Source: Candidatus Zhuqueibacterota bacterium (GTDB lineage: Bacteria; Zhuqueibacterota; Zhuqueibacteria; Oceanimicrobiales; Oceanimicrobiaceae). Taken from it: 64,000 nt of DNA. The stretch lies in the NCBI GenBank assembly GCA_029262055.1, contig JAJDAD010000049.1, forward strand, positions 1-64,000, in the 5' to 3' direction. The notes under the pieces are model-generated. The model was not told the DNA's origin. It did not search any database and saw only the letters and a list, made by a program, of their open reading frames with translations. The position numbers and the translations under genes are program-made. Every line of letters starts with the position of its first letter. The first letter of the stretch is position 1. Of the stretch, positions 1 to 64,000 are shown in pieces.

Positions 1-605
1 CCGACGATCAGAGGCAGGGAGACGTAATCATGTACTTTCGCAACCATGTCCACCGGAACCGGGCGATCGGCTCCGCTACCGGCCTCCAGGTAGACCATTT
101 TCATGCCAAGATACTCAGCAGCAAGAGCGGTGGCCTGAGCGATATCCGACTTAGTGCGGGGGATTGGACGCGTGTTGCTCATGAACTCGGCGGAAGTAGA
201 AGAACCCGATTCTACCAAAACATAACCAACCGAAATCGGCTCGATATCAAGGGCCTTGATAACCGGCGCCGCACGCACTTGTTCGCCGATTAGATACGTC
301 GGGTTACGGCCACTGATTAGGGACAGAAAGAACACCGCATCCGCGTATTGCGATACCTGGGTCGTGCTACCCGGAAAGAGAATCAACGGAATGTCTATCC
401 GGCCTTTAACAATCTTGACCAACTCATCAAAGGATGAGGAAAGCAACAAGCTACCGCCCATCAAGATAGCATCGGCGCCGCCTTCACAAGCCCGGGTCGC
501 GACGTCAGCAATCTGATCCGAACGCCATTTGTCAGGGTCGATGAGGACGAAATGACCTGCGCCCTTCCTTTCTTTGACCTGCAAAATGTGTTCGAATGTC
601 GTCAT
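1..605 (-). CDS. Geranylgeranylglyceryl phosphate synthase-family protein (PcrB/GGGPS), 3' end cut by window edge
   Basis: Translating the minus strand from the ATG at 605 gives about 201 residues without a stop, running off the left edge. It begins MTTFEHILQVKERKGAG and contains LIDPDKW, GGS, LFPGS and YLEAGSGA, the phosphate-binding and active-site signatures of the GGGP synthase TIM-barrel family. The family joins a polyprenyl diphosphate to glycerol-1-phosphate, the first step of archaeal ether lipids. Bacterial homologues occur in Bacillus (PcrB, heptaprenyl) and in the FCB group. The YLEAGSGA form suggests the FCB-type group (inference). It begins 13 nt after the alaS stop and probably shares its transcript. 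The prenyl chain length used cannot be told from the sequence. Confidence 0.88.
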   Translation of the reverse strand, partial: MTTFEHILQVKERKGAGHFVLIDPDKWRSDQIADVATRACEGGADAILMGGSLLLSSSFDELVKIVKGRIDIPLILFPGSTTQVSQYADAVFFLSLISGRNPTYLIGEQVRAAPVIKALDIEPISVGYVLVESGSSTSAEFMSNTRPIPRTKSDIAQATALAAEYLGMKMVYLEAGSGADRPVPVDMVAKVHDYVSLPLIV

Positions 606-618
606 AAAGAGGACCGCG

Positions 619-3249
619 TCAGGTTATAAGGGACGAAATTATTTCCGGGACTTGCCCGAGTGCCGCATCAATTTTCTCGACGTTCTTGCCGCCGGCCGTT
701 GCCATGTGCGGCCGGCCGCCGCCACTGCCCCCGGCAACGGCTGCCACTTGCTTCACGATATCGCCGGCGCGCAACTTTTTCCCCTTAATCAAATCATCTG
801 TTACAACACAGACAAACGAGGCTTTGTCATTGATGACAGCGCTAAGAACACCAACTCCTGAGCCAAGTTTATCGCGTAAACTATCGCTTATCTGTTTAAG
901 TTCCTGCACATCGTTGCTGCTGACTTTGGAAGCAACGACCTTAAACCCGTCCAGTGCCTGCGCCTGTGCGACCAGGTCGCTAATGCCGGTGCTGCCCGAC
1001 TGCACCCGCAACTCGCGATTCTCTCTCTCCAGGTTCTGTCGCTCTGTGAGTACGCCCCTCAGCCGCTCCAGTATCTCTGACTCGCCGCAATTCAGCAACT
1101 CTTCGACCTCAGCCGTGACTTGTTTTTCGCGGCGTAGAATTTCATCCGCGGTCTCGCCGGTCACTGCTTCCAGGCGACGGATGCCGGCCGCCGCACTCGA
1201 TTCGGAGAGAAGCCTGAAGTAACCGGCCTCTCCTGTATGATTCAGATGAGTGCCACCGCAGAGTTCCAGGCTAACATCCCCGATCTTCACCATTCTGACC
1301 TGCTCGCCGTATTTTTCTTCAAAAATAGCCATCGCGCCCAGTTCTCTGGCTTTGACATAAGTGGTCTCGACGGTCTCGACCGGACGGTCAGCTCGAATCT
1401 GCTCATTGACCCATGCCTCGATTTTATCAAGGTCAGCAGCGGAAATTTTTTGAAAATGCGTCACATCGAAGCGCAAATGATCCGGGCCAACTAGAGAGCC
1501 CGCCTGCGTCACGTGTTCACCCACGATTTCCTGCAGGGCTTTGTGCAACAGGTGCGTGGCCGTATGATTCCGTGCCGTTGACTTTCTGGTCCTGGTGTCC
1601 ACGCGGGCGGTGACTTTCGGGCCGCCGATGGCGCTGCCGGACTCAAATCTGCCGACATGAATAAAGCTGTTACCATCCCGAATCGTCCCACTAACCGCGA
1701 TCTCGAAACCATCCCCGGCTACACGTCCCACATCGCCAACCTGGCCACCGGCCTCCCCGTAAAACGGCGTTTGGTCCAACGTGAAAAATATCTGGCCGCC
1801 ATCCAGCTTGTAAGAGCGGATCTCCGACTCACTTTCAAGAGAAGAATAACCGAGAAACTTCGAGTCCGCGCCTTCGGTCAAGGCCGTCCAGCTTTGCATG
1901 TCAAACTCGGCGGAATAGCTCCATTTGCCGGCAGCGCGCGCGCGCTTCTTCTGCCCGGCCATAGCCTGATCAAATCCGGCCTCGTCCACGGTCAGCCCTC
2001 TCTGGCGCGCCATCACCTGGGTCAGGTCAAGCGGAAAACCGTAGGTGTCGTACAGCCGGAATGCTTCATCTCCGGGGATCTCTTTGCTGCCCTCGCGGTC
2101 GAGGTTTGCAGCAATTTTCTCAAAAATTTCGAGACCCCGATCAAGGGTTGAGTTAAAGCCCTCTTCTTCTGACTTAACGATACTTGCAATAAATTCCTGC
2201 TTTTCTGCTATTTCAGGAAAGCTCTGTCCCATCACGTCACCCAGCACCGGCACCAGCTTGTAAATAAACGGCTCACGCATGTCTAAATTGCGCCCGAAAC
2301 GCGCAGCCCGGCGTAGAATGCGGCGCAGAACGTAGCCCCGGCCCTCGTTCGACGGCATGGCTCCATCCGCGATTGAGAAGCTGAGAGCACGGATATGGTC
2401 GGCCAGCACCCGGTGCGAAAACCCGCGCTCGTCTCTGTGATAGTCCGCACCCGTGAGCTGGGTGATTCGATCGAGCAACGGCGTAAAAAGATCCGTGTCA
2501 TAATTGGAGTTGCTGCCGTTCAGGACCGCCAGGATTCTCTCGAAGCCCATGCCTGTGTCCACGTGCCGCGCAGGAAGCGGGGCCAGTTTGCCTGTGTTGG
2601 CGCGGTTGAACTGGATGAAGACCAGATTCCAGATTTCGATCACATTTGCGTCACCGGCATTTACCAGCGGGCCGCCGGATTTGTCCGGCGTCAAGTCGAT
2701 GTGGATTTCCGAACAAGGTCCGCAGGGTCCGGTTTCCCCCATTTCCCAAAAATTGTCGCTCTTGCCGAAGCGCAGCACCTTCCGGGGGTCGATATCCGTC
2801 ACTTCTTTCCAAAGCCGTTCCGCTTCCTCGTCCGGTTCCAGTCCGTCCTGCTCGTCCCCACCGAACACTGTGGCGTACAGCCGGTCCTTTTCCACGCCCC
2901 ACACTTCGGTGAGTAACTCCCACGCCCAGGCGATGGCCTCCCTTTTGAAGTAGTCGCCAAAGGACCAGTTCCCGAGCATTTCAAAAAAGGTGTGGTGGTA
3001 GGTGTCAAAGCCGACATCCTCGATGTCGTTGTGCTTGCCGCTGACCCGGATACATTTTTGGGTGTCGGCCGCGCGCTTATAATTGCGGGTCTCGTTGCCC
3101 AGAAACACGCCTTTGAACTGGTTCATTCCAGCATTGGTAAAAAGCAAAGTCGGATCATCAAACGGAACGACCGGTGCGCTGGGGACAATCTCGTGCTTCT
3201 TGTTCTTGAAAAAATCAAGGAATTGCTTTCTGAGCTCTACTGATTTCAT
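619..3249 (-). CDS. alaS: Alanyl-tRNA synthetase
   Basis: Charges tRNA-Ala with alanine in the cytoplasm. The 876 residues are a normal full length. The class II catalytic core occupies about 1-240, with FTNAGMNQFKG (37-47) and the FEMLGNWSFGDYF region (89-101). A tRNA-recognition domain follows. The editing domain carries both zinc-ligand motifs, HTATHLLH near 565 and CGGTH near 665, so mischarged Ser/Gly-tRNA-Ala should be cleared. The C-terminal DHHA1-like domain ends with SGGGRPHMA. It lies downstream of recA-recX, an order common in bacteria, with a 143-nt gap after recX that shows no obvious promoter. Start ATG at 3249. A tRNA-Ala(CGC) gene lies about 8 kb upstream on the same strand. 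Confidence 0.98.
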   Translation of the reverse strand: MKSVELRKQFLDFFKNKKHEIVPSAPVVPFDDPTLLFTNAGMNQFKGVFLGNETRNYKRAADTQKCIRVSGKHNDIEDVGFDTYHHTFFEMLGNWSFGDYFKREAIAWAWELLTEVWGVEKDRLYATVFGGDEQDGLEPDEEAERLWKEVTDIDPRKVLRFGKSDNFWEMGETGPCGPCSEIHIDLTPDKSGGPLVNAGDANVIEIWNLVFIQFNRANTGKLAPLPARHVDTGMGFERILAVLNGSNSNYDTDLFTPLLDRITQLTGADYHRDERGFSHRVLADHIRALSFSIADGAMPSNEGRGYVLRRILRRAARFGRNLDMREPFIYKLVPVLGDVMGQSFPEIAEKQEFIASIVKSEEEGFNSTLDRGLEIFEKIAANLDREGSKEIPGDEAFRLYDTYGFPLDLTQVMARQRGLTVDEAGFDQAMAGQKKRARAAGKWSYSAEFDMQSWTALTEGADSKFLGYSSLESESEIRSYKLDGGQIFFTLDQTPFYGEAGGQVGDVGRVAGDGFEIAVSGTIRDGNSFIHVGRFESGSAIGGPKVTARVDTRTRKSTARNHTATHLLHKALQEIVGEHVTQAGSLVGPDHLRFDVTHFQKISAADLDKIEAWVNEQIRADRPVETVETTYVKARELGAMAIFEEKYGEQVRMVKIGDVSLELCGGTHLNHTGEAGYFRLLSESSAAAGIRRLEAVTGETADEILRREKQVTAEVEELLNCGESEILERLRGVLTERQNLERENRELRVQSGSTGISDLVAQAQALDGFKVVASKVSSNDVQELKQISDSLRDKLGSGVGVLSAVINDKASFVCVVTDDLIKGKKLRAGDIVKQVAAVAGGSGGGRPHMATAGGKNVEKIDAALGQVPEIISSLIT

Positions 3250-3392
3250 TTTACTTCTTTAAGATTACGATTGAACCTTCGACATTAACTAGCTGGATAA
3301 TAAAAGGGCCTGGGGAGACATGCGCTCCGCATAAAGACTACCAAAAATCCGTAAGCGCACAACAACCTTCCCTGTTCTTTACAAGGCCGGCC

Positions 3393-4031
3393 TCACTCAT
3401 TTGCGATCGTGCCGAGCACTTCGCTAACCACATCCCAGCCAAACCCTCTCCGCAAGAGAAAATCATGCAGGCGCTTCATTCTTACTTTCTCATCTAAGCC
3501 CAAATGCTTCGCGCCCCGCTTAGCGAGCAAGGCCTCCACCAGCTCTCTTTCCGGGCGCTCCCGGTAAGCCTCAGCTACCACCGTGTCGATGATTTGCTCT
3601 GCAACGCCCCGTTGCCAAAGCTCACTGCGCATCCGCCTGGCTCCCATGGGCTTACTCAGGAGCCGCGAGCGGGCAAAGGAGCGGGCAAATTCCAGGTCAT
3701 CGAGATACCCGGCCTTCGTTAGTTCCTCGATAACCTTCGTGATGATGGCAGAATCATAACCCTTGCGATCGAGTTTTGTGCGCAGCTCGCTTTCGCTGTG
3801 CGCCCGTCGGCCAAGATACCTGAAGGCGCTCGTCTTTACTCTACTTTTCTCTTCCTGCTTGAGAACTTCGTTTACGCGAGCGGAAGATAGAACGTCACCC
3901 TTCTTCAGGTTGAAAGCTATGGCCACCTGCAGGTCTAAACCAAAAGCAAACTCATCGTCCAGAAAGATGGAAACTCGGCTGCGCCTGCCCTTCTGTACCT
4001 CAATCTGCGTGATTATCCTGCCGGCAACCAC
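3393..4031 (-). CDS. recX: RecX-family regulator of RecA
   Basis: RecX binds RecA filaments and limits their extension. The 212-residue protein has the three-helix repeat features of the family: LGRRAHSESELRTKL near residue 75, YLDDLEFARSFARSR near 110 and GARRMRSELWQRG near 130, rich in basic and aromatic residues as usual. It starts with GTG at 4031, 13 nt after the recA stop, so co-transcription with recA is likely. The N-terminal 60 residues (IITQIEVQKGRRSRVSIFLD) form the extension seen in RecX of Gram-positives and many uncultured phyla. No LexA box is recognisable nearby, so SOS control cannot be claimed. Confidence 0.93.
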   Translation of the reverse strand: MVAGRIITQIEVQKGRRSRVSIFLDDEFAFGLDLQVAIAFNLKKGDVLSSARVNEVLKQEEKSRVKTSAFRYLGRRAHSESELRTKLDRKGYDSAIITKVIEELTKAGYLDDLEFARSFARSRLLSKPMGARRMRSELWQRGVAEQIIDTVVAEAYRERPERELVEALLAKRGAKHLGLDEKVRMKRLHDFLLRRGFGWDVVSEVLGTIANE

Positions 4032-4044
4032 GAGTCAAGGAGTG

Positions 4045-5115
4045 TTAGACCGTGGCCGTTTTGCCATTGCCCGCCTTTTCCTTTTCCGGGGCCTTCTCGC
4101 CATTCTCGGCCTTTTTGGCCAGGCCCAGCGCCTCACGTGCCTGCTTGTGAATCTTTTTGAGCAGGTCCTGATTTTCGGTCAAATAGCGTTTCACATTTTC
4201 GCGCCCCTGGCCCAGCCGCTCCTCACCGTACGAGAACCAGGTCCCGCTTTTCTGAATGATTTCGTGCTTGACCGCGATATCGATCAGGTCGCCCTCTCTG
4301 GAGATTCCATAGCCATACATGATATCGAATTCAGCCTCCCGGAAAGGCGGCGCGACTTTGTTCTTCACCACTTTTGCCCGGGTACGGTTGCCGGTGATGT
4401 GCTCGCCGTCTTTGATCGAGGCAGTGCGTCGGATGTCGATCCGAACCGAAGAATAGAACTTAAGCGCACGGCCACCGGTGGTCGTTTCCGGATTGCCGAA
4501 CATGACCCCTATCTTTTCGCGGATCTGATTGATGAAAACCACGCATGTGTTGGACTTGCTGATAATGCCGGCCAGCTTGCGCATAGCCTGTGACATCAGG
4601 CGCGCCTGCAAACCCATTTGGGCATCGCCCATCTCGCCTTCGATTTCAGCCTTTGGAACCAGCGCCGCCACCGAGTCGATAACCACCACATCGAGAGCGC
4701 CACTGCGCACCAGGGTTTCGGTGATCTCCAGAGCCTGTTCGCCGGTGTCCGGCTGAGAAATCAACAGGTTCTCAGTGTCGACTCCCAATTTTTTGGAGTA
4801 GTTGGCGTCAAGCGCATGTTCAGCGTCGATGAACGCCGCCAGGCCGCCGCGCTTCTGTGCTTCAGCGATCACGTGCAGGGTCAAAGTTGTTTTTCCAGAG
4901 GATTCAGGGCCATAAACTTCGACGATACGTCCGCGCGGAAAACCACCGATTCCCAGGGCAGAATCCAACGAAATCGAGCCCGTCGGAATGGCCTCCACGC
5001 CCGCAATACGTTTGTCATCACCGAGCCGCATAATCGAGCCCTTGCCAAACTGGCGATCTATCTGTGTCATGGCAAGGTCCAAGGCCCTCATTCTTTCATT
5101 TTTTTCCTCGCTCAT
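4045..5115 (-). CDS. recA: Recombinase RecA
   Basis: ATP-dependent strand-exchange protein of homologous recombination and co-protease for LexA-type repressors. At 356 residues it has the full core: Walker A GPESSGKT (69-76), Walker [11 protein letters not shown] (143-152), the loop [20 protein letters not shown] (196-215), and a lysine- and glutamate-rich tail. The start is the ATG at 5115, behind the strong site GGAGGG. That site overlaps the stop codon of thpR, so translation of the two genes is probably coupled. The order cinA-thpR-recA-recX puts it in a conserved DNA-uptake and repair neighbourhood. Confidence 0.99.
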
Positions 5116-5123
5116 TCTCCCTC

Positions 5124-5696
5124 CTAACGGGGTTTATTCAAAGTGAAGCGCTCTATGGGTGTATAAATAGAGCCGGTCGGGTGCAACTCACTTTTCATCA
5201 AAACAAACTGATCTACTTGTATGGTACCGCTATCAAACTCAGTCGCCAGAAAGCTCTCGACAAATGCCCGATGCAATTGCCCTCTGGGTCTTCCGATAGT
5301 CAAGTGAGCATGAAATTTACGATTTTCTTTCGAAAAACCAAAATTTATTAGCCGATTCCGCACCTTTTTAGCGAACTCATTCAGGCACTCTGTCCGGCTA
5401 TTAGCGCCGACCCACAGAACTCTGACATTGCGTGCATTTGGGAAGACGCCAACTCCTGTCAGCCGCATTTCGAACGCGGCCGATTGGAGCGCCAATTCCT
5501 GTAAAGCAGCTTCTATGCCAGCGAGCTTCGCGACGGCGACATCCCCCAGGAATTGCAACGTTATGTGCAGGTTGTTTATGCCGGTCCACCGGACTTTTGA
5601 ACCCGCGCCACCCAAGTTGCGCTGCAGGGCGACGACCGAGCGCCGTACCGGCAGTGGGATCTCAATGGCAATAAAAGAGCGAATCGTGCCTGACAC
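5124..5696 (-). CDS. thpR: RNA 2',3'-cyclic phosphodiesterase (ThpR/LigT family)
   Basis: Member of the 2H phosphoesterase family, which hydrolyses 2',3'-cyclic phosphates on RNA to 2'-phosphates. Two HxTx motifs are visible: HITL at 44-47 and HLTI at 131-134. They would bracket the active site of the two-lobed fold. The length of 190 is typical. It sits 15 nt after cinA and 8 nt before recA. The same cinA-ligT-recA arrangement is known from Deinococcus. The physiological substrate of the family is not settled, so a repair role rests only on gene context. Confidence 0.92.
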
Positions 5697-5711
5697 TCTT
5701 CAGCGCCCCTG

Positions 5712-6953
5712 TCATTCTTCCTGGTGCCCGACAACCTCGTGGAGCAGCTTCAGAGCTGCATGCACCGTTCGCTCCTTGTGCGCCAGCCGATCATGCCTAA
5801 AAACATAGCGGCGCGCAAACGACTGTCCGGCTGTGGCGACACCCACAAAGACCAGACCAACCGGCTTGTCGGCCGTGCCTCCGGTTGGACCCGCAATGCC
5901 GGTTGTGGAAACCCCGATATCCGTGCCTGCCAGACGGCGAATGCCATCGGCCATTGCCAGTGCGGTTGCCTCACTGACAGCGCCCTTTTGCTCCAGGACT
6001 ATCTCCGGGACCCCCAGAAGTTGCCTCTTGGACCGGTTACTGTATGTAACAACGCCGCGCTCAAAGTACCCGGAGCTGCCGGGCACATCCGTCAATCTGT
6101 TGGCAAGCAGACCGCCGCTACAGGACTCGGCGACAGCCACCGTCTGCCCGTTCGCAAGCAATTCCCCGGCGACTACCTCTTCCAGGTTTTTGTCGTCGTA
6201 CGCGTAGATAAATTCACGAACCCGCTCAACCACCAGCCTCACCGCCTGACCCAACTGCTCCTGGCAACGCGCGGAATCGCTGCCCTTGACCATGAGCCGG
6301 ATATCGACCCCGGTCGGCTTCGGCAGAAACGCAGTTTTGGCAAGAGACTCGATCTCACCGATGTCACCCATTTTCTCAAACAGGGTAGACTCAGGAATGC
6401 CGGTGGTACGAATGGTCTTCTGCAAAAAGACCTCCCCCTGACTGCGCAACATCGGAAAGACCGTTTCTTCGCACATGGCCTTCATCTCGGCCGGCACGCC
6501 CGGCAGAATGAAACATTTCCGTCCATCTCTTTCAAAGATAAGCCCAGGGGCGGTGCCGATGGCATTGCGGATGACCTCCGCTTTCTCCGGAACCATAGCC
6601 TGCTCCCGATTTACGGGCGCCATTTTCTGCCCACGCTCCCGGAACCGCTTTTTGATTGCTCCGAGAATCTCATCATTAAGACTGAGCGTTGAACCGAAAT
6701 AGTCCGCGGCTACGGCTTTCGTGATATCGTCGTGGGTCGGCCCCAAGCCACCGGTCGCGATGACAAAATCGGCCTCTTTGAAGACAGCATCAAGCGCGGC
6801 CACCAGGTCAGCGGCATTGTCCGCTATGGTGGAAATACGAGTGACCGCAAGGCCGATGGCGGTAAGTCCGCGTCCGAGAAAGCTCGCGTTCGAGTTCACG
6901 GTTTGGCCGATTAGGAGCTCATCGCCGATGGAAATGATTTCGACGCGCTTCAT
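5712..6953 (-). CDS. cinA: CinA: competence/damage-inducible protein with nicotinamide-nucleotide amidase domain
   Basis: Two-domain enzyme of NAD by-product recycling. The N-terminal part resembles MoaB/MogA (MKRVEIISIGDELLIGQ, TGGLGPTHDD). The C-terminal PncC domain (ESCSGGLLANRLTD, TTGIAGPTGG) deamidates nicotinamide mononucleotide. The ATG at 6953 is chosen, giving 413 residues, because MKRVEIISIGDE matches the family start and its ATGA overlaps the pgpA stop by 4 nt. The open frame continues 58 codons upstream inside pgpA, but that extension is basic, low-complexity sequence typical of an out-of-frame reading. In some bacteria CinA is linked to competence and RecA. dprA is also in this window, though no uptake machinery is. 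Confidence 0.95.
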   Translation of the reverse strand: MKRVEIISIGDELLIGQTVNSNASFLGRGLTAIGLAVTRISTIADNAADLVAALDAVFKEADFVIATGGLGPTHDDITKAVAADYFGSTLSLNDEILGAIKKRFRERGQKMAPVNREQAMVPEKAEVIRNAIGTAPGLIFERDGRKCFILPGVPAEMKAMCEETVFPMLRSQGEVFLQKTIRTTGIPESTLFEKMGDIGEIESLAKTAFLPKPTGVDIRLMVKGSDSARCQEQLGQAVRLVVERVREFIYAYDDKNLEEVVAGELLANGQTVAVAESCSGGLLANRLTDVPGSSGYFERGVVTYSNRSKRQLLGVPEIVLEQKGAVSEATALAMADGIRRLAGTDIGVSTTGIAGPTGGTADKPVGLVFVGVATAGQSFARRYVFRHDRLAHKERTVHAALKLLHEVVGHQEE

Positions 6954-7408
6954 AGGAAACGATTTCCCAGTTCGATGGTGAGACGCAATGCGGCCCAGGC
7001 GTAAATGCCGGCCATAACGTCGTCGAGCATGACGCCCCAGCCCGCCGGAGCGCGCTCGAAAAACCTGATCGGCGGCGGCTTCCAGATGTCGAACAAACGA
7101 AAGTAGAACAATCCCAGACAGAGCCACAGCGGGTCTTTTTCAACCAAATATACGCTTACGAGCACACCGACAATTTCGTCGACAACGATTTCCTGATTGT
7201 CCTTGACGCCAGTCTCATTTTCATAACGGCGAGCAGACCAGGTACCGAGGCAGAGCAGGATCGCCAGAACAATGACAAACAAAGCAGAGTCGCTGTGAGG
7301 GATAGCAAGGTACAGAAAAAGCCCCACAATACTACCGAAAGTACCGGGTGCAACCGGGATATAGCCAACTCCAAAACCAGTGGCTAGCAGGCGGGAGACA
7401 AGCGTCAT
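6950..7408 (-). CDS. pgpA: Phosphatidylglycerophosphatase A
   Basis: Membrane phosphatase that converts phosphatidylglycerol phosphate to phosphatidylglycerol. The 152-residue protein has the family opening GFGVGYIPVAPGTFGS (near 12-27), the acidic ENETGVKDNQEIVVDEIVG segment (near 63-81) with the metal-binding Asp and Glu residues, and a C-terminal WGVMLDDVMAGIYA. Several hydrophobic segments indicate an inner-membrane protein. It lies directly behind pgsA, which makes its substrate, with no nucleotides between stop and start. Its own stop overlaps the cinA start. Confidence 0.95.
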   Translation of the reverse strand: MTLVSRLLATGFGVGYIPVAPGTFGSIVGLFLYLAIPHSDSALFVIVLAILLCLGTWSARRYENETGVKDNQEIVVDEIVGVLVSVYLVEKDPLWLCLGLFYFRLFDIWKPPPIRFFERAPAGWGVMLDDVMAGIYAWAALRLTIELGNRFL

Positions 7409-8068
7409 TTATCTAACGTTGGTGGGCACGAAGACACGGTAGCAGGCTATTGCCAGGCTCTTCAGGTGGCTCCTGTTTTCTATCGCGTAAAGGACGCCAG
7501 TAGCGAGTGTGTAAAGTGTTACGAAAAGCATTACACCCCAGACAAGATTCAACTCTTCGACAAAGTTGAGAAAAGCCGAAGACCCGGCACCAACCTGCTC
7601 GCGCGCAATGATCCAAATCAGAAGAAAGTAGATGGCTGTCATCTGCGACGCCGTCTTCCATTTGGCTAAACTGCTAGTCTCAAATTCTTTGTTGGTAGAG
7701 ATGGCGTAGGCGCGTAAAGCAGTAATCACAATGTCTCTAAATGCAATCACAAAGAACATCCAAACCGGAATCACCTGCAAGTAAGCAAAGATGCCAAAGG
7801 CGGTAGACACCAACAGTTTGTCTGCGAGTGGGTCCAGATACTTGCCGGTCTCCGTGGTCTTCCCCAATTTGCGCGCTGCGTAGCCATCGTACCAGTCAGT
7901 CAGGGATGCAATGAGAAAAATCCCAAACGCAACGTATTTGAAATGCAGGCCGTTGTAGGTCAGGACAACCGCAAAAACCGGCGTTAAGATCATTCGCAGA
8001 ACCGTTAGTTGGTTCGGCAGCGACATACCGATGTCGAAGGGAGCGAAGATTTTCTTGAGAAACTTCAA
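7409..8068 (-). CDS. pgsA: CDP-diacylglycerol-glycerol-3-phosphate 3-phosphatidyltransferase
   Basis: Integral membrane enzyme that transfers the phosphatidyl group from CDP-diacylglycerol to glycerol-3-phosphate. The CDP-alcohol transferase signature is complete: D58, D61-G62, A65-R66, G75, D79 and D83, with the two metal ions held by the Asp residues. The 219-residue length is slightly above the E. coli enzyme because of an N-terminal lead (MKFLKKIFAPFDIG) before the usual LPNQLTVLRM. Its start overlaps the recR stop by 4 nt and its stop abuts pgpA, so the two consecutive steps of phosphatidylglycerol synthesis are translationally linked. Confidence 0.95.
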   Translation of the reverse strand: MKFLKKIFAPFDIGMSLPNQLTVLRMILTPVFAVVLTYNGLHFKYVAFGIFLIASLTDWYDGYAARKLGKTTETGKYLDPLADKLLVSTAFGIFAYLQVIPVWMFFVIAFRDIVITALRAYAISTNKEFETSSLAKWKTASQMTAIYFLLIWIIAREQVGAGSSAFLNFVEELNLVWGVMLFVTLYTLATGVLYAIENRSHLKSLAIACYRVFVPTNVR

Positions 8069-8661
8069 ATAGCGGTTCTCCCCTCCAGTGCCCTGGTCAG
8101 GGTGATCTCGTCGGCATACTCAAGGTCGCCTCCAACCGGCAACCCGCGGGCGATTCTGGTTATTTGAACGTCCAAAGGCTTGATAAGCTTTTCTAAGTAA
8201 AGCGCTGTGGCCTCACCTTCCGTATTTGGGTTTGTTGCAATAATCACTTCGACGGTTGAACCATTTAATCTGCTCAACAGCTCCTTAACCGACAAGTCGT
8301 CGGGGCCGACTCCCTCGAGCGGTGACAGCGCTCCTCCCAGAACATGATACAGCCCGCGGTATTCGCCGGTCCTTTCCAGGGCAAGCACATCGTTGGCCTC
8401 TTCCACTACACAAATCGTACTACGATCGCGTTTTTCGCTGGTACAGATCTGGCAAGATTGCTCTTCCGTAAGGTTGAAACAGATCGAGCAAAACTTTATT
8501 CTCTCCTTAATCGCCACGAGAGAATCCGTCAGACGCTCCACTTCCGATGTGCGGCATTTGAGCAGGTAAAAAACAAGCCGCTGTGCAGTCTTTCTGCCGA
8601 TCCCCGGCAAGCGGGACAGCTCTGAAATAGCACGCTCCATCGAAACGGACGAATATTGCAT
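8065..8661 (-). CDS. recR: Recombination mediator RecR
   Basis: Ring-forming protein that with RecO loads RecA onto gapped DNA. The 198 residues show the helix-hairpin-helix LSRLPGIGRKTAQRL (15-29), a C4 zinc finger (C58, C61, C70, C73) and the Toprim motif VVEEANDVLALE (85-96). The length matches the family. The gene follows ybaB by 20 nt, as in the widespread dnaX-ybaB-recR cluster, and its last codons overlap pgsA. Confidence 0.97.
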   Translation of the reverse strand: MQYSSVSMERAISELSRLPGIGRKTAQRLVFYLLKCRTSEVERLTDSLVAIKERIKFCSICFNLTEEQSCQICTSEKRDRSTICVVEEANDVLALERTGEYRGLYHVLGGALSPLEGVGPDDLSVKELLSRLNGSTVEVIIATNPNTEGEATALYLEKLIKPLDVQITRIARGLPVGGDLEYADEITLTRALEGRTAI

Positions 8662-8681
8662 TCTATTGCTTCCTGGTCCGC

Positions 8682-9020
8682 CTACATTCCCGGTATCTTG
8701 AACCCGGGAGGCATGTTCGGCATCATACCGCCGGCAACCTTGCCCATCTCGTCATTGGCCAACTCCTGAGCTTTTTCCAGGGACTGGTTTACGGCTGCAA
8801 CGACCAAATCTTCGAGCATTTCCGGGTCATCCGGGTCGATCACCTGTTTATCGATCGTGATTCCGACAATCTCTTGTTTACCATTGGCCGTTACGGTGAC
8901 CATCCCGCCGCCCGCACTACCCTCCACCTGCTTGTCCGCTAACTCGTCCTGCACGCGCTGCATCTTTTCCTGCATCTTCTGCGCTTGCTTTAAAATATCA
9001 CCCATTCCAAATTTCGACAT
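8682..9020 (-). CDS. YbaB/EbfC-family nucleoid-associated protein
   Basis: Small dimeric DNA-binding protein found between dnaX and recR in most bacteria. The start is set at the ATG at 9020 (MSKFGMGDILKQ, 112 residues) because a GGAG lies 6 nt before it; an upstream TTG and another ATG have no correctly spaced site. The N-terminal helix is rich in Gln, Met and Lys (QAQKMQEKMQRVQDELADKQ), followed by the conserved GMVTVTANGKQEIVGITID strand region. The tail MMPNMPPGFKIPGM is Met/Pro-rich, as in many homologues. It begins 30 nt after the dnaX stop. Confidence 0.95.
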   Translation of the reverse strand: MSKFGMGDILKQAQKMQEKMQRVQDELADKQVEGSAGGGMVTVTANGKQEIVGITIDKQVIDPDDPEMLEDLVVAAVNQSLEKAQELANDEMGKVAGGMMPNMPPGFKIPGM

Positions 9021-9050
9021 GTTCATCTCCTGCGTAGGCAAGGTACTGCT

Positions 9051-10907
9051 TTAACTATTGATGATTTCACCATCAAAAACTTCGATTACTTTCTTAACGA
9101 TTGGAACAAGCAGGGCGTCGTCTTCTTTGGCATCAACACTGGTCTGTTCCAGAAGAGCCTGCTGCTCGTTTAGCACCTCCTGAAACTCTTCACTATCCTC
9201 TTTGCGACACTGCAGCCGCAGCCGGAAACCGGTAAGTTCCGCAATGGCGGTTTCGACGATGGCGTGGTTTTGCTCAACCGTTTTCAGGTGAAACCCACCC
9301 TGCTTGCCAAAAGAAACTTCCAGTGTGCCAGCTGTCAAATCGGTCGGGAACCCTTCGTTTAAAAAAGAGCCCAGATGTATTTTGTGGCTTTTTACCTGGT
9401 CGACGATACGCGGCCAGTCTGTTTTGATTTTGGCAAGCGAGACCGTGGAAGCCTCCTGAGCGGTAACGTCGTCCGGCTCAGGCGCCACAGGCGACGCTTC
9501 CCTTACCTCCGGAGCCGCTGAAGCCGCTTCTTTGAAAACGTTACTTATCTGCTTGATGGTAACGAAAGAGGAGGGGGTGCCGGGCTGGTGGTGCTGTGCT
9601 GGCAAAGATTCCGCAGACGCAGACGGGGGGTTCCCGCCCAATGACGTCGCCACAGGGCCGGCAGTCGCAGAGCCGGTTGACCGCGGGCGTTGCGCTGGCG
9701 GCGATCCCGCATCTGCAGACAGAGAGCTCCCGCCCAACGATGTACCCACGGAGCCGGTAGCAGAAGAACCGGTTGCCTCAAGCTTGTCCAGGTTGCGCAA
9801 CAGGGTATCCAGCTGCACACTGCTGTCCATCTTGATCATCTTGACCAGAGCCATTTCCAGAATCAATTTCGGATTGCTGCTGCGTTTCACATGAAAGGCT
9901 GCATCGGTGGCCAGATTTATCAAACGAAGCAGGTCTGTTTCTGAAAACGAACCGCCGGTCTCCCGGTAGCTTTGCTGGTAGGAGTCCAGGCCTTCAACCA
10001 GCTTGACATCGCCGGTGGCTTTTACAACTAAAGCATTTCGAAAATGCTCTGCCAGACCGTTCAAGAACTCCACGAGGTCGTAACCGTAGCGAAACACTTT
10101 CTCGACTAGCTCTAGACCAGCGGCCACATCCTTATTGGCCACAAGCTCGGAGCATTCGAAAAAGAAATCCTGGTCGATTACGCCCAACAACTCGCGGACA
10201 TTTTCAAGTTCAACTTTTTGACCGCTAAAGGAAACGACCTGGTCCAACAGGCTTTGACCGTCTCTTAGACTGCCATCAGCCTTGCGCGCAATCAGGTAGA
10301 GAGCCTCTTCAGCGATCACGATCTTTTCGGAAGCAGAGATCTCTTTGAGTGTATCTGCAATGGTACTTGTTGGAATTCTGCGGAAATCATAGCGCTGACA
10401 GCGGGACAGGATGGTCGCGGGAACCTTGTGCAGCTCTGTGGTGGCAAAAACAAACAGGACACGTGCCGGCGGTTCCTCCAGAGTCTTCAACAGAGCATTG
10501 AAGGCCTCGGTCGTAAGCATGTGAACTTCATCGATTATGTAGATTTTGTACTTGTTCTTGGAGGGCGCATACTTCAGGTTTTCGCGCAGGTTGCGCACTT
10601 CGTCTATGCCGCGGTTTGACGCGCCATCAACCTCAAAGACATCCAGGCTTCCGCCGGAAGCAATCTCTGTGCATGTAGAGCATTCATTACAGGGACTTGG
10701 ACTGCAACCCTGGTCGCAGTTAATAGCCTTGGCCAGGATGCGGGCGGTTGTTGTTTTACCAACACCGCGCGGACCGGAGAACAGGTAGGCGCCGGCGATA
10801 CGGTCACTAGTAATGGCATTTTTTAGCGTAGTGGTGACGTGGTCCTGAGAAACCACCTCCTCAAACTTCTTTGGACGCCATTTGCGCGCCAAAACCTGAT
10901 AAGACAT
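9051..10907 (-). CDS. dnaX: DNA polymerase III subunit gamma/tau
   Basis: Clamp-loader ATPase. It has the Walker A GPRGVGKT (45-52), zinc-binding cysteines C64, C73, C76 and C79, a DEVH box (126-129) and the SRC arginine finger (168-170). The start is ATG 10907 (MSYQVLARKWRPKKF), which matches the family and follows GGAGGG; a 21-codon upstream extension in the same frame was rejected. The protein is 618 residues. Residues of about 395-460 form a Ser/Gly/Ala/Pro linker made of two similar blocks (SVGTSLGG and PVATSLGG), probably an internal duplication. The remaining C-terminal part should bind the polymerase. No tau/gamma frameshift site was recognised. Confidence 0.97.
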   Translation of the reverse strand: MSYQVLARKWRPKKFEEVVSQDHVTTTLKNAITSDRIAGAYLFSGPRGVGKTTTARILAKAINCDQGCSPSPCNECSTCTEIASGGSLDVFEVDGASNRGIDEVRNLRENLKYAPSKNKYKIYIIDEVHMLTTEAFNALLKTLEEPPARVLFVFATTELHKVPATILSRCQRYDFRRIPTSTIADTLKEISASEKIVIAEEALYLIARKADGSLRDGQSLLDQVVSFSGQKVELENVRELLGVIDQDFFFECSELVANKDVAAGLELVEKVFRYGYDLVEFLNGLAEHFRNALVVKATGDVKLVEGLDSYQQSYRETGGSFSETDLLRLINLATDAAFHVKRSSNPKLILEMALVKMIKMDSSVQLDTLLRNLDKLEATGSSATGSVGTSLGGSSLSADAGSPPAQRPRSTGSATAGPVATSLGGNPPSASAESLPAQHHQPGTPSSFVTIKQISNVFKEAASAAPEVREASPVAPEPDDVTAQEASTVSLAKIKTDWPRIVDQVKSHKIHLGSFLNEGFPTDLTAGTLEVSFGKQGGFHLKTVEQNHAIVETAIAELTGFRLRLQCRKEDSEEFQEVLNEQQALLEQTSVDAKEDDALLVPIVKKVIEVFDGEIINS

Positions 10908-11144
10908 CCGACAGTTACCCTCCAGTCCGGTAACCAGCTTAACAACTCGCGGCAAGACAGAGCCGGCCACTCGCTATTGGGCCGGACCGGCGTACAGAGC
11001 ATACCAACAACGCCTCGCCTTCCGCATTGATGAACAACAGTATACCGCGCTCAAAGCACGCGATCAACAATCCTGCTGAAATTTCGAAAGAAAACAAACG
11101 GCTGTGCACCCATCTCCGACTCGCCCAACCAACGCGCAACAAAG

Positions 11145-11267
11145 CGAACAACTCCGGCCAAGCATTCCGTCGGCACATAGAATGAATGCTTACCGCTGCT
11201 ACCTTCCGGTCCTGACGGGGTTGGGCACAATCCTATTGCGAAGGACTTGGACCTTCAGCATTGTTCG
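11145..11267 (-). ncRNA. ffs: Signal recognition particle RNA, small bacterial type
   Basis: The minus strand contains GTCAGGACCGGAAGGTAGCA followed by GCGGTAAGC. This is the conserved SRP RNA domain IV tip with its GGAA tetraloop and the symmetric internal loop that binds Ffh. The flanks can fold back: CGAACAA at the 5' side (11261-11267) pairs with TTGTTCG at the 3' side (11145-11151), and GGTCCAAG roughly pairs with CTTGGCC inside that. The ends given are those of this outer helix and are approximate. At about 123 nt it is slightly longer than the 4.5S RNA of E. coli. It lies directly upstream of dnaX, a common location. Confidence 0.88.
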
Positions 11268-11375
11268 TCTCAATCACACCGAAGGAGGAAAAAGCCTCGG
11301 ATGGGAATTCGACCCTGCTATAGCGGATTGCAGGAAAAGGGCACCGCTAACTCCCCGTCTAGCACAGCCTTTCCG

Positions 11376-11448
<73 letters not shown>

Positions 11449-11487
11449 AGAAATCAATGATCGAGATACGACAAATGTCAACTTGAG

Positions 11488-11575
11488 CGGAGAGGGAGGG
11501 ATTCGAACCCCCGGTGACCAAAGGCCACAACGGTTTTCGAGACCGCCCCGATAAACCAGGCTCCGGCACCTCTCC
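11488..11575 (-). tRNA. tRNA-Ser (anticodon CGA)
   Basis: An 88-nt class II tRNA with a long variable arm. The acceptor GGAGAGG/CCTCTCC has discriminator G, and the anticodon stem GCGGT/ACCGT carries loop CTCGAAA. Anticodon CGA reads UCG. CCA is not encoded. It differs at only a handful of positions from the neighbouring tRNA-Ser(TGA), so the pair looks like a tandem duplication followed by anticodon change. Confidence 0.94.
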
Positions 11576-11629
11576 TGATATCGCACTGCACAAAAACCAG
11601 TGCAGCGTGCAGCGACTTTCGGTTAACAG

Positions 11630-11717
11630 CGGAGAGGGAGGGATTCGAACCCCCGGTGACCGTAAGGCCACAACGGTTTTCAAGACCGCCTCGATAAACC
11701 AGCTCCGACACCTCTCC
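11630..11717 (-). tRNA. tRNA-Ser (anticodon TGA)
   Basis: An 88-nt class II tRNA with the same acceptor (GGAGAGG), T arm and long variable arm as the adjacent tRNA-Ser(CGA). The anticodon loop is CTTGAAA. Anticodon TGA reads UCA and, by wobble, other UCN codons. CCA is not encoded. Confidence 0.94.
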
Positions 11718-11767
11718 ATAAAGAAAACAATCGACGATCACCAGGATTGTGAAACATCGATTGAATG

Positions 11768-11858
11768 CGGAGAGGCAGGGATTCGAACCCTGGGTGGAGC
11801 TTGTGACCCCACACACGATTTCCAGTCGTGCACCTTCGACCAACTCGGTCACCTCTCC
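11768..11858 (-). tRNA. tRNA-Ser (anticodon GGA)
   Basis: A 91-nt class II tRNA with acceptor GGAGAGG/CCTCTCC, anticodon stem CACGA/TCGTG, loop CTGGAAA and a long variable arm. Anticodon GGA reads UCC and UCU. Its first 10 nt (11849-11858) are also the last codons and stop of tadA, so the mRNA must be cut to release the tRNA 5' end. Confidence 0.94.
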
Positions 11859-12325
11859 TGGGCATTTTTCTGTCGCAATTTTTGAAAGAACGCTTGCAGA
11901 ATCCCCAGACACCTGGCCTCCCGGATGCCGCTGGTTACCAAGACATTGGACCGCAGGCTTGAATTCTGAAGAATGTGGACGGCCGAACCACAGGCACCCA
12001 TGCGGGAATCACTCACTCCGAAAACGACGTGAGGAATTCGGGAAAGATAAATTGCACCAGCGCACATCGGACAGGGCTCCTTCGTTACATACAGAACCGC
12101 ATCATCGAGTCGCCAACCTTCGAGGAAATCCGCCGCGGCCGTTATGGCGATCATTTCAGCATGTGCGGTGGCATCTTTAAGCGACTCCACCATGTTGTAC
12201 CCGCGCCCCACTATTCTGTCGCCAGCGACAACAACCGCACCAACGGGAACTTCATCCTTCTTAAACGCTTTTTCCGCCTCACGATAGGCATGATCCATCC
12301 ACTTTTCGTGAGTCGTATTTAACAC
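11849..12325 (-). CDS. tadA: tRNA-specific adenosine deaminase TadA
   Basis: Converts A34 to inosine in tRNA-Arg(ACG), which lets one tRNA read CGU, CGC and CGA. The zinc deaminase motifs are intact: HAE at 55-57 (zinc His and catalytic Glu) and PCPMC at 84-88 (two zinc Cys). The length is 158 from the GTG at 12325; a second possible start is the ATG nine codons on, but neither has a strong ribosome site. The gene lies between its expected substrate, tRNA-Arg(ACG) ending at 12348, and tRNA-Ser(GGA), which its 3' end overlaps by 10 nt. It must be transcribed with the tRNAs. Confidence 0.96.
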   Translation of the reverse strand: MLNTTHEKWMDHAYREAEKAFKKDEVPVGAVVVAGDRIVGRGYNMVESLKDATAHAEMIAITAAADFLEGWRLDDAVLYVTKEPCPMCAGAIYLSRIPHVVFGVSDSRMGACGSAVHILQNSSLRSNVLVTSGIREARCLGILQAFFQKLRQKNAQER

Positions 12326-12347
12326 TAAAACCTGTTCCTAAAAATGG

Positions 12348-12421
12348 TACGCCCGAAGGGACTCGAACCCCTAACCTCTTGGTCCGTAGCCAAGCGCTCT
12401 ATCCAATTGAGCTACGGGCGC
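12348..12421 (-). tRNA. tRNA-Arg (anticodon ACG)
   Basis: A 74-nt cloverleaf with acceptor GCGCCCG/CGGGCGT, D arm GCTC/GAGC, anticodon stem CTTGG/CCAAG and loop CTACGGA. The A at position 34 is the substrate of TadA, encoded 22 nt downstream. The trinucleotide CCA follows the discriminator A in the gene (12345-12347), so the 3' end may be encoded here. Confidence 0.95.
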
Positions 12422-12452
12422 ACAAAAATGTCCACAACAAAAACCTGCTTGG

Positions 12453-12525
12453 TAGCGCATACGGGAGTCGAACCCGTGTTACCGGCGTGAGAGGCCGGCG
12501 TCCTAGACCACTAGACGAATGCGCC
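12453..12525 (-). tRNA. tRNA-Glu (anticodon CTC)
   Basis: A 73-nt cloverleaf with acceptor GGCGCAT/ATGCGCT, anticodon stem CCGGC/GCCGG and loop CTCTCAC. Anticodon CTC reads GAG. CCA is encoded after the discriminator (12450-12452). It is the first gene of the tRNA run and starts about 15 nt after the predicted transcription start. Confidence 0.94.
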
Positions 12526-12547
12526 GAGAACAAATTTTCGAGTCAAA

Positions 12548-12576
12548 AATATACCATTTGAGCAAAATAAAAGCAA
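12548..12576 (-). promoter_or_regulatory. Predicted sigma70-type promoter of the tRNA-tadA-SRP RNA run
   Basis: Reading the minus strand, TTGCTT (12571-12576), a 17-nt spacer and TATATT (12548-12553) precede tRNA-Glu, placing the start near 12541. The same -10 sequence and spacer length recur at several other gene starts in this window. Confidence 0.65.
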
Positions 12577-13144
12577 GGGTTATTTTCCTTGCCGGCGGAG
12601 CAAAAAGTACTCGCAAAACTCTGTTTTCCGGTACTCTTAGGGACCTCCCCCGGAAGAGCATTTGTGACATGCAGACAGATACTGCACCGATTATCGCTGG
12701 AGGTTGAATGACAAGACGAGCCTTGATTGCCATGTTCTGTGACATGGCTGGCTTTGTGCAGCGTGGAGCTCCGTAGCGCAGAGCAGGGGAAAAACAAGAT
12801 CGAGTCCTGGCATACGTACTGGGACTGGGGCTTCAGCGATGCCAGCTATGCCGATAAAGTTGCTGCCGCACTGGAGGCCGTTGAGAACCTGCCGGAGTTT
12901 GACCATGCTTCCGTCGGCCTTGACTTACTCGGCTTCTACTGCGACCGGTATGAAGTCGGCTCAGCACAGACGCATTGAAAAACGACCCACGCACACCTTC
13001 AGCTTTACCCTAAGTGCGGCCTGCAAACCTGCGAACGAACCCTGGCGAGAGAAGCACAGAAGACAATTCCCCATTGAGTAAAACCTGAACCATGCCGATG
13101 GATCCTTAAAAGCCCTACGAAAACGACCAGCGGGACGATTAAAA
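12577..13144. other. Low-coding 0.57 kb stretch with a possible gene remnant
   Basis: No convincing intact gene is visible. On the plus strand a 22-codon reading from 12708 (MTRRALIAMFCDMAGFV) ends at a stop. A different frame from about 12790 to 12978 reads WGFSDASYADKVAAALEAVE and GLDLLGFYCDRYEVG, which looks protein-like. The short IAMFCDMAGF string recalls the metal-binding start of class III nucleotide cyclases, but it is too short to rely on. A frameshifted remnant is possible. The stretch separates the tRNA promoter from the plus-strand response regulator. Confidence 0.3.
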
Positions 13145-13513
13145 ATGGCAAACAACAAGATCTTAATTGTGGAAGACGATGAGGCTTTTCTATCCCTGAT
13201 TAAGCTCTCTTTGGGCGACATGGAACTCGACGTTGCCGTCGCTCAGGATGGAGCCACCGCCCTAACACGTGTGTCTGAAAGCTCGTTTGATCTGATAATA
13301 AGTGATTTTCGCCTACCTCAGATTCATGGCGGAGAAATTGTGCGGGCGGCGCGTGCACAAAACAACGATTGTCAGGCCATCATCATCAGCGCGGCGGATT
13401 CGGCAACCATTGCGGCCGACTTGGGCAACATCGAACTCGCCGGATTTCTCCAAAAACCACTCTCTCCCATCGACTTGCGACGGTTGGTTACCAGAGCGCT
13501 GCATACCTCCTGA
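13145..13513 (+). CDS. Stand-alone response regulator receiver protein
   Basis: A 122-residue single REC domain with the acidic pair in VEDDE (9-13), the phospho-acceptor Asp in LIISDFRLPQ near residue 54, the Ser/Thr switch in IIISAADS (near 80) and the conserved Lys in LQKPLSP (near 104). There is no output domain, so it should act by binding a partner, as CheY and Spo0F do. No histidine kinase is adjacent. It is the only confident plus-strand gene in the first 40 kb and converges on the minus-strand gene ending at 13551. Confidence 0.9.
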   Translation: MANNKILIVEDDEAFLSLIKLSLGDMELDVAVAQDGATALTRVSESSFDLIISDFRLPQIHGGEIVRAARAQNNDCQAIIISAADSATIAADLGNIELAGFLQKPLSPIDLRRLVTRALHTS

Positions 13514-13550
13514 GCTACCTCCAACTCGGACAGGGGCCACCTAGGTGAGG

Positions 13551-14207
13551 CTACTCATCCTCTGGGGTCGTCGTATGCTCTTTTATGGCGGCTACGCCTT
13601 TCACTTTACCCAGAACCCGCCCGCCAGCGATCAAGTGTAGTTCGACGCGTCTGTTTTTGTCTTCGACAATGATGTCGCCCTCGACTACAGAACCTTCAGC
13701 GAGCCGGATGATGAGCAATTCACCTCCGTCCGCATCCCTTCCTTGCACCCGAACATCGTTCTTGATCCGGCTGGCCCCCAGTAAGATGATGTTGCCGAAG
13801 CCTGTCTCGACGTTTTCATTCACGACCGCACTGTGCAAGGTAACCTTGCCATTTATGGTAGTGACGCTTCCGTCGACACTGCTGCCGGAGCCGAGAACGA
13901 CGGAACCGTTCAACGTTTCAATATTGCCATGCACTACCACGTGCTTACCGAGGTCTATTTTGCCATTGGCCGCCTGCAGATTCGCGGTTTCCGAATCACG
14001 ATCTACTGCAATCCGGCCGTTGACGGTTCGGCAGTCTTGCACACGACAGCCTTGCCCTATCGCAATGTTGCCATTGACGGTGTTTAAGCTAACTTGTCTG
14101 GTTTCTCCGTCCGGCACCGCAATGTTCTCGTTTACACCGAAGTCGCAGGCCAACCAAACAGTAGCCTGAGCCAGGCAGAGAGCCCATGTCATTGCTCGTT
14201 TCTTCAT
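13551..14207 (-). CDS. Exported repeat protein, predicted beta-solenoid, probable lipoprotein
   Basis: Function not known. The N-terminus MKKRAMTWALCLAQATVWLAC looks like a signal peptide with Cys21 as a weak lipobox. Residues 44-140 contain six regularly spaced motifs (VNGNI, VNGRI, ANGKI, LNGSV, INGKV, GFGNI) at 18- or 19-residue steps, as expected of a right-handed beta-helix; similar NG repeats occur in DUF4097-like and bactofilin-like proteins. The C-terminal 70 residues lack the repeat. It follows the ABC-F gene by 19 nt and could be the last gene of that transcript. An envelope location is inferred from the signal sequence only. Confidence 0.8.
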   Translation of the reverse strand: MKKRAMTWALCLAQATVWLACDFGVNENIAVPDGETRQVSLNTVNGNIAIGQGCRVQDCRTVNGRIAVDRDSETANLQAANGKIDLGKHVVVHGNIETLNGSVVLGSGSSVDGSVTTINGKVTLHSAVVNENVETGFGNIILLGASRIKNDVRVQGRDADGGELLIIRLAEGSVVEGDIIVEDKNRRVELHLIAGGRVLGKVKGVAAIKEHTTTPEDE

Positions 14208-14226
14208 TTAATTCGCTACTCTCCCG

Positions 14227-16086
14227 CTAACCTTCCAGGACCTTGAGCTTTTCCTCAAATTCTCTGGATTTCTGTTCAAACCTGGATGTGGCTGTTACTA
14301 GATCGCTGTATTTTTGATCGAGGGCTTTCTTCACTTCGCCCTCGCGCTTTGCCAAATCTGCGATGGCCGCCCGGTCACCATTTTGTGATGCGGCAAGCAG
14401 CGCCATCCCCATTTCTACAAGTTCATTTTCACCGCCAGCGATTTTGACCTCCAGTTCCGCAACCAATGACTCTAGTGGTTTCAGCGTCCTGGATCTGTCC
14501 TGAATAATCCTGGCCTTTTGTTTGCGCAGCGCCTTGCGGTCCGGAGATTTTGTGCCGGGCTTCGAGTCCAGGGGTTCCGTATCGTTGCGCTCGCCCTCCT
14601 CGCTGGTCCAGCCCAGAGTGTCCAGGAAGTCCTGGTAGCCACCCTCGTGCAAAAATGGACGACCGCGATCAAACACCAAGAGACGAGTGGCCAGGGTCTT
14701 CAGAAACATCTCATTGTGGGTGATCAGCACCACGGCACCGGGGAACGAGTCGATGGCTGCCATGAGTGAGTCGCAAGACTCCATGTCCAGATGATTCGTC
14801 GGCTCATCGAGAAGAAGCAGGTGGTACGGCGATACCAGCAACTTGGCAAGCAAAACGCGGCTCTTCTCACCGCCGGACAAGACCGATATCTTCTTCAATG
14901 CCTGGTCACCGCTGAACATCATCGCACCGGCGACGTCCCGGGCCTGTTGCCGCGTACAGGATTCCGAAGTGGACACTATTTCTTCCTCGACGGTCCGGGC
15001 GGGATCGAGGGCGGCTGTATTGGTTTGCTCAAAATACCCGACTTTCAATGAAGGGTGGCTTCGGATGTCGCCAACTTTTGCCTCCAGTTCGCTGGAAAGA
15101 ATTTTCAGCAAGGTTGTTTTACCGTGGCCATTTGGCCCAACGATACAAATCCTGTCATCCCGGGCAACGGTGAAGTTGAGCCCATCGAAGAGGAGTGGAT
15201 TTTCGGGCGTATAACCGAAAGCGATGTCGTCCACCTCCATCATAATCTTCCCGGAAAACGGGGCCCCCTTGAAAGCAAAGTCCAATGTTTCGATTTTCTC
15301 AAGTTTCGTGTTACGCTCTTTTTTCTCAAGCGTTTTCACGCGGGATTGCACCATGTTCGCCAACCTGGCTTTGGCTCTGAACCGGCGGATAAAAAGCTCA
15401 ACGTCCTTACGTCTCTTTTCATCGTTCAGCCTGGTTTTTTCATAAACCTCCTCCTCGGTCGCAATCTGTGAGTAGAGCTTGTCCGTTGTACCCTGGATTT
15501 TGCGGACGCGGCGACGGTGGATCCCCAATGTGTGTGTGGTCACACTGTCCATGAAACTCCGGTCATGCGTTATCAGCAGAAGCTCGCCCTTCCAGGCGTT
15601 CAGGAATCGTATTAACCACCTGATCGACACAATGTCCAGGTAGTTGGTCGGCTCATCGAGAAGGAGAAGGTCAGGCCCGGAAACCAAGACTTTGGCGAGA
15701 TTGAGCCTTACCTGCAAACCACCGGAAAACTCGGATGGCGGCCGCGCCATGTCCTCGGCCTGGAAACCGAGGCCGAAGAGAATTTTTTCTGCGCGCCAGG
15801 AGTCATACGCCTGGTCGGGCCTGAGCCCAAGACACGCTTCCTCCAACACCGACGCCCTGGTGAAATTCAAGTGCTGCTCGAGATAACCAACCTGGTAGCC
15901 TTGCGGAACACTGATGGACCCGGAATCCGCGGCCTCGCGGCCGATAATCAGGCGAAACAGAGTTGTCTTGCCGTGGCCGTTTCTGCCGACCACACCGAGC
16001 CGTTCTCTTGGATTCAAGCTAAAACTGACGCCGTCGAAGAGATCCTGGCCGCCATAGGATTTGCAGAGATTGGATACTTTAAGCAT
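14227..16086 (-). CDS. ABC-F family ATPase
   Basis: A 619-residue soluble protein with two ABC nucleotide-binding domains and no membrane segments. Domain 1 has Walker A GRNGHGKTT, signature FSGGLQVR and Walker B LLLLDEPTNYLD. Domain 2 has GPNGHGKTT, LSGGEKSR and LLLLDEPTNHLD. A charged linker of about 80 residues separates them, and a coiled-coil tail (about 530-619, ending EEKLKVLEG) follows, as in Uup and YfmR. ABC-F proteins act on ribosomes, resolving stalled translation or protecting against antibiotics; which applies here cannot be told. The ATG at 16086 directly abuts the hydrolase stop. Confidence 0.93.
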   Translation of the reverse strand: MLKVSNLCKSYGGQDLFDGVSFSLNPRERLGVVGRNGHGKTTLFRLIIGREAADSGSISVPQGYQVGYLEQHLNFTRASVLEEACLGLRPDQAYDSWRAEKILFGLGFQAEDMARPPSEFSGGLQVRLNLAKVLVSGPDLLLLDEPTNYLDIVSIRWLIRFLNAWKGELLLITHDRSFMDSVTTHTLGIHRRRVRKIQGTTDKLYSQIATEEEVYEKTRLNDEKRRKDVELFIRRFRAKARLANMVQSRVKTLEKKERNTKLEKIETLDFAFKGAPFSGKIMMEVDDIAFGYTPENPLLFDGLNFTVARDDRICIVGPNGHGKTTLLKILSSELEAKVGDIRSHPSLKVGYFEQTNTAALDPARTVEEEIVSTSESCTRQQARDVAGAMMFSGDQALKKISVLSGGEKSRVLLAKLLVSPYHLLLLDEPTNHLDMESCDSLMAAIDSFPGAVVLITHNEMFLKTLATRLLVFDRGRPFLHEGGYQDFLDTLGWTSEEGERNDTEPLDSKPGTKSPDRKALRKQKARIIQDRSRTLKPLESLVAELEVKIAGGENELVEMGMALLAASQNGDRAAIADLAKREGEVKKALDQKYSDLVTATSRFEQKSREFEEKLKVLEG

Positions 16087-16920
16087 CTACTGTTTCGCGG
16101 GGTTGGTCTTCAGGCAGTTTTTTATGAAATTTTGCAGGCGACGAAAGTACTCCTGGCCGCCAACCACATAGGTGTCATTATGGCCGGCGCCTTTTATGGT
16201 ATAAAACGACTTGGGTTGATTCGCCGTGTCGAACACTTTCTTGCCGAGGTCAAACGGAACGATCTCGTCGGCGTCTCCGTGGATTGCAAGGACCGGCACC
16301 TGAATCAACGGCACTTTACGCTCAGTCTCAAACTTCGTTTTGATAATCCAGTCCAGCGGAACAAACGGTATCAGGCCCTTTGCCATATCCGCAGCCGAGG
16401 TAAAGGTCGACTCCAGGACCAACCCGGCGCTGGCTCGTTTCGTCGCCAGATCCGCGGCAACCGCGCCGCCCAGAGAGCGGCCGAAGATAATCAGCCGGGA
16501 CGGCTTGACCCGGCGTTCCGAAATCAGGTAGTCGTACGCGGCCTCTGCATCGAGGTAGACACCACTCTCCGCAGGAACGCCGGTACTGCGCCCGTACCCC
16601 CGATAATCGAAAATGAATACGTTGAGCGGAGTTTCCGCCAGCCTTGCCAGGTTGTCCAGACGGTCGGAGATATTGCCGGCATTGCCGTGGCACCAAAGCA
16701 CAGTAGCAACTGCAGTATCAGACTGAACAAGCCAGCCATGTAACCGAACATCGTCAGAGGTGTCAAAATAAATATCTTCGACGTCGAGCCCGAACTTCTC
16801 CGGGTGCCAGTACCCGTTCGGAAACTTGACCGGGTAAAACACCATTTTCTGCTCCAGCAAACGGACAAGGGCAGCAAACAGCAGCAACACCGCAAACAGG
16901 GTAAGGAGGACTTTCATCAT
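16087..16920 (-). CDS. Membrane-anchored alpha/beta hydrolase (BEM46-like)
   Basis: Serine hydrolase of unknown substrate. After an N-terminal membrane segment (VLLTLFAVLLLFAALVRLL) the 277-residue protein has the oxyanion motif WCHGNAGN (76-83), nucleophile elbow GRSLGG with Ser149, acid residue in HGDADEIVP (probably Asp218) and His247 in GAGHND. This pattern and the KMVFYPVKFPNGYW opening resemble the BEM46/YfhR family. The frame is open further upstream, but the ATG at 16920 is chosen because the tpx terminator hairpin occupies 16945-16984. First gene of a probable three-gene transcript with the ABC-F ATPase and the repeat protein. Confidence 0.88.
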   Translation of the reverse strand: MMKVLLTLFAVLLLFAALVRLLEQKMVFYPVKFPNGYWHPEKFGLDVEDIYFDTSDDVRLHGWLVQSDTAVATVLWCHGNAGNISDRLDNLARLAETPLNVFIFDYRGYGRSTGVPAESGVYLDAEAAYDYLISERRVKPSRLIIFGRSLGGAVAADLATKRASAGLVLESTFTSAADMAKGLIPFVPLDWIIKTKFETERKVPLIQVPVLAIHGDADEIVPFDLGKKVFDTANQPKSFYTIKGAGHNDTYVVGGQEYFRRLQNFIKNCLKTNPAKQ

Positions 16921-16944
16921 GTCAGACGAAGGCAGCCGTTCTAG

Positions 16945-16984
16945 AAAAAAAGCTCCTCCCCGTGTCGAAAACACCGGGAGGAGC
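16945..16984 (-). terminator. Intrinsic terminator downstream of tpx
   Basis: On the minus strand the arms at 16971-16984 and 16952-16965 form a 14-bp stem with one mismatch around a 5-nt loop, followed by seven T (plus-strand A at 16945-16951). It starts 22 nt after the tpx stop and argues against starting the hydrolase gene upstream of it. Confidence 0.88.
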
Positions 16985-17006
16985 CAACTTTCACAGAAAG
17001 CCTTCG

Positions 17007-17528
17007 TTAGCCGGTTATTTTGCCGATAGCCGCAAAGGCAGCTTCGTAATCGGGGTGTTCCGTGATTTCCGGAATATACTCCGCGTACTGCACAACGTCG
17101 TTTTGGTCGACTACAAATACTGCCCGACTCAACAAACGCAGTTCCTTAATGTGCGTGCCGTACGCATCGCCAAAACTAACAGACCGATGGTCGGACAACG
17201 TCTTCAGGTTGGCTGCATCGGCAGCGCCACACCAGCGGCCCTGCGCGAACGGCAGGTCGCAACTGACCGTGTAAACCACGACATTATCGGCAAAGCCGGC
17301 AGCGGACTCATTAAAGCGCCGGGCCTCGGCGTCACAAACTCCCGTGTCCAAAGACGGCACGGAAAGAAACACCCGGACCTTGCCTTTATCAGTAGCAAGC
17401 GTGATATCGGAAAGGTCTCCGGCCAGCCCGGTAAAACCCGGGGCCGCGTCACCGGCCTTTATTTCATTACCGATCAGAGTCAGGGGACTACCCTGAAATG
17501 TCACGGCATTGGCTCTCTCTTCAGGCAT
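17007..17528 (-). CDS. tpx: Thiol peroxidase Tpx (atypical 2-Cys peroxiredoxin)
   Basis: Reduces hydroperoxides using thioredoxin. The 173 residues carry the peroxidatic Cys65 in PSLDTGVCDAEARRFNE and the resolving Cys100 in LPFAQGRWCGA, matching the C61/C95 pair of E. coli Tpx; an extra Cys90 lies between. The start ATG at 17528 has a near-perfect ribosome site (TAAGGAGG, 5 nt spacing), so high expression is likely. It has its own promoter, a leader hairpin and a terminator, so it is a single-gene transcript next to the universal stress gene. Confidence 0.96.
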   Translation of the reverse strand: MPEERANAVTFQGSPLTLIGNEIKAGDAAPGFTGLAGDLSDITLATDKGKVRVFLSVPSLDTGVCDAEARRFNESAAGFADNVVVYTVSCDLPFAQGRWCGAADAANLKTLSDHRSVSFGDAYGTHIKELRLLSRAVFVVDQNDVVQYAEYIPEITEHPDYEAAFAAIGKITG

Positions 17529-17563
17529 TTATACCTCCTTAAATACATTGAACAACTCGTCAT

Positions 17564-17581
17564 GGGTTCGTCAACGAACCC
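17564..17581 (-). promoter_or_regulatory. Perfect 7-bp hairpin in the tpx leader
   Basis: GGGTTCG, loop TTGA and CGAACCC form a perfect inverted repeat between the predicted tpx promoter and its start codon. It is not followed by a T run, so it is not a terminator. It could be an operator or an mRNA-stabilising stem. Confidence 0.45.
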
Positions 17582-17596
17582 GCAAAAAACAGAAGC

Positions 17597-17625
17597 AATA
17601 TAAGCGATTCGACCTCTTGTTGCAA
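17597..17625 (-). promoter_or_regulatory. Predicted tpx promoter
   Basis: Minus strand: TTGCAA (17620-17625), 17 nt, TATATT (17597-17602). The start would be near 17590, giving a leader of about 60 nt that contains the 7-bp hairpin. Confidence 0.65.
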
Positions 17626-17636
17626 GGTCAAAATCA

Positions 17637-18101
17637 CTAGGAATCAATGATCTGGACCTCACATTTCACGTGTTTGGACAGAGCCGACGACAATGACCCA
17701 AAAATAAGGCGAGAGAGGTTGGAGCGCTTACGCCGGGACATGATGATAAGATCGGGGTCCTCCACCTGGACAATCTTCATGGTTTCCTCAAGAATGGCGC
17801 CGCTCTTGATGAGGGACCTGAGCGGGACGCCGACCTGCTTGGCCTGTCTTTCAATCTCGCCAATCTTGCTCTCCGCCTGGAACTTGTATTCTCTCAACAG
17901 AGAAATATACAACTGCTCTGACGGCTTACCTCCGATCCACCCCTCGTCCGTCAACTTGTGCACTATTTTTTCCGCAAACTCAACGTCCAGCACAAAAAAG
18001 ACGATCAGCTCCGCGTCCCGCTCTCTGGTTAAGGCCAGCGCCTTCTCGACTGACTCGGGATTATAGCGTAGAAATGACACAATCAGCAGTATTTTCTTCA
18101 T
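17637..18101 (-). CDS. Universal stress protein (UspA) family protein
   Basis: A 154-residue single-domain protein of the Usp fold: it opens with MKKILLIVSFLRYNPESVEKAL and ends with DPDLIIMSRR..FGSLSSALSKHV..EVQIID. The usual ATP-binding G-x2-G-x9-G-S/T string is incomplete: the position of the first glycines reads RRKRSNLSR, and only GSLSS remains. It may therefore not bind ATP in the standard way. It begins 7 nt after the stop of the DASS transporter gene; small Usp proteins are often encoded with transporters. Confidence 0.85.
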   Translation of the reverse strand: MKKILLIVSFLRYNPESVEKALALTRERDAELIVFFVLDVEFAEKIVHKLTDEGWIGGKPSEQLYISLLREYKFQAESKIGEIERQAKQVGVPLRSLIKSGAILEETMKIVQVEDPDLIIMSRRKRSNLSRLIFGSLSSALSKHVKCEVQIIDS

Positions 18102-18108
18102 TGCTTGC

Positions 18109-19533
18109 CTACAAATGAAACCCTATTAAAGGCCAGTAAAATAGAATGGATAACATAAAAACGATAAGTGCAAAGATCTTCAGGACAAATCCACCCAACA
18201 CCGTATCTCGCAGGTCTACGAATCCGGATGAGTAGGCAATGGCCGTCGCAGGAGTCCCCATCGGCAGTTGAAATGCAAGGCCAGCAGGGATCGTCATCGC
18301 CATGGTGATCAGGCGCGCGTCGATACCATAATCAGCCGCCAGCCCCAGCGCAAGCGGCATCATCAGGGCGACAACCGCCGTATTGCTGATGGCTTCGGTA
18401 AGGAACAGAGACAACACGACAAAAGCCGCAATCAAGCCAAGTGGTGAGTCAACAAGCATGCCAAGTGACTTGCCCGCAAGCCAGTGCGCGGCTCCGGTCA
18501 TTTCCATAGCAAAACCAAGGCAAATGGCCCCACCGTACATCAGAAAGATACCCCAGTTGACGTCCTCCTCGACCTCCTTCCAATCCAGGAGTTTGAATAT
18601 GAACGCCACGACAACCGACGCAATAGCGATATTAGCCAGGCCGAACTGCTCGCCAAAAGCGATCCAGGAAAAAATAGTCGCCAGCATCAAAGCACCGATA
18701 GCTTTTTCGCGCGTGCTGACACGTCCGAGTTTTAGTTGTTTCGTTTTCAGCGCAGAGCGTGCCTTTTCGATGCTTTGCACCTCAGAGGGAAAAAGTCTGA
18801 GAATGACCACATAAGATACGACCAGCATCACGACCACGGTGGGCAAAGCAGCTTCGGTCCAGTGCAGGAAGTCGACAGACTCCCCGGTCGTTTGCCGCAG
18901 GATTCCCAGAGCTAGCGGTGCGCGCGCGCCACCCAGGAAAGTGGCAATGCCACCGATAATACAACCCCAGGTCATGGACAAGAAAAGCGCCTTGCCGTAA
19001 TTGCTCTGCCCGGGCATCAATTTGAGCGCATCCGCCACTTCCAGAACGATTGGAAACATCATGGCGGCAACGGCGTGCTCCGACATCCAGAAAGACAGAA
19101 AAGCCGACAGGACAAGAAAGGTCAGCACCAAAAAATTGGGAGACTTTCCGAAGTATCGCAGGGTCAAGAGAGCCAGCCGGCTGCTGAGGCCGGAACGCAT
19201 AATACCCGAGGCCAAAATAAAAGCGCCGAGGATGAAAAAGATAGCTTCATTGCCAAAAAGGGCGTACGACTGGCCGGTGGATAAAACACCCGTCATGGGA
19301 AAAAGAATAATGACCAGGAGGCTGGTGATCATGAGGGGCAGCACATTCGTAACCCACAGCATGATCGCAACCACAAAGATCGCGATGGAAACCAGACCCT
19401 GGCGCGACAGGCCTTCCGGCGTCGGCTGCAAGTAAATGATCAGGAAGAAAACCAAAGCAAGCAGAAGCATGGCCGGCCGGGACCAGGTCATGAGGGTTTC
19501 GCGCCGGCTGAGACCGCCAGTATATCGCTTCAT
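18109..19533 (-). CDS. DASS/SLC13-family transporter
   Basis: Inner-membrane transporter of 474 residues with about 11 to 13 hydrophobic segments. The second SNT motif (Ser383-Asn384-Thr385 in LTEAISNTAVVALMMP) and PMGTPATAI match the sodium- and substrate-binding half of the family. The first SNT motif is replaced by Ser151-Glu152-His153 (SFWMSEHAVAAMMFP). In characterised members these residues bind Na+ and the substrate carboxylate, so ion coupling or substrate is probably changed. Members carry dicarboxylates, citrate or sulfate; no substrate is proposed. It lies between the Fpg-like and Usp genes in a probable transcript that starts near 21.35 kb. Confidence 0.88.
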   Translation of the reverse strand: MKRYTGGLSRRETLMTWSRPAMLLLALVFFLIIYLQPTPEGLSRQGLVSIAIFVVAIMLWVTNVLPLMITSLLVIILFPMTGVLSTGQSYALFGNEAIFFILGAFILASGIMRSGLSSRLALLTLRYFGKSPNFLVLTFLVLSAFLSFWMSEHAVAAMMFPIVLEVADALKLMPGQSNYGKALFLSMTWGCIIGGIATFLGGARAPLALGILRQTTGESVDFLHWTEAALPTVVVMLVVSYVVILRLFPSEVQSIEKARSALKTKQLKLGRVSTREKAIGALMLATIFSWIAFGEQFGLANIAIASVVVAFIFKLLDWKEVEEDVNWGIFLMYGGAICLGFAMEMTGAAHWLAGKSLGMLVDSPLGLIAAFVVLSLFLTEAISNTAVVALMMPLALGLAADYGIDARLITMAMTIPAGLAFQLPMGTPATAIAYSSGFVDLRDTVLGGFVLKIFALIVFMLSILFYWPLIGFHL

Positions 19534-19565
19534 GCTGCAGACTCTCGCAAAATCATATCAGTGCA

Positions 19566-20399
19566 TCACCACTCAATAAACTGTTTGCGTTGGGCCGGCT
19601 GGCAAGTTGGACAAAAGAAGGTGTCATACCCGAGTACGCCGACCCGTCGAATTGTGTCACTACACACGAAGCAGGGCAGATTCCGACGATTCCTGACTTT
19701 GACATGGTCTCTGACTTTCACCTCCAGCGGAGGCGCTGCCTTTGCAACCTCCCGAATGCCCCAATTGATGACAGAGCCGACGCTTTGGTACAAACGTGCA
19801 ACAGCAGCGTCGTCCAGTTGATAGCAAAACGTCTTCGGATGAATGCCTGCGTTGAACAGGATTTCATCCGCATAGGCATTGCCGATGGCACTCAGGATGG
19901 TTTGGTCCATCAGAAAAACGCGGACTTGTTTGCGCTGCTTTGCTATCGCTGCCCTAAAAAAGTCCAGCGTAAATTCCGCGCTCAGTATGTCCAGCCCCTG
20001 GTCGGCATACCTGGGAATAGCGCCGTGGTTGCCTTGAGTCACCAGGTAGACTTTGCCCATTTTTTTCGTATCAAGGTAGTGCAGCGCCCGGCCGTCGTCA
20101 AAACTCAATGTACAACACAATCCCCGTCCTACCTTGTCGGCTTTACCGGTCAGCTTAAACCGGCCGGCCAACATCGGGTGTATGATCAGGGCCAACTCCT
20201 TGCTGAGCTGGAAATTGAGAAATGGACCGTGCCGCTTCACCGACTCGACAATGCACCCGGAGAGTGCCGTTTCAAAGCTGTCGGCAAGCAACACCCGCAG
20301 CACAATTGTCTCTTTGGTTTGCACACGCGAAATGCGCTTGCCTGGCAGAACCGAGGACAGTTTCTTTTCAATATAGACTAAGTCGGGCAGCTCCGGCAT
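19566..20399 (-). CDS. Divergent Fpg/Nei-family DNA glycosylase-like protein
   Basis: Fpg and Nei excise oxidised bases through a Schiff base at Pro2. This 277-residue protein keeps MPEL (Pro2, Glu3), IGNAYADEILFNAGIHP (172-188, with the conserved Asn) and a C-terminal four-Cys zinc finger (CFVC...CPTC). By eye-alignment with E. coli Fpg, the lesion-binding Lys57 is Pro59 here, and the zinc-finger Arg258 is replaced (GYDTFFC instead of GR-TFFC). Catalytic Pro and Glu remain, so it may have a changed substrate range rather than being dead. Encoded between an amidohydrolase and the DASS transporter. Confidence 0.85.
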   Translation of the reverse strand: MPELPDLVYIEKKLSSVLPGKRISRVQTKETIVLRVLLADSFETALSGCIVESVKRHGPFLNFQLSKELALIIHPMLAGRFKLTGKADKVGRGLCCTLSFDDGRALHYLDTKKMGKVYLVTQGNHGAIPRYADQGLDILSAEFTLDFFRAAIAKQRKQVRVFLMDQTILSAIGNAYADEILFNAGIHPKTFCYQLDDAAVARLYQSVGSVINWGIREVAKAAPPLEVKVRDHVKVRNRRNLPCFVCSDTIRRVGVLGYDTFFCPTCQPAQRKQFIEW

Positions 20400-20417
20400 G
20401 ATGGCACACCGTAGCTA

Positions 20418-21326
20418 TCAGGTCAAATCTAAGATTCGGGCGATGTTCCCGCCCAGGATAGCGGCCTGATCCTCTTCCGAAACCCTTAACTCGTTTAAAA
20501 TACCCAACTGCTGCTCATAGATATCATGGCGCCAGCCACGTGGAAACGTCGATGAGTCGGTTCCGAACAACAGCCGCTCCGGACCCAGCACTTGCAGCGC
20601 CTTTTCAAAAACAGTCCCCAAAGTCAACGGTGGCGCGATCCAACTGTTGGAACTGGATGTGTCGAAATAAACGTTTGGGAACCGCCCGGCTATGGTCAAT
20701 GCCTCCTCAAAGCGACCGCTACCAAAATGAGGAATGATGAAATTCGCTTCCTGAAAATCCGTCGCCGGCCCAGCCAGATCCATGGGGTTTGAGTAGGACA
20801 AGTCGATGCTATGCGCAATGCCCAGCTTTTCATAGATTGGTATATTCAGGCGGCCAAAATGAATAAAAACGGGCACTCCCGCCGAAACGGCCTCCTCATA
20901 TATCGTATACGCGCAGGCGTCGCTTGCATTGAAGTGGTGCATGGCCGGAAAAAGCAAAATACCCTTCATGTCTAGAATGTTGAGAGAATACACGACTCGA
21001 TTGCGGGCATCAGGTTCCTTAGGATTCACCATAAAGTAACCCACCAGGCGGCTGCGATGCTCACTTATCGCCGCGGCAAGAAACTCAGCATCGTTGATCT
21101 TGCTGGCAAACAAAACTTGTTTCGCAACGCCATGTTTGTCCTGTTCGGCGACCCACTTGCCGCCGAACTCTACCGGGTTGCTGGGAGGCGCGTCCCAGCC
21201 AAGATGCTCCGCAACCTGCTCGACGGTTGCAAAGCGCTCCTTTACCGCCTCCTGAAAAGAACTGAGCCACGAGTGGGAAAAGAAGTGGGTATGTGCATCA
21301 ATGATCGAGATTTTTCTATCGGCCAT
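20418..21326 (-). CDS. Amidohydrolase family 2 (TIM-barrel) protein
   Basis: Metal-dependent hydrolase or decarboxylase-like protein of 302 residues. The first metal motif IDAHTHF lies at 9-15, IHFG (near 155) and IIPHFGSG (near 199) provide further His ligands, and LLFGTDSSTFPRG (near 254) the catalytic Asp. These match PF04909, which includes decarboxylases and lactonases; the exact substrate is unknown. The ATG at 21326 follows a predicted promoter at 21359-21387, and the Fpg-like gene starts 18 nt downstream. Confidence 0.85.
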   Translation of the reverse strand: MADRKISIIDAHTHFFSHSWLSSFQEAVKERFATVEQVAEHLGWDAPPSNPVEFGGKWVAEQDKHGVAKQVLFASKINDAEFLAAAISEHRSRLVGYFMVNPKEPDARNRVVYSLNILDMKGILLFPAMHHFNASDACAYTIYEEAVSAGVPVFIHFGRLNIPIYEKLGIAHSIDLSYSNPMDLAGPATDFQEANFIIPHFGSGRFEEALTIAGRFPNVYFDTSSSNSWIAPPLTLGTVFEKALQVLGPERLLFGTDSSTFPRGWRHDIYEQQLGILNELRVSEEDQAAILGGNIARILDLT

Positions 21327-21358
21327 GGGTTTTCAACGTTGACGATGTGGTCGAGCAG

Positions 21359-21387
21359 ATAATAAAGAAAGCGCTGCTGCGTTGCAA
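21359..21387 (-). promoter_or_regulatory. Predicted promoter of the amidohydrolase transcript
   Basis: Minus strand: TTGCAA (21382-21387), 17 nt, TATTAT (21359-21364). It lies after the lolA terminator and before the amidohydrolase start, so it probably drives amidohydrolase, the Fpg-like gene, the DASS transporter and usp. Confidence 0.6.
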
Positions 21388-21485
21388 CTGTAAATCCACA
21401 CCGGGCGAACCGGCTTGTTTCGACATGAAAAACAGAAACGACTGTATCCGTGGATATTTGTGGGCACCGGGCCAGCTACGGCCAC

Positions 21486-21510
21486 AAAAAAAGGCACCTG
21501 TACGGTGCCC
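21486..21510 (-). terminator. Intrinsic terminator downstream of lolA
   Basis: Minus strand: GGCACC, loop GTACA, GGTGCC, then seven T (plus-strand A at 21486-21492). It closes the aminotransferase-gcvT-thiE-ftsK-lolA transcript. Confidence 0.85.
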
Positions 21511-21540
21511 ATTTCTCCAGTCTTTTTTCTTCAGACAAAC

Positions 21541-22221
21541 CTAGTTTCCGCCTCTCAAGTCTACAATTTCGGTCGCATCGCCCGGCACAAACTGAAACAA
21601 GTCCGCGGTCAGCTCTGCATCCTGCCGGACGTTGCGGACCAAATAGGTGTTACGATTTTCATTTATGTCAACTTGCTCGATCTTGCGTGTCAACCAGTCG
21701 GAAGCATCAACCCAAATACGCATCGACAAAACCAAGCCGTCTTCATCCTTCGGATCCATGTCGATTACATGGACCTTCCTGCCATCGAGCTTCTCCTCGC
21801 CCACCAACCTCGCCTCATAGTCTTCGGAATATCTGAACAGGAGATCTTTCGGCAGGGGGTTCTCTTCCGAATCACTGACCAAGTCGATAATCACCTGGTC
21901 GTTGCTTTTGGAATAAGTCCAAACTGTGGTGCCGTCGGTAACGATAGATTGATTATCGGTGTCTATCCTGTAGTTGTTGCCTTGCTTCAGATAGATCTTA
22001 CCGCTAACCGTCTGGGTATCCCCCGCCAGCTCCCAGAAAAACACCTGTTCAAAGTCGGCTTGCAGACTGGTCATCTCGCCATATTTCTTTTTGACTTTCT
22101 TTATTATTTCCTTGGCGCTCAACTTTCCGGCAACCGCGCTGCTCGCGGTGAAATTCGAAAGTAGAAAACCCATGAGAAACAAAGTGCGAATCATTATCTT
22201 CACCGTAAATGAGTCTTTCAT
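21541..22221 (-). CDS. lolA: Outer-membrane lipoprotein carrier protein LolA
   Basis: Periplasmic chaperone that ferries lipoproteins from the LolCDE complex to the outer membrane. The 226-residue precursor has a signal peptide (MIRTLFLMGFLLSNFTASSAVA), followed by mature sequence typical of LolA: MTSLQADFEQVFFWE, SGKIYLKQGNNYRID, DGTTVWTYSKSNDQVII and a C-terminal FQFVPGDATEIVDL. The start at 22221 gives nine residues before a second ATG at 22194, which would begin the signal peptide more typically; either is possible. It directly follows ftsK, a pairing also seen in E. coli. Confidence 0.93.
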   Translation of the reverse strand: MKDSFTVKIMIRTLFLMGFLLSNFTASSAVAGKLSAKEIIKKVKKKYGEMTSLQADFEQVFFWELAGDTQTVSGKIYLKQGNNYRIDTDNQSIVTDGTTVWTYSKSNDQVIIDLVSDSEENPLPKDLLFRYSEDYEARLVGEEKLDGRKVHVIDMDPKDEDGLVLSMRIWVDASDWLTRKIEQVDINENRNTYLVRNVRQDAELTADLFQFVPGDATEIVDLRGGN

Positions 22222-22233
22222 CTGTTTAGGACT

Positions 22234-24564
22234 TTAACCGAGATTCATTTCCTCGAGTTCCTGCTCATCAATGAGTACTTCCCTTGCCTTGCTGCCATCA
22301 TAAGGCCCGACGATTCCCGCCGCCTCTAGCTCATCGATTAAACGCGCCGCGCGCGCGTAACCAACCTTGAGACGCCGTTGAATCAGTGAAATCGAGCCCT
22401 GTTGATGTCGTACAACCATCCTTAAAGCGTGCTTGAACAGCGGGTCCTGCGACACGCCCATATTCACTTCACCGGATTCTGTCACAAGTGTCGGATCTTC
22501 TTCAATCGGCAGCTTCTCTTTCGGGTATCTCGGCTGCTTCCGGATGTGGGAAATGATCCGTTCAATCTCGTCCACCGAAACGTAGGCGCCATGAATCCGG
22601 AGAGGCTCCGGGCTACCCTGGGCGATGAACAGCATGTCGCCCATGCCGAGAAGTTTCTCCGCGCCATTCAAGTCCAGAATCGTTCGCGAATCGGTTTTTG
22701 AGGCAACCTGAAAAGCAATCCTGGAGGGAAAATTCGCTTTGATCACACCCGTGATCACGTTGACCGACGGACGTTGAGTTGCAACGATCAGGTGGATGCC
22801 GACAGCGCGCGCCATCTGTGCCAACCTGGCGATCGGCTCTTCTATCTCTCGCGCTGAGGTGAGCATCAAGTCAGCCAGCTCATCGATTATCAGGACGATG
22901 TACGGCAGCGGCTTAAACGGCTTCTCATGCTCCAGATGTTGCAGCACGCCCTCCTGCAAGCGTCGATTATAATCGACGATACTGCGAACGCCCGCGCGCG
23001 CCAGAACCTCGTAGCGTTCATCCATGAGTGCCGTCATGCTTTTCAGGATGGCAATTGAGTTTTCGGCGCTGGTTGCGACCTCTTCTGTCAGGTCTTCCTT
23101 ATAGTTCAGATGATGGTGGCGCAGGTCATTATAAACACTGAGCTCCAAACGCTTTGGATCAATCATCACAAACTGCACTTGCGTCGGGTGGGCCTTGTAA
23201 AGGATGCTGGCGATAATGCTGTTCAGGCAAACGCTCTTACCGGAACCGGTAGCACCGGCGATCAGCAGGTGCGGCATCTGGTCGAGACTGGCCACAAACG
23301 GCTCGCCGGAAATGGTTTTGCCGAGGGCGACGGTTAGCGGCGACTCCGATCCGCGAAAAAGTCTTGCGTTCAGAATCTCGCGCAGGTAGACGACCGAGGG
23401 TTTTCGGTTCGGTATTTCGATCCCGACGGCGCCCTTGCCCGGCACGGGCGCGACGATTCGGATCCGCTTTGCGCGCATGGCGAGCGCCAGGTCGTCTGAC
23501 AGGCCAACGATTCGACTGATCTTAACCCCGGCAGCAGGTTCGACATCGTACCGGGTGACCACGGGGCCCGGGTTGATCTCAACCACGCGTCCCTCAACAC
23601 CGAACTCAAGCAATCGATCCTCCAGGATCTGAGCATTAGCATTGAGCTCTTCCTCCGGAATGGTGTGATCTCCCTGAGTGGGAGACTTGAGCAAGTCAAG
23701 GGCCGGATGCGTGTAGCTGGCTAGCGGCGGCTCCTCTTCCTCCGGACCGACAACCTTGGCCGCCAGGGGCTCGCCGCTTTCCTCAAACGCCATTTCATAT
23801 TGTCGCCGGGAAATCTTCGGCTTTTCCGTCACCGCGCCGAAGTTGTCGGCCTCATCCTCGAAATTGTCATTCTCATCCCCGCCTTCTGCCGTTTCCGTCC
23901 ACCGAAAGTTCCTGCCCAGATCATTGTTGCTCTTCCTGGTCTTGCGGGCCGGTCGATTCTGTCGCCTCTTCCTTGCCTCAAACCACCGGTCTCTAACCGT
24001 GTCATACAGATAAACAGCCTCATCAGAGACGAAGGTGAGAAAGCTGGAAAAACTCACCCTGGTTGCGCCGACAATCGTGACCATGATAAGCGTAAGCAAG
24101 ACCACCATACTGCCGGCCATACCGAGATAGTTAAACAGATTTTGTGCAACCAGTCCGCCGGTGAGACCGGACAGCGCAAACCCCCACTCGCTCTCGCCAC
24201 CGGAAATCACTTCCGGGATCGCGAGAATAACTGCGGTATAGAGAGCGAAAAAAAACAGGTACATGGCGGTGCGCAGGCTTGGTAAGAGGTCTCTACCCCG
24301 GAAAAAGGTCCAACCCAGCATAAATACGATGACTGGAAACACAAAGGCCGGGTAGCCAATCGTGTATTGGATCAGGAAATATGAAATATACACGCCCGCA
24401 ATACCCAGCCGGTTGTGAACCTCTGCCAGAGAAGCGATGTTGCCGGGTTGCTCCTGTGAATTATAGGTGAACAGACTGATCAAGGTCAGCGCTGCAAAAG
24501 CCATCAAAAGGAGGCCGAGAATTTCCTCTTTCTTCCGATTCTTATCTTTCTTTCTGCGGGCCAT
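22234..24564 (-). CDS. ftsK: DNA translocase FtsK/SpoIIIE
   Basis: Septal DNA pump that clears and resolves chromosome termini at division. The 776-residue protein has four or five N-terminal membrane segments (about 15-185), a charged linker (190-300), the alpha and beta RecA-like motor with Walker A IAGATGSGKSV near 440 and Walker B IVLIIDELADLM, and a winged-helix gamma domain at the C-terminus (ISLIQRRLKVGYARAARLID) that reads KOPS-like polarity sequences. It lies between thiE and lolA with short gaps. Confidence 0.97.
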   Translation of the reverse strand: MARRKKDKNRKKEEILGLLLMAFAALTLISLFTYNSQEQPGNIASLAEVHNRLGIAGVYISYFLIQYTIGYPAFVFPVIVFMLGWTFFRGRDLLPSLRTAMYLFFFALYTAVILAIPEVISGGESEWGFALSGLTGGLVAQNLFNYLGMAGSMVVLLTLIMVTIVGATRVSFSSFLTFVSDEAVYLYDTVRDRWFEARKRRQNRPARKTRKSNNDLGRNFRWTETAEGGDENDNFEDEADNFGAVTEKPKISRRQYEMAFEESGEPLAAKVVGPEEEEPPLASYTHPALDLLKSPTQGDHTIPEEELNANAQILEDRLLEFGVEGRVVEINPGPVVTRYDVEPAAGVKISRIVGLSDDLALAMRAKRIRIVAPVPGKGAVGIEIPNRKPSVVYLREILNARLFRGSESPLTVALGKTISGEPFVASLDQMPHLLIAGATGSGKSVCLNSIIASILYKAHPTQVQFVMIDPKRLELSVYNDLRHHHLNYKEDLTEEVATSAENSIAILKSMTALMDERYEVLARAGVRSIVDYNRRLQEGVLQHLEHEKPFKPLPYIVLIIDELADLMLTSAREIEEPIARLAQMARAVGIHLIVATQRPSVNVITGVIKANFPSRIAFQVASKTDSRTILDLNGAEKLLGMGDMLFIAQGSPEPLRIHGAYVSVDEIERIISHIRKQPRYPKEKLPIEEDPTLVTESGEVNMGVSQDPLFKHALRMVVRHQQGSISLIQRRLKVGYARAARLIDELEAAGIVGPYDGSKAREVLIDEQELEEMNLG

Positions 24565-24582
24565 AATGTCTTAAACAAAAAG

Positions 24583-25227
24583 TTATTGCGTAGCCACGGT
24601 ACGGGCTTCGCGTATCTTGTGCCGGAATTCCGCCGCCTTTTTCTTAATGTCGTGCGCACCCATCAGGGCCGAAATCACTGCCACGCCATCGCCGCCGGCC
24701 TGAAAAACTTCCCGCAAATTGTCAGGCGTGATACCGCCGATCGCAATCAGGGGCTTGCTTGTTTGCGGGCGCAAACGTTGCAGAATGGCCGGTCCGGCAG
24801 CACTAAGTCCGGGCTTGCTCCCGGTTGGGTAAATGGTCCCTACTCCCAAATAGGACGCGGAGTTCAAATCACAGCGCCCAAACTCCGTCATATTGTGGAT
24901 TGAAATACCGATGATGCCATCCTTGCCGAGTAACTTGCGGGCAGGTCCGACCGGTAAGTCGCTCTGCCCCAGGTGAACGCCGTCAGCACCGGAAGCAATC
25001 GCGACGTCCAACCGGTCATTAACAAGCAACGGTACCCCGGCGGTGTTGGCGACAGGCCTGACTTTCTGTGCCTGTGTGTAAAACTCGCGAATGTTCCCTG
25101 ACTTGTTTCTCAATTGTAGCACGGTTACACCGCCCGCTATCATTTGCTCGGCAATTTGCTCAACGGGCCTGCCGAAGAGAAAGTCCGTGTCGATGATTGC
25201 ATAAAGAGACCAGTCGATCTTGTGCAT
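24583..25227 (-). CDS. thiE: Thiamine phosphate synthase
   Basis: Joins the thiazole and pyrimidine phosphates to give thiamine monophosphate. The 214-residue TIM barrel has VTVLQLRNKSG (near 34-44), the pyrophosphate-site LLVNDRLDVAIASGADGVHL (near 84-103), GISIHN, and IAIGGITPDN with GGDGVAVISALMG (near 177-200). No other thiamine gene is present in the window and no TPP riboswitch was recognised upstream, where only 34 nt separate it from gcvT. Confidence 0.94.
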   Translation of the reverse strand: MHKIDWSLYAIIDTDFLFGRPVEQIAEQMIAGGVTVLQLRNKSGNIREFYTQAQKVRPVANTAGVPLLVNDRLDVAIASGADGVHLGQSDLPVGPARKLLGKDGIIGISIHNMTEFGRCDLNSASYLGVGTIYPTGSKPGLSAAGPAILQRLRPQTSKPLIAIGGITPDNLREVFQAGGDGVAVISALMGAHDIKKKAAEFRHKIREARTVATQ

Positions 25228-25261
25228 AGCTTTGCGCCGGCGAACACCGCCCGGCCAACTG

Positions 25262-26383
25262 TTAGTACGGTCTCTGGTAAAATGGTGTTTTCACTACCTC
25301 GGCGGCTACAAATTTGTTGCGGATTTGGATTTGGATTCCAGTGCCCGCAGTGTTGTGTGGCACTGCTACGTAGCCGATGCCTATGCCCTGCTCAAGACTC
25401 GGAGAAAACGTACCGCTCGTGACATGGCCAATATTCTGTCCATCTTTGTAGATGGCGTAATTCTGGCGCGGCACGCCGCGCTCCTTCATTTGAAATCCAA
25501 CCAGCCTGCGTGACGCTCCCGCCTCTTTTACGCGCACGATAGCACCCCGTCCGACAAAATCACCCTTGTCGACCTTGGTGATCCAGCCGAGACCGGCTTC
25601 GATGGGATTGGTGCTTTTGTCGATGTCATTGCCGTACAAGCAGTATTTCATCTCCATCCTGAGGGTGTCCCGGGCCGCCAGGCCGATCGGCTCTAAGCCA
25701 TACTCTGCGCCCGCCTCAAGAATGGCGTTCCAAAGCTCCGGCGAACGCGCAGCGTCGGCGCCGATCTCAAACCCGTCTTCGCCGGTATAACCGGTTCGTG
25801 CGACAAAGGCTTTTTCACCGGCAACCATGCCCTCACGAAACCAGTAGAATTTGATTTCGCTCAGATCCAGATCCGTTAGTTTCTGTAAGACAGCTTCCGC
25901 GTTTCGGCCCTGGACCGCAAACAGGCTGAACTCATCACTGCGGTCCGTAAAATCGACCCCGTCAATCAGATGCTCCTGCAGCCACGCGAAATCCTTTGCC
26001 CGGTTTGCAGCATTGACGATCATCATGTACGAGTCGTCGAAGCAATACAGAATGAGATCATCAATAAGGCCGCCGGAATCATCGCACATTGCCGTGTACT
26101 GCGCCCGGAACGGCTCTAGCTTGCTCACATCGTTGAGAGTCATTTGCTGCAAAAACTCAAGAGCTTTGTCACCACTAAAGAAGAATTCACCCATGTGCGA
26201 CACGTCAAAAATGCCCACCGAATCACGTACTTTGAAATGCTCCTCCTTAATGCCACGGTATTGCACCGGCATCAAGTAACCGGCAAACTCGACCATCTTT
26301 GCACCAAGTTTGACATGAGTATCATAGAGTGCGGTCTTTCCGGCGTTCAAGAGTATTTCTCCTTCTTTAGGTTGTGAGTCCAT
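25262..26383 (-). CDS. gcvT: Aminomethyltransferase (glycine cleavage system T protein)
   Basis: Moves the aminomethyl carbon from the H protein to tetrahydrofolate. The 373-residue protein shows FAGYLMPVQYRGIKEEH, VGIFDVSHMGEF (around 59-70), the folate-site RTGYTGEDGFEI (near 195) and a C-terminal barrel domain with GVPRQNYAIY and TSGTFSPSLEQGIGIGYV. The start ATG abuts the stop of the aminotransferase gene. gcvH and gcvP are not in this window, and no glycine riboswitch was seen in the leader at 27554-27640. Confidence 0.96.
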   Translation of the reverse strand: MDSQPKEGEILLNAGKTALYDTHVKLGAKMVEFAGYLMPVQYRGIKEEHFKVRDSVGIFDVSHMGEFFFSGDKALEFLQQMTLNDVSKLEPFRAQYTAMCDDSGGLIDDLILYCFDDSYMMIVNAANRAKDFAWLQEHLIDGVDFTDRSDEFSLFAVQGRNAEAVLQKLTDLDLSEIKFYWFREGMVAGEKAFVARTGYTGEDGFEIGADAARSPELWNAILEAGAEYGLEPIGLAARDTLRMEMKYCLYGNDIDKSTNPIEAGLGWITKVDKGDFVGRGAIVRVKEAGASRRLVGFQMKERGVPRQNYAIYKDGQNIGHVTSGTFSPSLEQGIGIGYVAVPHNTAGTGIQIQIRNKFVAAEVVKTPFYQRPY

Positions 26384-27553
26384 TTACAGCTTCTTGAGTA
26401 CGGTCTGGATTTTTTCGAGGCCGAGCGCGATATTTTCGACTGAATTGGCATATGAGAAGCGCAGATATCCGGCACCGTACTTACCGAAAGCAGTGCCCGA
26501 CAGGATCGCAACTCCCGCGTCGTACAGAAAATGATGTTCCAGCTCCTGAGAGCTCATTCCGATTTCCTTCACATTGGGGAAAGCATAAAACGCGCCTTTC
26601 GGCGTAATGCAGCTTATTCCGTCGATTTTGTTGAGCCCATCAACTATGAAGTCCCGGCGCTCTCTGAAAGTCTCGACCATGGCATCCACTTCATCATTGG
26701 GGCCTTTCAGGGCCTGGATGGCGGCATGCTGCGAAAAGGTCGCGGTGCAGGAGTTGCTGTTGATCATAAGCTTCTCAACGCGTTGTGCCAACTCAACCGG
26801 CATGACGCCCCAACCCAGACGCCAACCCGTCATGGCGTAGGTCTTGGAGAAGCCATCGAGCAGAACGGTGCGCTCGGGCATGCCAGGTAACGCGTATAAA
26901 CTGACGTGTTCACCCTCGTAAATAATGTTCTTGTATACTTCATCGCTCAGAACCAGAATATCGCGCTCGCGCGCAACATCGGCGACCGCCTCCAGATCTT
27001 CGCGCGTGAGGATGCCGCCGGTGGGATTCATTGGTGTATTCATGATAATGAGCTTGGTACGATCCGTGACCAGAGATCTGAATTCGTCTGCATCGAAGCG
27101 GAAGTCTTTCTCCTCCAGCAGAGGCAGGGCAACGGCTTTGCCACCGACGAAATTGATCATTGACTCGTAGATCGGAAACCCCGGATTGGGATAAATCACC
27201 TCGTCGCCACTCTGGATAACCGCCATGAGCAGATAGTACATGATCGGTTTGGCTCCCGGCGTTACGACGACTTCCTCGGGCTTGGGACGAACGCCGCGGC
27301 GGCTCTCAACTTCCTCGACAATTGCCTGCCGCAACGGCATGATGCCCGCAGCCGGGGCATAGTGCGTTTCTCCGGCTCGCAGGGCAGTTACGCCCGCTTC
27401 TATGATATGCCCGGGAGTCGGAAAGTCCGGCTCGCCTATCTGCAGGTAAACAATCTCTTTCCCCTGCGCTTCCAGCGCCTTCGCTTTCCCCATCACTTCA
27501 AAAGCGGTCTCGGTACCGAGACGGTCCATTCTGTTTGCAAGTTTTATCTTCAT
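26384..27553 (-). CDS. PLP-dependent class I/II aminotransferase (aspartate aminotransferase-like)
   Basis: A 389-residue fold-type I enzyme. It has GEPDFPTPGHI at 41-51, the substrate-side NTPMNPTGG, the aspartate of LVLSDEVYKNIIYEG, the Schiff-base lysine in LDGFSKTYAMTGWRLGW and the C-terminal carboxylate-binding Arg in YLRFSYA. Subfamily signals are closest to bacterial aspartate/aromatic aminotransferases of the AspC/PatA type; the amino-group donor cannot be fixed. It is the first gene of the transcript to lolA, behind a promoter at 27611-27639. Confidence 0.92.
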   Translation of the reverse strand: MKIKLANRMDRLGTETAFEVMGKAKALEAQGKEIVYLQIGEPDFPTPGHIIEAGVTALRAGETHYAPAAGIMPLRQAIVEEVESRRGVRPKPEEVVVTPGAKPIMYYLLMAVIQSGDEVIYPNPGFPIYESMINFVGGKAVALPLLEEKDFRFDADEFRSLVTDRTKLIIMNTPMNPTGGILTREDLEAVADVARERDILVLSDEVYKNIIYEGEHVSLYALPGMPERTVLLDGFSKTYAMTGWRLGWGVMPVELAQRVEKLMINSNSCTATFSQHAAIQALKGPNDEVDAMVETFRERRDFIVDGLNKIDGISCITPKGAFYAFPNVKEIGMSSQELEHHFLYDAGVAILSGTAFGKYGAGYLRFSYANSVENIALGLEKIQTVLKKL

Positions 27554-27610
27554 TTTGAGTCCAGATTGGTCAGAAAATCAGATAGAGTAGCCGGTTTAGG
27601 AAAACTGAAG

Positions 27611-27639
27611 AATGTAATGAAAAGGCTGTCAAGAGTCAA
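27611..27639 (-). promoter_or_regulatory. Predicted promoter of aminotransferase-gcvT-thiE-ftsK-lolA
   Basis: Minus strand: TTGACT (27634-27639), 17 nt, TACATT (27611-27616), directly downstream of the rseP terminator. The leader would be about 50 nt. Confidence 0.55.
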
Positions 27640-27650
27640 GCACCGGAAAG

Positions 27651-27682
27651 AAAAAACCAGCGGCATGAAGCTGCTGGTTTTT
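27651..27682. terminator. Strong, probably bidirectional terminator after rseP
   Basis: An 11-bp stem with one G-U pair (27654-27664 with 27670-27680) encloses a 5-nt loop. The stem ends in AAA/TTT and T-rich sequence follows on the minus strand (plus-strand A at 27651-27653, then GAAAGG). It separates the rseP transcript from the aminotransferase transcript. Confidence 0.88.
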
Positions 27683-27728
27683 AAAGAGGTTGAAAGTGTT
27701 TTTTGCTGAAGATTATTGCAAACGCTCC

Positions 27729-28784
27729 CTAGAAGTTGAAGCTGTCCCACCTCGAGATATCATTGATTAGAATAAACACCATTAGCGCCAACAAAAAGGC
27801 CATTCCGACTTTTTGCACAACCAGACGGGCTTTGATTGGCACCGGGCGACGCATAACGCCCTCCAGGGCCAGGAAGACCAGGTGGCCACCGTCCAGAACC
27901 GGAAACGGCAGCAGATTGAAAAACCCGAGATTCAGGCTGATGAACGCCGTAAAGGCCAGCAGCGATTGGAAGCCGTGTTTGGCGCTTTCTCCAGCCAGCT
28001 TGGCGATAATAATGGGCCCGCCCACGGAGTTCTTAAAGGACTCCTCGCCGGTAATGATCATCTTTAGTGATTTCGCGGTTAGCTTGAGGAAATTGTAGGA
28101 GTTAGAAGCGCCGTACGACAGAGATTCAAAGGCTCCGGCCTCACGGTAAACGACTTTGACCGCAATGCCTATCATGCCGATCTTGCTCGCTTCCTGTAGC
28201 TCCGGAGTGACTCGTGCCGAAAAGGACGTGCCATCGCGATCCCAAGTGATATCGATCTCCTTTTCCGGCCGGTTATGAATGATCCTGGTTAACTCCTGCC
28301 AGGTAGAGATCGTCTGCCCATCGACCGCTGTGATGACGTCGTCAGGCTGCAAACCAATCGTTTCCGCGGGCTTGCCGCTTAGAACTTCACCGACTGTTGT
28401 CCCGGCAGTCTCTCCGATGCCCGTAAAATAAACGATGCCGGCATAGATCAAAATGGCCGTGGCAAAATTCATTAATGAACCGGCGGAAATGACCAGAATC
28501 CGCTGCCATACGTTCTTGGAGGCAAACTCCCACGAGGCGCCGGTAATCGTCTCATCGAGGCTCTCGTCGATCATTCCGGCCATTTTGACGTACCCCCCCA
28601 GGGGCAGCCAGGAAATACAATAATCGGTGTCACCATGCTTGAAACCAAAAGCCCGCGGTGGAAAGCCTAAGGAGAACCTTTCTACTTTGATTCCCACCAG
28701 CTTGGCAGTGGCGAAATGTCCAAGTTCATGGACGAATATTAGTAACCCAAGAACAAACGCAAAGGACAACAGGGTAGTTAGCAT
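27729..28784 (-). CDS. rseP: Site-2 membrane metalloprotease RseP
   Basis: Zinc protease that cuts transmembrane anti-sigma factors and signal-peptide remnants. The 351-residue protein starts at ATG 28784, behind GAGAGG at 5-nt spacing. It has FVHELGHFATAKL (HExxH at 19-23), one PDZ domain (about 120-205, GLQPDDVITAVDGQ), and the second zinc-ligand motif NLLPFPVLDGGHL near 290, with three or four membrane spans. It sits right after dxr, the common dxr-rseP pairing upstream of envelope genes. It has one PDZ domain where E. coli RseP has two. Confidence 0.95.
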   Translation of the reverse strand: MLTTLLSFAFVLGLLIFVHELGHFATAKLVGIKVERFSLGFPPRAFGFKHGDTDYCISWLPLGGYVKMAGMIDESLDETITGASWEFASKNVWQRILVISAGSLMNFATAILIYAGIVYFTGIGETAGTTVGEVLSGKPAETIGLQPDDVITAVDGQTISTWQELTRIIHNRPEKEIDITWDRDGTSFSARVTPELQEASKIGMIGIAVKVVYREAGAFESLSYGASNSYNFLKLTAKSLKMIITGEESFKNSVGGPIIIAKLAGESAKHGFQSLLAFTAFISLNLGFFNLLPFPVLDGGHLVFLALEGVMRRPVPIKARLVVQKVGMAFLLALMVFILINDISRWDSFNF

Positions 28785-28913
28785 CAATACCTCTCTTATT
28801 ACTGGTCACGACTCGCAACCTATATCATACTTTCGACAGACGGCTAAGGTTGCGAAAAGAATTTGGCGCAATTTTCACATATATACCACGGCACAAATCA
28901 TACCTGGACGCTC

Positions 28914-30074
28914 TTAACCCAAGGGGGTTCCAAGGGCACGGTGAACATGCTCCCTGGCGCAGGTGTCATACCTGAGCAGGTCTTCTACGCTGCTGCAGCT
29001 GTTGTAGTCGCAATTCGTCAGCGCATCCTCAACAAGCGCCGGCACCTGATCAAACTTGATCTTGCGGGACAAGAACAAGCTGACGGCTTCCTCATTAGCT
29101 GCATTCAGAACCGCAGGGGCCGCGCCGCCGGCCCGCAAAGCCTGAAAAGCCAAATCCAGGCAACGAAACTTCTCGAAATCGGGCTGCTCAAACGTCAGTT
29201 CGCTCAGTTGCGTAAAGTCAAGGCGCGGGAACTCCGCCGGACGACGTTCCGGGTAAGTTAGCGCGTACTGAATCGGAACCCGCATATCGGGCAAACCCAA
29301 CTGCGCTTTGATTGAACAATCTTCAAACTCCACAAAACTGTGGATAATCGATTGCGGGTGTACCACAACCTCTATTGCTGAAATATCCAGTCCGAACAAC
29401 CAGAACGCCTCGATGACCTCCAGCCCTTTATTCATCAGGGTGGCGGAATCGATGGTGATCTTGGGCCCCATGTCCCAGTTCGGATGATTTAGCGCCTCGT
29501 CGACAGTCACATTTTGAAAGTCGCCCGCTGCCCGCTCGCGGAATGGCCCACCTGAAGCAGTCAGTACCATCTTGCGGACAGCATTGGCCTCCTCGCCGGC
29601 CAGGCACTGTAAGAGGGCGCTGTGTTCACTATCGATGGGGATGATTTCTGCGCCGACCTGACTGGCCTTTTGCATGACCAGTTTGCCGCCTAGAACCAGA
29701 GTTTCTTTGTTAGCCAGTGCAACTCGCCTGCCTTTGCGCAGGGCGTTTAGCGTAGGCTGCAACCCGATTGCGCCAACCAGTGCGTTTACCACAATGTCGA
29801 CATCTTGCTGGCGGCTGATCTCCAAAAGCCCGGGAAACCCGCCGTAAACTTCGACGCCGAGCTTGCGGAATTCCACTGTGTGCGCACTTGCCACTGTCTC
29901 ATCAAAGATGGCAACGGCCCTCGGTCGAAACTCCCGGACCTGCTGCAGCAACAGCCGGGCATTTCTGTGAGTGGTCAAATACGCCACTTCAAATTGGTCC
30001 CTGAGCGCCGCAGCCACCCGCAACGTGTTACTGCCGATGGAGCCTGTGGAGCCAAGTACGGAGAGTCTCTTCAT
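28914..30074 (-). CDS. dxr: 1-deoxy-D-xylulose 5-phosphate reductoisomerase
   Basis: Second enzyme of the MEP isoprenoid pathway, using NADPH. The 386-residue protein has the dinucleotide motif LGSTGSIGSNTLRV (7-20), LANKETLVLGGK, the metal and flexible-loop region PIDSEHSALLQCL and TASGGPFRE, and WDMGPKITIDSATLMNKGLE. Its product feeds the prenyl diphosphates used by UppS and probably by the GGGP synthase homologue, both in this window. It begins 20 nt after the upstream barrel-like gene. Confidence 0.97.
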   Translation of the reverse strand: MKRLSVLGSTGSIGSNTLRVAAALRDQFEVAYLTTHRNARLLLQQVREFRPRAVAIFDETVASAHTVEFRKLGVEVYGGFPGLLEISRQQDVDIVVNALVGAIGLQPTLNALRKGRRVALANKETLVLGGKLVMQKASQVGAEIIPIDSEHSALLQCLAGEEANAVRKMVLTASGGPFRERAAGDFQNVTVDEALNHPNWDMGPKITIDSATLMNKGLEVIEAFWLFGLDISAIEVVVHPQSIIHSFVEFEDCSIKAQLGLPDMRVPIQYALTYPERRPAEFPRLDFTQLSELTFEQPDFEKFRCLDLAFQALRAGGAAPAVLNAANEEAVSLFLSRKIKFDQVPALVEDALTNCDYNSCSSVEDLLRYDTCAREHVHRALGTPLG

Positions 30075-30094
30075 AACAGGTTCGTTCAGGCCGG

Positions 30095-30916
30095 CTAACG
30101 CAGGGTGAGGCCCAAGCCGACATCGAATGAATTGAATTCCCCAAAATTCGCCGAAGCATTTGCGAAAATCAATGGCAAAACCTGAACCTTCACGCCACCA
30201 GTGTATTGGAATTGCGTCTCGGTAAAACGCTTACCTTCAATGTCCGGGAGGGGGAGCGGCAAATCGTCATTTACTTTGAGGTTGGTAATGTCGACTCCAG
30301 CCCCAACATAAACAGTCAGAATCGGTAGGGAATGGCTTATTATTCCCTCTATGCTAAACGTCCCAACTGTTCCAAAGTCGAACTCGTCCGGGGTGATGAG
30401 CGCATGGTAGGCGCCCAGGACCGTCACCTTGGGAACACCCGGCATTTGCAAAAGCCCATACTTCAGGCCCCCCCCAATCAACGTGACGCCGCCCCGGCTA
30501 TCCTGGGCCCGCGGCGGTGACAAATTCGCGTCGACATCGGCACCGATTGGGAAATAGAAGAAACGCCCGAGAAGCTCGAAAGGTCCGGGCAGACCCACAC
30601 TGCCATGTAGAAAAGCCAATCCGATACGATTTTCATCAATGAAGACCGGCAAGCCTTCAAATTCGTCCGGAACGTTTGCGACGACCCCGCGCAGACCAAC
30701 GTCAATGCCGCCGACACTATGCAGGTCAGCGGTGTGATACAGGCCGTTGCCGACGATCGCCCCAAAAAAATCCAAAATCGCCCCGATTTGCCGCTCGGGC
30801 GTGCCATTTGCCACCTGCTCTGGCGTCATGTTGTCAAATTTAAAATACTGAGCCTTTGCCGTTGGAACCGTAACCACAAAAAGCCCCATGATGATCACGA
30901 CTGATAGGGTGCGCAT
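30095..30916 (-). CDS. Exported protein of unknown function, predicted outer-membrane barrel
   Basis: A 273-residue protein with a signal peptide (MRTLSVVIIMGLFVVTVPTAKAQ) and alternating hydrophobic stretches rich in Gly and aromatics, ending FANASANFGEFNSFDVGLGLTLR as a barrel strand. It resembles DUF6588-type proteins of the FCB group, a resemblance judged by eye. The start has an AGGAGG site. It lies between a lipoate-ligase-like gene and dxr, in a block of envelope genes. Confidence 0.72.
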   Translation of the reverse strand: MRTLSVVIIMGLFVVTVPTAKAQYFKFDNMTPEQVANGTPERQIGAILDFFGAIVGNGLYHTADLHSVGGIDVGLRGVVANVPDEFEGLPVFIDENRIGLAFLHGSVGLPGPFELLGRFFYFPIGADVDANLSPPRAQDSRGGVTLIGGGLKYGLLQMPGVPKVTVLGAYHALITPDEFDFGTVGTFSIEGIISHSLPILTVYVGAGVDITNLKVNDDLPLPLPDIEGKRFTETQFQYTGGVKVQVLPLIFANASANFGEFNSFDVGLGLTLR

Positions 30917-30932
30917 TCTTGGGTCCTCCTAA

Positions 30933-31736
30933 CTAAAGATTAGTGTACTCCGGAATCATGTCCGCTACGGACTTCTCCTCCTCTGCCGATAGTTGGTCCA
31001 GGTCAAGCCTCACGCCAAACGTCTCCTCAAAGCCGGATTTTATCACCGAAACCACCTCGTCGTAAGGTAGCTCCCTTTTTAGAATACTTTCAAATGAAAT
31101 TGTGCACGCTTGCAAGTATTCGCTGCTACCGCCCTGCTTGTCGGACAGAAGGTGAATGATCTCCAGGTGCTCATCTCCAAGCAAAATGGAGCCGTGCTGC
31201 AAAACAGCCTCGGGGAAGCGCCGCTGAGCGCTTCCGACCAGCTTTCTGTTCCGGTACTTGATTTCGTACGTGGCCGAGCTAGCGAAGCAAACACCCCTTA
31301 ACCCTGACTCCGCAAACCCTGCATGCCGTCCTTGCGGCCGGCGCTCGAGCGTCAGGTTTGGTTCGAGCAAGCGCAACCCACAAATCAAGGCAGCGCTGAT
31401 GCGATTGTAGAGGCCAGAGGGACTATGGTTGAAGAGAGCGCAAGATCTTGGGATGACAATGCTGTAGGTTACCTCTTCGGCATGATAGATCGCTCGACCA
31501 CCGGTTGGGCGACGAACAAATCCGATCCCCTCGTTATTACATTTTTGTACATCCAGGTCGGCCGCATCCTGATGATAGCCAATCGAAATCGCGTACGGTT
31601 GCCATGCATAGACTCTGACCGTCGGCTCCCGGCGTGAATTGCCCCGGGCCAAAACCCCGTCAACAGCCATATTGAACGCACCACCGCCGGCCTTGGTATC
31701 GAGGAATCGCCAAACCGGATTCTCGGAAAAAGTCAA
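30933..31736 (-). CDS. Lipoate-protein ligase A family protein
   Basis: Biotin/lipoate ligase-fold enzyme of 267 residues. Conserved blocks are WRFLDTKAGGGAFNMAVDG (9-27), RRPTGGRAIYHAEEVTYS (75-92) and the catalytic lysine Lys165 in YRNRKLVGSAQRR. Lacking the C-terminal accessory domain, it could be a LipM/LipL-type octanoyl- or amido-transferase as well as a ligase. The start is a TTG at 31736; the first ATG would remove the conserved WRFLD block. It begins 10 nt after fabZ. Lipoylated GcvH, the partner of GcvT, is a possible acceptor. Confidence 0.85.
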   Translation of the reverse strand: MTFSENPVWRFLDTKAGGGAFNMAVDGVLARGNSRREPTVRVYAWQPYAISIGYHQDAADLDVQKCNNEGIGFVRRPTGGRAIYHAEEVTYSIVIPRSCALFNHSPSGLYNRISAALICGLRLLEPNLTLERRPQGRHAGFAESGLRGVCFASSATYEIKYRNRKLVGSAQRRFPEAVLQHGSILLGDEHLEIIHLLSDKQGGSSEYLQACTISFESILKRELPYDEVVSVIKSGFEETFGVRLDLDQLSAEEEKSVADMIPEYTNL

Positions 31737-31746
31737 GTTGCTTCCG

Positions 31747-32220
31747 TTAACGGTCCATTAGAGCTGCCGTCAGCTCTGCCTCACAGGCAAGCTTACCTGC
31801 AACAAAGGCTTTCCCCGCCATCTTAAAGATCGAGCGCCGGGCTTTCAGCATCTCTACTTCGAACCTGAGTTGATCACCGGGAACGACGGGCCTGCGAAAT
31901 TTCGCCTTGTCGATGCCGGTAAAGTACACCAGTTTGCCATTGGGGTCACGCTCGGAGCCCAGCAACATCATCCCACCGGTCTGGGCCATGGCTTCCAGGA
32001 TCAAAACACCCGGCATGATGGGGCGTCCTGGAAAATGGCCGGCGAAAAATGGCTCATTGATGGTAACATTCTTGATGCCTATCACCCGCGTCATGGGATC
32101 AAGCTCGAGAATTCGGTCGACCAGCAGGAATGGATATCTATGCGGCAGGACTTCCTGAATCGTGATGCAGTCTATTATCTCTGTAGACGACTGATTTGTG
32201 GATTCGTCTTCTGCGGACAT
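31747..32220 (-). CDS. fabZ: (3R)-hydroxyacyl-ACP dehydratase FabZ
   Basis: Hotdog-fold dehydratase of fatty-acid elongation. It has [13 protein letters not shown], the active-site His62 in [13 protein letters not shown] and Glu76 in [11 protein letters not shown]. The start is set at ATG 32220 (157 residues) because the upstream ATG at 32265 lies inside a terminator hairpin, and the extra 15 residues are not typical of the family. It is encoded after bamA-skp, where lpxD-fabZ-lpxA is usual; here no lpx gene follows. Confidence 0.95.
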
Positions 32221-32244
32221 GGGCCGGACGCCTGGAAAGTGGTT

Positions 32245-32277
32245 AAAATAAAAGCGAGCCGTCATGCGACGGCCCGC
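32245..32277 (-). terminator. Intrinsic terminator or attenuator between skp and fabZ
   Basis: Minus strand: arms at 32268-32277 and 32254-32263 form a 10-bp stem with one G-U pair around loop GCAT, followed by TTTTATTTT (plus strand 32245-32253). No promoter is evident between it and fabZ, so partial read-through is likely. Confidence 0.75.
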
Positions 32278-32359
32278 ATACTTGTTTTAACGAAATGCGC
32301 TGAAGTCCACCAGCGTTGTCTGAACAGCCGGAGGACAACACGGGGATAGCTCAAAACCC

Positions 32360-32935
32360 CTATTCTTCTGTCTTGGTGCCTGCCGCCTCGGAGACTGCCA
32401 GCGTCTTGTTTAGCTCCTTCAGAAGCGTTTCCGTAAGATCGGTTTGATCTTCGGAGGCGTAAAGAATGTTGCCGGCAACCACATCGAAAATGTACTGGTA
32501 GCCCTCTTCTTCACCAATCTTCTTGATCGCCACATTGATCTTGTCATACACCGGCTGGATGAGTTCAACTTCTTTCTTGACAGCCTCACCGCCCTGCTGA
32601 TTCCACTTCTCCTGCACAAACTGCTGGTACTTCAGATACTGGTTTTGGATTTCCTGCTGCTTTTGCGCTTTCCTCTCCTCACTTAACAACAGGCTTTGCG
32701 ACTCAAGCTGCTCCTGCAAATCCTGAATTTCCTTTTGCATGTCGCGCGCTTCCTTTTCCCACTGCGCATTCAGGTCCTTCAACTGCGTCCTGACGTCAAT
32801 AGCCTCCTTGAAAGTCTCAAGAATTCTACTGGAATTGATGTAGCCGATTTTGAGTTGTGCCTGGGCCTGATTGGCCGAAAACGCCAGCACCAACCCCGTG
32901 ACAAAAACCAAAACAGTCGCTCTTACTAAGTTCAC
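32360..32935 (-). CDS. OmpH/Skp-family periplasmic chaperone
   Basis: Periplasmic holdase for unfolded outer-membrane proteins. The 191-residue precursor has a signal peptide ending AFSANQAQAQ. It is followed by LKIGYINSSRIL, the family start, then a long charged coiled-coil (about 50-120, rich in Q, E and K) that forms the tentacle arms, and a C-terminal return (VAIKKIGEEEGYQYIFDVVAGNILY). Start GTG at 32935 behind GGAGG. It lies directly downstream of bamA, the standard location. Confidence 0.94.
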   Translation of the reverse strand: MNLVRATVLVFVTGLVLAFSANQAQAQLKIGYINSSRILETFKEAIDVRTQLKDLNAQWEKEARDMQKEIQDLQEQLESQSLLLSEERKAQKQQEIQNQYLKYQQFVQEKWNQQGGEAVKKEVELIQPVYDKINVAIKKIGEEEGYQYIFDVVAGNILYASEDQTDLTETLLKELNKTLAVSEAAGTKTEE

Positions 32936-32970
32936 TCTAGCCTCCTACCTCTTAACGTTAAATGTCAAAA

Positions 32971-35307
32971 TTAAAAACTGCGTCCAAATACGAAATGTGG
33001 CTTCCAATCGCCAAACTTATTGCCTGTAGCAGGATCAACGTTATCAAATCCATAGGCGTAGTCAAAGCCGATAATGCCCAGCATAGGCATGAAAATTCTA
33101 AGCCCGACTCCCACGGAACGGCGCAAGTCGAAAATGTCTGTACGGTCTAAATCTTCCCATGTATTTCCCGCTTCAGCAAACGCCAAACCAAAAATGGTCG
33201 GATTGGGAGAAATAGGAAAGCGCAGCTCAGTGCCGTACTTAAACATGACCTTGCCACCATCGCCTTGAAAACGACCACCAGACAACGGGTCGTCGTAACC
33301 ACGCAGCGGAATGGAGCGTGAGAGTCCTTCGCCGCCCATGAAAAAACGCTCCAGGAACGGAATATTGTCAACGTCGCTACCAAAACCTTCAATATAGCCG
33401 AATTGAAAGTTATTAAAGAGAATAAAATTCAGGAATGCGGGCGTGAACCATTCGTTTTGGATAATGTGCTTGTGGAAACTGACGGTGCCACCAATTGGAC
33501 CACCGGCCAGCTCAGTGGAAAGCGAAAACCGGGAACCCGAAGTGGGAAACTCGGGCCGGTCCAGGCTATTCCTGGAAATGATCTGTGTCACTCCGCTGAT
33601 GGTCAGTGGCCAGTCCTGGCGCGCAGCCTGTGAGTCCAGCAACTGGTCAACAAAATTGGACAGGTCCGTCCGATCGATTCTATAAATCCAGTCGGCGCGG
33701 AAAAAGTTGTCCGGCCAACGCAGTCGGCGCCCGAGACGAACGCTACCGCCCTGGCTCCGCTGGTCGTATCCGATAAATCTGCGGTCACGCTTGGTGTCAA
33801 AAAGACTGACCCCAACAAGCGTCGGAGTGTCCAGAAACCACGGCTCTGTAAACGACACTTGAAAAGACCGAAAAGCGCGCCCAAAATTCCAGTCAAAACT
33901 GACGGTCTGGCCATTACCCAGAAAATTATTCATGGTCACACCGATACTTCCGATGAGCTTGTCACGCTCACTGAATCCGGCGGACATGTTTGCGGTGTCG
34001 GTTGACTTTTCCTCGACCTCCAGAAGAATATCGACTTCATCGTCGTTTATGGGCTGAACATCCGGCCTGACGTCGCCAAAATAATTGAGGACAAAGATCT
34101 CGCGCTGGCTGCGCACCAAAGCCTCCCGGCTAAAAGTGTCGCCAGGGTGAATCCTGAGCGAACGCCGGATAACTTTGTCCTTGGTTTTTGTGTTTCCCGA
34201 AATATGGATCTTGTTGATTTTGACCGCGTTTCCCTCAACCACGCGAAAGTGAAGATCAACCGTATCCACGCTCACCGGCGTTTCCTGTGGCGTGACGCGC
34301 GCGTAGATATAGCCGGCGTCGTAATACAGATTGCCGACTTTCTCGAATACGGCCTGTTGAATCTTCTCCTTGTTGTAAACGTCGCCCCTTTGAAAACCAA
34401 GGTAATCGTCCAGAAAGTCATCGACATAAATCTCGTTGCCGGCCCAGGTAATGTCACCGAAAAAATAACGAGTACCCTCGTCAACCCAGATATCGATGTA
34501 CATTTCCCGCTTCTCGTCATCGTAATGAATCGAATCGCGCAGGACCTCCGCCTCTCTGAACCCTTCCTTGCTGTAAAAAGCGATGAGGTTTTTCAGATCC
34601 TCCTGGTACTTCTCCTTATCAAAGTCCCCGCCACCGAAGAATAGAAAGCCATTTTCCGAAGTGTCTTTCAGTTGTTTGCTTAGTTTCTTGTTTGAAAAAT
34701 TGGAGCTGCCGTGGAAAGTTATACGCTCGATGACGACCTTGTTGCCCTCCCGGATTCTAAACCTGAGAACCCGCTTGCCAGCTTTGGCCCCCTCTCGGGT
34801 TGCCGAATTCACCTCAGCCAACAAGTAGCCCTTTTCGTGATAGAGCTTCTTGATTTTGTTTTCAGCGCGCCTAACTTCCTTGGGACCAAGGACCTGCCCC
34901 CGGTAAAAATCCAGTTCCTTTTCGATGTCCTTTTTCTTGATCTTGTCATTGCCCTCCAGCTCGATTCTTTCGAGCCGTGGGTACTCTGCCACTTTTATCG
35001 TCAAATAGACCGCGCTGCCGATCTCGCGGTCCAGCAGGATCTGAATATCTGAAAACAAGTTCAGGCCCCACAACTGCTTGACTGCTTTTTGCAGGTCCTC
35101 GCCTGTCACCTTCTCGTTTTCTGCCAGCCCGGAATTTAGTTTGACGAAATTTGCATCCGCCGTTACGTTGCCTTCCACTGAAATGGCCGCTATATTGATT
35201 TCCCGCCGCGGTGCCCCGGCCTGGGCCAGCAAAAGACCGGTGGTGGCAAGGACAATCACCAGGCTTGCAGCACCTCTCAAAACCTGCATCGCAAAACCTC
35301 TGCGCAT
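32971..35307 (-). CDS. bamA: Outer-membrane protein assembly factor BamA
   Basis: Central subunit of the machine that inserts beta-barrel proteins. The 778-residue precursor has a signal peptide, five POTRA repeats (about 35-420; strands such as INIAAISVEGN and RIEIELEGN-like), and a C-terminal barrel ending in Phe (HFVFGRSF). The ATG at 35307 is used because GAGGAG stands 7 nt before it; a TTG five codons upstream has no site. A possible promoter lies at 35392-35421. Neighbours are tamB-like upstream and skp downstream. Confidence 0.96.
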   Translation of the reverse strand: MRRGFAMQVLRGAASLVIVLATTGLLLAQAGAPRREINIAAISVEGNVTADANFVKLNSGLAENEKVTGEDLQKAVKQLWGLNLFSDIQILLDREIGSAVYLTIKVAEYPRLERIELEGNDKIKKKDIEKELDFYRGQVLGPKEVRRAENKIKKLYHEKGYLLAEVNSATREGAKAGKRVLRFRIREGNKVVIERITFHGSSNFSNKKLSKQLKDTSENGFLFFGGGDFDKEKYQEDLKNLIAFYSKEGFREAEVLRDSIHYDDEKREMYIDIWVDEGTRYFFGDITWAGNEIYVDDFLDDYLGFQRGDVYNKEKIQQAVFEKVGNLYYDAGYIYARVTPQETPVSVDTVDLHFRVVEGNAVKINKIHISGNTKTKDKVIRRSLRIHPGDTFSREALVRSQREIFVLNYFGDVRPDVQPINDDEVDILLEVEEKSTDTANMSAGFSERDKLIGSIGVTMNNFLGNGQTVSFDWNFGRAFRSFQVSFTEPWFLDTPTLVGVSLFDTKRDRRFIGYDQRSQGGSVRLGRRLRWPDNFFRADWIYRIDRTDLSNFVDQLLDSQAARQDWPLTISGVTQIISRNSLDRPEFPTSGSRFSLSTELAGGPIGGTVSFHKHIIQNEWFTPAFLNFILFNNFQFGYIEGFGSDVDNIPFLERFFMGGEGLSRSIPLRGYDDPLSGGRFQGDGGKVMFKYGTELRFPISPNPTIFGLAFAEAGNTWEDLDRTDIFDLRRSVGVGLRIFMPMLGIIGFDYAYGFDNVDPATGNKFGDWKPHFVFGRSF

Positions 35308-35391
35308 ACTAATACTCCTCAAAAACGCTAAACATCAGTATTTAAGAAAAAGAACACATCCTCTAACAACACGCCGATTGAAAAAGTTCAA

Positions 35392-35421
35392 AATATACGG
35401 TTGTTCAAGTATGATTAGCAA
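35392..35421 (-). promoter_or_regulatory. Possible bamA promoter
   Basis: Minus strand: TTGCTA (35416-35421), 18 nt, TATATT (35392-35397), in the 117-nt gap after the tamB-like stop. It would give a leader of about 75 nt. Confidence 0.45.
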
Positions 35422-35424
35422 CCC

Positions 35425-38400
35425 CTAAAAAGGAAAAGAATGCCGGACAAAGACTTTCTTGTCATCTTTGTGGGTTTCCAGAAGCGTGTTATAATCATAC
35501 TCCATTTGAAGCAGCCATTTTTTGTTTAGTCGATACTCCAGCCCTACAATGTGCTGCAAACCAATGCCCTTATCCTGAAACTGGTAATCAATACCCGCCT
35601 TCAGTTGTCCGGTGTAGAGAAAGTAGAGGTCATTGGTCAGGTATTTGCCCAGGGACAGGCGACTGCTGCGCAGGAACGCCAGGGATGACCTGAGCTGATC
35701 ATTGTTGAAATTAGAATCCAAAAAGTTCTGAGTAATAGCATAGCTAAACCGGACTACGTCCAACTGCAAGGTTTTCTCTAATTCACGCTCCACCGGCCGC
35801 AGCAGGGGCCGGAATAAAAAGTTGTCAGTCGTGGAGCCGACGGCCCGCCGCGCTTGTTCATCAATATTGTCGGAGGAATATCCCAGGGAAGCAATCAAGT
35901 CGCCCTGGGTTTCATCATAGGTTGGGAACTCCGAAGAAAGTTTTATATTAATCCGGTCCCAGGAACCTTGCCCAACTTCCTGCCCGGTCTCGTCAACCGT
36001 AAAGAATGTGAGGTAAACATCGCTCGGCACATTGGTAGAATCACGAACGACAGTCCAGGCGCGGCCATAGACGTTTGGGTAGAGCGAGATCCGGTTGAAT
36101 TCCGCGCCGACCTTATCCACCCGGAAACTCAGGTCGAGATAATCTATATCTCCGCGGATGGATTCAACTCTACCACCAATTACCAGCGTGGAATCCTTCA
36201 TTATTCCCTTAAATTCCAGGCGGCTAGTCCGCTTATCAACTTCCATATCCACAAACACGCCTGCCGGAAATTGTCGTACATAGCGCGTATCGCCCTCCGA
36301 TGTCACCGAAACATCCCAGTCGAGGTTATTCATGATATTGACTGCAACAGGGTTGCCCTCTCCCGCACCTTCATCAAATGGAAACATGACATTGGCATCG
36401 CGCGCCAGTATACTGCCGCGCACCTTGGGTCTGCGCCAGGGACCGGTCACGAAGAAGTCCTCACCCGGTTCATGCCCCTGGAATTCGTAAACCCCTTCTT
36501 CACGCGCCTGCATCAGCCCGGGAATGTGTAACGGAACGCCGTTATCCGGTGTTAGCAGGATCAAGGCGCCGAGACTCAAATCGTCATCAACGATGCGCAG
36601 GGGCTCATAACTTTGGCCCCCATACTCAGCAACTCTGGTGTTCTTAATCTGGAATGGCTTACGCTTGACGGTGCCGACCAGATTATGAATATCCAGGAAG
36701 TAGCCATCGGCAGCCACCTCAAAATCGGCCTGGATGTTCTCGACTTTTTTTGCAACGCTGGACAGCCGGAGCTCCCCGTCAACCACCTTCAGCCTGGTTC
36801 CGGAAAAGTCCGGCTCTTTGTAACCACCGGCCATCTTCAAGTCCAGGTGGCCCTGACTTTTGGAGTCTCCAAAAATCTCCGCCATGTCCGGCAGCAGCGC
36901 CAGAAAGTTGCCATCCCCCGACGCGTCGAGAGAAACCGGGATGCCGCCACGCAAAGGCAGCCGCGCCGCGCCATTCAGGACAAACTCACCCTCCTTCCGC
37001 AGTTCGGCATGTCCCACATTGAGCATTCGTTTGGAAATATACGACCCATTGCCGGATCCCTCTTCGCCGAAATGAAGCCCTATCTCATCAAACTCCAACA
37101 TCAGAATCTTAGCGTTGTGCACGATAGCGCTGCCGAACAGGGGGACCTGCGGCAGCTTGCCCTTCAGCTTTACCTGCACCATAGCGTCACCGGATACGAC
37201 CCGGTTCGACGTTGTGAACAGGGCGAGCACCTCTTCCACCCGGACGTTGGTCCCGGCAATGGCTGCATCGATTTCAGCGGAGGCAAAATCATAGAAGCCC
37301 TCTCCAATGATACTGAGGGAGTCTGTTTCCGCATCCTCGACAACAAACTTCTCGACCCTGATCTGAGATGTGTCTCCGGCAAAACTGAATTGCCCGGTTA
37401 AGGGCCCGACATCGCCCACAAAACCATCCAGAAGCCAGAAGTTCCCATCATAGGCTGCGGCACCCTTTGTACCCTCTATGGCGATTTTCCCGAACAAGTT
37501 GCCGCGATAATGATCGTCAACCCTGCCCATCAGCGCATTTATGAAGCTCATTTCCAGGGCGGAAAGTGAGAACTCGCCATGAATCTGATCGTCCTCATCT
37601 GTATTGATCCGGCCCTCAAACCAGTCTCCGAACTCAACGTGGTTTAGATTCAACGTGCCACCGGAAAGGTCGAAATCAAATGCGCCGGCCACACTGCTCG
37701 CAGAGTTTGGCAAGAGTACGGCATCCCCCCGGTTCACGATCTTTCCAGACTCGCTGCTTGAATCCATCTGCAGGCTGAATATTTTCTCGTAGTTGCTTTT
37801 TCTATATCCGTCCACGGTGGAGACAGCATTTGCGGCAACACCTTCAACTGTCAGATTTAGCTTAAAGCGGTCGGAGAAAAACTTTGCCAAAGGGTTGTCC
37901 ACCAGCGCGACGAGCCGTTCTATATCCGTGGCCTCAATGCTGTATTTCGGCCTGCTTGAGACGCTGTCGGCGGCGGCGGTTAAGTGCAAATCGCTCCCGG
38001 GTGATGAAACGGTAAAAGCCAGCCCGTCCTGACTAAACCGGAAGTTACCATCGAGACCCAGACTGTCGGCGTCGCTGCCGGTCACCTTGGCCAGCAATGT
38101 TCCGGTGCTCACCGGCCTTCTGACCGGACCAAATACTTTGATCTGCGAGATGCCGGTACAGCTTGACACGCCGGTCAAGCCCAGGCGGCGGAAGTCAGCG
38201 GCGAACTCGCCGGCTATATTCAGGTCGAAGTCGACTATCTTCTCCGGTGACAAGAAGTCGACACTGCCTGACCCGGAAAGCAAGGCATCATCAATGTTGA
38301 CCGACAGGTTCTCAAACCGCAACGACGAGCTGCTAAACGAAAGGTCGACGTCGAGACCGCTTAGGTTCTTGTTGCGTAGCTTCAAAGTCTGTGAAACAAT

Positions 38401-39531
38401 GCTCCCATGAATCTTTGGCTGCTCGACAGATTCCGAGATGGTGACATCCACCGAGGCGGCACCCGAGATTGGCAAACGCTCGCCGGGGAGCAATCTTTCA
38501 AGAAAAGACGTAACGTCAAGGCTGTCTGAGCTAAGCCGTATATCCAGGCTTGGCTGCAAAAAATTATTGATTGTACCACTGAGCAAGGTAGGCGACCCGT
38601 TTAAACGTTGCCGGCTACTCACGACTTGAATGTTCCTGTCCTGGATCTCAGCCTGCAGTGCAATATCCTCAATGTAAAGATGCTCACTGCCTATGCGCAT
38701 TTCTCCACCTTCGAGGGCAACTGTGCCGTCGAGATGAAACCCCTTGCTCGGCGCTGCTTTTTCGGTAATCGAAATGTGGCCATCCACTAATCCCGAGCCT
38801 ACTTCGACATAATCCGGCAGGAGGAAGGGCAGGCCATCTGCCAGCTCATAGTCGTTCAAGTCGACATTGACGTAATCAATGCCCCCGCGCCCGAGATCTA
38901 TCTGGCCGTAAATGATGGTGTTATACTCATCACTTTCGAAAACATGGCCGGCAAGACGGAGCCTGGCCTTGTCTTTGTAATCTGTCGAGGCCCAACCACT
39001 GATCTCGGTTGCAACCAGGACGCTTTCGTCCGTGTGGAAGTTCAGAAGCTCTATCCGGCCCTCATCAATGGTTATCCTCTTGATAAAGTCGTACTCCTTG
39101 ATGGCTGAGCGATAGCGCTTTTCTGCCTCTTCGGAAAGGTGTAGTGACAAATCGACATCGCCCTGGACGGCCTGCTCCGGATCATAAAACAGCGTCAGGG
39201 TTGGTCGCGTCACAGTTATCTCCTCCGCAACCTTCGCGGCTCCGCGGCTACCTTTAAGCAAGCTTGCCAGACTGTAGCCCACCTGAAGCTCTCCCACCCG
39301 AATCTCGTAGGGTGCATCGGCAAGCGCAAGCTTGATGCCTTCAAAGTTCACCGTGCCAAGTCCGAGGCGCATTTTTTCGACACTAAAGCCCTCGCCAAGC
39401 GTAGACTGGATCCTGGACAAGAAGAGGGTCTGCAGACCATCGTTGATGCGAAACAGATTCCACCCGCTATAAAGTACAAACGCAATGAAGAGAAGAAGAA
39501 GGAGAGGGGTTATGAGCAGTTTACGAACCAT
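35425..39531 (-). CDS. TamB-like translocation and assembly module protein (AsmA/DUF490)
   Basis: A large periplasm-spanning protein of 1368 residues. An N-terminal membrane anchor (LLITPLLLLLFIAFVLY) is followed by about 1000 residues of repeating beta-strands, and then the conserved DUF490 domain (about 1000-1340) containing FKGIMKDSTLVIGGRVES and FRVDKVGAEFN. The last residues are RHSFPF. TamB-type proteins shape a lipid-conducting groove between the membranes and help barrel assembly. The ATG at 39531 places the anchor at the start; a GTG 16 codons upstream is also open. Located between uppS and bamA. Confidence 0.9.
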   Translation of the reverse strand: MVRKLLITPLLLLLFIAFVLYSGWNLFRINDGLQTLFLSRIQSTLGEGFSVEKMRLGLGTVNFEGIKLALADAPYEIRVGELQVGYSLASLLKGSRGAAKVAEEITVTRPTLTLFYDPEQAVQGDVDLSLHLSEEAEKRYRSAIKEYDFIKRITIDEGRIELLNFHTDESVLVATEISGWASTDYKDKARLRLAGHVFESDEYNTIIYGQIDLGRGGIDYVNVDLNDYELADGLPFLLPDYVEVGSGLVDGHISITEKAAPSKGFHLDGTVALEGGEMRIGSEHLYIEDIALQAEIQDRNIQVVSSRQRLNGSPTLLSGTINNFLQPSLDIRLSSDSLDVTSFLERLLPGERLPISGAASVDVTISESVEQPKIHGSIVSQTLKLRNKNLSGLDVDLSFSSSSLRFENLSVNIDDALLSGSGSVDFLSPEKIVDFDLNIAGEFAADFRRLGLTGVSSCTGISQIKVFGPVRRPVSTGTLLAKVTGSDADSLGLDGNFRFSQDGLAFTVSSPGSDLHLTAAADSVSSRPKYSIEATDIERLVALVDNPLAKFFSDRFKLNLTVEGVAANAVSTVDGYRKSNYEKIFSLQMDSSSESGKIVNRGDAVLLPNSASSVAGAFDFDLSGGTLNLNHVEFGDWFEGRINTDEDDQIHGEFSLSALEMSFINALMGRVDDHYRGNLFGKIAIEGTKGAAAYDGNFWLLDGFVGDVGPLTGQFSFAGDTSQIRVEKFVVEDAETDSLSIIGEGFYDFASAEIDAAIAGTNVRVEEVLALFTTSNRVVSGDAMVQVKLKGKLPQVPLFGSAIVHNAKILMLEFDEIGLHFGEEGSGNGSYISKRMLNVGHAELRKEGEFVLNGAARLPLRGGIPVSLDASGDGNFLALLPDMAEIFGDSKSQGHLDLKMAGGYKEPDFSGTRLKVVDGELRLSSVAKKVENIQADFEVAADGYFLDIHNLVGTVKRKPFQIKNTRVAEYGGQSYEPLRIVDDDLSLGALILLTPDNGVPLHIPGLMQAREEGVYEFQGHEPGEDFFVTGPWRRPKVRGSILARDANVMFPFDEGAGEGNPVAVNIMNNLDWDVSVTSEGDTRYVRQFPAGVFVDMEVDKRTSRLEFKGIMKDSTLVIGGRVESIRGDIDYLDLSFRVDKVGAEFNRISLYPNVYGRAWTVVRDSTNVPSDVYLTFFTVDETGQEVGQGSWDRINIKLSSEFPTYDETQGDLIASLGYSSDNIDEQARRAVGSTTDNFLFRPLLRPVERELEKTLQLDVVRFSYAITQNFLDSNFNNDQLRSSLAFLRSSRLSLGKYLTNDLYFLYTGQLKAGIDYQFQDKGIGLQHIVGLEYRLNKKWLLQMEYDYNTLLETHKDDKKVFVRHSFPF

Positions 39532-39603
39532 AAGTCTCAGGAGCCAATGCGTAACGATGGTCAAACAATCAGGTGTCACAGATACAACAAAAAGCCCGCG
39601 CTC

Positions 39604-40380
39604 TTAAGACACCGCTTCCAGACGTTCCACCTGGACCTGCTCGCTCACTTTGCCGAACCGGCGCTCGCGACTTTGGTAAGAGCGGATGGCTTCAAAAAAC
39701 TGGGTGCGCCGGAAGTCCGGCCACAAAAAATTCGACACAAAGATCTCGGTGTATGCCAATTGCCAGAGCAAGAAGTTGCTAAGTCGCAATTCGCCACTGG
39801 TTCGGATCAAGAGATCCGGATCGGGAATATCTGCCGTGTAAAGATTGCCGGTTACCAGATCTTCGTCGATGTCTTCTATGTTGATCTCTCCGGCTGCCAC
39901 CTTGCGTGCGATGCGGTACACTGAGTCGGTGATCTCCCGTCTGCTGCTGTAGCTCAACGCAAGGTTGAGCGTCAGGCCCGTATTGTTTTGTAAACGCTTG
40001 ACGGCGTGTTCCATCGCAAAGCGCGCAGCCGACGGCAGGTCCGATAATCTGCCTAACACCTTTAAACGGACATTGTTTTGCGCAAGATCGTCGACCTCGG
40101 AACGAATTGTGTTCAACAGAAGCCGCATCAAAGCAGCGACCTCGCTCTTGGGCCGGCTCCAGTTTTCAGTCGAAAAAGTATACAGGGTCAAATAGGAAAC
40201 GCCTATTTCCCCAGCAGCACGAACAATCTCGCGTACCGAATTTATTCCCTCTTTATGTCCTTCGACACGGGAATGGTCGCGACTGCGCGCCCAGCGGCCA
40301 TTACCATCCATGATAATTGCCACATGCGCGGGAATGTTCCCGGATTCTATAATAAAGCTCTTTGTGTGTTCATCACCCAT
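39604..40380 (-). CDS. uppS: Undecaprenyl diphosphate synthase (cis-prenyltransferase)
   Basis: Makes the C55 carrier lipid for cell-wall and surface polysaccharides. The 258-residue enzyme has IIMDGNGRWARSRDHSRVEGH with catalytic Asp25, LTLYTFSTENWSRP, LNLALSYSSRREI and the C-terminal DLLIRTSGELRLSNFLLWQLAYTE pattern. The start ATG at 40380 follows AAGGA. It is the first minus-strand gene left of a divergent intergenic region and probably opens the uppS-tamB transcript; in many bacteria uppS precedes cdsA-dxr-rseP-bamA, and here dxr and rseP lie at the other end of the block. Confidence 0.96.
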   Translation of the reverse strand: MGDEHTKSFIIESGNIPAHVAIIMDGNGRWARSRDHSRVEGHKEGINSVREIVRAAGEIGVSYLTLYTFSTENWSRPKSEVAALMRLLLNTIRSEVDDLAQNNVRLKVLGRLSDLPSAARFAMEHAVKRLQNNTGLTLNLALSYSSRREITDSVYRIARKVAAGEINIEDIDEDLVTGNLYTADIPDPDLLIRTSGELRLSNFLLWQLAYTEIFVSNFLWPDFRRTQFFEAIRSYQSRERRFGKVSEQVQVERLEAVS

Positions 40381-40751
40381 TTGGCATCCTTAGCTTAGTT
40401 AGCGGCGAACAAACAAGGTAACAGAGAGGAGCGACAAAATCAAGAACGATCTCCACTTAGAGGGCACCGGCTGTTATGGCTGAATGACATACCTTATTGC
40501 ACAGTAGAACACTCACAAAAGTTTCCGCATTCGCCACGTGAAAGAGACAAAAAGCCCAGGGCCACAGATGTTTTGGAAGGGTTAAATTTGTGTTGACATA
40601 CCTCTCTGTTTTGTTTATTATAGACATTACCGATCACAGAACGCTAAAACGCACATTCATTGCAATTAATTAACGAATCCTCCGGACTTTGGGCAGCAGC
40701 TACGCGCGCGGCAACGGTCCAAATATCCTTATTAAAACCTGAAGCCTTGAC
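40381..40751. other. Divergent intergenic region between uppS and the OmpA-domain gene
   Basis: This 371-nt region holds no gene I can support. It carries the plus-strand promoter at 40593-40621. A promoter for uppS on the other strand is expected but no good match was found. The 130-nt leader of the plus-strand gene has no recognised riboswitch. Confidence 0.6.
40593..40621 (+). promoter_or_regulatory. Strong sigma70-type promoter of the OmpA-domain gene
   Basis: TTGACA (40593-40598), a 17-nt spacer and TATTAT (40616-40621). The -35 is a perfect consensus. The start would be near 40628, about 125 nt before the ATG. Confidence 0.8.
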
Positions 40752-42245
40752 ATGAGCCCTATAGCAATCAAACCGGGATGGCTAATCCCGATCGTAGCGG
40801 TAGCTTTGGCCACCCTGGCGCCGGACGGCCTGATGCCCGTCCTCGCCCAGGACGACTCCTCTCTGAAGGCATCCCTGTTCGCCGAAACCGACAAACTGTT
40901 GACCAATGTACAAGCCGAGCAGGCAAACTTGCTGGCGCCTGAGAACTTCAAGAAAGCAATGGGTAGTTACGGGCGTGCCTTAAAGGACTTTCAAAAAAAG
41001 AAGGGGATAAACCAGATCGAGAAGAGCCTGGCGGAAGTCCGCAACCGTCTGCGCAAGTGTCTCGAAACCGCCCGGATTGGCCATGTAACTTTTGAGACTA
41101 CGTTGAAAGCGCGCGAGGATGCCCTTAAGGCCAATGCGCCGGAGTATTCGCGGGAGGCATACAATCGTGCCGAGGCTGAATTCACTGCCGCTGCAAAGAA
41201 ATTGGAGCGGAACGATATCAGGGGAGCCAAAAGCAAAATCATAGAAATTGATGGCCTTTACAGGCAAGCAGAGTTGCAGGCGATAAAGATAAGTATTATC
41301 GGGCAAGTCAGAAACTTGATGCGCGAAGCCAAGAACGTGAAAGCGGATGAAGCGACGCCCATCAGCTACGCCAACGCCCTCAGGTTGCTGAATGAGGCGG
41401 AGGCGATCCTCAACAGCAATCGCCGTTCGGCATCCAATGCCAAAGAAAAGGCGGAAAAGGCGGAGCTGGAGGCACGGCACGCAATATATCTGACCCGCGA
41501 AATCAGACGACTACGGAAAAACCCCAGGGACTGGGAAAACTACATCCTGGATCGCGAAGTGCTCATCGAAGAAATCGCGCGAGAGCTGGGCTTTGAAACT
41601 CACTTCGACAGCGGTCCTGACAAGCCATTGAGAAATATTCTGAATATCTCAAAAGCCCTGCAGACCGAAAAAAGAGAGCTCTTGCAAGAAGTAACAGAAA
41701 AAAACCAGGAAATAGACAAGCTCCAGGCAGAACTAAAACAGTACCACGAAAAGGAACGCGGCCTGCAGGCAGAACTTGAGGAAAAGCAGTACAGGTTGGA
41801 AATTAAACGCAAACATGAAGAACTTATCCATTCCGTAGAACAGATGTTTACGAACAGCCAGGCGGTCGTCCTGCGGAAAGGAGACGATATCATAGTCCGG
41901 TTGATTGGGTTGACCTTTCCATCGGGCAAGTCCACAATCAAACCCGATTTTTTTGGATTGCTGGCGACAGTACAAAGGGCCTTGCGAAAGTTCCCCAGTT
42001 CACCGCTGACCATCGAAGGACACACCGACGCCATCGGCGACGACCGCTATAACGAGAACTTGTCCTACGAGAGAGCCATTGCCGTCAAAAAGTACCTGCT
42101 GGCAAACATGGGATTGGATGACAGTCGAATTACGTCCCTCGGCTACGGCGAATCGAGGCCCATCGCCAGCAACGAAACCGATATGGGGCGGGCACAAAAC
42201 CGACGTATCGATATCGTCATATCCCTTAACCAACAGACTCTTTAA
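40752..42245 (+). CDS. OmpA-domain envelope protein with coiled-coil N-terminal region
   Basis: A 497-residue exported protein. The signal peptide ends VLA-QDD (about residue 32). Residues 35-240 are helical, with DUF4398-like repeats (NFKKAMGSYGRALKDF, YSREAYNRAEAEFTAAAKKL). A coiled coil spans 300-365 (ALQTEKRELLQEVTEKNQE). The C-terminal OmpA/MotB domain (about 380-492) has GHTDAIGDDRYNENLSYERA and the NRRIDIVI Arg that grips diaminopimelate of peptidoglycan. It probably tethers the outer membrane to the wall. Its strong promoter suggests high expression. Confidence 0.9.
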   Translation: MSPIAIKPGWLIPIVAVALATLAPDGLMPVLAQDDSSLKASLFAETDKLLTNVQAEQANLLAPENFKKAMGSYGRALKDFQKKKGINQIEKSLAEVRNRLRKCLETARIGHVTFETTLKAREDALKANAPEYSREAYNRAEAEFTAAAKKLERNDIRGAKSKIIEIDGLYRQAELQAIKISIIGQVRNLMREAKNVKADEATPISYANALRLLNEAEAILNSNRRSASNAKEKAEKAELEARHAIYLTREIRRLRKNPRDWENYILDREVLIEEIARELGFETHFDSGPDKPLRNILNISKALQTEKRELLQEVTEKNQEIDKLQAELKQYHEKERGLQAELEEKQYRLEIKRKHEELIHSVEQMFTNSQAVVLRKGDDIIVRLIGLTFPSGKSTIKPDFFGLLATVQRALRKFPSSPLTIEGHTDAIGDDRYNENLSYERAIAVKKYLLANMGLDDSRITSLGYGESRPIASNETDMGRAQNRRIDIVISLNQQTL

Positions 42246-42366
42246 GTGAAAGGGAGCGGCAAACCGGGGCCGCCAAAAGACAAAAAGTGATTGCTTTTGA
42301 TCGAGGAATTTTTTATCTGTCTATTCAACGTTCTTGGCTCAAATGTCCACAACCCGCACAACAAGT

Positions 42367-42891
42367 ATGAAAAAAACTGTTTTTAGTCTAGTAGCCCTGA
42401 CAGGCTTGGTCATGGCCACCCTGAACCCCCTGCCAGCTCAATCAAAACAGGGAACAAACATCGACGTCGCAAAGGCGCTGTCAAACCCGAGAGTTGAAAG
42501 CATTGTCAGCCTGTTAGGCCTCGACCCGAACAAATTCGACATGAGTCATTCATATTCTTTGTCTTTTGCTTCGGCCGGGGGCAACACCTATAATCAGGGG
42601 CTCTACCTGAACACTATGACCTACAAACTCCTGCCGCCGCTTACTGTTCGCATGCAGTTTGGCCTCCTGCACCAACCGTTTGGCAGCAACCTCGGTGGTA
42701 ACACGAATCAGGCCCAGGCGTTTATTTCCAGCGCTGGAGTTGAGTTTAACCCTACAGAGAACCTCAAGATGCAATTTGAGTATAGCCGCAGGCCAGGCTC
42801 CTACTACTACAACCCGGCTTTTAGAGATCCGATCAGCAGAAACCGCGCCTGGTTTGACCACGAAATCGATGACAAGAAAGACCAACAGTAA
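42367..42891 (+). CDS. Small exported protein of unknown function
   Basis: The 174-residue protein begins MKKTVFSLVALTGLVMATLN, a signal peptide likely cut after PLPAQS. The mature part has four or five amphipathic strands (YSLSFASAGGNTYNQGLYLN, LTVRMQFGLLHQPFG, LKMQFEYSRRPGSYYYN), which suggests a small beta-barrel or an outer-membrane-associated sheet, and an acidic tail. An ATG at 42343 would add eight residues; neither start has a clear ribosome site. No family recognised. It lies between the OmpA-domain gene and the LytR_C-domain gene on the same strand. Confidence 0.72.
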   Translation: MKKTVFSLVALTGLVMATLNPLPAQSKQGTNIDVAKALSNPRVESIVSLLGLDPNKFDMSHSYSLSFASAGGNTYNQGLYLNTMTYKLLPPLTVRMQFGLLHQPFGSNLGGNTNQAQAFISSAGVEFNPTENLKMQFEYSRRPGSYYYNPAFRDPISRNRAWFDHEIDDKKDQQ

Positions 42892-42935
42892 TACTGCAAC
42901 GAGCCCGCTACTAATGACTGCACTTGAGGAAGAGG

Positions 42936-43475
42936 ATGGTTAGACGCCGAACCTCCAAAAGAACCGCCTCGAAAAAGAAGTCATCCAGAAAGAGGAAGGG
43001 CGGCAAGAGCTCGCTAAAGGAACGCTTCCTGACCACAGCGATCTGGGGCCTCAGTCTTGTCAATATCATTCTGATTTTCTCTCTGGTCTCGAACTTTGTT
43101 GGCTCGCCTGACGACTCGGGCCTGAGTGCTATCCCTGTGCCTGAACCCACGCAACCGGACGTCGAGGAGAGAATAACTGTTCAGGTGCTCAACGCCTGCG
43201 GAGTCACCGGACTCGCCAGAGAGGTAACCGAGTTTCTGCGCGACAACAATTTCGACGTGGTCGACTTTGGCAACTACACCGATGGCATCAAGCTCGAACG
43301 AACCCTCATCTTTGACCGAACTTCAATGAGCAGCAAAAACGCGTTGAAAGTGGCGCGCGCGCTTGACGTATCCAAGAGCCAGGTAGTGCCGCAGCTAGAG
43401 GACTCGCAGCAGTTAATGGTGACCGTCCTCGTTGGCAAGGACTACCAGAAACTGACGGTGTTTGCCAATAAGTAG
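42936..43475 (+). CDS. Membrane protein with LytR C-terminal domain
   Basis: A 179-residue protein with a very basic N-terminus (MVRRRTSKRTASKKKSSRK), one membrane span (about 33-53, TAIWGLSLVNIILIFSLVSN) and a LytR_C domain (about 80-175) recognised from VQVLNACGVTGLAREVTEFL and the FDRTSMSSKNALKVARAL stretch. The domain occurs alone or attached to LCP ligases, and its function is not established; a cell-wall role is inference. The start is the ATG at 42936 with GAGGA five nt before it. Confidence 0.84.
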   Translation: MVRRRTSKRTASKKKSSRKRKGGKSSLKERFLTTAIWGLSLVNIILIFSLVSNFVGSPDDSGLSAIPVPEPTQPDVEERITVQVLNACGVTGLAREVTEFLRDNNFDVVDFGNYTDGIKLERTLIFDRTSMSSKNALKVARALDVSKSQVVPQLEDSQQLMVTVLVGKDYQKLTVFANK

Positions 43476-43564
43476 AATCCGTTCTTGTTTGTTCGCCAAG
43501 ACTTGTTCCCTCGTGACGCACCTTTAGTTCCTGCCAGTTAGATTTCACTCAACATGGAGTTCAA

Positions 43565-44614
43565 ATGCCGGTTACGACAATAGAGTGGTGCACCGATCAT
43601 ATCCGCATGATTGACCAAACCCGCCTCCCGGACGACCTGGTCCACTTGGAAATCAAAGATCTCGAAGTTCTCGGTGAAGCAATCACGTCGCTGCGCGTCA
43701 GAGGCGCCCCTGCAATCGGTATTGCCGGTGCCTTTGGTATCTTGCTGGGTACGCGGATGTTTACCGGTGATGACCACGCCCGATTTTTTGCACTGCTGGA
43801 AAAGACCGCACAATACCTCAACGGCACGCGTCCAACCGCGGTTAACCTGTCCTGGGCAACCCGAAGAATGCTCCTTGCCGCTAACCGGCACCGCTCAGAG
43901 CCGGTCCGGAAGATTCAGGAACTGCTGGAAGAAGAGGCTCTGCGGATCTGGGAAGAAGATCGCGAAATCTGCAGACGTCTCGGCAGGCATGGCGCTGAAT
44001 TGCTCCGGGACGGAGCGACGGTCCTTACGCACTGCAATACCGGCGCCCTGGCCACTGCCGACTATGGTACGGCATTAGGGGTAGTGTTTTCAGCACACGA
44101 GCAGGGGAAGAAGGTGAGTGTGTATGCGGATGAGACCCGGCCTCTGCTGCAGGGGGCCCGGTTGAACACCTGGGAGTTAATGAATGAAGGGATCGAAGTA
44201 ACCCTGATTTGTGATAATACTGCAGCCTTTGTCATGCAGCAAAAACGCATCGACTGTGTTATTCTCGGCGCCGATCGAATCGCCGCAAATGGTGATACGG
44301 CCAACAAGATTGGCACGTACAGTGTGGCCGTTATCGCTGAGAAGCACGGCGTGCCGTTCTATGTGGCCGCGCCCTTTTCAACCATTGATTTCAGCCTCAG
44401 CAACGGATCACAAATCCCTATCGAAGAGCGGGCAGCAGAGGAGGTCACGGAAGGTTTCGGCAGACGGACCGCAGCTCCCGGGACAAAGGTCTACAGCCCC
44501 GCCTTTGATGTGACTCCTGCGGATTTGATTACGGCGATTATTACCGAAGAGGGCGTGGTCCAGCCTCCGTTTGACCTTAACCTAAAAACGGCACGCCCGG
44601 CAAGTTCAGAATGA
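43565..44614 (+). CDS. mtnA: S-methyl-5-thioribose-1-phosphate isomerase
   Basis: Methionine-salvage enzyme that isomerises methylthioribose-1-phosphate to the ribulose form. The 349-residue protein has RVRGAPAIGIAGAFG (45-58), the catalytic Cys157 in THCNTGALATADYGTA, and Asp237 in ILGADRIAANGDTANKIGTY. These separate it from ribose-1,5-bisphosphate isomerase and eIF2B subunits. The start ATG has GGAG at 5-nt spacing. Its stop overlaps the start of a TPR lipoprotein gene. No other salvage gene is in the window. Confidence 0.95.
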   Translation: MPVTTIEWCTDHIRMIDQTRLPDDLVHLEIKDLEVLGEAITSLRVRGAPAIGIAGAFGILLGTRMFTGDDHARFFALLEKTAQYLNGTRPTAVNLSWATRRMLLAANRHRSEPVRKIQELLEEEALRIWEEDREICRRLGRHGAELLRDGATVLTHCNTGALATADYGTALGVVFSAHEQGKKVSVYADETRPLLQGARLNTWELMNEGIEVTLICDNTAAFVMQQKRIDCVILGADRIAANGDTANKIGTYSVAVIAEKHGVPFYVAAPFSTIDFSLSNGSQIPIEERAAEEVTEGFGRRTAAPGTKVYSPAFDVTPADLITAIITEEGVVQPPFDLNLKTARPASSE

Positions 44615-45735
44615 CCTCGCGAATGCGCAAGACCTTCGCTGCGGGCAGCCTGATGGCAGCGGCTTTGCTCCTCCTGGCCTGCCAGCCCAAGGAAATCACC
44701 TCTGCCAAGATTTACATGCAGGGTGGCCGGTGGAGCGAGGCGCAGGAGCAGTTGGAAATGGCCGTCAAACAGCACCCCCGCAACCCGGAAGCGCACTATC
44801 TGCTGGGACGCGCATACGGCCAAAGAGCTCGTTACGACGACATGAATCAGGAATACGACACAGCATTGGCGCTCTCGGATGACTTCCGCGAGGCCGTCAA
44901 CTCGGACCGGGAGCTGTACTGGATCGAAAAATATAACAAGGGCCTTGCTGCCCTTGACCAGAGAAAATATGACCAGGCGGAGCATTGGTTCAGGACCGCT
45001 ATCAGAATCATCCCCACAAGGTACGAAGCGTACAAAAAACTGGCGGGCACATATTTAGACGACGAAAAGCCGGATGAAGCGGCCACGCTCTACGCTACAC
45101 TGCTCGACAAAGATCCGGAAAATGTCGAGCTGCTCCTCACGACCGCTAACATACATTACAGCCAGAAGCAGTATAGAAAAGCTATCCCACTTTTGATCCG
45201 TGTGTCAGAAATATCTCCAAATCACAGGGATGCTCTGGCCAACCTTGCTTTTTCACATGATGCTCTTGGCCAGACCGAGCACGCCGGCCGGGCATACGAA
45301 CAAGCAATTGCCGCCAACCCAAACGACCAGGATCTCATCTTCTTATTCGCAGCGCACCATTATAGAAAGCAGGACTTCACACGCGCCATAGAACTGTTTC
45401 AACAGGTGCTGGACCTTTCTCCGAATGAATTCGTGGCGATCTCAAATATCGGCAATGCATATTTGGGCCTGGCGGAGAAACTGCGCACTCAACTCCCAAA
45501 ACCCGATAGTATCGAAGTAACCCGCGAAAGCCTCCTGGATCTGAAAACCCAGGTGATTCTCAATTTCAAGCATGCCATTCCGTTCCTGGAGAAATCATTG
45601 CTGATGCAACCGGACCACCCAAACCTTTGGCGCAATCTGGGCGTGGCCTATTTCAACACGGGGAAGGTAACAGAAGGGGAACGCGCCTTTGCAAAAGCGG
45701 AAGAGCTGAGTTTGCAACCCGCCACAGAGAATTAA
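44611..45735 (+). CDS. TPR-repeat lipoprotein
   Basis: A 374-residue lipoprotein: MRKTFAAGSLMAAALLLLAC gives a lipobox with Cys24. It then carries about eight tetratricopeptide repeats (for example GGRWSEAQEQLEMAVKQHPR, DRKYDQ-like AEHWFRTAIRIIP, RKAIPLLIRVSEISPNHRDA, TRAIELFQQVLDLSPNE), with a final repeat NLWRNLGVAYFNTGKVTEGE. TPR lipoproteins of this size act as scaffolds for outer-membrane or secretion complexes; no partner can be named. The 4-nt overlap with mtnA implies coupled translation, although the functions seem unrelated. Confidence 0.9.
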   Translation: MTSRMRKTFAAGSLMAAALLLLACQPKEITSAKIYMQGGRWSEAQEQLEMAVKQHPRNPEAHYLLGRAYGQRARYDDMNQEYDTALALSDDFREAVNSDRELYWIEKYNKGLAALDQRKYDQAEHWFRTAIRIIPTRYEAYKKLAGTYLDDEKPDEAATLYATLLDKDPENVELLLTTANIHYSQKQYRKAIPLLIRVSEISPNHRDALANLAFSHDALGQTEHAGRAYEQAIAANPNDQDLIFLFAAHHYRKQDFTRAIELFQQVLDLSPNEFVAISNIGNAYLGLAEKLRTQLPKPDSIEVTRESLLDLKTQVILNFKHAIPFLEKSLLMQPDHPNLWRNLGVAYFNTGKVTEGERAFAKAEELSLQPATEN

Positions 45736-45792
45736 GCGATACGAATCCGCGACAAGCGAACTGGCGGTTGGTCCATTCCGGGCTTAGTGCAA

Positions 45793-46719
45793 TCAATCTG
45801 CCCCAAAGAAATTGGTGAACGCAGGACCGAACGGTTGGTATTGGATTTTAGCCGGCCTCTTTAGCTTATTTTCCAGTTTCCGCAAGTCCGAGCGGCCTTT
45901 AGGAAGCCCCTTATTCATGTGTCCGTTCGGCGTCACTGTCACTGTCGTATTTACCTTAAAGATCCCCTTCTTGCTACGCACGCGTGAAACGAGCAGACCA
46001 TCCGGCGCCAGCGCCATAGCCGATCGCACGACATGACCGTCGCCGATTAGTTTGAAAAGCAAGCCGAGTGCACCGGTCGTCGGTCGCCCAGTAAGACCCC
46101 GAATCTCATCGTAAACCACCACATCACCGAAGTCGAGTAACCGGTAAGTTATGACACGATGGTTGGTAACCCGCAGCCGCGGCACAGCAAGGGTATCTAC
46201 CATACTGTAGGTATCGGCCAGCCCCCGCTCCTTCGGCCAGGCGACACGGATACTTAGCGCCATCTCAGGCGGGTCGTCCCCAGCTATTTTCGCAATAACC
46301 CGTTCGTAGCGATAGTCAATGATCTGGTCCTGTCGATGCTCGTACGCGAGTCGGGAGGCAAGTGGCATCTCCGAAAACGGCAGGCCCGTCCTTTCCGAGA
46401 AAGCGTTGAACCATTCCATGTGGCTGATCAGCAGAGGCACCTGGTTGCTATCCTGTCCTGCCGCCTCTTTTGCTAGTCGCAAAATGACGCTGGCCTGAAA
46501 GCGTGCCACATTCGTCGTTGCCAGCAGATCATACCCCTCTTCCAGCGCCATCGCGGCCACCAGTTCACTCTGACTCACTCGCCGGAAAGGTGCACCGACA
46601 GGATCCCTGGCGCCTTCGGTGGCAAGGCTCACAAGAGAAAGTCCGACGAGGAATACGGCCCCAAGAAACCGGCCTGGGGAGCCAGCCCTAGTTCGTTGAA
46701 AGTCATACAATGCGAACAT
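45793..46719 (-). CDS. Exported protein of unknown function
   Basis: A 308-residue protein with a hydrophobic N-terminal segment (FLGAVFLVGLSLVSLAT), probably a signal peptide. The rest is mixed alpha/beta without a domain I recognise. Notable stretches are LLATTNVARFQASVILRLAK and a central segment YRYERVIAKIAGDDPPEMAL. The C-terminal third is basic. The ATG at 46719 is used because it lies 13 nt after the phosphatidyltransferase stop; upstream in-frame starts overlap that gene. Its 3' end converges with the TPR lipoprotein gene 57 nt away. Confidence 0.7.
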   Translation of the reverse strand: MFALYDFQRTRAGSPGRFLGAVFLVGLSLVSLATEGARDPVGAPFRRVSQSELVAAMALEEGYDLLATTNVARFQASVILRLAKEAAGQDSNQVPLLISHMEWFNAFSERTGLPFSEMPLASRLAYEHRQDQIIDYRYERVIAKIAGDDPPEMALSIRVAWPKERGLADTYSMVDTLAVPRLRVTNHRVITYRLLDFGDVVVYDEIRGLTGRPTTGALGLLFKLIGDGHVVRSAMALAPDGLLVSRVRSKKGIFKVNTTVTVTPNGHMNKGLPKGRSDLRKLENKLKRPAKIQYQPFGPAFTNFFGAD

Positions 46720-46732
46720 GTTACGCTCGGTC

Positions 46733-47398
46733 CTATTCTTGCGCCGCCAATTCAACCGCCTGGCGCATACCCGAAATCAAATAAGTCCCAATCAGAAGCA
46801 CGCCGGTCACAAGCACGACAAAGTCGTAGATGGTAACTCCCAGAAGCGGTACCTTTATTTCCGGTATCCCCACAAAGAAGAAGGCGGCGTTGACGATGAT
46901 TGCAAAAACTCTGGCCTCAGTTGGGCCAAAGCCCGCGTAGGATATTCTGAAAATACCACGAACATAGATAGTTATGTAGGTATGAATCGATACCAGGAAA
47001 TAGCCCACCAGCAGGAACAGGGCGAATTTGAGGCCAACATAAGGCGACAACCCCAGCCCGAGCATAATCACGAACTGGGTGAACGCATCCACGGTGTGGT
47101 CGATGAAGTATCCGAACTTGGGTCGCTCAATCTTGCGATAACGCGCCAAAGATCCGTCAAGGCTGTCACCGAACCAATTCAACACAAACCCGAAACTCGC
47201 CAGCCATAGAAAACTGGCGTTGAAATTTGTTTGCCAGTAGCTAAAGCCGATTAGGATGGAAGCAAGAAAACTCACCGCCGTCAAGCTGTCCGGGGTCACC
47301 CAATCCGGCAGGCGTGCAACGAGCCATTGAATAAGGGGGCGCTCTAGTGGACCCAGGAGAATATCGTTGACTCTCTGATGTTCATTTTTTTTCGCCAT
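46733..47398 (-). CDS. CDP-alcohol phosphatidyltransferase family protein
   Basis: An integral membrane enzyme of 221 residues joining a CDP-activated lipid to an alcohol. The family signature is complete in FGDSLDGSLARYRKIERP and FGYFIDHTVDAFTQ (Asp, Asp-Gly, Ala-Arg, Gly, Asp, Asp). A GFGPTEARVF segment later in the protein resembles the GPTE/LR motif of inositol- and archaetidyl-type members more than PgsA, which is a separate gene here. The head group is unknown. The ATG at 47398 follows AGGA. Confidence 0.88.
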   Translation of the reverse strand: MAKKNEHQRVNDILLGPLERPLIQWLVARLPDWVTPDSLTAVSFLASILIGFSYWQTNFNASFLWLASFGFVLNWFGDSLDGSLARYRKIERPKFGYFIDHTVDAFTQFVIMLGLGLSPYVGLKFALFLLVGYFLVSIHTYITIYVRGIFRISYAGFGPTEARVFAIIVNAAFFFVGIPEIKVPLLGVTIYDFVVLVTGVLLIGTYLISGMRQAVELAAQE

Positions 47399-47417
47399 GA
47401 TCGGTTTTCCTAAAAAG

Positions 47418-47996
47418 TCAGTCAAGAGAATACGAGAAATGGACTTGCAGCGACCTCAGGCCGGGGCCCGGCCCCCAAATAATGCCGAGCTTCCTGCGGT
47501 GCAATTCGCGCGCGGATGTCCTGAGACTTAAGAATCCTTGAATCACACTCCACGTAATCAGAGCACTGCCAATGGCTACACCCGAGTAGAGCCCTCGCTC
47601 TACTTCCGCATCTGATGGACAGTCGTATTCGCACAGCCCGCTCAGGTCTGCTCCTAGGGCGGCACCAAAAACTGCCGCCGCGCTAAATGCCCTTATTAAG
47701 AACCCTGTAATCGCCCGCTGCCGGTTTTCGAGATAAATATGGCCCGCGGAAGGTCCGACTAATAGGCCATAACCGAGTAGCAGGCCACCGGTTGTTTGCA
47801 GGTCGCCATGCTCGGCAGCAACGAGCAGGAAGCCGGCAGCCAAGGGCGCAGCCGTGTGAAACAGAGAGGTCTGGACCGCCTTCTGGTAGTATTGTTTTTC
47901 TGTCGCCGACAGCCCCGTCAAAGTCTTGGGCTGTTCCCACGCAAGAAGGTCGTTAGGTAGAAAGAGGAAGCAACAGAGAATAATTGCGGTCAGCAT
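47418..47996 (-). CDS. Membrane protein of unknown function
   Basis: A 192-residue protein with an N-terminal signal or anchor (MLTAIILCCFLFLPNDLLAW) and three or four further hydrophobic segments, several Gly/Ala-rich (TGGLLLGYGLLVGPSAGHIY, RAFSAAAVFGAALGADLSG). It ends in a strand-like LRSLQVHFSYSL. No family recognised. Start ATG with a GAGGTGA ribosome site. It lies 19 nt upstream of the phosphatidyltransferase start. Confidence 0.72.
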   Translation of the reverse strand: MLTAIILCCFLFLPNDLLAWEQPKTLTGLSATEKQYYQKAVQTSLFHTAAPLAAGFLLVAAEHGDLQTTGGLLLGYGLLVGPSAGHIYLENRQRAITGFLIRAFSAAAVFGAALGADLSGLCEYDCPSDAEVERGLYSGVAIGSALITWSVIQGFLSLRTSARELHRRKLGIIWGPGPGLRSLQVHFSYSLD

Positions 47997-48140
47997 GATT
48001 ACTTCACCTCACACAGCTCGGGTAAAGAACCCCCCGCTGCGGTTGCCCGGTTCGCCACAAACATGGTTGCTGAGAAGTAAAAATCAACAGCACCCGTTTT
48101 ATTCCTTTTCCGTCAAATTTGACCATGAAGGTTACTCATA

Positions 48141-48659
48141 TCAATTCGTGTCCGGCTTTTTATTCAAGAGATAGTGGTTTGGCTTCTTTGCAGAAGCGCC
48201 GCCTATAGCGCCAATGATCGCACCGGGTATAGACAGAGCTACTCCAAGCAACACCGCTGTCTCCTCCCTATCAAAGCATATCTCGCCCGTATCCTCAATA
48301 CAATCCTGGCCGGTCAGGGAACCGATGACAGCACCTGAGACAACACCAATCGTGAAGCCAAGCAGCATGCCGTCCACGGTCCGCCGTCTGGCAACTGTTA
48401 TTCTATCTATTTCGGAGGTCGCAAGAGCCGTTATGTCGCCGCTCCTTGCATCTCGCCAGACGGTCGAGTCTTGCTCGATTCGGATTTTGTTTCCGAAAGA
48501 AGTTGCCCCGTCAGAAGCCAAAATTTCCACAGTCCTACCGGCGAATTTCGCGGTCAGCTTTTCGTAGGTTAGACTGGGAGAATCATAAACCCGAACTGTG
48601 CGGGCACAATTGACCTGAAAACTCAATATCGCCAGGTACAAGAGGAGCCTAAATTTCAT
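48141..48659 (-). CDS. Probable lipoprotein with glycine-zipper segments
   Basis: A 172-residue protein: MKFRLLLYLAILSFQVNC is a lipoprotein-type signal with Cys18. A strand-rich middle (KIRIEQDSTVWRDARSGDIT, EIDRITVARRRTVDG) is followed by two Gly/Ala-rich hydrophobic segments (GFTIGVVSGAVIGSLTG and LLGVALSIPGAIIGAIGGAS) of glycine-zipper type. A Cys-containing acidic loop (QDCIEDTGEICFDREE) may form a disulfide. The ATG at 48659 has GGAG at 7-nt spacing. Function unknown. It may share a transcript with the gene at 48700. Confidence 0.75.
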   Translation of the reverse strand: MKFRLLLYLAILSFQVNCARTVRVYDSPSLTYEKLTAKFAGRTVEILASDGATSFGNKIRIEQDSTVWRDARSGDITALATSEIDRITVARRRTVDGMLLGFTIGVVSGAVIGSLTGQDCIEDTGEICFDREETAVLLGVALSIPGAIIGAIGGASAKKPNHYLLNKKPDTN

Positions 48660-48699
48660 AAGGTATCTCCGACGCAAGGAGGAATAATTTCAGACCTCA

Positions 48700-49872
48700 T
48701 TACAATCTCCCAAAGCTCAGAGAAAAGTCCAGCCACGGAATGAAGGGGAACCCCTCAAATTCATCGATCAGTTCCGGAATGGTGAAGAAGCCCAGTCCGA
48801 CCGTCATTCTCTCCGAAATAAAACGAAACCCGCCGGACACCAGCAACAGGCTCTCCCCATCACCGACGAATAGCCAGTTTTCACTGATCAGCTTCAGGCC
48901 TTCGGAAACCTGCTTCTCACCACCAACCAGAAAAGCCGCAAGATCTTCTGTGCCGTGGTCGAGGTCGAACGGAATTGCCGCACCCAGGGTAATACCACCG
49001 GCGGCACTACCAGTGGAAACAGCAGTGTACACAGCGCCAAACCCGCCTTCCTCCGGGACACCCATGTACAGCATGCCCGCGGCCACATCTACGCCCGGGC
49101 CGTGATAGAGCCGTACCTTGGGCGAAATGTAGCCCAGTTGTGAATCTGCAAAAGGAATAATAGATATGCCGCCGCCAACCATGAACTGGTCGGTCAACCC
49201 AACCGCCACTGTGGGGAACAGGATGTAGAAATCTGAAAAATGGCCCTCACCACGCTTGAGCGTTCGCCCGGTTGGGCCGAAGAACAGACGAACCTGGTTA
49301 GGATCTTGCCGAAAAAAGTTCTTCCCGTCCACTCTGGCCAGGCGTCGGCGAACCGTGTAGATCTGTTCGTCCAAAATGTCAAGCCGTGCACCACCTGCTG
49401 TAACAAATGACATGCTGCCGGCTGACAGACTCGCCACTGTGCCAACCAGCACGGAACGATCCATGAGCTCCACTTCGATCGGGGCTTCCAGGTTTAGCTT
49501 GAACACCTCCGCGATCGAAAATACCGGAGAGCCGAACTGTGCGTTGCCGTCTTCTTGCAAGCGCTTGTGGCGGGCCGCAACCTTCTTTCGTATCTGATCA
49601 AATCTAAACTTCCTTATCTTTTCAGTCAGCAGCCAGGGGCGGCCCTCGAGCTCCCCGACAATGTGAAGCATCCACGACTCCTTTCCAACCCGGTAAAGAC
49701 GGGCTGCCTGGAAGCCGGTCGTGGGCTCGAAAACAAAAAGGGCGTAGTTCTCCACAGAATCCAGAACCGTCTCGACGCTGGCATGCAGCGGCTCAATACT
49801 ATGCCGGCGCTCTCCGGCAACCAAAGCCACTGCGGGCAAAAGCACTAACCACACGACATAACTTTTCTTCAT
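48700..49872 (-). CDS. Exported protein of unknown function, barrel-like C-terminal half
   Basis: A 390-residue protein with a signal peptide (MKKSYVVWLVLLPAVALVAG). An N-terminal domain (30-200) includes a small-beta LSm/Tudor-like stretch (IEVELMDRSVLVGTVASL). The second half (210-390) alternates Gly-rich strands (VAVGLTDQFMVGGGISIIPF, VDVAAGMLYMGVPEEGGFGA) and ends LDFSLSFGRL, as outer-membrane barrels do. No named family. A possible promoter lies at 49938-49965. Confidence 0.72.
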   Translation of the reverse strand: MKKSYVVWLVLLPAVALVAGERRHSIEPLHASVETVLDSVENYALFVFEPTTGFQAARLYRVGKESWMLHIVGELEGRPWLLTEKIRKFRFDQIRKKVAARHKRLQEDGNAQFGSPVFSIAEVFKLNLEAPIEVELMDRSVLVGTVASLSAGSMSFVTAGGARLDILDEQIYTVRRRLARVDGKNFFRQDPNQVRLFFGPTGRTLKRGEGHFSDFYILFPTVAVGLTDQFMVGGGISIIPFADSQLGYISPKVRLYHGPGVDVAAGMLYMGVPEEGGFGAVYTAVSTGSAAGGITLGAAIPFDLDHGTEDLAAFLVGGEKQVSEGLKLISENWLFVGDGESLLLVSGGFRFISERMTVGLGFFTIPELIDEFEGFPFIPWLDFSLSFGRL

Positions 49873-49937
49873 TTCATCTCTCCGCTATCTTGCGATTGTT
49901 GACACTTGCGGTAAAGCAATCGTTGTACCATGGAATC

Positions 49938-49965
49938 ATAATAGCCGTAACTCGTCTACAGACAA
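49938..49965 (-). promoter_or_regulatory. Possible promoter of the exported-protein genes at 48.1-49.9 kb
   Basis: Minus strand: TTGTCT (49960-49965), 16 nt, TATTAT (49938-49943), 66 nt before the ATG at 49872. Confidence 0.45.
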
Positions 49966-50399
49966 GCTGTTATGCACAATGCAGACACTGCCTGAAATAC
50001 TGCTAGCTGTGAATTCTATTCCGGCCTGATGATACTTGCTTCACAGTTGACAGCCTTGGTGAGCGGGTTTCTCATTAAGTGAGCAGAAACGGAGACGGGA
50101 CTCCGGAAGGGGATTCTGTGGAGATGACCAGCGGGAATCCGGACTCTACTGGGAGCGAGAACCCGATACCGTCAGATCAGGACTAAGGAGGCTGCCTTAC
50201 CTAAAGAGGTCCGTGGCATGAACGTAACTCGACATTCATGTCGGTCCTTTGGGACAACCTCTTTGGGGACGACAATCGTGTTCCGGTTCCGGAAACAGGC
50301 AAATCTCGCGACACTTTGCGGCGCAAGCCCGCACTCCTGGCGCTGCCGCAAAACGCTCCCGCCATGACAACTCTGGAAGCCCGGGATCTTTTTTACTCC
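49966..50399. other. 0.43 kb stretch without a supported gene
   Basis: A 67-codon plus-strand reading frame from 50238 has no ribosome site, no recognisable family and overlaps the 3' end of the minus-strand gene at 50400, so it is not called. The stretch 50080-50190 is rich in short complementary words (for example CCGGAAGGGGATTC and GAATCCGG), compatible with a structured RNA or a decayed gene. Nothing firm can be said. Confidence 0.3.
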
Positions 50400-51194
50400 T
50401 TATGCGTGCGCCTTCTTTTCGCGCAGCAATTTTCTTACTGAAATTACCGTTTCCTCAGCATCATCAGTCGGAATGACACCGCCTCCGGCGCATTCTATCA
50501 GCCCCGGATCCTTTAGCACCATTTCGACTGAACATCCGCCGGAGGTCATGAGAACGAAAGTCTCGGCGGCGGCAAAACGGAGCTCCCCCTCCACCAGTAG
50601 TCTCTTAAGCCTGCTGGCCGACAACCCGTGGACGTCCAGCATGGCCTTGTCCCAGGTCAGGGACTTACACCTGGTCGAAACAGAAACCACATCCTGGTAA
50701 AAGTACTCGTACGTACTTTCCCTGATCGGCTTGCCGGTCAGCAGGTCGTAGGCACATTGGTAGGAGACGATCTGATTGGGAGTAAAATTGATGATGGTCA
50801 CCCCTACCGGAGTAAATCGAACGACCCGATCCCGTCCTTTCCGAATACCGGCCGTCGCGCCCGAAATGTCCCAAAACCTGGGGCCACGAATGACACGGTT
50901 CTTCTGGACCAACTCGCTTTCCGAGAGTCCAGTCGCAGCGAGTGCCCGCTTCTCCAGATCTTGCATGCCACTGTTCAACAACGCATCCATTTCAGCATCC
51001 GCCGGGCGGCGGAGCCAAAGGATCAACGCCCCAATCCCCCACAATAAAAGGACAACGCCGGTGGCCATTGCGCCCCCGATCGGCTCATCCCACGCCGCCA
51101 GCAATAAGAGCACGCCGAACAGAACAAAAACTACCGCCCATACCGGAAATTTCTTGAAATATCTTCTAATTCGTTTTGGTTTTCTTTTGTCCAT
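50400..51194 (-). CDS. Membrane protein of unknown function
   Basis: A 264-residue protein with a basic N-terminus (MDKRKPKRIRRYFKKFP), two membrane spans (about 18-37 and 41-60: WAVVFVLFGVLLLLAAW and GVVLLLWGIGALILW), and a cytoplasmic domain of about 200 residues that is strand-rich (VVRFTPVGVTIINFTPNQIV, FYQDVVSVSTRCKSL), somewhat like a bacterial PH domain. No name is proposed. The ATG at 51194 follows a perfect AAGGAGGA. It starts 39 nt after the PP2C phosphatase gene and is probably co-transcribed with it. Confidence 0.75.
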   Translation of the reverse strand: MDKRKPKRIRRYFKKFPVWAVVFVLFGVLLLLAAWDEPIGGAMATGVVLLLWGIGALILWLRRPADAEMDALLNSGMQDLEKRALAATGLSESELVQKNRVIRGPRFWDISGATAGIRKGRDRVVRFTPVGVTIINFTPNQIVSYQCAYDLLTGKPIRESTYEYFYQDVVSVSTRCKSLTWDKAMLDVHGLSASRLKRLLVEGELRFAAAETFVLMTSGGCSVEMVLKDPGLIECAGGGVIPTDDAEETVISVRKLLREKKAHA

Positions 51195-51232
51195 GCGATC
51201 CTCCTTAACTTTGATCTCCGCTTCCCCGAAGC

Positions 51233-53833
51233 TCACTCCCTTTTCAAGACAAGTACCGTATAATCATCAACCGCCGGACTCTCCGAATAGAACTCCCGAA
51301 CATCCCCCATGGTCTTTTGCCGAATCTCCTCTGCCGGTAAGCCGCGATGGGATTCCAACTGTTTCCTGAGCCGCTCTAGAGAAAAGAACTCTACGCTCTC
51401 CTGTCCCGAGCTGTCTGTAATGGGACGCGCCGCTTCCTCCACACCATCCGTGAAAAAAACCAGAGTGTCTCCCCTCCTGAACCGGAACTTTACGGTGGTC
51501 AAGGCATTTCTGAAGATTTCCCCATTGCCTTGCAGTCCAATGCCGAGCCCTTCACATTGCAGCTCGGAGAGTTCTTCGGATTCTGCAGCACGCATGAGTA
51601 TTGGCTTCGGATGGCCTGCCCGCACCAAGTGAGCTGTTTGTGTCGCGGTATCCAAAACACCCACAATAGCAGTCACAAATAGATGCCTGTCCACGGTCGG
51701 GGCCGCGAAGTAAGCATTCAAGCGTAGTGCAATTTCATCCGGCTCCTGGGTGAATTCCGGCGAGTACCTGAGCAAGCTGATGCACTGCGCCATATAGAAC
51801 GCCGCCGATGTACCCTTCCCGGAAACATCACCGATTGCAAAAAGAAATCGCGTGTCGCTGAGCCGGATAACATCGTAAAAATCACCACCGACCTCGTTAG
51901 CCGTTTCCAGTCCGGCAGCAACTTGAAAGCCCGGTATCTCCGGCAGCTCCCCGCGCAGCAAGTCCAACTGAACCTGCCGGGCAATCTTCAGCTCCTGGTC
52001 CAGCCGCTCTTTGTCACGAACTTCTATCATGGAAAGCTCTAGCTTCTCGCCCATTTGGTTAAAGCGCTCCGCCAGCTCCACAAACTCGTCGCGCCCGTGG
52101 ACCTGCACTTTATAAGCCAGGTTTCCGGTGGAGATCTCACGAATACCCCTTCGCAACTGATTGAACCTCTGGACTATCGTGCTGTTGATCTCCGAACCGA
52201 AACGGACCATGCGTTTCGTGATTAGGATATTGACCAGCGCAAAGACAACGGAAAGCAAGACCAGGTACCTTAAAAAGCCAGATGTAAGAAAAGACGCATG
52301 CGGGGTCAAAACCACTTCCAGCGCATAGGATCCGGGTGATGAACTGCTTGCCCCCAACACCGGCGCCATCAACCTACCCAGAGCGATTCGGTCGCTTGCG
52401 TCCTCGGTCGTAAACATGTGTGCCCAGTTGGAAAAACCAGACTTCGCCTGCTCTAAGCTAATGGCAAGGCCGTCCCTGGGATGGCTGCGTAAAAAACCTA
52501 GAGAGAAAATTGAAAAATCGCCCATTTTGCCCCAAAAACTGAGTGGCCCCAAATCAAGCTCGTAAAGCATGTTCTCCCAGTTATGGGGTTCGTAGGGATA
52601 GGCCAAAAGGTGAGTCCCGGCCAGAATCGACAACTTCTCTGCAACATGGGCAAGAAAGACGGAATCCAGGCGAATGGCCTGCAGAACGTCGGGCCCATTT
52701 TGTTTTTCTCTTCTTGACAACAAAAAGTAGTCGGATGACGAAGGGGGCTCTCCTTGCTGTCCGGACTTTCTTATTTGAGCAACCGCGTTGCGGGTAACTG
52801 CCTTGGGCGCGACTTGCAGGTTTTCGTAACCAGAAAAGTCAACAAACACGACGTCCCCGGTCAACGGGACGCTGAGCTGCACAAAAGGCCTGCTTGACTC
52901 AAGAGAACTGCTCGAGTCCACTGCCGCAAGTATAGCCATCCTGATTCTCTCAGCCTGGAGTCCTGAAACCAGAAGAAAGAATATCGCCGTCAGAACAAAC
53001 ATCTGAATGATCAGTGGGAATGTCGACTGGAACAGACCGGATATTCTAAGCTTGCGCGACAGCGAAGCAAAGTTGTAAACCAATACAATGGGGACCTTGA
53101 TTATCAAAGCCAGAAGATATATCCGCACAGCCAGGTAGAGAAAATGTGGAACATGTCGCCATAAATCAGCATGATGAGGCTCAGCCGCACGCAGTTCGTC
53201 AAAAGGGGCCACCTGGCCTGACACCCGGTAGAGAAAAAGAAATACAACCCAATAGACCCAGCATTCGCCTTTTGTGAGCTGCTCAAGCCAGGTTGTGTTA
53301 CGCAGCAATGACACGAAAAGCAACACGGCTATCGCGGCAAACCCCAGACGGTTATCCCCGGCCAGGAGCTCGCTGGCCAGCAGGCCAATCAATGATATCC
53401 AAACGATCATGGACCGACGGCCATCACCGTTTTGCACCAGCACCTGACTATACAGCAACACAGTAGATGCCAAAAATACGACATGGAGCAAAGCGAGGCC
53501 GGAGGATGGCTGGTTAAACGTCAACCCATTCGCTAGCCCGGTGAGCGCGGCCCGCAAAACAAGATTATCGAGAAACCCAAAAACCAGAAACCCAACCAGC
53601 AAAAGCTCGATCGGTGGCTGAATTTGGTCGTAAACGGAACGCGCAAGTTTAAACCAAATAACAAAGAAACTGATAAGAAGAAGTGGCTCCAGGGGGAAAT
53701 CTTCTCCAACGGAGAAGGCGAGCAGAAAAAAGTTTGCGAACCAGGCAGCAAGGTAAATCAGTAGCCTTGGGTTGCGCACACTCCTCACCCGATGGGCGAA
53801 TTCGGAACTCTTTGTGATTAATCTAAAATTCAC
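51233..53833 (-). CDS. Membrane PP2C-type (SpoIIE/RsbU) serine phosphatase with HAMP-like linker
   Basis: An 866-residue protein starting with GTG. It has about nine N-terminal membrane spans (24-290), an extracytoplasmic region (295-515), a further span (518-540) and a HAMP-like segment (541-600). A short coiled coil leads into a PP2C phosphatase domain (610-864) with the metal Asp residues in GGDFYD (651), IGDVSGKG (669), FFTDG (796) and VDDYT (856-857), all present. Such phosphatases dephosphorylate STAS antagonists and so activate partner switching. No STAS gene is next to it; the only one in the window is at 59.25 kb. Confidence 0.9.
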   Translation of the reverse strand: MNFRLITKSSEFAHRVRSVRNPRLLIYLAAWFANFFLLAFSVGEDFPLEPLLLISFFVIWFKLARSVYDQIQPPIELLLVGFLVFGFLDNLVLRAALTGLANGLTFNQPSSGLALLHVVFLASTVLLYSQVLVQNGDGRRSMIVWISLIGLLASELLAGDNRLGFAAIAVLLFVSLLRNTTWLEQLTKGECWVYWVVFLFLYRVSGQVAPFDELRAAEPHHADLWRHVPHFLYLAVRIYLLALIIKVPIVLVYNFASLSRKLRISGLFQSTFPLIIQMFVLTAIFFLLVSGLQAERIRMAILAAVDSSSSLESSRPFVQLSVPLTGDVVFVDFSGYENLQVAPKAVTRNAVAQIRKSGQQGEPPSSSDYFLLSRREKQNGPDVLQAIRLDSVFLAHVAEKLSILAGTHLLAYPYEPHNWENMLYELDLGPLSFWGKMGDFSIFSLGFLRSHPRDGLAISLEQAKSGFSNWAHMFTTEDASDRIALGRLMAPVLGASSSSPGSYALEVVLTPHASFLTSGFLRYLVLLSVVFALVNILITKRMVRFGSEINSTIVQRFNQLRRGIREISTGNLAYKVQVHGRDEFVELAERFNQMGEKLELSMIEVRDKERLDQELKIARQVQLDLLRGELPEIPGFQVAAGLETANEVGGDFYDVIRLSDTRFLFAIGDVSGKGTSAAFYMAQCISLLRYSPEFTQEPDEIALRLNAYFAAPTVDRHLFVTAIVGVLDTATQTAHLVRAGHPKPILMRAAESEELSELQCEGLGIGLQGNGEIFRNALTTVKFRFRRGDTLVFFTDGVEEAARPITDSSGQESVEFFSLERLRKQLESHRGLPAEEIRQKTMGDVREFYSESPAVDDYTVLVLKRE

Positions 53834-54051
53834 TTGGTGGTAGCTGGAGTTATTCTGTTAGAGTATGATAGGCGCAAGCAAAAGACAACACGGCCATCCG
53901 GAAGTTACAAAAACAATGACTGTTTGTAAACATCAAATCCGCTCAGAGGGGCAGCAGCAAAGTGACCATCCCCAAATTGGTCAATGCAGGATAGACCTTT
54001 GCGGGATGGGGCTGTAAACCAGCGGCAGACTTTCCGGAACGGGAACTCCTG

Positions 54052-55122
54052 CTACTCGGCAACCAGGTCTGCCCAGGAGTATAGGTGAAATGTCTTGTCG
54101 TCGGACATGGCAACAAACAGGCCGAGGGGGTACTCGTCACCCAGCCACACGTTTGTGACATCGCAACCATCGCTGCCCGTGGTCGCCAGCCGCACAGTTT
54201 TCAAGGGGAGGTGTCGATTCGGGTCGGTTTTCTCCCCACTGCGACTGAAGATATGAAACCGGTCCGCACCCTGGTCGGAGACAACAATATATCCTTCGGC
54301 CAGGGGTGTCTTGTAGATTGCGATGCCTTCCCGGTCACGCTTAAACCCACTCCCTCCAAACACAGATAATTCCTCGTTGGCGTTCGGGATGTCCGGGTCG
54401 GCGTGATATTTTCGGATGCCATAGCGTTCATCCGAATAATACACAAAGCCTGCTGCGTCGTCAACCGCGATGGCCTCGATTTCTCCTTCGCCCTCTCTAT
54501 CAACACCGCTGAACCGGCCAAACGCGCGCACCTTCCGGAAAGCAACATTGCCGGAGCCATCGTCAACAAGACGATATTGCCATAGATAGGAGCCGGAGGG
54601 ACCGTTCTTTCGGCTGACGATGGCAAACACGGCGCCGTCTCCGGGCCTTTTAAATATGCCAACCCCCATGGGTCTACGCTCCTCTTCGCCCTCAAAAGCC
54701 GGTATGCCACGGGCATCTATGCGCTGCAGATCGGGAAGCCTGAAGACGTAAAGCTTCTTTGCATCCCGGTCAGTGGCAACGGCAATGTCGACCTGCTCAT
54801 CGCGCAATTGCAGTCCATATTCAACATCGACATTGTTCAAGCGCTGCATGTCCGGACTACGTACCCGGCGCACCTCCTGGCCCTCGAGGTTAAACGCGAA
54901 GAGAATCCCTGCTTTGTCAGTCCCGAGGATCAAAGATTGTTGCGGGTCCTTCTTGTTGATCCAGATTGCGGGATCATCGCTGTCCTTTTCAACCGTATCT
55001 GTAACCGCAACCGGTGCCACGCGGGTGCCGCCCTCACAGCCCCCAAACAGCGCAACAGCCCCCCAAAGGACTTCCAGACACATCAGCTGGAACACAGAAC
55101 GTTGTAAAGTCAAGAGTTTCAT
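54052..55122 (-). CDS. Beta-propeller phytase-like lipoprotein
   Basis: A 356-residue protein. The N-terminus ends ALFGGC (Cys29), a probable lipobox. The rest reads as a six-bladed propeller of the Bacillus phytase type: DSDDPAIWINKKDPQQSLIL, GTDKAGILFAFNLEGQEV, NNVDVEYG, DREGIAIYKTPLAEGYIVVS, DQGADRFHIFSR and TNVWLGDEYPLGLFVAMSDD, rich in calcium-binding Asp and Glu. Such enzymes release phosphate from calcium phytate. It lies 35 nt after tRNA-Arg(TCG) and may be read from the same promoter. No phosphate-regulation box was identified. Confidence 0.88.
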   Translation of the reverse strand: MKLLTLQRSVFQLMCLEVLWGAVALFGGCEGGTRVAPVAVTDTVEKDSDDPAIWINKKDPQQSLILGTDKAGILFAFNLEGQEVRRVRSPDMQRLNNVDVEYGLQLRDEQVDIAVATDRDAKKLYVFRLPDLQRIDARGIPAFEGEEERRPMGVGIFKRPGDGAVFAIVSRKNGPSGSYLWQYRLVDDGSGNVAFRKVRAFGRFSGVDREGEGEIEAIAVDDAAGFVYYSDERYGIRKYHADPDIPNANEELSVFGGSGFKRDREGIAIYKTPLAEGYIVVSDQGADRFHIFSRSGEKTDPNRHLPLKTVRLATTGSDGCDVTNVWLGDEYPLGLFVAMSDDKTFHLYSWADLVAE

Positions 55123-55157
55123 AATAGAGCCGGAAAGCAGGCAAAGTGGCAGGAGAA

Positions 55158-55231
55158 TACGCCCGGAAGGATTCGAACCCTCAACCTTCTGATCCGAAGT
55201 CAGATGCTCTGTCCAGTTGAGCTACGGGCGC
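55158..55231 (-). tRNA. tRNA-Arg (anticodon TCG)
   Basis: A 74-nt cloverleaf with acceptor GCGCCCG/CGGGCGT, D arm GCTC/GAGC, anticodon stem TCTGA/TCAGA and loop CTTCGGA. Anticodon TCG reads CGA. Because TadA-modified tRNA-Arg(ACG) can also read CGA, the two overlap. CCA is not encoded. Confidence 0.93.
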
Positions 55232-55256
55232 GTCAAACAAGATGAACACAAGATAG

Positions 55257-55327
55257 CTGGGGTGCAGGGATTCGAACCCCGATTACACGATCCAGAGTCG
55301 CGTGTCCTGCCGTTGGACGACACCCCA
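55257..55327 (-). tRNA. tRNA-Gln (anticodon CTG)
   Basis: A 71-nt cloverleaf with acceptor TGGGGTG/CACCCCA, D arm GTCC/GGAC, anticodon stem CGCGA/TCGTG and loop CTCTGGA. Anticodon CTG reads CAG. It lies just after gltX. In bacteria lacking GlnRS the same GluRS charges tRNA-Gln for amidation, but whether that holds here is unknown. Confidence 0.93.
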
Positions 55328-55362
55328 ATCATAGTCTAAGAAACAACTATTCTGCGCAGCAA

Positions 55363-56850
55363 CTACACCGCTTGCAAGTGATTTTTCTCAATATATTCCA
55401 TCGCCCGACGAATGCGGGACAGGACCGTTTCCTGACCCATCAGCGTCATAACCTCAAAAATTCCCGGGCTAACTGAGCCTCCGGTCAAAGCCAGTCGCAG
55501 GGGCTGGATCACTTTGCCTGCTCCAACCTCCAGCTCTTCAGCAAGCCGTCGAACAACACCCTCAATGGCGTCAATCGTAAACTCGTCCATCGACGCGAGG
55601 TCGCTGTACAGCCTGGTCAACTGTTCAAGCACGCCCGGCTTAGTCCAGAGCTTCGATACACTCTTCTCATCGTATTGCGTGGGCTCTGAGAAAAAGTAAG
55701 CACTCCGTTCATCGACCTCATTCAGTCGCTTCAACCTGGGCTGAAGCAGTTCCAGAATCCGCATAACATAACTGCGCTCCTGGTCGGAAGGGCTGTCCGG
55801 GAGAAAGCCGGCCTCCTGCAGTCTGGGCAAGGCCAGGTCATACAATTGGCCGAGGGAAAGTTGCATTATATATTGGCAATTCATCCATTCCAGCTTGCGC
55901 TCGTCAAAGACCGCACTCTTCTTTGAAATGCCGGTCAGGCTAAACTCGCGGACCAACTCGTCCAGAGTCAAAATCTCGCGATCCTCACCGGGGGCCCACC
56001 CAAGGAGTGAGAGAAAATTCCGCAGCGCCTCCGGCATGTACCCGGAGGTTTCGTATTGACCGACGGCTGTTGCCCCATGACGCTTGCTCAAACGGCGTTT
56101 GTCCGGCCCCAGAATTAATGGCACGTGCGCAAAGGTTGGAACTGACCATGCGAAGGCGTTGTAGAGCAGAACATGTTTGGGAGTGTTGGACAGATGGTCC
56201 TCACCACGAATGACGTGTGTGATCCGCATCAGGTGATCATCTACCACAACCGCAAAATGGTAAGTTGGAAACCCGTCAGACCTCCGGATAATCAAGTCAT
56301 CCAGTTGCGTATGCCGGACCACTATCCTGCCGTAAACTTCGTCCTCAAAAGCAGTCTCACCACTCTCTGGAACTTTCAGGCGAATGGCGCAAGGCGCGTT
56401 TTGAGCCTCCAGTCCGGCAATCTCCGCAGAGGACAGGTGGTAGCAGGTACGCTCGTCACGATAACGGAAGTCCTTTTTTTTGTCCGCAGCACTCCTGCGC
56501 TTCCGGTCAAGCGTCTCTTTACTGCAGAAACACTTGTATGCCTTGCCGGCTGCGAGCAACTCATCCAGGTGCTTCTGGTAAATATCGAGCCTGGCGGACT
56601 GATGCACTATCTCCTCATCCCAGTCCAGGCTTAGCCAGCGCATGCCTGCAATGATCGCCGCTACCATATCCTCGCCGGAGCGCTCGGTGTCGGTATCTTC
56701 GATGCGCAGCAAAAACTGGCCCCCATGGCTGCGCGCAAACAGCCAGTTGAAGATGGCGGTCCGTGCGCCCCCAACGTGAAGATAACCTGTTGGGCTGGGT
56801 GCAAATCTGGTTCTGACTTGGCTCACTGCCTTAGCATTCAAAATAGACAT
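55363..56850 (-). CDS. gltX: Glutamyl-tRNA synthetase
   Basis: Class I synthetase of 495 residues. The HIGH-type motif reads HVGG (25-28) in APSPTGYLHVGGARTAIFNW, LRIEDTDTERS follows, and the KMSKS-type motif is KRRLSKRHGA. An all-alpha anticodon-binding region fills the C-terminus. A cysteine-bearing insert (YKCFCSKETLDRKR) is typical of the discriminating and non-discriminating bacterial forms alike. It lies between tRNA-Ser(GCT) upstream and tRNA-Gln and tRNA-Arg downstream, so the transcript mixes tRNAs with a synthetase. Confidence 0.97.
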   Translation of the reverse strand: MSILNAKAVSQVRTRFAPSPTGYLHVGGARTAIFNWLFARSHGGQFLLRIEDTDTERSGEDMVAAIIAGMRWLSLDWDEEIVHQSARLDIYQKHLDELLAAGKAYKCFCSKETLDRKRRSAADKKKDFRYRDERTCYHLSSAEIAGLEAQNAPCAIRLKVPESGETAFEDEVYGRIVVRHTQLDDLIIRRSDGFPTYHFAVVVDDHLMRITHVIRGEDHLSNTPKHVLLYNAFAWSVPTFAHVPLILGPDKRRLSKRHGATAVGQYETSGYMPEALRNFLSLLGWAPGEDREILTLDELVREFSLTGISKKSAVFDERKLEWMNCQYIMQLSLGQLYDLALPRLQEAGFLPDSPSDQERSYVMRILELLQPRLKRLNEVDERSAYFFSEPTQYDEKSVSKLWTKPGVLEQLTRLYSDLASMDEFTIDAIEGVVRRLAEELEVGAGKVIQPLRLALTGGSVSPGIFEVMTLMGQETVLSRIRRAMEYIEKNHLQAV

Positions 56851-56857
56851 AAAAATG

Positions 56858-56944
56858 CGGAGAGGGAGGGATTCGAACCCTCGGTAGAGTTGCCCCTACG
56901 CAGGTTTAGCAAACCTGTGCCTTCAGCCGCTCGGCCACCTCTCC
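56858..56944 (-). tRNA. tRNA-Ser (anticodon GCT)
   Basis: An 87-nt class II tRNA with acceptor GGAGAGG/CCTCTCC and discriminator G as in the other three tRNA-Ser genes, anticodon stem CAGGT/ACCTG, loop TTGCTAA and a long variable arm. Anticodon GCT reads AGC and AGU. It ends 8 nt before the gltX start codon. Confidence 0.94.
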
Positions 56945-57008
56945 GATACTGAACTTCATTAAAGATCTCTGTCTGCTTTCGGGTCAATGGTCCCCCAAAA
57001 GCGATGGA

Positions 57009-57037
57009 AATATACTAATTCCCTGGTAATAAGTCAA
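57009..57037 (-). promoter_or_regulatory. Predicted promoter of tRNA-Ser(GCT)-gltX
   Basis: Minus strand: TTGACT (57032-57037), 17 nt, TATATT (57009-57014), starting 5 nt after the dprA stop. Both hexamers are one base from consensus. Confidence 0.75.
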
Positions 57038-57042
57038 CCGCT

Positions 57043-58137
57043 TTAAAGTCTCGCAAACAGTTTGCCGGGATGTTGCTTTACAACATTCTTAAGTTCAAGA
57101 GATAACAGGATCGACAATGCCTGGCCGGTGGTGTTATTGCTTTCTTTGGCGATCCGGTCGATATGCATCGGCTCATTGGAAAGCATGGCTACCACCGAGG
57201 CTTCCTCTCTTGTCAGCGGCACGTCGACAGGTTGCGACGGCGCTGCATGCAGAATTGGCCTGAGCTGTGGCGCCAGCACAGCTATAACATCGTCGCTGCA
57301 AGTCACGACCTGGGCGCCCTCTTTGAGGAGGTTGTTGCACCCTACGCTGCGGCGGCTGTCAATATTACCGGGGACAGCAAAGACCTCGCGATTTTGCTCC
57401 AAAGCCATGGACGCCGTGATCAACGCACCGCTTCTTTCGCCGGCCTCCACCACAATCACACCCAGACTCAGTCCCGAAATCAACCTGTTGCGGCGGGGAA
57501 AGTTAGGCCTGTCCGGCAAGGTGCCCATGGGAAACTCAGAGACAACCGCCGCGGTTTCCGCTATGCGGCCAAACAGGTGGGTGTTTTCTGCAGGATAAAC
57601 CTTGTCAAGACCGGATCCGAGTACAGCAATCGTTCGTCCACCCGAATCGAGAGCGCTTTTGTGTGCGATGGCATCAACGCCGTGCGCGAGCCCGCTGACA
57701 ATGGTCAATCCCCTTTGACTCAACTCGGATGCCAGTTTTGCCGCTGCGGCCCGTCCGTAGGTGGACGGACTTCTAGAGCCGACAACCGCAATTCCGAACT
57801 GGTCGCGATCCTCGATTGCTCCCTTGACAAACAAGGTAGGTGGGGCGTCATAAACCTGCTTGAGGTAGGGCGGGTAATCGTCGTCCCAATAGGTCACCAT
57901 CCGCGCACCACTCTTCTCTATTAAATCTACCTGCTGCTCAGCGAAGCCGTTATCCTGGAATGCCGATATTTGAGCAGAGGTGGTTCTATCGATACCGGGT
58001 ACCCGGGAAAGCTCCTTCGCACTGGCTGCAAGCACAGCGGCCGCCGAGTGAAAATGCCCCACCAGGGCACGCAGCCTTTGCGGGCCGACGCCGGGAACAC
58101 AGGAAAGTCGCAATAGATCTAGTTTTTCACCCACCAT
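57043..58137 (-). CDS. dprA: DNA-processing protein DprA (Smf)
   Basis: Binds incoming single-stranded DNA and loads RecA in transformation. The 364-residue protein has an N-terminal helix-hairpin-helix/SAM-like region (LSCVPGVGPQRLRALVGHF), a Rossmann-like core with VVGSRSPSTYGR, VSGLAHGVDAIAHKSALD, FPRRNRLISGLS, VVEAGERSGALITASMALE and VFAVPGNIDSRRSVGCNNLL, and a C-terminal winged helix (REEASVVAMLSNEPMHIDRI). It is 16 nt downstream of obg. With cinA and recA in the window, uptake-linked recombination is plausible. Confidence 0.95.
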   Translation of the reverse strand: MVGEKLDLLRLSCVPGVGPQRLRALVGHFHSAAAVLAASAKELSRVPGIDRTTSAQISAFQDNGFAEQQVDLIEKSGARMVTYWDDDYPPYLKQVYDAPPTLFVKGAIEDRDQFGIAVVGSRSPSTYGRAAAAKLASELSQRGLTIVSGLAHGVDAIAHKSALDSGGRTIAVLGSGLDKVYPAENTHLFGRIAETAAVVSEFPMGTLPDRPNFPRRNRLISGLSLGVIVVEAGERSGALITASMALEQNREVFAVPGNIDSRRSVGCNNLLKEGAQVVTCSDDVIAVLAPQLRPILHAAPSQPVDVPLTREEASVVAMLSNEPMHIDRIAKESNNTTGQALSILLSLELKNVVKQHPGKLFARL

Positions 58138-58153
58138 GAGAATCCCAAAGCCC

Positions 58154-59137
58154 CTATTCCACTATCGTCTGCAGCGCACTCCAAATTTCATCTTTTAGCT
58201 CTGTAATTCCAGCCCCTGTGACACTTGAGATGTGCCGAACAGGCACCGGTAGCTTGCTTACCAGTTCCGAAAAATCTGCCTCCGGTTGCAGATCGGATTT
58301 GGTCAAAAGTACCGAGTGAATCCGGCCCGGAAGCCCATCCTGATATTGCTCCAACTCCCCCTGTAGCAGAAGATACGTTTCGTAAAGGTCGTCAGCGGAG
58401 CAGTCCAGGAGAACGAGCAAAAGCTTGGTCCGCTCGATGTGTCGCAGAAACTCATGCCCGAGCCCTTTGCCTAGATGTGCACCCTCGATTATGCCCGGGA
58501 TATCTGCAACCACATAGCTCCCCACGTCCCGATATTTGACAATTCCAAGATTTGGCTTAAGGGTGGTAAAAGGATAGTCCGCGATTTTGGGTTTAGCGTG
58601 TGAAAGTTTTGAAATCAGAGTAGACTTGCCCGAGTTGGGCAAACCCACCAGGCCGACATCGGCGATCAGTTTCAATTCCAGCTCAAGAATCTTCTCTTCG
58701 CCAAACTCGCCTGATTCCCAGTGCCGCGGTGCCTGATTGGTAGAACTGGCAAAGCGGGCATTTCCGCGGCCACCGTGACCGCCCCTGGCTGCGACCACCG
58801 ATTGATTGGCGTCCGTTAAGTCGGCGAGCAGAGTGCCGTCTGCCTGATCCCTGATGACGGTACCGAGCGGAACCTTGACCAGCAGCGGCTGCCCGTTCTT
58901 GCCGTGACAGTTGCTGCCCTTTCCGTGCTCTGCCCTGCCGGCCTTAAAGTGCGGCTTATACTTAAAATCCAGCAGAGTCGAGAGGTTCGGGTCTGCTTGC
59001 AGGACAACGTTGCCACCATTGCCACCATCACCGCCATTGGGTCCACCCTTGGCAACATACTTTTCCCTGCGAAAGCTAACGCAACCGCTACCGCCATTGC
59101 CAGCCTGAACTTTGATTACAGCCTTGTCTATAAACAT
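58154..59137 (-). CDS. obg: GTPase Obg (CgtA), short form
   Basis: Ribosome-assembly and stress GTPase. The 327-residue protein has the glycine-rich Obg fold (1-157, SGCVSFRREKYVAKGGPNGG), then the G domain with G1 GLPNSGKST (165-173), DYPFTTL (G2, 187-193), DIPG (G3), TKSD for G4 and SSVTG for G5. It ends right after the G domain, so the C-terminal OCT domain of some homologues is absent, as in the E. coli type length class. It begins 113 nt left of the STAS gene stop. Confidence 0.96.
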   Translation of the reverse strand: MFIDKAVIKVQAGNGGSGCVSFRREKYVAKGGPNGGDGGNGGNVVLQADPNLSTLLDFKYKPHFKAGRAEHGKGSNCHGKNGQPLLVKVPLGTVIRDQADGTLLADLTDANQSVVAARGGHGGRGNARFASSTNQAPRHWESGEFGEEKILELELKLIADVGLVGLPNSGKSTLISKLSHAKPKIADYPFTTLKPNLGIVKYRDVGSYVVADIPGIIEGAHLGKGLGHEFLRHIERTKLLLVLLDCSADDLYETYLLLQGELEQYQDGLPGRIHSVLLTKSDLQPEADFSELVSKLPVPVRHISSVTGAGITELKDEIWSALQTIVE

Positions 59138-59250
59138 GTAGTTTTAAACTTGTAAGGCGGGTGAGGCAAGAAGAGCTTTCATATCACTTGTCTGTGACAT
59201 GGGGTAAATCAAAGGGAGTGCAAGCGCCCATGCAAAAACGAGAAAAGCAG

Positions 59251-59958
59251 CTAACCGGCGGCCCTTTGATTAAAGTATGCCATTCTCTTCTTCTTAGAGT
59301 CCAACTCCAGGCGCTTCAAATATTTACGCATTTGAAACCAGCCTAGCTTGATATTTCCAAAAGGCGGGCTGTCCAGCTCCTTGATCAGTTGCCTGACGCT
59401 CAAATCCGGCTTTTCAACAACTAGCTGCTGCAGCTTCTCATCGATGGGATCAGCCGTAGCACCCTGTTCCGGCTCAACTTCAAAGTCGGACTGTGGCTCA
59501 GTATCTACATCATTGTTGAGGGAGGCTCCCGGCTCGGCTACCCCGCCCATGGCTGGCTCCGGCTGCTGATCCGTTTCCAGCCGCGCAGCTACTGTTCCGC
59601 CGTTCTGGTCAAAGTCAGCTATCGCCTCCTCCAAAGTATCAAAAGCCTTCAATATATAGTGAAACTCAAGAAGCTCAAAGACTTCAAAAACGTCCGGAAT
59701 CATCCGCACTAACTTGAGATCACCGTGCCGCTCCCGGATCCCTTTGATTTCACTGATAAAAATACCCCACCCGGCGCTGCTAATGTAGTCGACGTTACCC
59801 AGATCGATTACGATATTGTAGGTACTCGCTTTCAAAAGTGAAGACAACGAATGTTCCAGCTCAGCAGAGGTGGTCGTATCGATGTACCCCCCAACCTTGA
59901 TCACAGAAATGTTCTTCTGCGGCCCGACCTTTTCCAAGGACACTTGAATGCCTTCCAT
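59251..59958 (-). CDS. STAS-domain anti-sigma factor antagonist with C-terminal HTH-like domain
   Basis: A 235-residue protein. Residues 1-115 are a STAS domain like RsbV/SpoIIAA. IDLGNVDYISSAGWGIF places Ser61 at the phospho-acceptor serine of RsbV (Ser56) and SpoIIAA (Ser58). Residues 120-170 are an acidic, Pro- and Gly-rich linker. Residues 172-231 form a charged helical domain (KLQQLVVEKPDLSVRQLIKE, then KYLKRLELDSKKKRMAYF) that resembles a region of the neighbouring kinase-phosphatase. The ATG at 59958 follows AGGAG. Its own promoter lies just upstream. It should be the substrate of the upstream kinase and phosphatase domains (inference). Confidence 0.88.
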   Translation of the reverse strand: MEGIQVSLEKVGPQKNISVIKVGGYIDTTTSAELEHSLSSLLKASTYNIVIDLGNVDYISSAGWGIFISEIKGIRERHGDLKLVRMIPDVFEVFELLEFHYILKAFDTLEEAIADFDQNGGTVAARLETDQQPEPAMGGVAEPGASLNNDVDTEPQSDFEVEPEQGATADPIDEKLQQLVVEKPDLSVRQLIKELDSPPFGNIKLGWFQMRKYLKRLELDSKKKRMAYFNQRAAG

Positions 59959-59995
59959 GCACAGCTCCTACGTTCAGATTTAAAAAACGGTGAAG

Positions 59996-60024
59996 AATAT
60001 AAGAGAAAGTAGTAAAAAAGTCAA
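59996..60024 (-). promoter_or_regulatory. Predicted promoter of the STAS gene
   Basis: Minus strand: TTGACT (60019-60024), 17 nt, TATATT (59996-60001), identical in both hexamers and spacing to the tRNA-Ser(GCT)-gltX promoter. The start would be near 59989, about 30 nt before the ATG. Confidence 0.75.
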
Positions 60025-60067
60025 ACAGAAACCAAAGCCAAACACTCTTGAGCAAGCTACGCCGCAG

Positions 60068-63000
60068 TTACATCATCCGAAGCGCCTTACGGATCTTGTC
60101 CTGGATGTCTGTCCGATCCGGGTTCAACTCGATTATCCTTTTCCACTCAAAAACCGCGTCTTTAAAGTTGCCGCGATTGGCGTAAATGACACCCATATTC
60201 TCATAGGCCGTAATATCGTTGGGATCAATATCCTTTACGCGTTCATACTCAACGGCTGCTTCGCGGTACATTTTGTTCCTGAAATAAGCGTTCCCCAGAA
60301 TGCTATGCGCTTCTTTGTAGTCGGGATATATGTCTATCACCCGGCGAAACTCTTCTATGGCGCGCTCATAATCATTGTTCTTATAGTATTTGATACCATT
60401 AATCAGGACCATTTCCTTGCTGACCGTATCATCCTGGTATTCGTCGGCATCATGACCGGCATCGGCCGTGACGGGCGGATCTGTCTTATTCCCGGCGGAA
60501 TTGCCATTGCCATTCAGGCCGGCGCTCTGCGGGCTCTCCTCTTCACTTTGAGAATATGACTGTTTCCGCGGCGTGTCCGCGAAGCGGCTTGGCGGCTCGG
60601 CTACGTAGACCAGGTCGTCGTCGATGGCACGAATCAAGTCCGAAAAGGAAACCAGATCCGTTTCCCCAGCCTGTTCCTCTTCCAGTTCAGGCTCTGCAGC
60701 CGACTCAGGCACCTCGCTCTCGCTTTCCTCAGACGGAAAAAGGTCTGTCCCGGCAAAATGGTCCTCGCCCAGAAGTTCGTCGGTCGATGAAGCCGAGACC
60801 GAGTCGTCATCAGCTCCTGTCTCCACAAACTCATGCTCGTTCTCATCAGTGACAGCACCGCCAAATGGCGCCTCCGGATCCTCCACCAAAAGATCCTCGA
60901 GGTTTTCGACGTTTTCTAACTCACCGCCGGATTCTTCCTCAGGGAACTCAGCTTCGCCCGCTGAAACAAACTCCTGCGACTCCTCCTGCTCCTGCGGGGC
61001 GAAATCGTCTTCAACTTCCGGCTCTGCATCGCTGCCAAACAAGTCTTCAAATGAAATATCTGCCGTCAGAGACTGTTCCTCCACTTCTTCTTCCCGCTCC
61101 CGAGTTTCAGTTACAGCCTCGGTTTCAGCTTCAACTTCAGCAGTCTCGACATCGTTGAATTCAAACAACTCCTCAAAGCCATCGTCGTCAGCCGGTGGAG
61201 CTTCCTGGCTTTCCGATGGATAATCAACTGATACGACACCCTCATCCTCCTCAGGCAGGGGTTCAGGCTCTACCCGGTTGGCAAGCACATCCTGCAGGTC
61301 TGAAGTTAACAGGTCGTTGGCTTCGAGGTCATCTATTTCCTCTTCTACTATTCCAGAAGCAGGCTCCGTCGTAACGACATCGATCGAAATGCCGCCCGGG
61401 CTTTCGGCTGGTGCACCTTCATCGCTCGGGACATCACTCCTGGGCTCAGGGCTCGGCGTTTCTTCTGGCTCGGGTAGAATACCGTACTCTTTCTGCTCCA
61501 GCTCCTGCACAACCAGTTGTCCGTCCAGGGTCATAAATGGCGTACCCGGAGTCTTGATACGTCGTTTCCCGCGCTTCGCCTTCCTAAGGTAAGCCTCACG
61601 TAGCGCGCGCGTGTTGAGTCGATTTCGAACAAGCTCTTCGTATATTCGGCTCTCCAGAGTTCGGGTAAACTGGTACTTCTCCGTGTTGAGCTCATCCCGG
61701 ATTCTCCCGGCGCCATACTCCGGATGATTCTGGATAATATCGAATATCTTCGTTTTGTCCTCGATGCTAACGTGCTTGGACTCGACCGAAATGGACTCAT
61801 CGACCTCATAGGCATCAGCGCCTTGCTGCTCAAATACCTTCTTGTATTTGTTATAGTAGGCGTGCGTCGACAGGTTCGCGGACTCGCATGCATCCTTGAC
61901 TGTGAGTCCACCCGTGATTAGCTCATAAACTTCTTTGGCACGCCTGAGCTCGTCTTCCTGGCGCGTGTACTCTTCTTTTATCGTTACCAGGGTGATGTCA
62001 TCGTACTGCGGTGCCCCCTCGGTAAAGGAATAAATCGAATCCTTTAGCTTTTCAACAAACTGGTTCGCCGACAGATCGCCGTGCTCACGAAGAACATGCT
62101 GCAGCCTTTCCTCACCAAACAGTTCGCGCCGGGAGTTCATCGCCTCGGTAATGCCATCGGTATAAAGCAACAGGATATCATCTTTGGTGAGTTGGATCGT
62201 ATCCGACTGGATATAATTCTTAAAGTAATCCTTGTCCGGTAACTGCACGCCGATCGGGAAACCTTTCGGGTTTAGGTAATAAGTCTTTTCGGTACTCCCT
62301 CTATACAGGATCATCGGGTTGTGGCCGGCGCTGGCGTAATTCAGGCGGCGTTTTTTGGAATCGATGATCAGATAGAAAACCGTGACAAACATTCCCTTCT
62401 TGATGTCATTTGCGACAAACGCGTTGACGCGGGAGAGTACCTCGGCGGCATCCTTGAGGCCCCGTGCTTCGGTCCGCAAGGCGGTGCGGATCATTGTCAT
62501 AACCAGTGACCCGGGGACACCCTTTCCGGACACGTCGGCGACCGCAATGCCGAGAGTGTCTTTATCTACCTCAACGAAATCATAGTAATCGCCACCAACT
62601 TCTTTGGCAGCCTCGTAAAAGGCAGAGAGCTGATATCCTTCCAGCTCCGGAAATTCCATCGGCAGCAAGGTTTGCTGAATCTCCTGCGCTACCTGCATTT
62701 CTTTCTGCAACCGTTCCTGGTCCGCCAGGTTCTTCTGTGAATCGCGGAATTTATGAGTGATCTCGCTGAACGCCTTGGCTATTTCGCCAATCTCTGTTGA
62801 GGCATCAATGTCGACGTCATCCCCAATCTCCCCTTCATTGCCCATATTCTTGACCCATTCGGACAGCTTGCGGAATGGGTTCATCACCAGGTATATCAAG
62901 ATAACAACGCCGGCACAGCTCACGCCCAAAATCACCAAAGCCAACTGCAAGTCGGCCATTCTCTTGGCAACAACCCTCTCTTCCGCGTCCTGGGCAGAGA

Positions 63001-63919
63001 AAAGAATGTGGGCCTTACCGTAGTATTCCCCGGTCTCCTTTATAATGATCGGACTTTCCAGTTCGTAGAAAGTCTCGCCATCAATTTGCTGATACTTGTA
63101 GATGCCCCTAAAAACCTCTTCAAAAGCCTTTGGGCGTTTAAACTCCTCCAAGCCGATTTCGTACGGATTTGAGCTATAAACAATAAACCCGGTGCTATCT
63201 TCGATGGATATCCGGGACACCTGCTCCTGGTACTCTTCATTAATAGGATCAGCGATGACATCGATGAAGGTAAAGTTGTCCTTGGAGGCGGAACTGATCA
63301 AGTTGACTATCTGGCGCCCGGTGAGCTGAGATTCGGAAAGAAACTCGGAGAGAATTTCATCATCCGTTTTCATAAAGAAAAAAAGATAGCCAGTGGCAAT
63401 TGTCGCCGTAATAATCGTGATGGCGCGGAAGAAATATTTGGCTTTGATTGAAAAAGGAATGGTCGAAACCGAGCGCAGGAACCCCTTCTTGTCCTGAGGG
63501 TCGCGGCTTTTGCTGATGCGAAGTTCGTTGCCCTCATCCGTGCGCCGGTAATCGATATCGTCCATGAGCTTGCGCATGATGAAAATGCCAAGCCCACCTT
63601 TTTTGCCGATATCGATGTAGCGGTTCAGGTCGGGATCCTTGACCCGCTTGGGATCAAAAAAGGTGCCCTGATCGATGATTGACAACGTCAGGCTGTTCTT
63701 TTTGGCGATGGCCCGGATCGTGATGAGGCCTTCTTTTTCGCGATAGGCATGCCGAATTATGTTGGTGGCTGCCTCGTCAACGGCCAGCTTGAACGCATTT
63801 ACGACCTTGTCGGAGAATCGGTGCTTATGCCCGATCTGCGTCACAAAGTCCCGCAAGTCGCCCAAATAGTCGATATGGGCCGGGACTTTGATTTGTTGTT
63901 TTTCTACGCTTGCAAACAC
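60068..63919 (-). CDS. Fused RsbW-type kinase, transmembrane sensor, PP2C phosphatase, HTH and TPR protein
   Basis: A 1283-residue protein, start GTG. 1-140: HATPase anti-sigma kinase with N box DEAATNIIRHAY (48-59), DQG (83-85) and GGLGIFIM (108-115). 161-183 and about 325-348: membrane spans flanking an extracytoplasmic sensor. 349-400: HAMP-like. 410-648: PP2C with GGDYYD (442-447), ADVSGKG (Asp462), YTDG (Asp588) and YDD (639-641). 655-695: helix-turn-helix (GGLTVKDACESANLSTHAYY). 719-776: second HTH-like unit resembling transposase N-termini. 810-1165: acidic disordered linker. 1169-1269: three TPRs. Both catalytic domains keep their key residues. It probably phosphorylates and dephosphorylates the downstream STAS protein according to an outside signal (inference). 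It starts 3 nt after a gene cut by the right edge. Confidence 0.9.
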   Translation of the reverse strand: MFASVEKQQIKVPAHIDYLGDLRDFVTQIGHKHRFSDKVVNAFKLAVDEAATNIIRHAYREKEGLITIRAIAKKNSLTLSIIDQGTFFDPKRVKDPDLNRYIDIGKKGGLGIFIMRKLMDDIDYRRTDEGNELRISKSRDPQDKKGFLRSVSTIPFSIKAKYFFRAITIITATIATGYLFFFMKTDDEILSEFLSESQLTGRQIVNLISSASKDNFTFIDVIADPINEEYQEQVSRISIEDSTGFIVYSSNPYEIGLEEFKRPKAFEEVFRGIYKYQQIDGETFYELESPIIIKETGEYYGKAHILFSAQDAEERVVAKRMADLQLALVILGVSCAGVVILIYLVMNPFRKLSEWVKNMGNEGEIGDDVDIDASTEIGEIAKAFSEITHKFRDSQKNLADQERLQKEMQVAQEIQQTLLPMEFPELEGYQLSAFYEAAKEVGGDYYDFVEVDKDTLGIAVADVSGKGVPGSLVMTMIRTALRTEARGLKDAAEVLSRVNAFVANDIKKGMFVTVFYLIIDSKKRRLNYASAGHNPMILYRGSTEKTYYLNPKGFPIGVQLPDKDYFKNYIQSDTIQLTKDDILLLYTDGITEAMNSRRELFGEERLQHVLREHGDLSANQFVEKLKDSIYSFTEGAPQYDDITLVTIKEEYTRQEDELRRAKEVYELITGGLTVKDACESANLSTHAYYNKYKKVFEQQGADAYEVDESISVESKHVSIEDKTKIFDIIQNHPEYGAGRIRDELNTEKYQFTRTLESRIYEELVRNRLNTRALREAYLRKAKRGKRRIKTPGTPFMTLDGQLVVQELEQKEYGILPEPEETPSPEPRSDVPSDEGAPAESPGGISIDVVTTEPASGIVEEEIDDLEANDLLTSDLQDVLANRVEPEPLPEEDEGVVSVDYPSESQEAPPADDDGFEELFEFNDVETAEVEAETEAVTETREREEEVEEQSLTADISFEDLFGSDAEPEVEDDFAPQEQEESQEFVSAGEAEFPEEESGGELENVENLEDLLVEDPEAPFGGAVTDENEHEFVETGADDDSVSASSTDELLGEDHFAGTDLFPSEESESEVPESAAEPELEEEQAGETDLVSFSDLIRAIDDDLVYVAEPPSRFADTPRKQSYSQSEEESPQSAGLNGNGNSAGNKTDPPVTADAGHDADEYQDDTVSKEMVLINGIKYYKNNDYERAIEEFRRVIDIYPDYKEAHSILGNAYFRNKMYREAAVEYERVKDIDPNDITAYENMGVIYANRGNFKDAVFEWKRIIELNPDRTDIQDKIRKALRMM

Positions 63920-63922
63920 CTG

Positions 63923-64000
63923 CTATTCCGAGTCATTTCCTAGCCGCTCTCGCAGACCGTCGATGCGGTCCAGAATAATTTTGTTGTACGGCTGCAACTG
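63923..64000 (-). CDS. C-terminal end of an unidentified protein, cut by window edge
   Basis: Reading the minus strand from the right edge, a frame gives 25 residues beginning QLQPYNKIILDRIDGLRERL and ends in TAG at 63923-63925. It is too short to identify. It stops 3 nt before the GTG of the kinase-phosphatase gene, so the two are probably in one transcript, and the missing part could matter for understanding the partner-switching system. Confidence 0.6.
   Translation of the reverse strand, partial: QLQPYNKIILDRIDGLRERLGNDSE

Follow-up and report, generated by a model that had tools for sequence, protein, structure and literature searches.

The locus described here raises the question of what is controlled by a membrane protein that carries both an RsbW-type kinase and an RsbU-type PP2C phosphatase on one chain, and that is encoded beside a small STAS protein. 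It lies at the end of the window (the whole stretch of 64,000 nucleotides that was analysed), which belongs to a genome of 5.7 Mb in 114 contigs from KSB1. This lineage has been renamed Zhuqueibacterota, comprises one class and five orders, and is reported to make up 3-10% of biofilm-associated communities (PMC11683472). We refer to the kinase/phosphatase as KP and to its neighbour as STAS1; two related STAS proteins encoded elsewhere in these genomes are called STAS2 and STAS3. The architecture of KP, its conservation, the order of the genes around it and a domain common to KP and the STAS proteins can all be read directly from the sequences. They lead us to suggest, at a probability of roughly 0.58, that KP and the STAS proteins form a partner switch resembling SypE-SypA, one that would couple the condition of the surface, or of a T9SS, to polysaccharide output; the catalysis, the substrates, the signal, the direction of control and the exopolysaccharide (EPS) output are what we infer.

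Architecture of the kinase/phosphatase

The coordinates of KP, its domains and its neighbours are collected in Table 1. The kinase shows the HATPase_c_2 fold with the N-box and G-box residues of the RsbW/SpoIIAB type, and the phosphatase is a SpoIIE domain with the conserved acidic metal-site residues of the SpoIIE/RsbU type. In 13 KP sequences these residues are invariant or nearly so in both domains, mean column identity over the whole kinase-to-PP2C alignment being 63%. With both catalytic domains on one chain, KP can probably add phosphate to STAS1 as well as remove it. An earlier reading of the same DNA (the first-pass annotation) had recognised both domains as intact on one polypeptide, and the Pfam matches together with the class-wide conservation of the active sites agree with it. 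The domain search it proposed found HATPase_c_2, SpoIIE, TPR and STAS, with HAMP (E 5.9e-4, 20.5 bits) falling under the Pfam cut-off of 25, and its acidic linker of about 350 residues and TPR tail are matched by the composition and by TPR_2.

Table 1. Positions of KP, STAS1 and their neighbours in the window.
Feature	Position	Strand	Basis or remark
KP gene, 1283-aa membrane kinase/phosphatase, GTG start	60068..63919	-	open reading frame present at these coordinates
KP RsbW-type kinase domain, aa 13-137	63509..63883	-	HATPase_c_2, 2.8e-29
KP extracytoplasmic sensor of predicted PDC/Cache fold with a membrane span on either side, about aa 158-345	62885..63448	-	model, Foldseek
KP HAMP, aa 341-384 (weak Pfam score), then helical linker	62768..62899	-	Pfam, Foldseek
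KP SpoIIE/RsbU-type PP2C phosphatase, aa 453-648	61976..62563	-	Pfam, 4.2e-51
KP transposase-type HTH region, aa 655-803, two units, the second being the shared domain	61511..61957	-	
KP acidic linker, aa 811-1160, variable and poorly conserved	60440..61489	-	32% D+E, 3% K+R
KP TPR repeats, aa 1175-1272	60104..60397	-	Pfam TPR_2, 1.6e-18
STAS1, 235 aa, STAS domain and C-terminal HTH-like domain	59251..59958	-	Pfam STAS, 9.6e-17
STAS1 C-terminal domain, a homologue of KP's second HTH unit	59263..59475	-	hhalign, E 1.8e-12
PorV/PorQ-family gene with TPR, 3' end	63923..64000	-	rest beyond the window, on contig C58 to 65980
Obg, downstream neighbour, membership in the system uncertain	58154..59137	-	conserved neighbour

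Kinase and phosphatase are separated by a sensor between two membrane spans, an arrangement also proposed at first pass, on which the structural model and Foldseek concur. Residues 141-399 were modelled at a pLDDT of 87.7 as a long helix, a six-stranded sheet domain and a second long helix running into the HAMP. Among extracytoplasmic PDC/Cache domains the model resembles those of CitA (2j80, 2.4e-4) and WalK (4ywz, 3.6e-4), and Chlamydia RsbU (6mab, 4e-3) was matched as well. Because of the model and these matches, the sensor is assigned to the PDC/Cache type and predicted to lie outside the inner membrane. It is also the most divergent folded part of KP, with a mean column identity of 36%, so the signal sensed may differ between lineages, and a common ligand or partner is conjectural. 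The external ligand put forward at first pass is therefore compatible with the fold, but given this divergence it is a guess. As to how a sensor of this kind could act on the enzyme, coiled-coil linkers, HAMP-linked ones included, have been argued in general to control PPM phosphatases (PMC12143880).

Neither chance nor error seems to account for this protein. A frame or assembly artefact was considered and rejected, the same open frame being present in orthologues across the class, and since relatives as distant as 42-50% identity retain the complete architecture, it is not a product of chance. In profile searches, on which all genome-wide statements here are based, KP was found in nearly all of 60 KSB1 genomes and, outside the class, in one genome of the Latescibacterota and three of the Calditrichota, the latter at 45-47% identity. 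The architecture is thus no one-off but recurs throughout the class and beyond it, and the host genome itself holds a second full copy, of 1849 aa (L070:3930-9479, contig C32), beside which no STAS gene was found. This second KP keeps the domain order of the first, its TPR repeats form two blocks and its linker is very long; all counterparts that were seen belong to genomes of the host's own family. In the Latescibacterota protein (L086:7953-12359) three STAS domains are fused at the C-terminus, and two more STAS genes follow downstream. A wider contig search gave at least 80 loci, and the architecture may occur in further phyla.

A domain common to enzyme and STAS proteins

STAS1 has the STAS fold of anti-sigma-factor antagonists (61.7 bits against the ant_ant_sig model, cut-off 53.45), and its Ser60 and Ser61 lie within YISSAGWG, of which SSAGWG is invariant in 35 sequences. 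Its gene adjoins that of KP on one contig in 51 of the 60 KSB1 genomes (as read from two result tables), at a gap of 72-270 bp where this was read, and the exceptions are mostly contig ends or incomplete genomes. The idea that a STAS gene stands beside KP by chance was set aside on this count. The adjoining STAS protein had been proposed as the likely substrate on account of its acceptor serine, and the class-wide conservation of the motif speaks for that proposal; the annotation was right about the STAS domain and the serine, and missed the HTH domain that the protein has in common with KP.

The C-terminal stretch of STAS1 (60-70 residues) and KP's second HTH unit align at an hhalign probability of 97.7%, as against 0.1% for the KP sensor profile, included in the same comparison as a control. 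Across 40 genomes a profile of the domain gave 131 matches, and those listed fall, judged by size and position of the open reading frame, in KP, the second KP, STAS1, STAS2 or STAS3. The domain thus looks private to KP and its presumed STAS substrates, as far as can be told from the profile. Its likely nature emerges from the orthologues. In the KP sequence alone the HTH matches (HTH_21, HTH_Tnp_1) are sub-threshold, but of 35 KP orthologues 31 match HTH_32 (best 3e-9), 26 match HTH_28 (best 2.2e-10) and 23 match HTH_21, all of them HTH families typical of transposases. NCBIfam models add a weak similarity of the region to IS481 and IS3 transposases. The HTH units named at first pass are accordingly weak in this sequence alone and gain their support from the orthologues.

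Whether such a domain touches DNA bears directly on what the STAS proteins would do. The same domain on both partners suggests pairing, DNA contact would be unusual for a membrane-bound protein such as KP, and the model of the HTH consists of helices only, its best Foldseek match being a PAX paired domain at a non-significant E of 0.68; the HTH profile, run by hmmsearch against PDB sequences, found no significant match either. We therefore give close to even odds, if slightly under, to the possibility that the domain serves in docking or dimerisation only, with the STAS protein binding an EPS export protein or some other enzyme; this is compatible with the main reading. Against it, the orthologues match DNA-binding families of transposases and STAS3 matches HTH_32 at 5e-6, although DNA binding is predicted here from Pfam profiles only.

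Conserved neighbours and the proposed switch

Upstream, KP is preceded by a gene for a PorV/PorQ-family protein of 685 aa with a TPR tail, which ends three bases before the KP start, and further upstream by one for a giant protein, whose reading frame is still open where the contig stops at 1897 aa or more and which carries a T9SS type A sorting tail. The first protein scores 123 bits against the PorV_fam model (cut-off 90) and is not the T9SS PorV equivalog itself (42 bits against a cut-off of 250), whilst the Por_Secre_tail C-terminal sorting domain of the second scores 29 bits against a cut-off of 23. The PorV-family gene precedes KP in all 20 further KSB1 genomes sampled, the giant protein is present wherever the contig reaches far enough in these 20 regions, and the order giant protein, PorV-family protein, KP, STAS1 is repeated in three Calditrichota and one Latescibacterota regions, L086 and L091 being among the non-KSB1 regions with both upstream genes. 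By itself, a neighbour with a sorting tail would be unremarkable, because the host genome, in which the T9SS gene SprA is present, holds about 147 sorting-tail matches; the conserved gene order is the argument. The four genes form an apparent operon that extends past the end of the window. A TTGACT-17-TATATT site is found a short distance before STAS1, but chance alone is expected to supply sites of this kind, and a promoter and terminator scan of the operon gave no excess over shuffled sequences. Downstream of STAS1, Obg follows in most KSB1 regions sampled, often with DprA and GltX. In Bacillus subtilis, Obg is connected with the sigma-B partner switch; here its proximity may be a coincidence of a core-gene block.

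A hint of the output comes from STAS2, another protein of the STAS-HTH kind, in which the SSAGWG motif is likewise present. In the host genome its gene stands directly before those for a Wza-type export protein, a Wzz/BY-kinase, a nucleotide-sugar epimerase/dehydratase and an initiating sugar transferase, and in 20 of 20 sampled KSB1 genomes, as in the host's own, it heads the EPS-export operon, directly before Wza-Wzc. STAS2 (L077:6521-7234) and its orthologues (L192-L211) end in a nearly invariant ...KR(Y/F)RFYRSR tail. STAS3, found in two families, is a protein of about 390-760 aa in which STAS domain and HTH are joined by a long linker; in one genome (G017) its gene lies among those for Poly_export, Wzz, TPR, BY-kinase, epimerase and polysaccharide deacetylase proteins, and the neighbours read in two others (G024 and G027) are consistent with this EPS cluster. 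In this second EPS cluster STAS3 is directly followed by a gene for a TPR protein (L242:6493-7731), with a similar gene after STAS3 in L244 and L245. The link between STAS2 and EPS genes was seen in KSB1 only, the Calditrichota genomes examined having one full STAS-HTH protein each. The first-pass annotation had found no sigma factor nearby and considered the output open. The former holds, a sigma domain being absent from the KP and STAS1 neighbours that were read, whereas the latter is no longer wholly so, given STAS-HTH paralogues in EPS operons.

If these parts belong together, the switch could work as follows. KP would be anchored by the two membrane spans around its Cache-fold sensor, and its kinase would phosphorylate STAS1 on Ser61 (or Ser60), the PP2C domain taking the phosphate off again; STAS2 and STAS3 would probably be KP substrates likewise, on the serine pair of SSAGWG. 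The HAMP and helical linker would relay the state of the sensor to the phosphatase and so bias the balance between kinase and phosphatase, the signal most likely reflecting the condition of the cell surface, or that of the PorV/T9SS-type partner whose gene immediately precedes KP. The domain common to KP, STAS1, STAS2 and, in some families, STAS3 would bring the substrates to KP, and/or would direct the STAS proteins to DNA or to a partner that they have in common. From within their EPS operons, STAS2 and STAS3 would pass the output on to the making of polysaccharide, in the role that SypA has at the syp locus. Gene neighbourhood is no proof that the two are KP targets. A bolder form of this idea, which we hold to be possible but doubtful, is that a transposase-type HTH was recruited as private wiring, phosphorylation moving the STAS-HTH proteins between KP at the membrane and EPS promoters, so that T9SS or surface state would be linked to matrix genes free of any sigma factor.

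Two other readings compete with this one. It is unlikely, in our estimate, that KP and STAS1 form a closed switch for the surface/T9SS operon or some other local target, with STAS2 and STAS3 under other kinases and the EPS link a matter of shared ancestry. STAS1 is always paired with KP and STAS2 never, the genome encodes several free RsbW-type kinases, and the Calditrichota have KP-STAS1 in spite of lacking a second full STAS-HTH protein; but the common domain ties KP to all STAS-HTH paralogues and, among the matches listed for the 40 genomes, to nothing else, and the STAS2 neighbourhoods read in the host and sampled genomes contain no kinase or phosphatase dedicated to STAS2. A canonical sigma switch, in which the KP kinase would be the anti-sigma factor, unphosphorylated STAS1 would displace a sigma factor encoded at a distance and the HTH would be accessory, is improbable too: for it speak the RsbW type of the kinase, the 29 Sigma70_r2 candidates in the host genome and the binding of RpoS by the kinase domain of the bifunctional HsbR and CrsR (PMC6482189), and against it the lack of any sigma gene among the conserved neighbours of KP and STAS1 in the sampled genomes and the substrate paralogues, with HTH, in EPS operons, a membrane-bound anti-sigma factor being possible but unsupported here.

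Relation to known partner switches

Signalling tied to the T9SS is known from PorXY-SigP of Porphyromonas (PMC7712824), which is, unlike the KP cluster, a two-component system with an ECF sigma factor and not a partner switch. Rv1364c of Mycobacterium tuberculosis (PAS-PP2C-kinase-STAS; PMC9138534, PMC12143880) resembles KP in having PP2C and kinase on one chain and a STAS substrate, and differs in its PAS sensor, its fused STAS, the kinase placed after the PP2C and its tie to a sigma factor. HsbR-HsbA and CrsR-CrsA of Pseudomonas and Shewanella are likewise bifunctional kinase/PP2C partner switches, theirs controlling biofilm or stress, but with no membrane sensor, a sigma factor or FlgM as target and the order receiver-PP2C-kinase (PMC6482189). 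The first-pass statement that a receiver joins the two halves is accordingly true of SypE and not of HsbR.

Chlamydia RsbU and Pseudomonas SiaA resemble KP in having a PP2C behind an extracytoplasmic sensor; KP scores 6.9e-19 against the SiaA model, yet far below its cut-off. Neither of the two is known to have a kinase on the same chain, as KP does. Sensor, phosphatase and kinase do occur together in sensor-(HAMP)-PP2C-kinase proteins of Fibrobacter, Treponema, Ignavibacteriales and Oscillospiraceae (L114, L142, L143, L146, L151, L157), most of them with a STAS gene nearby. Their kinase is C-terminal, in mirror image of KP, no KP-type HTH or TPR was detected in them, their STAS proteins are without the HTH-like domain, and the literature searched holds no experimental report on them. 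The architecture of KP, a candidate novelty at first pass, appears to be one in its exact combination, of which no description was found in the literature searched, and not in its joining of membrane sensor, PP2C and kinase on one chain.

The nearest characterised system is SypE-SypA of Vibrio fischeri. SypE has the order kinase-receiver-PP2C (PMC10120452), and KP shares with it the N-terminal kinase, the downstream PP2C and a gene for a small STAS partner; the syp polysaccharide locus begins with sypA (PMC4517449), a position held here by STAS2, at the head of its EPS operon, and not by STAS1. In place of the central receiver, for which Pfam gave no match in KP, stand a predicted membrane Cache-type sensor and HAMP, and HTH, acidic linker and TPR are added. 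Because it has the catalytic features of SypE and not its receiver, KP is, as judged by its domains, a distinct variant of the SypE-type bifunctional switch, with the receiver replaced by a membrane sensor. The KSB1 STAS proteins differ from SypA in their extra HTH-like domain, and one enzyme is proposed to serve two or three STAS paralogues. The targets of STAS proteins that work independently of sigma factors, SypA among them, are an open question (PMC8256260, PMC10120452), and a STAS protein with a recognisable HTH-type domain therefore provides a testable case, the more so as STAS-HTH proteins head EPS operons class-wide and a direct output can be tested. If our interpretation is correct, largely uncultured bacteria common in biofilms would link a T9SS-type surface apparatus to polysaccharide production by a partner switch, its signalling specificity carried by one domain common to enzyme and substrates. 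Beyond this unusual shared domain, the variant is marked by two genomic links, to surface genes of T9SS type where the input is probably received and to EPS operons where the output probably goes.
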